DNA of 34,631 bases from an uncultured Bacillota bacterium (lineage in GTDB: Bacteria; Bacillota_I; Bacilli_A; Erysipelotrichales; Erysipelotrichaceae), in assembly GCA_949298975.1 (NCBI GenBank), contig CASFYR010000029.1:1-34631 (forward strand), in the 5' to 3' direction. The notes under the pieces are model-generated. The model searched no databases. It saw only the letters and a list, made by a program, of their open reading frames with translations, and had not been told where the DNA came from. This document shows, one piece after another, positions 1 through 34,631 of the stretch (position 1 is its first letter; every line of letters begins with the position of its first letter). The position numbers were made by a program, and so were the translations under genes.

Positions 1-473
1 AATTCCTTATTGATCAAAAACGAAAACAGGATTCCCAAGATCAGCATTACCGGACCGCGGACCATCGGTCTAAGTCCGCCGGCAATGGCATTTTGGATCA
101 CGGTTACATCGCTGGTCAGCCGGGTGATCAAAGAAGAGGTATCAAAGTGATCGATGTTGAGAAAGGAATAATCCTGTATCCTGGTGAATTCCGCCTCTCT
201 TAGTTCACTGCCAAAACCATTGGCGGCAGTGGCGGCAAACCGGGCATACAATAATCCAAAGATCAAAGACAGAATTGCTAAAACCGCCATAACGATGCCT
301 TGTTTTAAAATGTAATCAATATTGCCGCTCATCAAACCGATATCGATAATGTTGGCCATGACCAGCGGGATGACTAGTTCCAAAGCCGATTCGACCATGA
401 CGCAGATGACAGCTAAAACGAAATATCGCCGGTAGCGCTTGGCATACCGGGCCAAACGAAACAGTTCCGCCAT
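1..473 (-). CDS. ABC exporter, N-terminal membrane part (partial, runs off the window)
   Basis: Reading the minus strand from the ATG at 473 gives about 157 uninterrupted codons beginning MAELFRLARYAKRYRRYF. Hydrophobic helices follow (about residues 17-38 and 58-80), then the stretch FLNIDHFDTSSLITRLTSDV, a hallmark of the transmembrane domain of type I ABC exporters that also carry their own ATPase (MdlB/LmrA-like). The ATPase domain should lie beyond the left edge. The start sits 1 nt after the stop of the MarR gene and its GGAG ribosome site lies inside the end of that gene, so the two are translationally coupled. A half-transporter partner would be expected downstream. The substrate cannot be told; a MarR partner suggests a drug or toxic compound (inference). 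Confidence 0.85.
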   Translation of the reverse strand, partial: MAELFRLARYAKRYRRYFVLAVICVMVESALELVIPLVMANIIDIGLMSGNIDYILKQGIVMAVLAILSLIFGLLYARFAATAANGFGSELREAEFTRIQDYSFLNIDHFDTSSLITRLTSDVTVIQNAIAGGLRPMVRGPVMLILGILFSFLINKE

Positions 474-474
474 A

Positions 475-894
475 TCAATCCTCCTGTAAATTGGCAATGG
501 CCCGTACGATGAAGCTTTCAAACAGTTCTTTTTCTTTATCGGTAAATCCTTCAAGAGTCCTGTCGATCGCTGATTTGAGATATTCATCCCATTTTACGGC
601 CGTCTTGCGGCCAAGATCGGTCAGACAGACGGCGAAGGAACGACGGTCATCTTTAGTTTCAATCCGGCTGATCATTCCTTTTTCTTCTAGACCATCTAAG
701 ATCGAAGAAACGGTTGATGGCGTAATGGCGTAATAATTAGCCAGATCGATATGCATACAGCCGTCATTGTGGGCAAGATAGCGCAAGATGCGCGGCTGGC
801 CGGGGGAAAGATCAAGTTTTTTGGCGTAGGGGCGCAGGTATTCCTGCTCCATCCGATACAGCCGGAAAATCAAAGTATTGAGCAGAGGTTTCAT
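475..894 (-). CDS. MarR-family transcriptional regulator
   Basis: A 139-residue protein of typical MarR length. The winged-helix core is visible: LSPGQPRILRYLAHNDGCMHIDLANYY is followed by the recognition helix ITPSTVSSILDGLEEKGMI and the wing RIETKDDRRSFAVCLTDLG, where the DxRS wing motif is diagnostic. The flanking helices would form the dimer. The ATG is preceded by GGAG at a normal distance. It leads a two-or-more-gene operon with the ABC exporter. A palindrome directly downstream of its own -10 box suggests autorepression relieved by a small ligand, as is usual in this family. The ligand is unknown. Confidence 0.93.
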   Translation of the reverse strand: MKPLLNTLIFRLYRMEQEYLRPYAKKLDLSPGQPRILRYLAHNDGCMHIDLANYYAITPSTVSSILDGLEEKGMISRIETKDDRRSFAVCLTDLGRKTAVKWDEYLKSAIDRTLEGFTDKEKELFESFIVRAIANLQED

Positions 895-922
895 ATCATT
901 CTCCTTCTAGTAAGTTTCCTAA

Positions 923-940
923 TAGTTAGTTTACTAACTA
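923..940. promoter_or_regulatory. Palindromic operator at the MarR promoter
   Basis: TAGTTAG and CTAACTA form a perfect 7-bp inverted repeat around a TTTA spacer. It lies just downstream of the minus-strand -10 box and upstream of the marR start, where a bound dimer would block RNA polymerase. The size and AT-rich symmetry fit MarR-family operators. The assignment to this regulator is inferred from position. Confidence 0.6.
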
Positions 941-949
941 ATTATAGCA
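941..949 (-). promoter_or_regulatory. Extended -10 promoter of the marR-ABC operon
   Basis: On the minus strand the sequence reads TGCTATAAT, a perfect -10 hexamer with the TGn extension. No good -35 box was found at 16-18 bp. The predicted start point falls inside or beside the 923-940 palindrome. Confidence 0.6.
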
Positions 950-968
950 CGCCTAAAAAGCAAGCGTA

Positions 969-996
969 TTGTAAAAATAGTAAAATATGTTATTCT
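969..996 (+). promoter_or_regulatory. Candidate promoter for the CorC/HlyC-type gene
   Basis: TTGTAA (969-974) and TATTCT (991-996) are separated by 16 bp. They lie about 40 bp upstream of the start codon and face away from the marR promoter. Both boxes are imperfect, so this is tentative. Confidence 0.35.
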
Positions 997-1031
997 ATTG
1001 ATTAAGAATCAAGAATAGGAGAGTGGTTAAT

Positions 1032-2345
1032 TTGGATTCGATACCCTTGCAAATCTTAGTACAAATCGCGCTGATCCTGGTCAATGCTTTTTTCGCAGCC
1101 AGTGAGATCGCGGTCATTTCACTGAATTCAGCAGTTTTAAAAAGTAAAGCCGAAGAGGGAGATAAGAAGGCGGCCCGCCTGCTCAAACTTAATGAAGAAC
1201 CTTCTGATTTCTTATCTACCATTCAGATCGGTATTACTCTAGCCGGCTTTTTGGGCAGTGCCTTTGCCGCCGACGCTTTCGCTAAATATCTGGTGGAATG
1301 GCTTGTTTATGATTTAGGGGTCACAATGATTCCGTCTGCCCTTTTAGGAACGATATCCGTCGTTGTAATTACCATCATTTTATCTTTCTTTACGCTGATC
1401 TTCGGTGAACTGGTGCCAAAGCGTCTGGCTATGCATAATCCTTATGCGATCGCTTCGTTTTCCTGCGGCGTCATCAGTTTTGTTGCCTGGACCATGAAAC
1501 CGGTCATCCGCCTTTTGTCCTTTTGTACCCGGATGGTTCTTCGGATCTTTGGCATTAAAGATGAAGACGGCAATGATGAAGTGAGTGAAGAAGAGATCCG
1601 GATGATGGTTGATATCGGAGAGAAAAGCGGAACAATAGATAAAGATGAAAGCGAATGGATCCAGAATATTTTCGCTTTTGATGATATGGAGATCAAAGAG
1701 ATCATGACACATCGGACCGATACGGTCTGCATCGCCATTGACGATGACTATGATAAGGTCGTGGCATGCTTTAAAGAAAGCGGTCTTTCCCGTTTGCCGG
1801 TCTATGATGAAGATAAGATGGATATTATCGGGGTGCTTTATGTGCGTGATCTTTTCCTGAATGATCAAAACAGAGATATCAGCAGTTTGATGCGCAAACC
1901 TTATTTTGTGCCGGAAACGATGAAAGCCGATGTCTTGTTTGATGAGATGCGCCAGGAAAAAGTTCATCTGGCGATCGTCGTGGATGAATACGGCGGTTTT
2001 AGCGGTATCGTCACTTTAGAAGATTTGATGGAGGCGATCGTCGGCAATATATATGATGAATATGACAAACGCGAAGATGCCGAAGATGTCGTCCAGTTAG
2101 CAAACGGTGAGTATCTGATAAGCGGTCAGGCGGCTTTGAGCGAGATTTTCGATAAGACCAAGATCAAGCTGTTTAAAGAAGAAGAAGCAAACTACGATAC
2201 CCTGAGCGGTTTAATTACCGGTCATCTCAACCGCATCCCTGACGGGGCGGTAACTCTTGATTTCGCTGAGGCGGAAATTGCCGTAACCGAAGTCAAAAAA
2301 CACCGGATCGAAAAAGTAATTGTCAGACCAAAAAAGACAGTATGA
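1032..2345 (+). CDS. CNNM/DUF21-CBS-CorC membrane protein (HlyC/CorC, MpfA/YhdP-like)
   Basis: A 437-residue protein with the complete family order. An N-terminal DUF21/CNNM membrane domain (about residues 1-185) contains the motif NAFFAASEIAVISLNS and the segment GELVPKRLA. Two CBS domains follow (about 200-325, with IMTHRTDTVCI and DIIGVLYVRDL), then a C-terminal CorC_HlyC transporter-associated domain. Relatives are linked to magnesium efflux or cation homeostasis; that role is family knowledge, and the older name hemolysin is misleading. I chose TTG 1032 as the start: GGAG at 1018-1021 lies 10 nt upstream, whereas the upstream in-frame GTG at 1023 is only 1 nt from it. Homologs also begin just before the IPLQILVQ helix. 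Monocistronic. Confidence 0.92.
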   Translation: MDSIPLQILVQIALILVNAFFAASEIAVISLNSAVLKSKAEEGDKKAARLLKLNEEPSDFLSTIQIGITLAGFLGSAFAADAFAKYLVEWLVYDLGVTMIPSALLGTISVVVITIILSFFTLIFGELVPKRLAMHNPYAIASFSCGVISFVAWTMKPVIRLLSFCTRMVLRIFGIKDEDGNDEVSEEEIRMMVDIGEKSGTIDKDESEWIQNIFAFDDMEIKEIMTHRTDTVCIAIDDDYDKVVACFKESGLSRLPVYDEDKMDIIGVLYVRDLFLNDQNRDISSLMRKPYFVPETMKADVLFDEMRQEKVHLAIVVDEYGGFSGIVTLEDLMEAIVGNIYDEYDKREDAEDVVQLANGEYLISGQAALSEIFDKTKIKLFKEEEANYDTLSGLITGHLNRIPDGAVTLDFAEAEIAVTEVKKHRIEKVIVRPKKTV

Positions 2346-2361
2346 TGACATACGGTCTTTT
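2332..2361. terminator. Bidirectional intrinsic terminator overlapping two stop codons
   Basis: AAAAGAC-A-GTATG pairs with CATAC-G-GTCTTTT around an ATGA loop. It has an A-tract on one side and a T-tract on the other, so it works for both converging genes. The stop codons of the CorC-type gene (2343-2345) and the TraB-type gene (2360-2362) lie inside or at the edge of the hairpin. Confidence 0.8.
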
Positions 2362-3520
2362 AAATGATACCCAGAAAGGATTTGATGATATCGATCCCAG
2401 CCAGAATGCTGCCGATCGAAGCAGTCAGGTTAGTCAGCACCACTACCAATAAGATATGAGTTACCCGGTTATGCCAGAAACCTTTCAGCGAATCAGTGTC
2501 TTTAGCCAGATCCTCAAAATCCTTGACCCGCGGTTTTCTGATCCACGCTTCGCAAAGTCCGGCAAACCAGCCGCCGGCCAAAAGGGGATGCTGGGTAGTT
2601 AATGGGTCAACGATAAAAGCGACGGCAATCGTTAAAGGATGACTGAAAGCGATGATAGCGCCAAGGGCGCTAAGACTGCCAGTCCAAAGCAGCCAGGATT
2701 TGATCTGGTCCAGCCCGACATCTGCATTGATAAAAAGACTGGCAATAATAATGATGATGATCGCTAACGGCAAGATCCACTTGATCGCCGCAGCCAATCC
2801 TTTCTTTTCAGGAATCTGATTGAGTTTGGCGATATCGATATCTTCATCGATATGATTTTTGATCCCCTTGGCATGCGCCGCCCCGATGATGGCCACTATT
2901 TTGTCGCCTTTAGCGTTTTTGATCATTGAAGACAGGTACATATCCCGCTCATCGACCAATATTTTTTTGACGGTCGGGAAATTTTTGGCAACTTCGGCCA
3001 TAGCTACATCGAGCATATCGGTTTCTTTTAGTTTGGCGATATCTTCTTCACTGATATCTTCGTCATCAAAGATCGACATGATGATCGCTGACAACAATTT
3101 GCCCTTTTCCCAAAAACCCAGACTATGCCAGATTCTGGCAAAGGTCGTTTTGATATTGCGATCGGCTAATACCAGTTCGCAGCCAAGTTCCCTGGCCTTG
3201 GCGATACCGGCTGCCATCTCTCCGCCGGAAGTGGTATCCATTTTGGCGGCCATTCGTTTTTGAAAAGAGCTGAGGATAACGCTGACCAGAAGGTAGCCGA
3301 CCTTTTTATTTTTGATAACTTCGGTAATATCGGTATTGCGCCAGCGGTCCTGGTTGTTTAAAGTATCCATCCTTTCGCTGTCCAGTTCAATGCAGATGGC
3401 GTCCGGTCTGACTTCCTCGATGGTCCGGTTAACATCGTCAACACTGTTTTTGGAAACATGCGCTGTTTTGATAAGATAGATCTCTTTATGGCCGTAATTG
3501 ATTTTTTCAATGCTCTCCAT
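2360..3520 (-). CDS. TraB/PrgY/GumN-family membrane protein
   Basis: A 386-residue protein, the usual full length for the TraB/PrgY branch. The N-terminal TraB domain shows LIKTAHVSKNSVDDVN (His21), the acidic AICIELDSERMD, and near the end of the domain the second conserved histidine in AIIGAAHAKGIKNH. These are the residues that place the family with Tiki-like putative metalloproteases. The C-terminal third has several transmembrane segments (around residues 247-265, 280-305 and 350-385). In Enterococcus PrgY blocks self-response to a peptide pheromone; whether this protein acts on peptides is unknown. AGGA lies 8 nt before the ATG. It is a single gene converging on the CorC-type gene. Confidence 0.88.
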   Translation of the reverse strand: MESIEKINYGHKEIYLIKTAHVSKNSVDDVNRTIEEVRPDAICIELDSERMDTLNNQDRWRNTDITEVIKNKKVGYLLVSVILSSFQKRMAAKMDTTSGGEMAAGIAKARELGCELVLADRNIKTTFARIWHSLGFWEKGKLLSAIIMSIFDDEDISEEDIAKLKETDMLDVAMAEVAKNFPTVKKILVDERDMYLSSMIKNAKGDKIVAIIGAAHAKGIKNHIDEDIDIAKLNQIPEKKGLAAAIKWILPLAIIIIIIASLFINADVGLDQIKSWLLWTGSLSALGAIIAFSHPLTIAVAFIVDPLTTQHPLLAGGWFAGLCEAWIRKPRVKDFEDLAKDTDSLKGFWHNRVTHILLVVVLTNLTASIGSILAGIDIIKSFLGII

Positions 3521-3578
3521 GCATTATATCCTATCATAAAATATCGTCCGATTTCTAGTTTTATGAGAAATGGCGATG

Positions 3579-3587
3579 TGATATAAT
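3579..3587 (+). promoter_or_regulatory. Extended -10 promoter of the cdaA-cdaR-glmM operon
   Basis: TGATATAAT gives a perfect TATAAT with the TG extension, 24 bp before the cdaA start. A strong ribosome site (GGAGG at 3601-3605) follows. No convincing -35 box. Confidence 0.6.
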
Positions 3588-3611
3588 GTTTACTGATGAA
3601 GGAGGAGTTCG

Positions 3612-4784
3612 ATGCCTGATTACAATATTAACTTAACCATTCAGAACATATGGACGATATCGCGGATTTTCCTCGACGTAGCGATCATGTGGTTCCTTTT
3701 ATATTACGCCATCAAAGTGGCCCGCAATAATTCCCGGACGATCCAGATCTTCAAAGGGATCGTGTTAGTTTTGATCATCAACGGTCTGGCCAAGATCATG
3801 GGCCTGACGACGATTGCCTATTTCTCCGATGTTTTTATCAACTGGGGATTTCTGGCGGTCATTATCATTTTCCAGCCGGAGATCAGAATGCTTCTGGAGC
3901 GGATCGGTAAAACCAATGCCTTTACCAGAATTACTACTCTTTTATCAAATGAAAAAGAAAAATTGGTTGATGAAGTTTATCGGGCCGTTCTGGTTTTAAG
4001 TTCCGAGCGAACCGGGGCTTTGATCTCGATCGAGCAGAGTCAGTCGCTGCAGGATTATATCAAGACCGGTATCCCGATCAATTCCGTTGTATCAAAAGAA
4101 TTGTTATCCAGTATTTTTATGACGACAACCCCGCTGCATGATGGGGCGGTCATTATTCAGGGCGATAAGATTGCCTGTGCCAGTGCTTATTTCCCGCCGA
4201 CCAATCTGGAGCTGCCATCCCGCTATGGTGCCAGACACCGGGCGGCTTTAGGCATCAGTGAAGTCACTGACGCTTTGACGATCGTCGTCAGTGAAGAGAC
4301 ATCAACGATCTCAATTGCCGAAAAAGGGCAGATTTTTTCCGTTGATGACAAACAGCTTAAAGATTACTTAAGAAGAGTTATCCTCAATGATGAAATTGAG
4401 ATCCGCGAGGGGACAAAACAACGTTCGTCCCTGTTTGAAAGCGATGAACCGGAGATTGTCATCGCCAAAGATGATGAAAGCCATCCGGCCGGAAACATCT
4501 TGAGCCATCTTTTTAAGGCAAAACCAAAAAAGAAGAAAAAGAAAAAGAAGAATGTCAGCTCGGTTGCCAGCGAGGCTGAAGATCTAAATGATAACGATAT
4601 GAAAGTACCGCACAATAATCGGCTGAAATATGAAAAGAATCAGGAAAGCGAAACCAAGACACAGCCGGAAGTGGCAGAGGCGGAAGAAACGACCGTCAAA
4701 CCGGAAGTAGATGTTATCGAAATTACTGACAATATCACTGAAGAAGACCGGCAGTCAGGAGGTGAAGATGATGCGCAAAAATAA
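3612..4784 (+). CDS. cdaA: Diadenylate cyclase CdaA with an unusual charged C-terminal tail
   Basis: Membrane-bound enzyme making c-di-AMP from two ATP. Three N-terminal transmembrane helices (about residues 15-95) precede the DAC domain. The domain has the catalytic DGA motif in TTPLHDGAVIIQG (Asp177-Ala179) and the RHR motif in GARHRAALGISE (Arg208-Arg210). Family members are usually about 270-280 residues; this one has 390. The extra part, from about residue 265, contains eight consecutive lysines (306-313) followed by a strongly acidic, disordered-looking stretch to the end. It overlaps cdaR by 17 nt and heads the conserved cdaA-cdaR-glmM operon. In that operon CdaR and GlmM are known partners that modulate cyclase activity. 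The catalytic assignment is secure; the role of the tail is unknown. Confidence 0.96.
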   Translation: MPDYNINLTIQNIWTISRIFLDVAIMWFLLYYAIKVARNNSRTIQIFKGIVLVLIINGLAKIMGLTTIAYFSDVFINWGFLAVIIIFQPEIRMLLERIGKTNAFTRITTLLSNEKEKLVDEVYRAVLVLSSERTGALISIEQSQSLQDYIKTGIPINSVVSKELLSSIFMTTTPLHDGAVIIQGDKIACASAYFPPTNLELPSRYGARHRAALGISEVTDALTIVVSEETSTISIAEKGQIFSVDDKQLKDYLRRVILNDEIEIREGTKQRSSLFESDEPEIVIAKDDESHPAGNILSHLFKAKPKKKKKKKKNVSSVASEAEDLNDNDMKVPHNNRLKYEKNQESETKTQPEVAEAEETTVKPEVDVIEITDNITEEDRQSGGEDDAQK

Positions 4785-6168
4785 TCAAACGCCGCACGAT
4801 TCCAAATCCAAGGTCGAATTGGCCAATCGAATTGCCGATCAGTCAAAAAAAGTATCCAGTGCATATACCAATATGGAAGAAGCGGTATTCAGAGGAATCC
4901 GTTTCATTTCGTCATTTGTCGATAAAATTGTTTTTTCCAAGCATTTGATGCCGTTTGCCGCTTTGGTTTTGGCGGTAATGCTTTATCTGTCGGTTAATAT
5001 CAATTCTGACAACAGCATCTTTATTACTCCTTTAGCCAGTGCGCGTACCTTAAATGACGTTACGGTCGTAGCCCGGTATAATTCCGAATCGTTTGAAGTC
5101 AGCGGTCTGCCGGAGACTTGCACGGTGACGCTGACCGGCGAAGCGGCCAATGTCACTAATGCCGCCGCTAAAAGCGGTACTTGTCAAGTCAATCTGGAAG
5201 GATTGACCGAAGGGACACACTCGGTCAATGTCGTCGCTGTCGGCTATGGCGATAATGTTACGGCTACGGTTACACCAAGCAATGTCGTGGTTACTCTGGC
5301 CCGTAAGACGACTGCTCAGTTTGAAGTTGATTATGATTATGTTAATACCGATAAGATGGACTCACGCTATATCGTCGGCGTACCGGAATTTGTTGACGGC
5401 AACCGGGTCAATATCCGGGCGTCTCAAACGACGCTTGATTCAATCGCTTTTGTTAAGGTTTTGATCGATGTTTCCGGCAAAACGGCTGATTTTGAGACCG
5501 AAGCGCCGCTGGTGGCTTATGATGCAAAAGGCAATGTCGTCAATGCCGACATCATTCCAAATACGATTACCGTTAAAGTGCCGGTATCTTCGCCACATAA
5601 AGTTGTGCCGATCGTATTAAAGGTCAGCGGGGAAGTGCCGAATAATCTGGCGATCGAAAGCATCTCCATGGATCAGCAGACCACGATCATTTATGCTTCT
5701 GAAGATGTGCTCAGCAGTGTAGAACAGGTGGAAATCAATGTTGACGCCTCTACCTTGACCCGTGATACGCAGGTAGCGATGCCGGTGACTTTGCCAGAGG
5801 GGGTATCAAGCGCCGATGTAACGATGGTCAACTTAAATATCACGCTGGCGGAAGCTGTGACGAAAACGATCGAGGATGTACCGATCAATTATCAAAACAA
5901 CGATAATAACTATGCAGCGGTTATCAAAGATAATCAGACCAAGGTATCGGTTGAAGTCAAGGGAACCAACAGCAATATCGAATCGATTACAGCCGCTGAT
6001 CTGTTCGTCTATATCGATCTGAAGGGACTAAAACCGGGCGAATACGATATTCCGTTGCAGATCCAGTCTAATACGGCCAACAATTTTGTTACATATACTT
6101 TAGTACAGCCGACCTTGCATATCACTTTGGTCGGAAACGAAAACAGCGGAGGAGATTTAGTAGAATAA
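4768..6168 (+). CDS. cdaR: CdaR (YbbR-domain) regulator of CdaA
   Basis: About 466 residues. A cytosolic N-terminus is followed by one transmembrane helix (HLMPFAALVLAVMLYLSV) and then an extracellular part made of repeated YbbR domains, seen as recurrent beta-rich blocks such as VTVVARYNSESFEVSGLPE, VPIVLKVSGEVP and VPINYQNNDNNYAAVI. CdaR proteins bind CdaA in the membrane and tune its output. The start is decided by AGGAGGTG at 4757-4764, which serves ATG 4768 (5 nt) or the adjacent ATG 4771 (8 nt); the two differ by one residue. An upstream ATG at 4711 has no ribosome site and lies deep in cdaA. The stop overlaps the glmM start by 1 nt (TAATG). Confidence 0.93.
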   Translation: MMRKNNQTPHDSKSKVELANRIADQSKKVSSAYTNMEEAVFRGIRFISSFVDKIVFSKHLMPFAALVLAVMLYLSVNINSDNSIFITPLASARTLNDVTVVARYNSESFEVSGLPETCTVTLTGEAANVTNAAAKSGTCQVNLEGLTEGTHSVNVVAVGYGDNVTATVTPSNVVVTLARKTTAQFEVDYDYVNTDKMDSRYIVGVPEFVDGNRVNIRASQTTLDSIAFVKVLIDVSGKTADFETEAPLVAYDAKGNVVNADIIPNTITVKVPVSSPHKVVPIVLKVSGEVPNNLAIESISMDQQTTIIYASEDVLSSVEQVEINVDASTLTRDTQVAMPVTLPEGVSSADVTMVNLNITLAEAVTKTIEDVPINYQNNDNNYAAVIKDNQTKVSVEVKGTNSNIESITAADLFVYIDLKGLKPGEYDIPLQIQSNTANNFVTYTLVQPTLHITLVGNENSGGDLVE

Positions 6169-7511
6169 TGGGGAAATATTTTGGAACGGATGGCATTCGC
6201 GGCGAAGCCAATGAGGGATTAACTGTTCGCATTGCCTATCAGGTCGGCAGTTTTTTGGCTGATTACTACAGCAAAGAAGGCAAGGCTAAAATTTGTATCG
6301 GTAAAGATACCAGGCTGTCATCTTCGATGTTTGAGAGCGCTCTGGCTTTAGGCATCAGCGCCCATGGCGGCGAGGCTTATCTTTTAGGTTATACCAGCAC
6401 CCCTTGTCTGGCTTATGTCGTATCGCATGAAGATTTTGACTGCGGGATCATGATTTCGGCCAGTCACAATCCGTTCAGCGATAATGGGATCAAAGTCTTT
6501 GCGACCAACGGTTTAAAGCTGGATGCGGCGATTGAGACAGCAATTGAAGAATATATTGACAGCGGCGAAGATCTGCCGCTGGCCAAAAAAGCAGCGATCG
6601 GCCAAGTATTTGATTATCATCAGGGAGTAGAAGATTATTTGGCGTGGTTAGATGAGATCTATGATTTTGATCTGAACGGCATGAAAATTGCTTTGGATCT
6701 GGCTAACGGCAGTTCTTGTTTTACCGCCAAGCGAGCTTTAGAGAAAAAAGGGGCTAAGTTAGCCATCGTTTCCGATGAACCAAACGGCACCAACATTAAT
6801 AACGGCTGCGGTTCCACACATTTGGGTCATTTGAAAGATTTTGTCAAAGGCGGCAATTATGATATTGGTTTCGCTTTTGACGGGGATGCCGACCGAGTGC
6901 TGGTTGTAAACAGCCGAGGCGAAGAGATCGACGGCGATAAGATTATGTATATCTTAGCTAATCATCTCAAGAAACATGATAAACTTACCAATAATACCCT
7001 GGTAACGACGGTTATGTCGAATATCGGCCTTTATAAGGCGTTGGACCGAGCTCATATCGCCTATGATATCGTTGCAGTCGGCGATAAGAATGTAGCTGAT
7101 TCAATGGTACGTAATGACTTTGCGATCGGCGGTGAACAGTCCGGCCACATTATTAATAAACACAGCGGGTTATTTGGCGATGGATTAAAAACGGCCATGA
7201 ATATCTTGGAAGCAATGATCGAAAGCAATCTGTCCATTGATGAACTGTGCGATGATGTAAAGATCTATCCGCAGCTCTTGGTCAATGAGCGGATGAAAGA
7301 CAAGAATGTCGTTTTACACGATCAAGAAATCAATGAATTGATCGCTAAAATCAAAGACGAACTGGGAAATGACGGCCGGATCCTGGTAAGACCAAGCGGT
7401 ACCGAACCGCTGATCCGAGTCATGGTCGAAGCGGACAGTGCGCAAAAATGTCACGATCTCGTCTATGAAGTGATTGATTTAATCAAAGCTAAAGGTTACA
7501 GTGAAGAGTAA
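6168..7511 (+). CDS. glmM: Phosphoglucosamine mutase GlmM
   Basis: Converts glucosamine-6-phosphate to glucosamine-1-phosphate on the way to UDP-GlcNAc. All four signature loops are present in 447 residues: the phosphoserine loop ISASHNPFSDNG (Ser99), the metal-binding loop FAFDGDADRVLVV, the sugar-binding GGEQSGHI, and the phosphate-binding RPSGTEPLIRVMVE. The N-terminal GKYFGTDGIRG is typical. Its ATG overlaps the cdaR stop. The nearest GGAGGAG is 13 nt upstream, rather far, so translational coupling probably helps. Last gene of the operon, followed at once by an intrinsic terminator. Confidence 0.98.
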   Translation: MGKYFGTDGIRGEANEGLTVRIAYQVGSFLADYYSKEGKAKICIGKDTRLSSSMFESALALGISAHGGEAYLLGYTSTPCLAYVVSHEDFDCGIMISASHNPFSDNGIKVFATNGLKLDAAIETAIEEYIDSGEDLPLAKKAAIGQVFDYHQGVEDYLAWLDEIYDFDLNGMKIALDLANGSSCFTAKRALEKKGAKLAIVSDEPNGTNINNGCGSTHLGHLKDFVKGGNYDIGFAFDGDADRVLVVNSRGEEIDGDKIMYILANHLKKHDKLTNNTLVTTVMSNIGLYKALDRAHIAYDIVAVGDKNVADSMVRNDFAIGGEQSGHIINKHSGLFGDGLKTAMNILEAMIESNLSIDELCDDVKIYPQLLVNERMKDKNVVLHDQEINELIAKIKDELGNDGRILVRPSGTEPLIRVMVEADSAQKCHDLVYEVIDLIKAKGYSEE

Positions 7512-7533
7512 AGATTAATTCTTTGCTCTTTTT
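7504..7533 (+). terminator. Intrinsic terminator after glmM
   Basis: AAGAGTAAAGA pairs with TCTTTGCTCTT (one G-T pair) around a 5-nt loop, followed by a T-run. The 5' arm starts inside the last codons of glmM. Confidence 0.75.
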
Positions 7534-7538
7534 AATTA

Positions 7539-7547
7539 TGGTATTAT
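7539..7547 (+). promoter_or_regulatory. Extended -10 promoter of the two-component operon
   Basis: TGGTATTAT, a TGn-extended -10 box, ends 16 nt before the regulator start. Its upstream part would overlap the glmM terminator, so the two units are packed back to back. Weak evidence for a -35. Confidence 0.45.
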
Positions 7548-7563
7548 ATAGACAGGTGATATT

Positions 7564-8217
7564 ATGAAAAAAGTAATCAATGTGGTAGAGGATGAAAAAG
7601 ACCTCAATGAACTGGTCAAACGCTATTTGGAAAAGGAAGGATATGTCATCAACTCATATCTCACTTTTGATGAAGCTTATTCGCATTTGGATGATCATTG
7701 CGACCTGTGGGTACTCGATATCATGCTTGACGACAAGAGCGGTTTTGATCTCATTGAAGAAATCAAAAACCGGAATCACGACACTCCGGTCGTCTTCATG
7801 AGCGCCAGAGATAAAGAATTTGACCGGATCATCGGTCTTGAGAAGGGTTCGGACGATTATATTACTAAGCCTTTCTCACCCAAAGAGCTGGTCTTAAGGA
7901 TCAACAATATCATGCGCCGCGTCTATAAAGATGATGAAAAGATCATGATCGACGGTTATGAGATCGATGAGAATCAGCGTGTTGTCTACAAGGATGGTGC
8001 GCCGATTGATCTGACGACAAAGGAATTTGATCTTCTGATGTTGTTTGTCAAAAATAAAGGGACTGCTTTTTTGCGGGAACAGATCTTAACAAAGGTCTGG
8101 GATGAAAATTTTTATGGTTCTGACCGGGTTGTTGACGATACCCTGCGCCGTTTGCGGAAGAAAATGCCAAAGATCAATATTCAGACCATATACGGCTTTG
8201 GCTATCGTTTAGGCTGA
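7564..8217 (+). CDS. OmpR/PhoB-family response regulator
   Basis: A 217-residue two-domain protein. The receiver domain has an acidic pocket near the N-terminus (VVEDEKD), the phosphoacceptor Asp52 in WVLDIMLDD, and the switch residues in VVFMSARD and the conserved Lys102 in ITKPFSPKEL. The C-terminal winged-helix DNA-binding domain (about 130-217) has the typical LTTKEFDLLMLFVKNKG, RVVDDTLRRLRKK and TIYGFGYRL. The ribosome site is AGGTG 5 nt before the ATG. Its stop overlaps the kinase start (TGATG), so the two are an obligate pair. The signal and target genes are not evident; the neighbouring wall genes make envelope stress a guess only. Confidence 0.95.
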   Translation: MKKVINVVEDEKDLNELVKRYLEKEGYVINSYLTFDEAYSHLDDHCDLWVLDIMLDDKSGFDLIEEIKNRNHDTPVVFMSARDKEFDRIIGLEKGSDDYITKPFSPKELVLRINNIMRRVYKDDEKIMIDGYEIDENQRVVYKDGAPIDLTTKEFDLLMLFVKNKGTAFLREQILTKVWDENFYGSDRVVDDTLRRLRKKMPKINIQTIYGFGYRLG

Positions 8218-9557
8218 TGAAAAGGCTAAAGATCTGGCTGCGCAGTCTGTCTTTGCTGCAGCAGTTTTTGCTGCTGGCTTTTTGTGTGGCCATTTTCTTC
8301 ATGATTTTCTTTTTTACCGTCGTGCCAGAGAGCATCGACAGCTTTGTCAATACCCAGATGTACGATTATATTCATAATGCGCAAGAAAATTTGATCGCCA
8401 ATAATCTTTTGATTAATGATAATGAGGAAGAACGCGACAGCAATGTCAATCACTTTATCTATTCCAAATCCAATCACAATTATCTCAGCAACATCAATCC
8501 GGAGCAGCAGCAGATTTTAGACAATATCGATCCGGATGTCAAAGCTGATCCATATTACGACGGGGTATTTTCCTATGAAGGGCGGGCCGTGGTTTATTCG
8601 ATCCGCGACTTTGATAACTACTCGATCATTTCAATCATTCAGAATGATTTCCGCAATGAATACCGTAAAGCCCTCAATGATTCAACCATCAATATGATGA
8701 TTATCGTGGTGGTCGGACTTTATTCCTTTTTGATCATGTGGGTCATGATGCTGATCCATCCTTTGAATCAGATCAAGAATTATATCGATAAGATCAAAGA
8801 CGGAGAAAAAGCTAAGCTGAACATCAGCCGGAAAGATGAGATCGGCGAAGTGGCTGAAGCCCTTTTGGATATGCAAGAGGAGCTGTCCAAACAGGAGAAG
8901 ATCAGGGAAGAGATGATCCAGAATATCTCGCACGACTTAAAGACCCCGATCGCAACCATTAAATCATACAGCGAAAGTATCAAGGATGGCATCTATCCTT
9001 ACGATACTTTGGAAAAGAGCGTTGACGTTATTATTGAGCATGCCGACCGACTGGAAAAAAAGGTGTACAGCCTGATCACATTCAATAAACTGGGTTATCT
9101 GGTCGATGATCTGGAAGACGGCGACAATCTGCCGATGCGGCCGATCGTGCAAAAAGCGATCCTTTCTGCCCGGGTCATCCGCAAAGATGTTCATTTTGAA
9201 ACGGAACTGGAGGATATCAATTTTCATGGTGCGGAAGAACCTTGGCGGATCGTGGTCGAGAATTTGATCGATAACGCTTTGCGCTACGCTAAAAGCGTCG
9301 TTAAACTGACTTTGAATAAAGATGGATTATGCGTTTATAACGATGGAAAACAAATGGAAGAAGAACGAATCGAAAAACTTTTCAAACCATACGAAATGGG
9401 AACGGATGGCAAATTTGGTTTGGGACTTTCCATCGTGAAAAGAGTAACGGAAACCTATGGTTATCGGGTCAGCGGTGAAAACATGAATGACGGGGTTATC
9501 TTCCGAGTCCTGCGGCCAAAAGGCAAGCGAAAGAAACATTCGGCACAAAAGGTATAA
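8217..9557 (+). CDS. Sensor histidine kinase, partner of the upstream regulator
   Basis: A 446-residue membrane kinase. TM1 lies about residues 15-38, an extracellular sensor region about 39-155 has no recognisable fold, and TM2 is about 158-180. A HAMP linker follows, then HisKA with His239 in NISHDLKTPIATIKSYSE and the HATPase domain with the N box ENLIDNALRYAK and G box FGLGLSIVKRV. The ATP-lid region is short, but the essential boxes are intact, so it should be active. It autophosphorylates and passes phosphate to Asp52 of the regulator. It ends with a basic tail (PKGKRKKHSAQKV). No terminator was seen before the next gene. Confidence 0.94.
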   Translation: MKRLKIWLRSLSLLQQFLLLAFCVAIFFMIFFFTVVPESIDSFVNTQMYDYIHNAQENLIANNLLINDNEEERDSNVNHFIYSKSNHNYLSNINPEQQQILDNIDPDVKADPYYDGVFSYEGRAVVYSIRDFDNYSIISIIQNDFRNEYRKALNDSTINMMIIVVVGLYSFLIMWVMMLIHPLNQIKNYIDKIKDGEKAKLNISRKDEIGEVAEALLDMQEELSKQEKIREEMIQNISHDLKTPIATIKSYSESIKDGIYPYDTLEKSVDVIIEHADRLEKKVYSLITFNKLGYLVDDLEDGDNLPMRPIVQKAILSARVIRKDVHFETELEDINFHGAEEPWRIVVENLIDNALRYAKSVVKLTLNKDGLCVYNDGKQMEEERIEKLFKPYEMGTDGKFGLGLSIVKRVTETYGYRVSGENMNDGVIFRVLRPKGKRKKHSAQKV

Positions 9558-9563
9558 ATATTA

Positions 9564-9569
9564 TATAAT
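9564..9569 (+). promoter_or_regulatory. -10 box giving a likely leaderless transcript
   Basis: A perfect TATAAT ends 8 nt before the ATG at 9578, and no Shine-Dalgarno sequence lies between. Transcription would start at about 9576-9578, at or within 2 nt of the start codon. Confidence 0.5.
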
Positions 9570-9577
9570 AGTAAAGT

Positions 9578-10336
9578 ATGAGCGAAATATTAATCGATGG
9601 CATCAAGTGCCACTATATAAAGTATGGCGACAAAGGTCGTCAGGTCATCCTGCTTCACGGGTGGCGGCAGAATACGACGATGATGGATTATATCGGCCGT
9701 TTTTTGGCGGATCACTTTATCGTTTACAATCTTGATTTTCCCGGTTTTGGCGAGTCGGATGAACCGCCTTATGCCTTTAGCGTAGAGGATTATACCGAAT
9801 TTTTAAGACATTTCAGCGAAAGCTTAAAGATCGAAGACCCGATCCTTATCGGTCATTCTTTCGGCTGCCGGGTCGCTTGCCGTTATGCCTTCAAATATCC
9901 GGTGCATCGAATGGTTTTGACTGGAGCAGCCGGCATCAGAGACAAGAGAGGACTGGATTATTACGCTAAAGTGTATTCCTATAAAGCGGCCAAGAATGTT
10001 TTGCGGCATTCACCGTTTAAAAACAAGCTGGCTGAATTACAGAAGCGTTCCGGCAGTGATGACTATCGCAATGCCAGTGGGGTAATGCGGGATACTTTCG
10101 TCAAAGTAGTCAATGATGATATTACCGATATTTTAAAGGATATCCAGCCGGAAACTTTGCTGGTATTTGGCGAAAATGATACTGCCACCCCGCCAGAAAA
10201 AGGGAAGATGATGGAAAAAATGATGCCTAATGCCACGCTGATCATCTTCGAAGGCGATGACCACTATGCTTATTTTCATCAGGCCGATCGGTTTAATGCG
10301 GTTCTTGATGCGTTTTTAAAGAGGGATTATTTATGA
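9578..10336 (+). CDS. Alpha/beta-fold hydrolase
   Basis: A 252-residue protein with the full alpha/beta-hydrolase signature: oxyanion-hole HG in ILLHGWRQN, nucleophile elbow GHSFGC (Ser94), acid in FGENDTATP and catalytic His229 in EGDDHYAYFHQ. The substrate is unknown. It is the first gene of a run with the MurF-like ligase and ddl, which suggests a cell-envelope role; that is context only. There is no ribosome site before the ATG, but a -10 box sits right upstream, so leaderless expression is likely. Its end overlaps the next gene by 4 nt. Confidence 0.9.
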   Translation: MSEILIDGIKCHYIKYGDKGRQVILLHGWRQNTTMMDYIGRFLADHFIVYNLDFPGFGESDEPPYAFSVEDYTEFLRHFSESLKIEDPILIGHSFGCRVACRYAFKYPVHRMVLTGAAGIRDKRGLDYYAKVYSYKAAKNVLRHSPFKNKLAELQKRSGSDDYRNASGVMRDTFVKVVNDDITDILKDIQPETLLVFGENDTATPPEKGKMMEKMMPNATLIIFEGDDHYAYFHQADRFNAVLDAFLKRDYL

Positions 10337-11910
10337 TGTTTAAAATTATCGTTAGTCTGATCGCCTTTTTGGCGGTGTTCAGCATCCATGCCAAACATGC
10401 TTTGCACATTTTCCAGCAAAACCGTTACAGTTTTGAAAGATATACCAAATGGCTGATGCGCTTTCGCAATTACCATCTCAACGGCTATTTTATCTATATT
10501 GCGGCCTGCTATCTTTGGATGATCGGTTTTGAATACTTTGATATTGTTAATTCAGAAGCGGCTGTGATCGTTATCTCGCTCATCTATGGCATCAAGCTGA
10601 TTGCTGATGAAGAGAAAAAGGAATATATCAAACCCTTGGTTTATACCCACCGGGTCATCCGCCAGATCATCGTATTGAGCGTTTTGATCGTTCTGGTCCT
10701 GATAATATTGCTGGTCAATGAATTCGATCCTTTGATCATTGCCGTTTTGACCCCGATTTTAGCCTGGGTCTTGATCTATCCGATGGCGCTTATAACCTTA
10801 CCGGTTGAAAATATGATCAAAAAGAGCTACGAAGATGAAGCCAGAGCGATCATCAACGAATATCATGATCTGAAAAAGATCGGAATTACCGGTTCGTTTG
10901 GCAAGACCTCGACCAAGAATATCGTGGAAAACATCATTTCTTCTTCCTATTATACTTTGATGACACCGAAGTCTTATAATACTCCCATGGGAATTACCCG
11001 GACGGTCAGAGAATATTTAAAACCGATCCATGAAGTTTTTATTTGTGAGATGGGAGCAGTCAAAAGCGGCGATATCGCTTATCTGATGGATTTTGTCAAA
11101 CCCCAATATGGTATCGTTACTTCGATCGGCCCGCAGCATCTCAATACTTTCCATTCTTTGGAAAACATTATCAATGAGAAAATGCAGATGATTGAAAAAC
11201 TGCCATCTGATGGCGTTGGTATTATCAATATTGATAACGAATACATCAGAAACTATCAGATCAAGAATAATTGTACGATCTATACGGTCGGCATTAAAAA
11301 TGAATCGGCTGACTTTGTTGCCTTTGATATCGATTACAACATCGAAGGATCGGTTTTCAAAGTTCGCCATAATGATCAGATAACCGCTTATAAGACCCGT
11401 CTTTTGGGTGAGCACAACATTATGAACATCTTGACGGGCATTGCCTTGGCTGATTGTCTGGGGATCGATGAAAAAACGATTCAGAAAGCAGTAGCTCAGA
11501 TCAAAATGGTCGAGCATCGGCTGGAGCTCAAGACGATGAGGGGCTATACGATCATTGATAATGCCTTCAATTCCAATCCGGTCGGCTGTCTGATGTCGCT
11601 GGAAGTTTTAAGCAAGATGCCAAATGAACATGTCGTCATCACGCCGGGGCTGATCGATCTGGGCAAGGAAGAATATCGCTATAATCATGACTTTGGCGCC
11701 TATATGAAAGGCAGAGCCGACTGGGTCTTGCTGGTAGGGAAAAATCAGACCAAAGCAATTGTTGACGGTCTTAACGAAAGTGATTTTGATATGAGCAGAG
11801 TAAAGGTTTTTGTTAATGTCAAAGAGGCATTCAATTTCCTATACGGTCAGATAAACAAGGGGGCAACGGTACTTTTGGAAAACGATCTGCCGGATGCCTT
11901 CTCCAATTAG
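10333..11910 (+). CDS. murF: MurF-like Mur ligase with an N-terminal membrane domain
   Basis: 525 residues. The first about 170 residues are not the soluble UDP-binding domain of classical MurF but several transmembrane segments (about 3-20, 50-70, 75-92, 113-131 and 134-155). The Mur ligase core follows: ATP loop GITGSFGKTSTKN (Lys191), EMGAVKSGDIAYL, SIGPQHLNTFHSLENI, HNIMNILTGIALADCLGI, and the C-terminal domain marker IIDNAFNSNPVGC, which corresponds to the DDAYNANP region of MurF. MurF adds D-Ala-D-Ala to the UDP-muramoyl tripeptide; ddl directly downstream makes that dipeptide, which supports the call. GAGGG lies 7 nt before ATG 10333, favouring it over ATG 10336. An alternative is a related ligase acting on a membrane-bound substrate. 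Confidence 0.8.
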   Translation: MMFKIIVSLIAFLAVFSIHAKHALHIFQQNRYSFERYTKWLMRFRNYHLNGYFIYIAACYLWMIGFEYFDIVNSEAAVIVISLIYGIKLIADEEKKEYIKPLVYTHRVIRQIIVLSVLIVLVLIILLVNEFDPLIIAVLTPILAWVLIYPMALITLPVENMIKKSYEDEARAIINEYHDLKKIGITGSFGKTSTKNIVENIISSSYYTLMTPKSYNTPMGITRTVREYLKPIHEVFICEMGAVKSGDIAYLMDFVKPQYGIVTSIGPQHLNTFHSLENIINEKMQMIEKLPSDGVGIINIDNEYIRNYQIKNNCTIYTVGIKNESADFVAFDIDYNIEGSVFKVRHNDQITAYKTRLLGEHNIMNILTGIALADCLGIDEKTIQKAVAQIKMVEHRLELKTMRGYTIIDNAFNSNPVGCLMSLEVLSKMPNEHVVITPGLIDLGKEEYRYNHDFGAYMKGRADWVLLVGKNQTKAIVDGLNESDFDMSRVKVFVNVKEAFNFLYGQINKGATVLLENDLPDAFSN

Positions 11911-11922
11911 AAGAGGTGGATT

Positions 11923-13140
11923 ATGAAGATAAGAGTCGGAGTATTTTTCGGTGGCGAATCCTGTGAACACGAGATATCCTGCATTACCGGCAATCAGGCA
12001 CTGCATGCGATCGATGCAGATAAATATGAAGTATTACCGGTCTATGTTGCCAAAAATCTGGATCTTTATACCGGTGAGGCTTTATACGATCTGAGCAATT
12101 ATTGGTCATTAGAGGAGCTGATCGGTAAACTGGATAAAATAACTTTAGTGAAAGACGGAAATAAGGTTTATGTCAAAAAGGTTCATCCAAAACTGTTTGA
12201 AGCAAAACCGCTGACGATCGACGTCGCCTTTTTGGCGATGCATGGTACCAATGGTGAAGACGGAACGCTGCAGGGTTATATGGAAATGCTCAAGCTGCCT
12301 TATACTTCCAGCAATGTTTTGGGCTCGGCTGTCGGTCAGGATAAAGCGATCATGAAAACCATTTTAGCCTACAACAAGATCCCGATGACTGACTGGTTTA
12401 GTTTTTATGGCAGCGAATTTGAAGAAGACGAGGAGACTTATATCAAAAAAGCCGCCAAAGTCGGCTATCCTTTGATTATAAAACCGGCAAATCTCGGCTC
12501 AAGCATCGGTATTGAAGTAGCAAGAGATGAAAGCGAGTTTGTGGCAAAGGTCCGCTCAGCTTTAGAATACGATTTAAAGGTCGTAGTGGAACACAAGATC
12601 GAGAATTTAAAAGAAGTTAACTGCTCAGTGCTGGGCACGATCGAAGAACCTTTGACCAGTCCGATTGAAGAAGTCTATAAGAAAAAGGACGAAGATATTC
12701 TGGATTTTGCCGGTAAATATAACCCGGGAAATGCCAAGGGCGGCGCTAAAGGAACCAAGGGCGCTAAATGCCCGGCGAAAGGCGGCGCTAAGGGCAGTGG
12801 TGGTATGGCAAATGCTTCACGCAAAGTACCGGCCGATATCAGCGAAAAGATGCAAAAGAAAGTTGAGGATCTTTCCGTTAAGACTTTCCGGGCGCTTAAT
12901 GCCTACGGCTGCGTACGGATCGATTATTTGATCGATCTTGATACCGATAAGGTCTATGTCAATGAGATCAATTCGATTCCCGGTTCCCTGGCTTTCTATT
13001 TATGGCAGGAAGACGGCATGGGCTTTGATGTTCTGTGCGATCACTTAATCAAAAATGCCATCAAACGCTATCGTCAGAAAGAAAAACTGACTTTATCGTT
13101 CGATACTAATATTTTAAGTAATTTCAGGAGGAATAATTAA
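11923..13140 (+). CDS. ddl: D-alanine--D-alanine ligase with a Gly/Lys/Ala-rich insertion
   Basis: ATP-grasp enzyme joining two D-alanines for peptidoglycan. Conserved parts seen in 405 residues are the N-terminal VFFGGESCEHEIS, AMHGTNGEDGTLQGYME, LPYTSSNVLGSAVGQDK, the ATP-binding PLIIKPANLGSSIGIE, and the C-terminal RIDYLIDLDTDKVYVNEINSIPGSL. In place of the short omega-loop that closes over the active site there is a low-complexity stretch, residues about 267-294, made of repeated GGAKG/KGAK units, before the conserved PADIS. The underlying DNA contains near-repeats of GGCGGCGCTAA, pointing to expansion by slippage. The family average is about 350-370 residues. The ribosome site is GAGGTGG. 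The stop overlaps the deoD start by 1 nt. Confidence 0.94.
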   Translation: MKIRVGVFFGGESCEHEISCITGNQALHAIDADKYEVLPVYVAKNLDLYTGEALYDLSNYWSLEELIGKLDKITLVKDGNKVYVKKVHPKLFEAKPLTIDVAFLAMHGTNGEDGTLQGYMEMLKLPYTSSNVLGSAVGQDKAIMKTILAYNKIPMTDWFSFYGSEFEEDEETYIKKAAKVGYPLIIKPANLGSSIGIEVARDESEFVAKVRSALEYDLKVVVEHKIENLKEVNCSVLGTIEEPLTSPIEEVYKKKDEDILDFAGKYNPGNAKGGAKGTKGAKCPAKGGAKGSGGMANASRKVPADISEKMQKKVEDLSVKTFRALNAYGCVRIDYLIDLDTDKVYVNEINSIPGSLAFYLWQEDGMGFDVLCDHLIKNAIKRYRQKEKLTLSFDTNILSNFRRNN

Positions 13141-13856
13141 TGAGTACACCCCACAACAATGCCAACAAAGGCGATATCGCCAAGACGGTCTTGATGCCCG
13201 GCGATCCGCTTAGGGCGAAGTTTATTGCCGAGACATTCTTAAGCGATGTGCATGAATTCAATAATGTGCGCAATATGTTCGGATATACCGGTACTTATAA
13301 CGGTAAACAGGTCTCGGTCATGGGTTCGGGTATGGGCATGCCCAGCATCGGAATCTATTCTTATGAATTGTTCAAAGAATATGATGTTGATCGGATCATC
13401 CGGATCGGGTCAGCCGGGTCTTATTCGCATGATGCCAAGGTCTATGATGTCATTTTAGCAACCAAAGCGTTTTCCGAGTCCAGCTATGCGAAAGTTCAAA
13501 GCGGTTATGCCGATGATATCACTTATCCTAGCGCCCAACTTAACGAAACAATTGAAACGGCGGCCCGAAAACTGGCAATTCCTTTAATCAAGACCGGAGT
13601 TCATTCCAGTGACGTCTTCTATCGGGAAGGTGGTCTTGACTACATTAAACCGATCGTTGCGAAAGGCTGTATCGTTGTCGAGATGGAGAGTTTCGCCCTT
13701 TTCCATAACGCTAATGTCTTAAATAAACAGGCGGCCTGTCTTTTGACGGTTTCTGATTCTTTTGTCAGCGACGATATTACTACCGCTCTTGAAAGACAGA
13801 ATTCGTTTACCAATATGATGAAGATCGCTTTAGAGGCCGCAGTCAGTGAAGAGTAA
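13140..13856 (+). CDS. deoD: Purine-nucleoside phosphorylase DeoD
   Basis: A hexameric (low-molecular-mass) purine nucleoside phosphorylase that releases purine base and (deoxy)ribose-1-phosphate. The 238 residues show TPHNNANKGDIAKTVLMPGD, the ribose/phosphate-binding GSGMGMPSIGIYSYEL, RIGSAGSY, the nucleoside-binding VEMESFALF and the base-site SDSFVSDD. The ribosome site AGGAGG lies at the end of ddl. Its 3' end overlaps the start of a 30-codon ORF in another frame. Its presence among wall genes is probably co-transcription without a pathway link. Confidence 0.96.
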   Translation: MSTPHNNANKGDIAKTVLMPGDPLRAKFIAETFLSDVHEFNNVRNMFGYTGTYNGKQVSVMGSGMGMPSIGIYSYELFKEYDVDRIIRIGSAGSYSHDAKVYDVILATKAFSESSYAKVQSGYADDITYPSAQLNETIETAARKLAIPLIKTGVHSSDVFYREGGLDYIKPIVAKGCIVVEMESFALFHNANVLNKQAACLLTVSDSFVSDDITTALERQNSFTNMMKIALEAAVSEE

Positions 13857-13938
13857 AGTAATTTCCAAGATCATCATCATTCTGATGGTTCTGTTTATGA
13901 TCATGGGCAGTGTATTGACCTTCGCTATGGGGGCGTAG
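13846..13938 (+). CDS. Small hydrophobic membrane peptide (30 residues), DUF4044/Prli42-like
   Basis: A GTG-initiated ORF in the gap between deoD and the sortase encodes MKSKVISKIIIILMVLFMIM followed by GSVLTFAMGA. It has a basic N-terminus and a single transmembrane helix with a GSVLT-type exit, the pattern of the tiny Bacillota membrane proteins known as DUF4044 or the stressosome anchor Prli42. GAGG lies 9 nt before the GTG. It overlaps the deoD end by 11 nt and ends 2 nt before the sortase ATG, so it fills the gap exactly, which supports a real gene. The family assignment is by overall look and size only. Confidence 0.6.
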   Translation: MKSKVISKIIIILMVLFMIMGSVLTFAMGA

Positions 13939-13940
13939 CA

Positions 13941-14723
13941 ATGAATAAGAAGATCAAGATCACATTGATCGTCTTACTGATAGCGGCAATCGCCGCCGTT
14001 GGTGTATATGCCTATATTCATCGGGAAGAACTGTTTGGTACAAATAAGGTCGTTGAACAGCCGTTTGAAGATGATGAAGAGGTTGAAGAGGTCGATTATT
14101 CCTGGGCTTATGAACTTTACGACGGGAATAAAGCGATAAACGGGGATTATATCGCTCAGTTTCGCTTTGAGAGCGGATTGATCGACGAACCGGTCATGGC
14201 AGCAGAAAATTACGATGAATATCTGCATACCAATTGGCAAACGATGGAGTATGATATCAACGGTACGGTCTTTATGGACCCCAATGCGACCATTGATTCG
14301 CAGAATATTACTCTTTACGGTCACAACCGTTCCTGGTGGGCTCAGCCGTTAATGTTTACCAAACTGCATACACTGGAAGATCAAAGCAAGTACGAGGAAA
14401 ATAAATATATCGACATGATCTTTGAGAATGAGATCCGCCGCTATCAGGTGGCGCATGTCTATAATATTCCGATCGATGAGGATAATGCCGAACATCCGGT
14501 TGAGGAAGGCATGGAATATATGTTTACGAGTTTCTCAAAAGAAGGTCTGGAATATTATTTAAACCGGGTCAGTGAAATGGAATACTATGATACCGGGGTC
14601 GAAATCGGCCCGGACGACCGGTTTTTGACCCTGCAGACTTGTGTCAGCGATGTCAACGGTGTGGTTTCCGGCGTACGGTTTATTGTCGTTGCTAAAGAAA
14701 TTGAAACGATCAAGATCAGATAA
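13941..14723 (+). CDS. srtB: Class B sortase
   Basis: A 260-residue membrane-anchored transpeptidase. One N-terminal signal-anchor (IKITLIVLLIAAIAAVGVYAYI) and an acidic linker precede the sortase barrel. Catalytic residues are all present: His128 in TLYGHNRSW, Cys234 in LTLQTC, and Arg246 in VRFIVVAK. Class B is supported by the length, the SWW context after the histidine, and the long helix between strands. It would cut a sorting signal of a secreted protein and attach it to peptidoglycan. No LPxTG- or NPxTx-type substrate is encoded in this window. Last gene of the hydrolase-murF-ddl-deoD run, with a strong terminator right after. Confidence 0.92.
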   Translation: MNKKIKITLIVLLIAAIAAVGVYAYIHREELFGTNKVVEQPFEDDEEVEEVDYSWAYELYDGNKAINGDYIAQFRFESGLIDEPVMAAENYDEYLHTNWQTMEYDINGTVFMDPNATIDSQNITLYGHNRSWWAQPLMFTKLHTLEDQSKYEENKYIDMIFENEIRRYQVAHVYNIPIDEDNAEHPVEEGMEYMFTSFSKEGLEYYLNRVSEMEYYDTGVEIGPDDRFLTLQTCVSDVNGVVSGVRFIVVAKEIETIKIR

Positions 14724-14744
14724 AACCCGCATGATGCGGGTTTT
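14722..14744 (+). terminator. Strong intrinsic terminator after sortase
   Basis: AAAACCCGC and GCGGGTTTT form a perfect 9-bp stem around ATGAT, extendable by one pair, with the T-run built into the 3' arm. The A-run on the other arm could also stop transcription from the other side. Confidence 0.9.
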
Positions 14745-14784
14745 GTTGTGGTTATTGATTGAAGATCCGCGGTGGATGGCTTAA

Positions 14785-14790
14785 TATAAT
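14785..14790 (+). promoter_or_regulatory. -10 box upstream of the phosphatase gene
   Basis: TATAAT ends 20 nt before the start codon and AGGTG lies between, so a short leader with a ribosome site results. No clear -35. Confidence 0.45.
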
Positions 14791-14810
14791 GAGGGAATAC
14801 AGGTGAAAAG

Positions 14811-15251
14811 ATGAAAAAGATATTATTTTTATGTCATGGGAATATTTGCCGCAGCCCGATGGCACAGTATGTTATGCAGCATAAAGTTGATCAATGTGGT
14901 CTCAGCGACCGTTTCTTCATTGAATCCAAAGCTCTTTCCCCAGAAGAGATCGGTAATCGGATCCATTATGGCACGGTCAATATCTTTGAGAAGTATCATA
15001 TTCCTTACAGAGATCATCGTGCCCGTGAGTTTGAAAGCGCAGATTATGATTATTATGATCTGATCGTATTAATGGACCGCTATAATCTGCAAAGGATCAA
15101 GCGTTATATTAAAGGCGACCCCTTGCATAAAATTGTAATGCTTCTAAACCGGGATGTTGCCGATCCGTGGTATACCGGTGATTTTGAGACGACATACCGC
15201 GATATTGATCGCGGAACCGATCAGCTTTTAAGGAGATTATCTCATGAGTAA
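14811..15251 (+). CDS. Low-molecular-weight protein tyrosine phosphatase
   Basis: 146 residues with the LMW-PTP P-loop at the extreme N-terminus, LCHGNICRSPMAQ: nucleophile Cys8 and Arg14 in the CX5R pattern. The general acid is Asp118 in VADPWYTGDFETTYRDI. Such enzymes remove phosphate from protein tyrosine (in some bacteria arginine) residues and often oppose tyrosine kinases of capsule regulation; no kinase is nearby. AGGTG precedes the ATG. The 3' end overlaps the methyltransferase start by 8 nt. Confidence 0.94.
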   Translation: MKKILFLCHGNICRSPMAQYVMQHKVDQCGLSDRFFIESKALSPEEIGNRIHYGTVNIFEKYHIPYRDHRAREFESADYDYYDLIVLMDRYNLQRIKRYIKGDPLHKIVMLLNRDVADPWYTGDFETTYRDIDRGTDQLLRRLSHE

Positions 15252-16362
15252 GTGTCCGTATTTTAAAAAATGCGGCGCTTGCCGGTATGATCCGTCGGAT
15301 TACGAGGCTTCTTTGACGGTCAAAAGAAAAAAGATGACGGAGCTTTTCGCTTTTCCTTTCGTGATGGAAAAGATGGATGATCCGTATCACAGCCGCTATA
15401 AAGTGATTTATTCGTTCTATATGGATAAGGGAGTGCTTAAAGCCGGATTATACCGGAAAGAAAGCCACCGGGTCATCGGGCTTGACGAGTGCGTGCTGCA
15501 AAGTAAGATCGCCAACGCTATCCTTAAGGATCTGATAGCGCTGGCTGACAGCTTTAAATTAATAGCTTATGATGAAGATCGCCGCCTTGGTCTTTTGCGT
15601 CATGTACAGATCCGGGTCAGCCGCTATGACCAAAAAGCTCTGATCACTTTGGTTTTGGCCGACAAGCGTTTTCCTTCCTCAAGAGATTTTATCAAAGCGT
15701 TAATTAAAAGCCATCCGGAGATCATCGGGGTAGTATTCAACTTCAATTCCCGGCATACCAGCGTGGTTTTAGGCAGTGAGGAGCGGATTGTTTACGGCAA
15801 GGGTTTTTTATATGACCGCATGGGAGATTTGAAGTTTGGCATATCCTCCCGCTCTTTCTATCAGGTCAATCCGGTAATGGCCGAGAAGATTTACCGTGAT
15901 GTAGCTGAACTTGGTGGTTTTCAAGCCGATGATACCGTTTTGGATGCTTATTGCGGCACCGGTACGATCGGTCAGTTTATAGCCGGAAGCGTCAGGGAGG
16001 TCGTGGGCATCGAGATCAATGCCGAAGCAGTCAAAAATGCGCTGGCCAATGCCCGTACCAATAACATTGACAATATCCGTTTTATTCAAGCAGACGCAAC
16101 AGAAGCGCTGAAATCGGGATATTATGATGTCGTTATCACCGACCCGCCGCGCAGCGGTATGTCAAAAGCGTTTATCGACGGGCTTTTGGCGCTGAAACCC
16201 CGAAAGATCATTTATGTCTCTTGTGAACCGCTGACCCTGCAACGAGATCTTAAACAGCTGGAAAAATTATATCAGCTCAAAAAACTGAAATTCTATGATC
16301 AGTTTGTCTTCAGTTCGCATCTTGAAGCCTTGGCGGTTTTGCAGATTACAAAAAGCAGATAA
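15244..16362 (+). CDS. TrmA/RlmD-family rRNA uracil-5-methyltransferase
   Basis: A SAM-dependent m5U methyltransferase of 372 residues. An iron-sulfur cluster signature is visible at the start: Cys4, Cys10 and Cys13 in CPYFKKCGAC, with Cys83 in LDECVLQ as the likely fourth ligand. The Rossmann domain has VLDAYCGTGTIGQF, the target-binding DPPRSGM and catalytic Cys327 in YVSCEPLTLQRDL. The protein lacks the N-terminal TRAM RNA-binding domain usual in RlmD, so it belongs to the compact class. Its target is probably 23S rRNA (by family), but the exact uridine cannot be told. AAGGAG lies 9 nt upstream of the ATG. Confidence 0.92.
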   Translation: MSKCPYFKKCGACRYDPSDYEASLTVKRKKMTELFAFPFVMEKMDDPYHSRYKVIYSFYMDKGVLKAGLYRKESHRVIGLDECVLQSKIANAILKDLIALADSFKLIAYDEDRRLGLLRHVQIRVSRYDQKALITLVLADKRFPSSRDFIKALIKSHPEIIGVVFNFNSRHTSVVLGSEERIVYGKGFLYDRMGDLKFGISSRSFYQVNPVMAEKIYRDVAELGGFQADDTVLDAYCGTGTIGQFIAGSVREVVGIEINAEAVKNALANARTNNIDNIRFIQADATEALKSGYYDVVITDPPRSGMSKAFIDGLLALKPRKIIYVSCEPLTLQRDLKQLEKLYQLKKLKFYDQFVFSSHLEALAVLQITKSR

Positions 16363-16367
16363 GGGGT

Positions 16368-16373
16368 TATAAT
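16368..16373 (+). promoter_or_regulatory. -10 box giving a likely leaderless transcript
   Basis: TATAAT ends 6 nt before the ATG at 16380, which puts the expected transcription start exactly on the A of the start codon. No Shine-Dalgarno sequence is present between the box and the gene. Confidence 0.55.
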
Positions 16374-16379
16374 AGGCGT

Positions 16380-17150
16380 ATGAATAGAATTAAAGCTCTG
16401 GCTTTTGATTTGGACGGCACTTTGATGCCTTATGGCTATGATAAGATCAGCGACGAAACAGTGGCGATCCTCAATTCTTTAAAAAACGACTATCGCTTGT
16501 TTTTGGTGACCGGACGTTTTGTTTTGGATCTTGACGATGTTAAAAAGATCAGTTTTGATATGATTATTGCCAACAACGGTCAGATCCTGGTAGATAATAC
16601 GGGCCAAAGGGAAGTAAACCGGCTGGATAAAAACGATATTATCAATCTGATCGAATACCTGAAACAAAGGTCGATCCCTGTGACCGTATATGAAGAGGAC
16701 TTTTGTTATCTGACGGCAGTCAACAAAAGAGCTGAGCTTTTCTATAATACCTTCGATATCAGCATGCCGCCGCTGAAAGATGAGATCACTGATATAAATA
16801 AAATCGTAATGATGACGGTCTTCGCTGAAGAGAAGGAAATAGCCCCCGTTTTAGAAATGATGACGGAAACCAAAGCGGTCGTCTGGAATGGCTTGAGTAT
16901 TGATCTTGTGCCCTTATACAGCGATAAAGGCCATGCTTTGATCAAAGCAGCGGCAAGACTGGCCATCAAAGGCGAAGAAATACTGTGTTTTGGTGATGGC
17001 GATAACGATATCAGCATGTTTAAGGTTTGCGGCTATAGCTGTGCTATGGCTGACGGCAATGAATTGCTAAAAAAGACAGCTACGGTCGTTAGATCAAATA
17101 TTATTGAAGGATTGAAATACTTTAAAATTATCAATGAGGAGAAGAAATGA
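16380..17150 (+). CDS. Cof-type HAD phosphatase
   Basis: 256 residues, the usual size for the Cof/HAD-IIB group. Motif I is FDLDGTLMPYG (nucleophile Asp10 and acid Asp12), motif II is VTGRF, and motif IV is FGDGDNDISMF, with Lys198 or a neighbouring lysine serving motif III. The cap domain lies between. Members dephosphorylate sugar phosphates, pyridoxal phosphate or flavin precursors; the substrate here is unknown. It starts right behind a -10 box without a ribosome site. The end overlaps the peptidase start by 4 nt (ATGA). Confidence 0.93.
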   Translation: MNRIKALAFDLDGTLMPYGYDKISDETVAILNSLKNDYRLFLVTGRFVLDLDDVKKISFDMIIANNGQILVDNTGQREVNRLDKNDIINLIEYLKQRSIPVTVYEEDFCYLTAVNKRAELFYNTFDISMPPLKDEITDINKIVMMTVFAEEKEIAPVLEMMTETKAVVWNGLSIDLVPLYSDKGHALIKAAARLAIKGEEILCFGDGDNDISMFKVCGYSCAMADGNELLKKTATVVRSNIIEGLKYFKIINEEKK

Positions 17151-18397
17151 AAGATCTGTTAAGTTTTATCAATATGTCGCCGACGGCCTTTAACGCGACG
17201 GCTAATTTTAGAAAAATCTTGCTTAAAATGGGTTATGAGGAATTAAGAGAAGATGAACACTATCAGTTTTCTGGCGGCGGCAAATACTTTGTTTGCCGCA
17301 ACATGAGCAGTATCATGGCTTTTACTCTGCCTAAAGATCCTGCCAAAACATATTTTAAGATCACAGCATCCCATACTGACTGTCCTTCCTTTAAGGTCAA
17401 ACCTTTACCGATCATCAAAGGCGATGGTTTTATCCGCTTGAATACTGAAAAGTATGGCGGAGCAATCCACTATACTTGGTTTGACCGGCCATTGTCATTA
17501 GCGGGCCGGCTCATCGTTAAAGAAGACCGGACGATAAAAACGATGGTCTTTGACTTAAAGGAACCATTTGCCATTATTCCTTCTTTGGCCATTCACATGA
17601 ACGGCGAAGTAAACAAGAATTTCGCTCCTGATCTGAAAACCGATCTTATACCGCTTTTGGATCTTGGCGATGATCTGGATCTGAATGCTTATCTGGGCAA
17701 TAAAGTGCAAAAGGAAGTCATCGGATATGATCTTTATCTTTATCCTTGTCAAACTGCGGTCATCTATGCCAACGATCGGCTTTTCTCGTCTTTTCATATC
17801 GACAATCTTGAATGTGCTTATCTTTCCTTTAAAGCTTTCATCGAAGCCAGAGAAAATGAGGCGATCAAGGTATGGGTCGCTTTTGATAATGAAGAGGTCG
17901 GATCCCTGAGCCGTCAGGGGGCTGACAGCGATTTCCTTTACGCTAACCTTAAGCGAATTACCCAAAAACTGAATCTGGACTTTTATTCTTTGCTGGCGCG
18001 TTCCTTTGTCGTATCTTGCGATAATGCCCATGCTTTGCATCCGAATCATCCGGAAAAGGCTGACCGGATCAACCGGCCGATGATCAATAAAGGTATCGTC
18101 ATCAAGCATAATGCCAATCAGTCCTATACCTCTGATGCTTTAAGTACCGCTGTATTTACCGAGATCCTGAAGCAAAACGAGATCCCTTATCAGTTTTTTA
18201 CCAACCGCAGCGATATGCGCGGCGGCAGCACCCTGGGCAACATTGCTAATTCCCATCTGTCTATCTTATCGATCGATATCGGTTTAGCTCAGCTGGCAAT
18301 GCATTCCTGCTTTGAAACTGCCGGACTTTTGGACGCCGAATACCTGTATCAGGGGTTAAAATGCTATTACAATACCAAAATAGTCATTCCCCGTTAA
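17147..18397 (+). CDS. M18-family aminopeptidase
   Basis: A 416-residue cytosolic metallo-aminopeptidase with two metal ions. Metal and catalytic motifs are intact: ASHTDCPSFKVKP (His/Asp), FDNEEVGSLSRQGADSDFL (catalytic Glu pair), SCDNAHALHPNHPEKAD, and the C-terminal HSCFETAG with the last metal His. Family members are tetrahedral dodecamers removing acidic or neutral N-terminal residues. The start ATG overlaps the HAD stop, and AGGAG lies just upstream. Last gene before the V-ATPase operon; no convincing terminator separates them. Confidence 0.94.
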   Translation: MKDLLSFINMSPTAFNATANFRKILLKMGYEELREDEHYQFSGGGKYFVCRNMSSIMAFTLPKDPAKTYFKITASHTDCPSFKVKPLPIIKGDGFIRLNTEKYGGAIHYTWFDRPLSLAGRLIVKEDRTIKTMVFDLKEPFAIIPSLAIHMNGEVNKNFAPDLKTDLIPLLDLGDDLDLNAYLGNKVQKEVIGYDLYLYPCQTAVIYANDRLFSSFHIDNLECAYLSFKAFIEARENEAIKVWVAFDNEEVGSLSRQGADSDFLYANLKRITQKLNLDFYSLLARSFVVSCDNAHALHPNHPEKADRINRPMINKGIVIKHNANQSYTSDALSTAVFTEILKQNEIPYQFFTNRSDMRGGSTLGNIANSHLSILSIDIGLAQLAMHSCFETAGLLDAEYLYQGLKCYYNTKIVIPR

Positions 18398-18425
18398 TTT
18401 GTATCTTTTTTAGATAATTTAGTTG

Positions 18426-18434
18426 TGCTATAAT
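18426..18434 (+). promoter_or_regulatory. Extended -10 promoter of the V-ATPase operon
   Basis: TGCTATAAT, a perfect TGn-TATAAT, lies 23 bp before the first gene of the operon, with AAGGAGG between. No clear -35. Confidence 0.6.
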
Positions 18435-18457
18435 GTTTCAGTTAAGGAGGGCGAAAT

Positions 18458-18769
18458 GTGGAACTAAAAGATATCAAAGAGTTGATCGATATCGACCATG
18501 AATGCATGGAACGGGTCGTTAAAGTCCATGACCGTAAACTGGCTATGATCGATGCGATCGAAAAAGAAAAAAAAGAAATCGCTGATACTACCTGGGCTGA
18601 GGTCAATCAAAAATTAGCTAAGACCAAGGCAGAGCTTGACGTCAAGATTGATAAAAGCGAAGTAGAAAGCGAAGAAGAGTTCATCCGCGTTTCAACTTTA
18701 CTAAAGGCCAAATATGAAGAAAACCGCGAAAAGTGGCTGAAGATAATGTTTGACCGTTGTGTTGAGTAA
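18458..18769 (+). CDS. Probable V-ATPase peripheral-stalk subunit (G/H-like)
   Basis: A 103-residue, almost wholly helical, highly charged protein with heptad-like spacing (IEKEKKEIADTTWAEV, LAKTKAELDVKIDKSEVE). It has no membrane segment, as expected for the coiled-coil partner of subunit E in the outer stalk. GTG start, chosen because AAGGAGG lies 7 nt upstream and the overlapping ATG frame stops after three codons. It leads the operon, where many bacterial V-ATPase clusters carry subunit G/H. Sequence similarity within this family is low, so the call rests on size, composition and position. Confidence 0.7.
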   Translation: MELKDIKELIDIDHECMERVVKVHDRKLAMIDAIEKEKKEIADTTWAEVNQKLAKTKAELDVKIDKSEVESEEEFIRVSTLLKAKYEENREKWLKIMFDRCVE

Positions 18770-18790
18770 GCGAAAGGAGGTTGGCAAAGC

Positions 18791-19825
18791 ATGAAAGCGA
18801 CATCCAATGCTCTGATCACCAAGACTCGGGCGATGTTTGCAAAAAGGCTTAAAGAAAATGATTATGTCAGCATGATGCAGAAAAAAAGCGTTTCTGACAT
18901 AGCTTCTTATTTAAAGAATGAAACATACTATGCCACCGCACTGGATGGCATAAACGAAAAAGCGCTCCATCGGGGCCAGTTAGAACTTCTGATCCGAAAT
19001 GATATTCTGTTTAAACTCGGTAAGATCCTGCGTTATTCGACCTCGATCCGTACCGGAGTTAGACAGACGATCATTTTACAGGCTGAGATCAATGTGATCC
19101 TCTCATCGATCCATTCCCTGCTTTCACGAGACTATGATGCGGTATTGGTCAAACTTCCGGTCGTTATTGAAAAAGAGATCAGTTTTGACATTAAAGCGGT
19201 AGCGAACGCTAAATCACTGGAGGAACTGAAGGAAGTTTTGAAAAATACGCCTTATGGCAAGATTATCGCTAATTATGTTACCCACGATGTTGATAATCTT
19301 GACTATGTCGGTTTAGAACAGGATATCTACAATTACTATCATGAATCGACTTTGAAGGTAGTTGAAGAGAGCTTTAAAGGAAAAGACCGCGAGAAGATCG
19401 AAGAATTGATCAAGACCGAGATCGAACTAGACAATGTGACCAAGATCTACCGTTTGAAGAAATACTTTAATATTTCCAATGACCGGATATCGACCCTGAT
19501 CACCCCGATCTATTCCCGTTTCAGCAAGAAGGATTTTGAAAATATGATCGCTGCTTCTGATTCGGAAATGATCTACAATTATTTAAAAGAATCATCATAT
19601 AAGAATTATCTGAAAGAAGATCACTTCTTATTCATCGAACATTCGACCAGTGTGATCAACTATCATATGAATCGCCGTCAGCTGATGTTTTCGACTGACG
19701 CCGATTCGGTACTATTGACCTATATCTATCTGATGGGTATTGAGATCAATAATATTATAGAGATCATTGAAGGTGTGCGCTACCGTGCGCCGACTGATCA
19801 GATAAGTAAGATGCTTATATATTAA
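18791..19825 (+). CDS. ntpC: V-type ATPase subunit C
   Basis: 344 residues, the normal length for the V/A-type subunit C (d) that caps the membrane ring and connects it to the central shaft. Typical features are the helical repeats, RTKAMFAKRL-like opening (KTRAMFAKRLKENDY), LELLIRNDILFKLGKI, and ETELDNVTKIYRLKKYF-type core (IKTEIELDNVTKIYRLKKYF). AAAGGAGG lies 10 nt before the ATG. In Enterococcus hirae this gene comes after ntpE; here it precedes subunit I. Confidence 0.93.
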   Translation: MKATSNALITKTRAMFAKRLKENDYVSMMQKKSVSDIASYLKNETYYATALDGINEKALHRGQLELLIRNDILFKLGKILRYSTSIRTGVRQTIILQAEINVILSSIHSLLSRDYDAVLVKLPVVIEKEISFDIKAVANAKSLEELKEVLKNTPYGKIIANYVTHDVDNLDYVGLEQDIYNYYHESTLKVVEESFKGKDREKIEELIKTEIELDNVTKIYRLKKYFNISNDRISTLITPIYSRFSKKDFENMIAASDSEMIYNYLKESSYKNYLKEDHFLFIEHSTSVINYHMNRRQLMFSTDADSVLLTYIYLMGIEINNIIEIIEGVRYRAPTDQISKMLIY

Positions 19826-19842
19826 GGGAGGAGTATTGTAAA

Positions 19843-21696
19843 GTGTCGATACGAAAGATGAAATTTGTAAAGACATCGACCGATCGCGACCATTTGGATG
19901 AGATGCTTGTTGAAGTGCTTAATTCAAAACTGTTATGCCCGGAGAGCGCCATCAATATCGTCAGCGATGAAGAAAATACCGGTGAACCGCTTGGCGAAGA
20001 CAATATTTATGCAGAATATGTCAATAGCTTAAAGAATCTGGCTCACAGCGTCGGTATCGAAGTCGGTGTCAAAAAAGAAGCGGACAGGACCTATGAGAAT
20101 GAAGAGATCGAAGCTTTTATCAAGGAGTTGTCGGATAAGCTCGAGATGTCAAACAGCGCCTCTGACGCTATGATGACCGAAGGGGATCAAAAAGCGTTAG
20201 ATATTCTCGGCGATTTCGATTACGAAAACATTCATAGCTGCCGCTACATCAAATTCGGTTTAGGCCGTTTGCCGAAAGATAGCTATAAGAAACTTACTTA
20301 TACTGAAAACCGCAATTTTGATCTTTGTGTTCTTAATCAGAACAAACAATATTATTGGGTATTATATGTAGCCAGCGATACTTACTATGGCGAAGTCAAG
20401 GAATTGTTTGAATCGCTGTTCTTTGAAGAAATCAGGATCCCGGATATCGATGTCAAGAAAATTGCTGAAGAATACGGCGAACGGATCCAGGATATCTATG
20501 CTTATTGTTTAGATAACGACAACCTGTATCAGCTGCATCAGTATTGTGTGGTCTATGAAGATGAAGAAACGGAAGCAAAGACCTATGAGATCTCCGGTTT
20601 CATGCCGGCTGACAAGGTCGATGAATATAAAAAGTATTTCTTAAACCTGCCAGTCAATATCATTGCGGAAGACCCGAAAGTCAGAAGCGATCTGAAAGTT
20701 CCGACCCTGCTTAAGAATTCCTGGTTCTTTAAACCGTTTGAAATGTTTGTGGAGATGTACTCGCTGCCGGATTATTATGACTTTGACCCAACCATTTTCT
20801 TTACCATCACTTATTGTTTGATGTTTGGCGTCATGTTCGGCGATCTGGGTCAGGGATTGATCTTATTCTTGGTCGGTACTTATCTGTATGATATCAAGAA
20901 GAAACCAAACAAGTTATTTGGCATCGTCGGCCGGATCGGTATCTTTGCCATGATCTTTGGTTTCCTGTTCGGATCGGTATTTGGCAATGAAGAGGTGCTG
21001 GTTCCGGTTCATCAGGCTTTATTCCATACAGAAGGCAAGCTGGTGGAAGTTATGGATCAGGAGTGGACAACCCGTCTTTTGATTTTCGCTATCGGTTTAG
21101 GCGTTGTCTTGTTGCTCATGAGCATGCTGATCAATATGTATAAGAATTTAAGACGGAAGGAATACGGCAAATTCTTGTTCAGCGTCAATGGCATAGCCGG
21201 ATTCGTCTTTTACAGTTATGTCGGTGTAATTTTAGCCAATACTTTTGGCGATATGGGGATGAACAATCTTTTGAGTGCTCCGTTCTTGATTGCTTTTGTG
21301 GCGGTACCGTTTATCTTATTCTTCTTTGAAGAACCGCTCTCACAGCTGCTTAAGCATCAGTCGATCAAACCGCATGAAGGCTGGGGCGGCTTTGTGGTTC
21401 AACATATCTTCGAGATGTTGACGATCGTTCTGGAGTTCGTTTCCAATACGATGTCGTTCTTGCGGATCGGCGGTTTCGTTTTGTCACACGCCGGAATGAT
21501 GCTTGTCGTCATGGTCTTGATGGATATTACCGGACATGCCGGAATCATCGTCTTTATCTTTGGAAATATCTTTGTTATGGCTCTTGAAGGTCTGATCGTC
21601 GGTATTCAGACCTTGCGGCTTGAATATTATGAATTATTCTCACGCTATTATGATGGCGGAGGCAAAAAGTACGAAGTACTTACATCTTTAAAATAG
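19843..21696 (+). CDS. ntpI: V-type ATPase subunit I (a-type stator)
   Basis: 617 residues: a soluble N-terminal half (to about 320) that holds the peripheral stalks, and a C-terminal half with about seven transmembrane helices. Family hallmarks are FFTITYCLMFGVMFGDLGQG at the start of the membrane part, FGFLFGSVFG, and LEFVSNTMSFLRIGGFVLSH, which carries the arginine that releases the ion from the rotor ring. GTG start; GGGAGGAG lies upstream and an in-frame upstream TTG is followed at once by a stop. With subunit K it forms the ion channel. Confidence 0.96.
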   Translation: MSIRKMKFVKTSTDRDHLDEMLVEVLNSKLLCPESAINIVSDEENTGEPLGEDNIYAEYVNSLKNLAHSVGIEVGVKKEADRTYENEEIEAFIKELSDKLEMSNSASDAMMTEGDQKALDILGDFDYENIHSCRYIKFGLGRLPKDSYKKLTYTENRNFDLCVLNQNKQYYWVLYVASDTYYGEVKELFESLFFEEIRIPDIDVKKIAEEYGERIQDIYAYCLDNDNLYQLHQYCVVYEDEETEAKTYEISGFMPADKVDEYKKYFLNLPVNIIAEDPKVRSDLKVPTLLKNSWFFKPFEMFVEMYSLPDYYDFDPTIFFTITYCLMFGVMFGDLGQGLILFLVGTYLYDIKKKPNKLFGIVGRIGIFAMIFGFLFGSVFGNEEVLVPVHQALFHTEGKLVEVMDQEWTTRLLIFAIGLGVVLLLMSMLINMYKNLRRKEYGKFLFSVNGIAGFVFYSYVGVILANTFGDMGMNNLLSAPFLIAFVAVPFILFFFEEPLSQLLKHQSIKPHEGWGGFVVQHIFEMLTIVLEFVSNTMSFLRIGGFVLSHAGMMLVVMVLMDITGHAGIIVFIFGNIFVMALEGLIVGIQTLRLEYYELFSRYYDGGGKKYEVLTSLK

Positions 21697-21716
21697 TATA
21701 TTGGGAGGAAGAAATT

Positions 21717-22142
21717 GTGAAGATGCTATTACCAGTTATTGCTGCTTTATTTATCGTTTGTCCGATCCTGTTGATGAAAAAAGGTATTAATAGGGACAAT
21801 GCTAAACGTCGTGTTTTATGTCAGATCGCTATGTTCGCCGGTGTATTCGCAATGACTTTGGTCGTTGGCGGCGTCAGCGTATTTGCTGAAGAAACAACTG
21901 CAACTGCTACCGCTTTTGACGGTTCGATCGCTCAGGGTCTTGGTTTCTTAAGTGCAGCTGTTGCTACCGGCTGTTCATCGCTTGGTGCCGGTATCGCTGT
22001 CGGCAGTGCTGCTCCGGCTGCTATCGGAGCTATCTCAGAAAACTCTGACAACTTCGGTAAAGCCATGATCTTCGTTGCCCTTGGTGAGGGTGTTGCGATC
22101 TATGGTCTATTGATTTCCATCCTGATTATCAACCAGTTATAA
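21717..22142 (+). CDS. ntpK: V-type ATPase subunit K (rotor proteolipid)
   Basis: 141 residues. The C-terminal part is a two-helix proteolipid: helix 1 GLGFLSAAVATGCSSLGAGI, loop AISENSDNFGKAM, helix 2 with the ion-binding glutamate Glu124 in FVALGEGVAIYGLLISIL. Before it come a hydrophobic segment and a second one ending VSVFAEE, which looks like a cleavable or extra-helix N-terminal extension; similar extensions are known in clostridial K subunits. GTG start with GGGAGG 8 nt upstream. Whether it carries Na+ or H+ cannot be decided by eye. Confidence 0.93.
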   Translation: MKMLLPVIAALFIVCPILLMKKGINRDNAKRRVLCQIAMFAGVFAMTLVVGGVSVFAEETTATATAFDGSIAQGLGFLSAAVATGCSSLGAGIAVGSAAPAAIGAISENSDNFGKAMIFVALGEGVAIYGLLISILIINQL

Positions 22143-22152
22143 GGAGCTGAAG

Positions 22153-22461
22153 ATGAAAGTCTTTTGTATCAGTGATAACATCGATACCCAGATGGGGATG
22201 CGCCTTGCTGGTATTGAGTCAGTAGTTTTGCATGAAAAAGACGAAGTAATCAAGGAATTAAACGCTCTGATCGAGCAGGACGATATCGCTATCATCCTGA
22301 TGACTACGAAGGTAGTTAATTTATGTCCGGAAATCATTTCCAAATATAAGTTAGAGCTCAAATCACCTTTATTAGTAGAGATCCCTGACCGTCATGGCAG
22401 CGCCAATATCGGTGAGACGATCGACTCTTACATCAGTGAAGCGATTGGGGTTAAATTGTAG
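22153..22461 (+). CDS. ntpG: V-type ATPase subunit F
   Basis: 102 residues, standard for the small central-shaft subunit F (ntpG in Enterococcus naming). Typical parts are the opening KVFCISDNIDTQMGMRLAGI, the central DDIAIILMTTKVVNL, and LKSPLLVEIPDRHGS. AAGGAG lies 6 nt before the ATG. It sits between K and E, while in the classical enterococcal order it follows C and precedes A. Confidence 0.94.
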   Translation: MKVFCISDNIDTQMGMRLAGIESVVLHEKDEVIKELNALIEQDDIAIILMTTKVVNLCPEIISKYKLELKSPLLVEIPDRHGSANIGETIDSYISEAIGVKL

Positions 22462-22472
22462 CGAGGTGCATG

Positions 22473-23042
22473 ATGGAAAATGAAATTTTAAATGGCATCG
22501 TTAAGGATGTTGAAGAACAGGTCGGACTGGTTATTGACCAGATCAATTACGAGATAGCACAGATGCATGATGAACAGATCACATTATTCAAGGAAGGTCT
22601 GCAAAAAGAGCAGGAAACTTATTTGGATAAAGAACTTGATGATCTGAAAATGCTGGCCGTAACGAAGAGTTCTAAAGCCAAACTAAAGACAAAGCGCGAT
22701 CTATTGGCTTTAAGAGAAGAAATGGTGGAGGCTCTGTTTACCGACCTAAAATTAAAATTGGATGATTTTGTAAATTCTGATGATTATGCCAAGATGATCG
22801 CCAAAAACCTTGAGGAATTAGAGGTTGACGGCGGTACTTTGGTCATCAGGGAAGAAGATAAACATTTATATGAAGAGTTCTTGAAGAATCATCAAGACGT
22901 TAAGTGTGAGGTCAGCAGATTTAAATTCGGTGGTTTTCGTTATGTAACCGAAAAACGCGATGCTGAATATGATTTCTCGCTTGACAGCCGCTATGATGAA
23001 CAGATCAGCTGGTTCAAGGACAATTCAGGATTTACTTTATAA
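22473..23042 (+). CDS. ntpE: V-type ATPase subunit E (peripheral stalk)
   Basis: About 189 residues: a long charged N-terminal helix (to about 110) that pairs with the G/H-type stalk subunit, and a globular C-terminal domain that grips the A/B head, ending in the typical DAEYDFSLDSRYDE-like strand/helix. The start is between adjacent ATG codons: GAGG at 22463-22466 is 3 nt from ATG 22470 but 6 nt from ATG 22473, so I prefer the second; the first adds one methionine. Confidence 0.9.
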   Translation: MENEILNGIVKDVEEQVGLVIDQINYEIAQMHDEQITLFKEGLQKEQETYLDKELDDLKMLAVTKSSKAKLKTKRDLLALREEMVEALFTDLKLKLDDFVNSDDYAKMIAKNLEELEVDGGTLVIREEDKHLYEEFLKNHQDVKCEVSRFKFGGFRYVTEKRDAEYDFSLDSRYDEQISWFKDNSGFTL

Positions 23043-23055
23043 GGAGGACTAGTAA

Positions 23056-24804
23056 ATGGAAAATCGAATTTATTCCATTAATGGTCCGGTTGTAACCGTT
23101 AAAGATACCAGTGATTTTTCAATGATGGAGATGGTTTATGTCGGTGAAAAGCGACTGATGGGTGAAGTTATCGGTATTACCAAAGATAAGACAACCATTC
23201 AGGTCTATGAATCGACGACCGGTTTGAAACCAAATGAGATCGTTGAAGGATCAGGCAGTCTCTTGTCAGTTACGCTGGGGCCTGGTATATTGACCAATAT
23301 TTTTGACGGTATTGAAAGACCGCTGAAGGATATTATGGCCACGGATGGCGCTTTTATTGCCGAGGGTCAAAATGTATCGGCTTTGGATGAAGAAAAGAAA
23401 TGGGAAACCAAGATCTTGGTTAAAGAAGGCGATGAAGTGACAGGCGGTATGATCTTTGCGACATGCCAAGAAACACCGCTTATTGAACATCGCTCTTTGG
23501 TACCACCGCAGGTTAGTGGTAAAGTCGTTGCAGTGGTGAAAGACGGCGCTTATACGATCAAGGATAGCCTGATAAAAGTTCAGGATGAAGCCGGTGAGAT
23601 CCACGAATTGGCGCTGGCACAGAAATGGCCGATCAAAATTGCCCGTCCGGTTAAAAACCGGCGGCCGATCTCGGTACCGCTGATCACCGGTCAAAGAGTA
23701 TTGGACACAACTTTCCCGATCGCCAAAGGTGGGGCAGCGGCCGTACCGGGCGGTTTTGGCGCCGGCAAGACCATGCTGCAACATCAGATCGCTAAATGGT
23801 GTGATGCCGATATTATCGTTTATGTCGGCTGCGGCGAACGTGGTAATGAGATGACCCAGGTTCTGGAAGAGTTCTCGAGCCTGGTTGACCCGAAGACCAA
23901 TAATCTGCTGCTTGACCGTACGGTGCTGATTGCCAATACTTCCAATATGCCGGTTGCTGCCCGTGAAGCGAGCATCTATACCGGTATTACCTTAGCAGAA
24001 TATTACCGTGATATGGGTTATCATGTTGCGATCATGGCCGATTCAACTTCCCGTTGGGCCGAGGCTTTAAGAGAGATCTCCGGCCGTCTTGAAGAGATGC
24101 CGGCCGAAGAAGGCTTCCCGGCTTATTTGCCATCCCGGATCGCCCAATTCTATGAAAGAGCCAGTTATGTTGATACTTTGTGCGGCAAAGAGGGTTCGGT
24201 TACGATCATTGGGGCTGTATCACCGCAAGGCGGTGATTTCTCCGAACCGGTTACCCAAAATACCAAACGTTTCGTTCGCTCATTCTGGGCGCTTGATAAA
24301 TCATTGGCTTATGCCCGTCACTATCCTTCGGTCAACTGGACGGAGTCATACAGTGAATATATCGATGATCTGAGTGATTGGTTTGATAAAAATGTCGCGG
24401 AAGATTTCTTGAAACTGCGCAGCGAGATCATCACGATCCTGCATGATGAAAGTGATTTGATGGAGATCGTTAAACTGATCGGTTCGGATGTTTTGCCGGA
24501 TGATCAAAAACTGACGATGGAACTGGCCCGGGTAGTCCGTGTCGGATTCTTACAGCAAAACGCTTTCCATCCGGATGATACTTATGTTCCGATCGAGAAA
24601 CAGTATAAGATGCTTAAAGTCATCTCTTATATGTATGCTCAGGGCAAGAAGGTCGTCGCTAAGCGTATCCCGGTCAGTTTGATAATTAAGACCGGTATCT
24701 TTGAAGATCTGATCAAGATCAAATATGATGTTCCAAACAACAATCTCGCTTTGCTGGATACTTATTTCGATAAGATCGATAAAGCATTGGCGAGCATAGA
24801 ATAG
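23056..24804 (+). CDS. ntpA: V-type ATPase catalytic subunit A
   Basis: The 582-residue catalytic subunit. Walker A is GGFGAGKT (Gly232-Thr239), preceded by the family-specific insertion of about 90 residues (residues about 110-200, with the motif [18 protein letters not shown] after it). Further motifs are [18 protein letters not shown] (catalytic Glu), [31 protein letters not shown] and [18 protein letters not shown]. All are intact, so the enzyme should hydrolyse ATP. AAGGAGG lies 8 nt before the ATG. Confidence 0.98.
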
Positions 24805-24813
24805 GAGGTCCTT

Positions 24814-26232
24814 ATGGCAAAACAAATTATAGGTTTGAGTGAAGTTAGCGGATCTCTTGTCGTGTACCGCAATGTAGAAAATGTCGCCAACGAAGAAGTG
24901 GTCGAGGTCGCTTTGAGCGATGGTACGACCAGGACCGGAAGGGTCGTTGAGATCGAAGGCGATAAGGTCGTTGTTCAGATGTTTGAAGGAACTCTGGGCA
25001 TTTCCAAAACCAACAATAAAACCAAATTCCTGGGTCATCCGATGGAGATTGCTTTATCCAAAGAGGTATTAGGCCGAATCTTTAACGGATCGGGCAAACC
25101 GATTGACGGTTTGGGCGATGTCTATGCCGAAAAGTTTGCCGATATCAACGGTAAACCGTTAAATCCGGTAGCCAGAGAATATCCGAAGAACTATATCTTA
25201 ACCGGTATCAGTGCCATTGATGGCTTAAATACTCTGATCCGTGGTCAAAAGCTGCCGATCTTCTCGGGTTCCGGTCTCCCGCATGATAAGCTGGCGGTAC
25301 AGATCGTCAAACAGGCGCAGCTGTCCGGCGATGATTCCGATAACTTCGCGATTGTCTTTGGCGCCATGGGCGTTAAAAACGATGTTGCCGATTTCTTCAA
25401 GCGATCATTTGAAGAAACCGGGGTTATGGAAAAGGTCTGTATGTTTGTCAACCTTTCCAACGACCCGATCATTGAAAGAACGATCACACCGCTTTGCGCT
25501 TTGACGACTGCTGAATATCTGGCTTATGAATGTGATATGCACGTATTGGTTATATTGACCGATATGACTTCATATTGTGAAGCATTGCGTGAGTTCTCAT
25601 CTTCCAAAGGCGAGATCCCGGGCCGTAAGGGCTATCCGGGCTATCTTTACTCCAACCTGGCTTCGATTTATGAAAGAGCCGGTATTGTTAAGGACGGCAA
25701 GGGTTCGGTCACCCAGATTCCGATCTTAACGATGCCTAACGATGATATCACCAATCCGGTACCGGATCTGACCGGTTATATTACCGAGGGTCAGATCGTT
25801 TTGGACCGCAATCTTCATTTAAACGGCATCTATCCGCCAATCGGCGCCTTACAGAGCCTTTCCCGTTTGATGAAGGATGGTATCGGTGAGGGTTATACCC
25901 GCAAAGACCATCAGGATGTCGCTAACCAGCTGTTTGCTTCCTATGCCAAAGTTATTGATGCGAGATCTTTAGCTTCGGTTATCGGTGAAGATGAATTGTC
26001 GGATACCGATAAGAAATATATCGAGTTTGGCCGGCTGTTTGAGAAAGTATTTATCGGTCAGGGCTTTAATACCAAGCGTTCCATTCAGGAAACGCTGAAT
26101 CTGGGCTGGGCCTTGCTTTCAACCTTGCCGAAGAGTGAACTTGACCGTCTTGATCCGGAAGTTATCAAACAGAATTACGATCCGATCCATGCACAAAACC
26201 GGATCGAACTGGCCACTAAAGGAGATAACTAA
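24814..26232 (+). CDS. ntpB: V-type ATPase regulatory subunit B
   Basis: 472 residues, the non-catalytic nucleotide-binding-like subunit. In place of the Walker A motif it has [16 protein letters not shown], as in all B subunits. Other hallmarks are [76 protein letters not shown] and the arginine-containing [20 protein letters not shown] region. The ribosome site is AGGAGG 5 nt before the ATG. The stop overlaps subunit D by 1 nt. Confidence 0.98.
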
Positions 26233-26861
26233 TGCAGGTACAGCAGATATTTGCCACCAAGGGTAATCTGTTGCAGGCCAAAAAATCTTTGGCTTTAGCT
26301 AAAATGGGTTATGACTTAATGGATCGTAAACGTAATATCCTTATCCGCGAGATGATGATGCTTAACGATAAGGTGCGTCTCATGCGTAACGAGATTACCG
26401 ATGCGTATGCTTTGGGTTACTATTATCTGCAACAGGCCAATATTTCAACCGGGGTCATCTCGAATATTTCCCGTCAGGTCAAAATCGAAGATTCGGTACG
26501 TTTGACTTACCGCAGTATTATGGGAGTCGAAGTGCCAAGCGTCATTTATACACCAAAAGAAACATCGATCCAGTATGGACTGGCTGATACTAACTCCCGG
26601 GTCGATGAGGCTTATCTGCAATTCCAGAAGGTCAAGGATCTGACGATGATCTTAGCAGAAGTCGATAACAGCGTTTATCGTTTGGCTTATTCGATCCGTA
26701 AGACCCAAAAGCGGGCCAATGCCTTGAAAAATATCGTTATTCCTAATTTTGAGTATACGGTAAAATTTATTACCGATGCTCTGGAAGAAAAGGAAAGAGA
26801 AGAATTTTCCAGACAGAAGGTCATTAAAAAACAAAAAGAACATGAAGCACAAGAAGCATAA
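26232..26861 (+). CDS. ntpD: V-type ATPase subunit D (central shaft)
   Basis: 209 residues with the antiparallel coiled coil of the rotor shaft: N-terminal TKGNLLQAKKSLALAKMGYDLMDRKRNILI and C-terminal SIRKTQKRANALKNIVIPNF, the two most conserved blocks. GGAG lies 7 nt before the ATG. It ends the operon; its stop codon lies in the loop of the terminator hairpin. Confidence 0.96.
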   Translation: MQVQQIFATKGNLLQAKKSLALAKMGYDLMDRKRNILIREMMMLNDKVRLMRNEITDAYALGYYYLQQANISTGVISNISRQVKIEDSVRLTYRSIMGVEVPSVIYTPKETSIQYGLADTNSRVDEAYLQFQKVKDLTMILAEVDNSVYRLAYSIRKTQKRANALKNIVIPNFEYTVKFITDALEEKEREEFSRQKVIKKQKEHEAQEA

Positions 26862-26874
26862 TCTTGTGCTTTTT
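26845..26874 (+). terminator. Intrinsic terminator of the V-ATPase operon
   Basis: AAGCACAAGA pairs perfectly with TCTTGTGCTT around a 7-nt loop that contains the ntpD stop codon, followed by a T-run. The 5' arm is coding sequence. Confidence 0.88.
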
Positions 26875-26890
26875 CTTTAGAATATCAGGT

Positions 26891-26896
26891 TATAAT
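26891..26896 (+). promoter_or_regulatory. -10 box giving a likely leaderless transcript
   Basis: TATAAT ends 5 nt before ATG 26902 and 8 nt before the adjacent ATG 26905, with no ribosome site between. The predicted start point falls on the start codons. Confidence 0.5.
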
Positions 26897-26901
26897 GATT
26901 A

Positions 26902-27741
26902 ATGATGCAAAGAATTAAATTGGTCCTGATCCTAATTATGATACTGTTGGCAAGCGGTTGTAAGACAAGCCAAAGCGTTCAGATCGACGATATCCCACCA
27001 TATAATGGTGAGCTTTGGATCGCTGTCAATGACAATGTTCCATATTTTACCGAAGATGAGCTGACCGATGCCGCTATTGATTTTGAGTATTATGCACCGC
27101 TGGATGAACTGGGTCGGGCTGTTTTGGCATACGCTTCGATCAGCACTGATCTGATGCCGACCAAAGAAAGGGGAAGTATCAGCAATATTAAGCCCAGCGG
27201 CTGGCACAGCATTAAATTGAGCGACGGTTCATGGTTATATAACCGCTGTCACTTGATCGGTTATCAATTGACCGGTGAAGACGCCAACGAGCGCAATCTC
27301 ATTACCGGTACGGCCTATTTTAATACCAAAGGCATGCTGATGATCGAAAATTATGTAGCCGGGTATATTGAAGCGACCGATAATCATGTCTTGTATCGGG
27401 TCACTCCGGTGTATGAAGGCAGTGATCTTGTTGCCAAAGGGGTTTTGATGGAGGCCTTGTCAATTGAAGATGAAGGTGAGGGAATCAAACTTTGCGTTTT
27501 TGTTTATAATGTCCAAGATGGGATAACGATCGATTATGCCAGCGGCGAAGCTGAAGAAATAAAGGGGGCGGAAGATGAAAACTCCGCTCTCTATATCTTA
27601 AATACCAACACCAAAAAATTTCATGATCCATCATGCCCGAGCGTTGATGATATCAAAAGTGAAAACCGCCAAGAATTTGTTGGAAGCTGCTCTAAATTGC
27701 TGGATAAGGGTTATACGCCATGCAAGATCTGCCAGCCCTAG
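26902..27741 (+). CDS. Lipoprotein DNA/RNA non-specific endonuclease with an Ada-like zinc-binding tail
   Basis: 279 residues. A lipoprotein signal peptide ends in the lipobox LLASGC. The nuclease domain (about 60-215) resembles EndA-type beta-beta-alpha-metal nucleases: NRCHLIGYQLTGEDANERNL holds the likely catalytic His117 and the metal-binding Asn, corresponding to the DRGH motif of the family. The C-terminus (about 232-279) reads YILNTNTKKFHDPSCPSV and later GYTPCKICQP, a His/Cys pattern seen in Ada-like metal-binding tails fused to several secreted nucleases. Anchored outside the membrane, it may degrade external DNA for nutrition or uptake; that is inference. It converges on the MATE gene with a 4-nt overlap and no terminator between. 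Confidence 0.88.
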   Translation: MMQRIKLVLILIMILLASGCKTSQSVQIDDIPPYNGELWIAVNDNVPYFTEDELTDAAIDFEYYAPLDELGRAVLAYASISTDLMPTKERGSISNIKPSGWHSIKLSDGSWLYNRCHLIGYQLTGEDANERNLITGTAYFNTKGMLMIENYVAGYIEATDNHVLYRVTPVYEGSDLVAKGVLMEALSIEDEGEGIKLCVFVYNVQDGITIDYASGEAEEIKGAEDENSALYILNTNTKKFHDPSCPSVDDIKSENRQEFVGSCSKLLDKGYTPCKICQP

Positions 27742-29069
27742 TAGATCAGTCGCTTTGTCTTAAGATAATAGACGATACCGTAAAGATCGGCTAAAAACCA
27801 GCCGATCGGTACTGCTAGCCAGATACCGTTTGTATTAAGCAAGGGCAAGGACGATAGAACATAGGCTAAAAGTACTCGGGTGCCAAGCGATATTACAGTC
27901 AGGATTAAAGACATTGCTGGACGGGCAATGGCGCGGTAATATCCATAAAGCATAAACAGAATGCCAATCAATAGATAAAAACTGCCTTCAATCCTTAAAT
28001 AGGCCGCTCCAATGCTGATGATTTCGTTTTCCTGACCATTGATAAAGATCTTCAACAGATCTTCGGCCAAGATAAAGATCAGCGATGAGAGCAAAAGGCA
28101 GAAGACAGAAACGGTTATCAAAGCACTATTGATTCCTTGTTTGATCCTTTTAGTTTTTTGAGCGCCAAAGTTTTGGGCAACAAAAGTAGAAAAGGCATTG
28201 CCGAAATCCTGGACCGGCATATAAGCTAATGAGTCAATCTTGACGGCGGCACTGAAGGCAGTCATGACGCTTATTCCGAAACTGTTGACCAAGCCCTGAA
28301 CTGCTAAAATGCCTAAATTCATTATCGACTGCTGCATGCAGGTAAAAAGGGAATAATTGGCTAATTGCTTGATGATCGATCGATCCCATTCTATATTACG
28401 CAGTTTAAAACGATATACGGCAAAACGGCTCCAAAAATATACGGCAATACCGATCGATGAAAGGTATTGTGCGATAACGGTTGCCAGCGCTGCTCCGCTT
28501 ACGCCCATTTTAAAGCCTAAAATAAACCACAGATCCAAAACGATATTGACTATTGCGCTGAACGCCAAAAAAATCAGCGGTGTGAACGAATCGCCGATTG
28601 ACCTCAGCAGATTGGCAAAATAGTTATAGATGAATACGGCCAAGATCCCGCCAAAAATAATCAGTAAATAATCTTTCATCAAAGGAATAATTGCCGATGG
28701 TATTTGCAGCAATGCGAGAATGAGATCGATCTGCCAATATACAAAAAGCGTTATAAAAAGGGTTAAAACCAAGATCAAAACAAAAGCCAGGCTAAAGGCT
28801 TTTTTCAATGTATCAAAACATTGCCTGCCGTATTGAATTGCAAAATAAGCTGCCGAGCCCATACATAGACCGATCAAAACGGAAGTCAAAAAGGTCATCA
28901 AAGTATAAGAAGAACCAACCGCCGCTAAAGCATTATTACCGACGTATTGACCGACGATGTAAGTATCGGCAAGATTATAGGCTTGCTGTAAAAGATTGCC
29001 CAGCATTAAAGGCCAGGCAAATTTCAACAGACCGATGGTAATATTTCCTTTAGTCAGATCATGTTCCAT
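27738..29069 (-). CDS. MATE-family efflux transporter
   Basis: 443 residues and about 12 transmembrane helices in two homologous halves. Family marks are LKFAWPLMLGNLLQQAYNLADTYIVGQYVG at the start, AVGSSYTLMTFLTSVLIGLCMGSA, and in the second half VQDFGNAFSTFVAQNFGAQKTKRIKQG. Such carriers exchange cations for drugs or metabolites; the substrate is unknown. There is no good ribosome site before the ATG. Its promoter contains a GTTTACTAAAC palindrome. The stop overlaps the stop of the convergent nuclease gene. Confidence 0.95.
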   Translation of the reverse strand: MEHDLTKGNITIGLLKFAWPLMLGNLLQQAYNLADTYIVGQYVGNNALAAVGSSYTLMTFLTSVLIGLCMGSAAYFAIQYGRQCFDTLKKAFSLAFVLILVLTLFITLFVYWQIDLILALLQIPSAIIPLMKDYLLIIFGGILAVFIYNYFANLLRSIGDSFTPLIFLAFSAIVNIVLDLWFILGFKMGVSGAALATVIAQYLSSIGIAVYFWSRFAVYRFKLRNIEWDRSIIKQLANYSLFTCMQQSIMNLGILAVQGLVNSFGISVMTAFSAAVKIDSLAYMPVQDFGNAFSTFVAQNFGAQKTKRIKQGINSALITVSVFCLLLSSLIFILAEDLLKIFINGQENEIISIGAAYLRIEGSFYLLIGILFMLYGYYRAIARPAMSLILTVISLGTRVLLAYVLSSLPLLNTNGIWLAVPIGWFLADLYGIVYYLKTKRLIY

Positions 29070-29086
29070 AAAACCACACTAAAACA

Positions 29087-29115
29087 ATGATAGCAGAGTG
29101 TTTACTAAACAACAA
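29087..29115 (-). promoter_or_regulatory. Promoter of the MATE gene with an internal palindrome
   Basis: On the minus strand TTGTTG (-35) and TGCTATCAT (extended -10) are separated by 17 bp. The spacer and -35 region hold the perfect palindrome GTTTA-G-TAAAC (plus-strand 29100-29110), a likely operator. Confidence 0.5.
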
Positions 29116-29134
29116 GGTGTCAAAAAAATCTTTA

Positions 29135-29143
29135 TGGTATAAT
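29135..29143 (+). promoter_or_regulatory. Extended -10 promoter of the permease/pseudo-ATPase operon
   Basis: TGGTATAAT lies 57 bp before the permease start, giving a leader of about 50 nt. It is divergent from the MATE promoter about 20 bp away. No strong -35. Confidence 0.55.
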
Positions 29144-29200
29144 AATGGTGAATAAGGATTCTTTTGTAAGAGTGATGATCATAATGGAACAGGACAAAAG

Positions 29201-30427
29201 ATGAAGATGTGGTTAAGAAGACAAAAGTGGCTCTTTGCCCGTCATGGCAAAGCGAAGCTGGCAATTTTGGCAGCGACCTTTCTTGCAGTCTTTTTGAGCG
29301 GTCTTTTTCTGATTTCTTTATTCCGGGTTGAAAAAGCTGATAATTCATTCATGAGTACTCTCACCGTCAGAGCAGCCGGTCCGCTTGCTGATAAGCAGAG
29401 CGAACAGCTGAATGCCTTTTTACAAACAGCGGCCACCGATCTGAAAAGCGATCCGCATCTATACCTTGTAAGCTACCGCTTTAGTTCGGACACATTGCAT
29501 CATGCAACCAACGAAAAAAACATCTATCCCTATCCGCTGACGGTTTTAGGGGTAGCGGATATCAACGGTTATGATGCCATGATCACCGAGGGCTCTGATT
29601 TCACGGCTGCAGCGATCGATAAAGGGCAAATGGTCGCTTTGATCGATGAAGACTATTCCTTTGGTTATGGTTCGTCAATTAGAATCGGCGATCAGGTCAG
29701 CATCGCGATCGATCGCCCTGACGGTCAAGAAAATGTTTATCATCTGGAAGTTGTCGGCCGCTATCGGATGAGCGAAATCGAAAAACAGATCACCGGCTTT
29801 GACGATTGGCAGATCATGATCCCAGCTAAAACCCTTATCCGGATCATAGAGGAAGAAGCGGTCGTTTATGACGATGAGCCTTTGCCATATATCGATTATG
29901 AACTATTCTTTATGATCGATTCGTTCCAGCAATATCAGACACTCTTAAACGATTACCGCGAAACGATAAAGGATGATGATTTCAGTCTGACGTTTTACGA
30001 CAGTGGCCTGAAACAAAACGATGATTTTAATCATTTACGGCACTGCCTCACCATCGGTTTGGGGGCGGTTAGTCTTTTTTTACTTGGCGTTTTGATTTTT
30101 GGTCTTGCCCGCTATCAGCAAAAATACGATTATGAAAAAACGATCTATATCACCCTTGGCCTAAGTAAAACCCGCGTGGTTTGGCTTTTGATGCTTCAGC
30201 TTTTGTTTCCGTTGGTTACCGGCATTTTGGCTGGTGTTACCGCTTTGAATTTGAGCGGGGCATCACTTGTCAGTTGGCTGTTTAGCTATCATTGGGGTTA
30301 TAATCATATCGTCGGTTCTTTATCGTTTGGCGAAATGGTTTTATATGGTGGGGTATTGGTCTTTGCCGCTGGCTTAGCCGCTGTACTTTGGTCTAAGATT
30401 TACCGTAAGAGAGGTGATGGCCGATGA
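29201..30427 (+). CDS. MacB/FtsX-like ABC transporter permease
   Basis: 408 residues with the MacB topology: one N-terminal helix (LAILAATFLAVFLSGLFLIS), a large extracellular domain (about 45-280), then three helices (about 285-303, 330-352 and 382-398). The segment YEKTIYITLGLSKTRVVWLL matches the coupling helix that contacts an ATPase in FtsX-domain permeases. Relatives transmit force from ATP binding to extracytoplasmic partners instead of moving substrates through the membrane. AGGA lies upstream. It overlaps by 4 nt the next gene, whose product has an ABC-ATPase outline without Walker motifs. The extracellular domain is not recognised. Confidence 0.8.
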   Translation: MKMWLRRQKWLFARHGKAKLAILAATFLAVFLSGLFLISLFRVEKADNSFMSTLTVRAAGPLADKQSEQLNAFLQTAATDLKSDPHLYLVSYRFSSDTLHHATNEKNIYPYPLTVLGVADINGYDAMITEGSDFTAAAIDKGQMVALIDEDYSFGYGSSIRIGDQVSIAIDRPDGQENVYHLEVVGRYRMSEIEKQITGFDDWQIMIPAKTLIRIIEEEAVVYDDEPLPYIDYELFFMIDSFQQYQTLLNDYRETIKDDDFSLTFYDSGLKQNDDFNHLRHCLTIGLGAVSLFLLGVLIFGLARYQQKYDYEKTIYITLGLSKTRVVWLLMLQLLFPLVTGILAGVTALNLSGASLVSWLFSYHWGYNHIVGSLSFGEMVLYGGVLVFAAGLAAVLWSKIYRKRGDGR

Positions 30428-31014
30428 GCGAATTATTGACGATTAGCCGTCCGGAAAGGACGATTACGGTGCAAAGGGGAATTATCAGCGGCCTGCGGGT
30501 GCCAAAAGGGCAGGTCGATGACTGGTTGCGGCTATTGAGCGGACAGTCGTTTGACGGATCGCTTGTTTTTGAGGGTCAAAAGATCGACAGCAAATCTAAA
30601 GCAGCCGTCTTGAAGCAGGCTTCAATGGTCGTAAATGGTCATGACGATCTCTTTTTGGATCTTGACGCCATTGATAATATTATGTTTGCAGCCATGCTGC
30701 GCCGGCAACAAATAAGCGAGACTTTGGTCAGTGACGCTTTGAAACGGCTGGGTTTCCCAGAAGCAAAGTTGAGATTAACAACCGATCAATTAAACGACAG
30801 CGAACGCTTTTTGGTCGCCGCTCTAAGAGCGGCCCTCAGTGCTTCTTTGATCATCTTTAAAGACAGCGAACTTTTGACGGCTGCTTCCCTGGCGCTATTC
30901 CAACTGCTCCGTCTTTTTGACGATAAAAAAGGGCTGATTGTGGTTGGTGATGATCTTAAGGTGGGTCAGGTTGCTGATGTGTTATATGAAGTGGTCGATA
31001 GTGGGGCAAAGTAG
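30424..31014 (+). CDS. Degenerate ABC ATPase-like protein lacking Walker A and B
   Basis: 196 residues that follow the outline of a MacB/LolD-type ATPase but without its active residues. Where Walker A (GxxGxGKS/T) is expected there is GLRVPKGQVDDWLRLLSGQ; the expected FDG and Q-loop area reads LVFEGQKIDSKSKAAVLKQA. The signature region is LNDSERFLVAALRAALSASL instead of LSGGQ...ARAL, and the Walker B position is IIFKDSELL instead of LLADEP. The end (LIVVGDDLKVGQVADVLYEV) matches the H-loop region but has Asp-Asp where THD is usual. Length is about 30 residues short. The frame is intact and coupled to the permease, so it is probably a retained pseudo-ATPase. It is unlikely to hydrolyse ATP (inference). 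Confidence 0.72.
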   Translation: MSELLTISRPERTITVQRGIISGLRVPKGQVDDWLRLLSGQSFDGSLVFEGQKIDSKSKAAVLKQASMVVNGHDDLFLDLDAIDNIMFAAMLRRQQISETLVSDALKRLGFPEAKLRLTTDQLNDSERFLVAALRAALSASLIIFKDSELLTAASLALFQLLRLFDDKKGLIVVGDDLKVGQVADVLYEVVDSGAK

Positions 31015-31015
31015 A

Positions 31016-32170
31016 ATGAAAAGAATTACGGCAGTGGGAGCGATGCTGATGATCGTTCTGGCCTTAGGCGGTTGTCAGCCTAAAAGGAGTCAGATAGCGG
31101 AAATGAGCGTTGAATATGAAATCAGCGCACCTTTGATCACTACTTCAAAACTGGAGGAACTGACCGGTCCGCTTGGCATTTTTGCATCTTGCTACAACAC
31201 GCTGTATTATTATAATATCTTTAATGAAGAAATGGTTTTTCGGAAAGATAACTATCATATTTACACGGAAGAAGAGATCGAAGCGGGCATGATGCCGCAG
31301 ACACCGGAAATTGAAAGCACTGATTACTACGTTTTGGATGTTGCGGCTATGACGGCGAGAAAAATCGAATTAGAACTCAATGACAACGAAAGTATCCTAA
31401 AGATTGTTAAACTTAACGAAGAGGAATATTTCTATATAACCACCGAGCTAACCGATACCCGCTTTATCAGCCGTTACTATCTAGACCGCGGTGACAGCAG
31501 CAATGAGCTGATGCCTGCAGCGATCGCCGAAATGGATCCGAATTATAGCGGATATTACTATTTATATCCTGATTTTGCAGTATCCGGCGATGAGATCTAT
31601 TTTAGCTACAGCCGTTATGACGGCTGTGCCTCGATCTATACCGTGTATCGTTTGAATGAAGCGGGAGAAGCAAAGAAAATGACCGAGTTTTACGGCGACT
31701 TTGTCTTCAATGCCGATCTGTTAGAATCGACGGTGGATCAGTTGACGTTTTTGGACCATGATTACAGTCGGTTTTATTATTTAAACGGCGATCATTTTAT
31801 ATCTTATTCGGTCGAATATTATCTTGATAATGATTTTTATCTGGATCATCCGCTGGTAATCGACGGTCAGCCTTTTGCCGTATATTTGAGCGAGAGTCGG
31901 GATATTGGCTTTGTCGAGAACATCACTACTAATGAACATTTTGAATTTACAAGGCAAGGTACACCTCGTCGGTTTCTTGTTTGCTTTGACGATATGCTGA
32001 TGTTGCTGAACGGCCAGAAATTACTTTTTATAACTTACAGGGATAGAACTTGGTATTATCAGGATACCACAGTCGATTTTTCAGACATTAACAAGATTGA
32101 AATGATAAATGACAATGAGTTGCTTCTGCTTGGTATGGATCAGACGATCAGAAAGATGATTATTAAATAA
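31016..32170 (+). CDS. Lipoprotein of unknown function, third gene of the permease operon
   Basis: About 384 residues. The signal peptide MKRITAVGAMLMIVLALGGC ends in a good lipobox (LGGC). The mature part is rich in Tyr, Asp and short beta-strands with repeats of the type DxYYVLDV, EEYFYITTEL and GDEIYFSYSRYDG, reminiscent of a beta-propeller, but no family is recognised. The true start is ATG 31016, 1 nt after the pseudo-ATPase stop; a longer frame from 30938 lies inside that gene and would bury the signal peptide. Probably an extracytoplasmic partner of the permease (inference from context). Confidence 0.75.
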   Translation: MKRITAVGAMLMIVLALGGCQPKRSQIAEMSVEYEISAPLITTSKLEELTGPLGIFASCYNTLYYYNIFNEEMVFRKDNYHIYTEEEIEAGMMPQTPEIESTDYYVLDVAAMTARKIELELNDNESILKIVKLNEEEYFYITTELTDTRFISRYYLDRGDSSNELMPAAIAEMDPNYSGYYYLYPDFAVSGDEIYFSYSRYDGCASIYTVYRLNEAGEAKKMTEFYGDFVFNADLLESTVDQLTFLDHDYSRFYYLNGDHFISYSVEYYLDNDFYLDHPLVIDGQPFAVYLSESRDIGFVENITTNEHFEFTRQGTPRRFLVCFDDMLMLLNGQKLLFITYRDRTWYYQDTTVDFSDINKIEMINDNELLLLGMDQTIRKMIIK

Positions 32171-32219
32171 CATTCATTCATAATCATATTATCGTCAAAT
32201 GGAAACGGAGGTGTCGGAT

Positions 32220-32759
32220 ATGAAAAAGAGATATATTCTGGTCTTTATATTGGTCATCACTCTTTTTGGCGTCTTATCGACCTGTGAAAAAAGAGAAGAT
32301 CCGCTGATCAATAAGGCTTTGATTTCATTTAAAGAAAGCGGTTTTAGTAAATTGTATTATTACTATTCTTCAATTCCTCTTGGTGAAATGGAAGAGGCAG
32401 ATTCTCTTTCTCTTGAAGAAGTCCTGACATCATCATTTTTTGATTTTGATGAAGAAGCTATTGCTTTGATAAAGAATGATTATAACCGACTGATCGACGA
32501 ACTGATCACTTCTGTTGATTTAAGTCAACTGGAAAATATCGATAGATATGATCTGGTTTTTGAGGATCATATCTATTCCCTTAAAAACGCTGAATACCGG
32601 ATCTTTTTTGAAACCGATCAGAGAATCGTGGTGCAGGATCTGCAAAGCAAGGACTTAGCTGTTGAATACTATCAGACAAGTACCGACTGCACCAAAATCA
32701 TTGCCGACTGGCAGAAGCACATGAATGAATTGATCAGGAAATATTATAAATATTCATAG
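32220..32759 (+). CDS. Small secreted or lipid-anchored protein of unknown function
   Basis: About 179 residues. The N-terminus MKKRYILVFILVITLFGVLS is a signal peptide followed by TCEKRED; the lipobox LSTC is imperfect because Thr is uncommon before the cysteine, so it is either a lipoprotein or a simple secreted protein. The mature part is acidic and aromatic with no known motif. The start is set by GGAGGTG at 32207-32213, 7-9 nt before ATG 32220; an ATG at 32199 lies upstream of that site. It follows the preceding lipoprotein after about 50 bp and may share its operon. Confidence 0.65.
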   Translation: MKKRYILVFILVITLFGVLSTCEKREDPLINKALISFKESGFSKLYYYYSSIPLGEMEEADSLSLEEVLTSSFFDFDEEAIALIKNDYNRLIDELITSVDLSQLENIDRYDLVFEDHIYSLKNAEYRIFFETDQRIVVQDLQSKDLAVEYYQTSTDCTKIIADWQKHMNELIRKYYKYS

Positions 32760-32786
32760 ATGATCCTATGCAGCATTATAAGCAAG

Positions 32787-32795
32787 TGGTAAAAT
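32787..32795 (+). promoter_or_regulatory. Extended -10 promoter of leader unit 1
   Basis: TGGTAAAAT with an A-rich downstream stretch. The same -10 region is recognisable 1.1 kb downstream in leader unit 2 (TATAATAAAA), so the promoter belongs to the repeated unit. Confidence 0.5.
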
Positions 32796-32819
32796 AAAAA
32801 TGTAAATAGGAGTATCATC

Positions 32820-32882
32820 ATGTTAAGACATAACCCTCAAAGATATAAGAATGGAGATGTATTACAAACGCAAGTCGTTTAA
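32820..32882 (+). CDS. Putative leader peptide 1 (20 residues)
   Basis: The ORF MLRHNPQRYKNGDVLQTQVV starts at an ATG with AGGAG 7 nt upstream. It shares M-L-x-x-N-P-Q-R-Y-K-N-G with leader peptide 2. It runs through the 5' arm of the downstream terminator and ends in its loop, so a translating ribosome would prevent the hairpin from forming. No match to a known leader peptide is recognised. Confidence 0.5.
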   Translation: MLRHNPQRYKNGDVLQTQVV

Positions 32883-32895
32883 CTTGTGATTTTTT
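32869..32895 (+). terminator. Intrinsic terminator of leader unit 1
   Basis: CGCAAGT pairs with ACTTGTG (one G-T pair) around a 6-nt loop, followed by TTTTTT after one base. Confidence 0.65.
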
Positions 32896-32924
32896 GTTTT
32901 AAAAAGAAAATATCGTGAAAATTG

Positions 32925-33229
32925 ATGATATTTATAATGATATTAATTATATCGATAACATCTTATACGCTTGCTGATGTAAATACGGAAACTAGAAATC
33001 TAGACAAAATGATAAGAGAACCGTATACACATCGTTTGCAAGCGATCTTAGAATAAGCTTATGAAAGAGTTTATGAAATGGATGAGTATTTAATTGGATC
33101 GAGCATGGAAAGACCGGAATAGGAAGATTTAATAGAATAGGTACTTTCTATAATTCTTTGGCAAGTACTGTTAAATATTATCTTAATGAAACTTCACAAT
33201 CAAGAAATGTTGTGAATAATATATATTAA
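32925..33229 (+). pseudogene. Decayed secreted-protein gene behind leader unit 1
   Basis: An ATG at 32925 opens a frame with a signal peptide (MIFIMILIISITSYTLAD) and 43 codons to an in-frame TAA at 33054. The same frame continues with protein-like sequence (AYERVYEMDEYLIGSSMERP) to a second stop at 33120. From 33086 another frame is open to 33229 (for example IGRFNRIGTFYNSLASTVKY). The pattern is one gene with a nonsense mutation and a frameshift. Its place behind leader unit 1, and the ..AD-V-N.. junction after the signal peptide, parallel the gene at 34029, but the mature parts do not visibly match. The rest, to 33324, is AT-rich and shows no gene. Confidence 0.5.
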
Positions 33230-33324
33230 AAGAAACAGCAAAAATATAATATCCATTTCGATTGCACTCCTTTTTCTCATGTGGGCATAAATTGAATTAA
33301 TTAATTATAGTAATTTAGTGACAA

Positions 33325-33828
33325 ATGAAAAAGAAAATAGTTTTTTTGATTATCATCGTGGTTGTCGTGATAATAGGGATGATCATATTTAAAAAGACCG
33401 AACTGATCAGTGATGAAGAGAAAGTTACTGATATTTTCATCGTATATAACAATTATGAGGATATTGATAAAAGTATAAGTTATGAGTTATGCAAAGAGAG
33501 CTGCTCTGCAGATATTCAGACAGATAATGTCGATCTGTCTGAACGGTTTGAAGATGTGATAGCCGTTTTAAGCGATCATTATTACACCAATACTCCTTTT
33601 ACTCTTGCCTATAATAATGACTTTTTGAATTATTTTTTAGGACTGTCTTTGCCTTATTCAGGTGAATCCTTGCTTGTGATTGTTAGCTACGAAGACGATC
33701 ATGATCCAATCTCATTTATGATCTACAAAGATTTAGATCAGCTTTTTGTCAACGATGCAGTCTATCATTTGAGAGGCAACAATGATATATATCAAGAGCT
33801 TTCAGTCATTTTAGGTAATTTAGAATAA
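33325..33828 (+). CDS. Membrane-anchored protein of unknown function
   Basis: 167 residues. One N-terminal hydrophobic helix preceded by lysines (MKKKIVFLIIIVVVVIIGMI) anchors an acidic extracytoplasmic domain. Two cysteines close together (ELCKESCSAD) could form a disulfide. No family is recognised. There is no clear ribosome site before the ATG and only a weak -10-like TATAGT at 33306. AT-rich codon use compared with genes left of 32 kb suggests an accessory origin. Confidence 0.6.
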   Translation: MKKKIVFLIIIVVVVIIGMIIFKKTELISDEEKVTDIFIVYNNYEDIDKSISYELCKESCSADIQTDNVDLSERFEDVIAVLSDHYYTNTPFTLAYNNDFLNYFLGLSLPYSGESLLVIVSYEDDHDPISFMIYKDLDQLFVNDAVYHLRGNNDIYQELSVILGNLE

Positions 33829-33910
33829 ATCGGCTTAAAAATAGCGATCATTCAGCGCTGGCGATGATTCTTTTTAGGATCAAATATCTATCTGGTATAT
33901 ACAAGAATTG

Positions 33911-33916
33911 TATAAT
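33911..33916 (+). promoter_or_regulatory. -10 box of leader unit 2
   Basis: A perfect TATAAT, 24 bp before the short ORF, with AAGGA as ribosome site between. No good -35 at 17 bp. Confidence 0.5.
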
Positions 33917-33940
33917 AAAATTGCAGGCAGAAGGATTGTT

Positions 33941-33988
33941 ATGTTAGGATATAACCCTCAAAGATATAAGAATGGGGAATCATTATAA
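33941..33988 (+). CDS. Putative leader peptide 2 (15 residues)
   Basis: The ORF MLGYNPQRYKNGESL has AAGGA 5 nt before the ATG. Its stop codon directly abuts the terminator stem that starts at about 33990, so a ribosome at the stop would cover the 5' arm. Compared with peptide 1 the stop TAA corresponds to CAA there, which explains the different lengths. Confidence 0.5.
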   Translation: MLGYNPQRYKNGESL

Positions 33989-34015
33989 GCACAAGCCTTT
34001 TCGTTTGTGTTTTTT
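33988..34015 (+). terminator. Intrinsic terminator of leader unit 2
   Basis: CACAAGC pairs with GTTTGTG (one G-T pair) around a short pyrimidine loop, followed by TTTTTT. It lies between the leader ORF and the gene at 34029, which therefore needs read-through or its own unseen promoter. Confidence 0.65.
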
Positions 34016-34028
34016 ATTGCAAAAATAA

Positions 34029-34584
34029 TTGGAAAAGAAAGGAACCAAACAAAAAATAATTAGATTACTTATTACTGCTGCTATGATGTTTGTTATGTTC
34101 CCGATAAATTCGATGGCTGATGAAGTTAATAACTTTTCCTTTATTTCGCTAGATGGATTCATTTATGATAATAACAATAATTTTGTGAAATCTTGGGAGT
34201 TTAACAAATCTGATTTAATTGCTCCTTTGTCAACAAATGATGCAAAGAGCGCTTATCGTCGTTACAATAGAAAAACAGTAGGGGCTTTCTTTGGAGAATT
34301 GGTTCATGACGCTGTTTTGCGGGCCTTTATGTCAGAAAGCTTTGGAGAGTTTCAATCTTTTGAGCATGATGTATTTCATATTGAAAATTGGAGCTACTTT
34401 TCAATAGGTGAGCATGGATCATCTGTTAGACCACAAAATAATACTTGGCCAGCAGTTAAGTCATGCTCTGTTGTAGCGGTTTTATCACTGGCATTGAGCA
34501 TTGATTGAAGCAGGACTTTCGATGTCTGGAAATTTTACATACACGAAATATATGACTAATTCATATTCAATTTCTGTATATTAA
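34029..34584 (+). pseudogene. Secreted-protein gene frameshifted by a 7-bp tandem duplication
   Basis: From a TTG at 34029, right after an in-frame stop, the frame gives a basic N-terminus and signal peptide (IIRLLITAAMMFVMFPINSM, then ADEVNN) and a mature part with no recognised family, ending after 159 residues at 34508. Just before that stop GCATTGA occurs twice in tandem (34491-34504). Removing one copy restores a frame that continues ALIEAGLSMSGNFTYTKYMT and ends at TAA 34582-34584, a product of 182 residues. No ribosome site is visible before the TTG, so the start is uncertain; ATG 34083 is an alternative but would cut the signal peptide. It sits behind leader unit 2. Confidence 0.55.
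34491..34504 (+). repeat. 7-bp tandem duplication (GCATTGA x2)
   Basis: Two perfect adjacent copies of GCATTGA. The length is not a multiple of three, so copy number decides whether the gene ends early or runs to 34584. Confidence 0.85.
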
Positions 34585-34601
34585 ACAAAATGGGGGTTAT
34601 C

Positions 34602-34631
34602 GTGGATAAAAAACGTTTGTCTTATACTTTG
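34602..34631 (+). CDS. Possible start of a gene running off the window
   Basis: A GTG preceded by GGGGG opens a frame (MDKKRLSYTL) that is still open at the end of the window. Only ten codons are visible, so it is a suggestion only. Confidence 0.3.
   Translation, partial: MDKKRLSYTL

Follow-up and report, generated by a model that had tools for sequence, protein, structure and literature searches.

RYKNGD leaders: a candidate family of translated regulatory leaders upstream of secreted-protein genes in Bacillota

Short open reading frames (ORFs) of 10–20 codons, each with its own Shine–Dalgarno (SD) sequence and sharing the peptide motif NxxRYKNGD, form a previously unrecognised and widespread family—the RYKNGD leaders—whose motif is named neither in Rfam nor in the searchable literature. 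About 146 single leaders, counted without redundancy, and a further 83 mini-ORFs that make up 19 tandem arrays were found in Erysipelotrichaceae, Peptoniphilaceae, Peptostreptococcaceae, Lachnospiraceae, and Lactobacillales. On balance, the leaders seem to be translated regulatory elements lying near the transcript start of secreted, often bacteriocin-like genes, and would act through the behaviour of the ribosome at the NGD codons.

Two members lie in the window (the whole stretch of 34,631 nucleotides that was analysed), where both mini-genes are unannotated. An earlier note, made from the sequence alone, had claimed two copies 1.1 kb apart with a common −10 box, ribosome-binding site, ORF of 15–20 codons, and intrinsic terminator, as well as an identical 25-base block inside the ORF. 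All of these elements could be located in unit 1 (32789–32894) and unit 2 (33910–34015), which are 106 nt long, 75% identical, and spaced by 1121 nt, and the block, ATAACCCTCAAAGATATAAGAATGG, is the same in both. On the forward strand, unit 1 holds a putative promoter with the −10 box TAAAAT (32790–32795), read from the sequence in a register common with unit 2; the SD sequence AGGAG (32808–32812), found at the same place in relatives; and a leader ORF of 20 codons (32820–32882) encoding MLRHNPQRYKNGDVLQTQVV, supported by the family motif NPQRYKNGD, synonymous variation, and the Arg-codon test. Its terminator, CGCAAGTCGTTTAACTTGTG followed by a T-run (32869–32888), is backed by a terminator scan and by the family-wide positional enrichment of hairpins; the stem begins 13 nt past the Asp codon, and the stop codon of the ORF lies inside the loop. 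Unit 2, on the same strand, has the putative −10 box TATAAT (33911–33916), the SD sequence AAGGA (about 33931–33935, read from the sequence), and a leader ORF of 15 codons (33941–33988) encoding MLGYNPQRYKNGESL, where the D of the motif is replaced by E. The 5′ arm of its terminator, AAGCACAAGCCTTTTCGTTTGTGTTT plus a T-run (33987–34012), starts in the stop codon of the ORF. A promoter scan scored no consensus −35 box for either unit, nor the −10 box of unit 1. Between positions 32600 and 34200, the only two terminator-like sites are exactly those of the two units, compared with 0.5 in shuffled sequences.

The suggestion that the unit had been multiplied by local duplication finds no support. 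A search for the core that tolerated up to three mismatches matched only these two units in the genome to which the window belongs (1.3 Mb, 89 contigs, 95% complete). They are old paralogues and not a recent duplication, because unit 2 is closer to a unit from another species of the same genus (L013, 72% identity) than to unit 1 (69% in the comparison that also covers L013).

That each copy stands directly upstream of a signal-peptide gene, as had been proposed, holds only loosely. Leader 1 is followed by the remnant of a secreted-protein gene (32930–33055, forward strand), recognised by three-frame translation from its hydrophobic, signal-like start, which reads (K)LMIFIMILIISITSYTLADVNTETRN... 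and has several in-frame stops before and after it; the next intact ORF lies at a distance of 442 nt. Leader 2 is followed by an ORF of 159 residues (34029–34508, forward strand) with a signal-peptide-like N-terminus and no Pfam match, beginning at a TTG codon without a good SD sequence. This ORF may be decaying as well, since it lacks a good ATG with an SD sequence and shows an apparent frameshift near its end, and the targets of both leaders thus look degraded. Among the other genes of the window, a lipoprotein gene 1.7 kb ahead of unit 1 (30938–32170) has no leader of its own, but its product is a homologue (E 8e-9) of the protein encoded directly behind an RYKNGD leader in the relative L004, and a D-Ala–D-Ala-ligase-like protein (11923–13140) holds an unusual Lys/Gly/Ala-rich low-complexity insertion (KGGAKGTKGAKCPAKGGAKGSGG).

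Searches of other genomes place the two units in a much larger family. With a degenerate search, NPQRYKNG turned up in four other genomes of the window's family and at 64 genome loci—about six of them by chance—mostly from Anaerococcus, Peptoniphilus, Ezakiella, Finegoldia, Peptostreptococcus, Tissierella, Lachnospiraceae, and Alloiococcus. L018, L019, L023, L043, L075, and L079 were judged chance matches by inspection, and so was the SYKNGD found in ABC transporters. Of 96 genomes from the window's family, 13 contain the broader RYKNGD pattern, in as many as 10 copies each, and the controls gave almost no matches. The pattern is also present in 45 of 120 Peptoniphilaceae-type genomes; 398 random Bacillota_A genomes yielded few matches, near the control level and mostly within long ORFs. 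Several copies per genome are common, each before a different gene. The idea of a regulatory family, which the earlier note had tied to further copies with a conserved peptide before secreted-protein genes in relatives, was right: such copies are abundant in many families, and these searches exclude that the unit is confined to one locus or that its ORF is destroyed in relatives. Consistent with the remark that no known riboswitch or leader class fits, Rfam 15 gave no match to the leaders at the gathering score, and a permissive scan only an irrelevant match elsewhere (E = 0.24). The strings NPQRYKNGD, PQRYKNG, RYKNGD, and RYKNG are absent from the full-text literature searched, and a literature search on a mutY-linked streptococcal sRNA returned nothing relevant.

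The typical peptide is MxxxNxxRYKNGD followed at once by a stop, as in MNYKNPQRYKNGD and the streptococcal MLKFNLGRYKNGD, and the 13-residue form with RYKNGD at its end is seen repeatedly across families. In a set of 104 non-redundant leaders, the core reads [N][P/I/L/V][Q/H/S/A]RYKNGD, where third codon positions vary synonymously while the residues are near-invariant; Asp, which was outside the first search pattern, is nevertheless present in 96 of the 104. In the arrays, whose units were scored by peptide similarity (at least four of the six core residues) and not by a DNA pattern, 76 of 83 mini-ORFs hold the exact RYKNGD, and the remaining seven are single-residue changes, three of them K to R. 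Arg is encoded there by all six of its codons (CGC, CGG, CGT, AGG, AGA, and CGA), and the AGY (Ser) codons that the DNA search pattern permitted at this position appear in only one of 42 new leaders. This pattern indicates that the conserved unit is the peptide, at the level of amino acids. An RNA-level motif was rejected because the variation follows codon degeneracy, and −1 frameshifting at U AAA AAC was dismissed on inspection, the heptamer being disrupted in the AAG AAY and TAC variants. The flanks are variable, with 1–13 residues before R and 0–24 after D, and a fixed hexapeptide with variable termini fits a nascent-chain motif close to the peptidyl-transferase centre. The leader is fused in frame with the downstream protein in L252 (at 7374) and in L159 (a lipoprotein, MVSRYKNGDRLILKFF...), which shows that a long ORF can also carry the motif at its N-terminus.

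The association with secreted-protein genes was observed in two sets of loci. In the first, 73 of the 77 genes starting up to 150 nt downstream of a leader were signal-peptide-like by a crude hydrophobicity rule, compared with 63 of 173 other ORFs (36%) at the same loci. In an independent set, such genes followed 29 of 29 leaders and 2 of 13 motif matches that are not SD-led mini-ORFs. The distance from leader to signal-peptide gene is 15–130 nt, and in some cases the leader runs into the following start codon (−4 nt in L028 and L217). Targets include bacteriocins of the lactococcin-972 type (PF09683), C39/C70-like cysteine proteases, and an Amidase_6 protein, and many target families have no Pfam match.

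The genes around these operons recur as well. Many clostridial leaders are preceded by a regulator of approximately 75 residues from the XRE family (Pfam HTH_3) or by a BlaR1-like protein, neither of which is found near the window units. The XRE regulators standing directly before leader–toxin operons are of two types, ending in ...IFDLDGTGEYRC.. or ...YTLFGLDECECC..; XRE or BlaR1-like M56 proteins precede the leader in L037, L041, L049, L059, L063, L069, and others, and some of these regulators are located where a serine recombinase gene ends (L032). In plasmid pAPRE01 of Anaerococcus prevotii, an unannotated leader has a response-regulator gene on one side and, on the other, what is left of a gene for a secreted protein. 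A small protein with two to three transmembrane (TM) helices, possibly an immunity protein, follows the secreted protein in L027, L041, L061, L071, L073, L088, L157, and L164, and the leader directly precedes a small membrane protein in L045, L046, L127, and L156. A small two-TM "immunity" gene as a constant partner was rejected, being present at only 11 of 66 loci.

A further regularity is the position of a hairpin behind the motif. Hairpins of dG ≤ −9 with a 5′ arm starting 0–17 nt past the Asp codon were found in 23 of 95 sequences, compared with 4.6 expected from dinucleotide shuffles (maximum 9). This enrichment of about five-fold is restricted to the first bin, the following ones being at background, and a second set gave counts by bin of 7, 1, 0, 2, and 2 of 41. 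In the genus of the window, including its relatives, these hairpins are intrinsic terminators; outside it, most of the enriched hairpins lack a U-tract and leave the next SD sequence uncovered. Many leaders lack a strong hairpin, and many are followed by long stems without a U-tract. The proposed attenuation geometry, in which translation to the end of the ORF reaches the 5′ arm of the terminator, is real in the window, and hairpin placement is enriched family-wide and replicated, but elsewhere it usually comes without a U-tract or SD masking. Unmasking of the SD sequence by a stalled ribosome fits single cases such as L074, but as a general mechanism it was rejected, the mean gain being about zero: a ribosome modelled at D freed the downstream SD by 0.009 ± 0.021 in 67 single leaders and by 0.02 ± 0.021 in array units (n = 39), in both cases no better than with shuffled linkers. 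The position of the hairpin is thus supported, and the mechanism only in part. Since the U-tract is usually absent outside the genus and the hairpin as a rule leaves the next SD free, terminator attenuation is not universal, but one version of the regulatory-family idea.

According to the preferred model, a ribosome would translate the leader ORF near the 5′ end of the transcript and probably pause, depending on the nascent peptide, while RYKNGD adjoins the peptidyl-transferase centre. In the enriched subset, the hairpin begins inside the stretch that a ribosome positioned at the N-G-D codons would cover, and translation of the leader, or the pause, would decide whether it forms. In the genus of the window, its formation would in turn determine whether RNA polymerase continues, and in other taxa how the downstream message is used. 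The cue may be a compound that targets the ribosome, or some other signal of competition or of nutrients, a guess prompted by the bacteriocin-like targets and the PTC-proximal motif. A translated leader with a conserved nascent peptide accounts for the association in cis, for the variability of both ends, and for where the hairpin lies.

The tandem arrays are the part of the family that such a leader alone does not explain, which keeps a peptide acting in trans as a candidate. In one genus of Lactobacillales, which we take to be Streptococcus from its S6 and SSB sequences, matches occur in 51 of 147 genomes, many as arrays of two to eight mini-ORFs adjoining mutY. Each mini-ORF has its own SD sequence, the arrays are preceded by a TTGACA/TATAAT promoter that overlaps with a cre-like palindrome, and in those read a terminator closes the array. 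Arrays of five to eight mini-ORFs beside mutY, with a strong promoter of this kind, are found in L246 (reverse strand, about 1780–2680), L247, L281, L282, and L289. They apparently represent an undescribed feature, and because no target gene lies downstream, simple cis regulation does not account for them; we know of no leader-peptide model that does. The main rival explanation holds that a free peptide of 10–20 residues—an intracellular ligand, an inhibitor, or an unusual signal—is co-expressed with the secreted product, the arrays being peptide factories. Besides the arrays, the recurrent 13-residue form speaks for it, and so do two streptococcal bacteriocin operons in which single leaders before lactococcin-972-like genes are preceded by an ORF for a Phr-like short secreted peptide. 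However, the peptide is free to vary at both termini, it carries no export signal, and its hydrophilic motif does not resemble pheromones of the SHP or ComS type. Moreover, single leaders immediately before unrelated secreted-protein genes are hard to explain without a role in cis, and a free peptide gives no reason for the placement of the hairpin relative to NGD. A trans-acting peptide is considered rather unlikely, at about one chance in four.

An effect of translation or of the RNA without a peptide-specific stall—5′ stabilisation of the mRNA against RNases, translational coupling, or a ribosome or RNA sponge in the arrays—appears improbable. The leaders that overlap the next start codon and the long stems without U-tracts would suit it, but it leaves residue-level conservation with six-fold swapping of Arg codons unexplained, and its sponge version is weakened by the rarity of exact-motif single leaders in genomes with exact-motif arrays. 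A functionless remnant of local duplication or of a mobile cassette, as the degraded targets in the window and the many clostridial copies on or near mobile DNA (the serine-recombinase end in L032, a conjugative plasmid) might suggest, is very hard to credit: it is refuted for the family by cross-family conservation, the replicated target association, and the codon pattern, and the age of the window paralogues speaks against it for the two units.

Returning to the translated leader, one unannotated hexapeptide predicts the sites of secreted, often antibacterial, genes in many anaerobes of the gut, mouth, and skin as well as in streptococci, suggesting a shared control of secreted-protein genes across many Bacillota. 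A broader and more tentative proposal, which we consider possible but do not favour, is that NxxRYKNGD marks a ribosome-mediated control of a horizontally moving, bacteriocin-like secretome throughout the Bacillota (Erysipelotrichaceae, clostridial families, and Lactobacillales), together with catabolite-controlled streptococcal arrays of up to eight mini-ORFs. If true, the motif would define a peptide-coded regulon of a new kind.

Among known systems, the amino-acid attenuators of the trp and his type resemble the leaders from the genus of the window, where a tiny ORF ends at an intrinsic terminator and the leader ribosome would reach its 5′ arm. Unlike them, RYKNGD leaders hold no run of regulatory codons, and it is the identity of the peptide, rather than codon supply, that is conserved. 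Erm-type leaders (ErmBL, ErmCL, and ErmDL), acting by translational or transcriptional attenuation, also combine a short 5′ ORF, a nascent peptide that matters, and a nearby hairpin. RYK fits the "+X+" motif of macrolide stalling, and on ErmBL the ribosome stalls when Asp occupies the P site (RNVD-K). RYKNGD leaders share with this type a short upstream ORF whose nascent peptide is conserved, but not the unmasking of the next SD by the leader ribosome. Moreover, Erm-type leaders precede resistance genes, whereas RYKNGD leaders place one peptide motif before many unrelated genes for secreted proteins and also form stand-alone tandem arrays.

The RRNPP pheromones (SHP/Rgg, ComS/ComR, and PhrA/TprA) are likewise encoded by unannotated short ORFs near bacteriocin operons. 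However, the RYKNGD peptide is hydrophilic and has no signal peptide, and the upstream XRE regulators of approximately 75 residues have no TPR domain; no HTH receptor with a TPR domain was found beside the peptide gene, where the regulators are these XRE or BlaR1-like proteins. Finally, the metabolite-sensing arrest peptides TnaC and SpeFL are encoded by short upstream ORFs (uORFs) whose translation is converted into expression of the following gene, and they show no visible sequence relationship to RYKNGD. The same is true of the antibiotic-sensing uORF before topAI-yjhQ in E. coli, which regulates a toxin–antitoxin system and whose translation is read out in the next gene (PMC12121999). In contrast to these uORFs, the RYKNGD motif recurs in numerous operons and families and also forms arrays.
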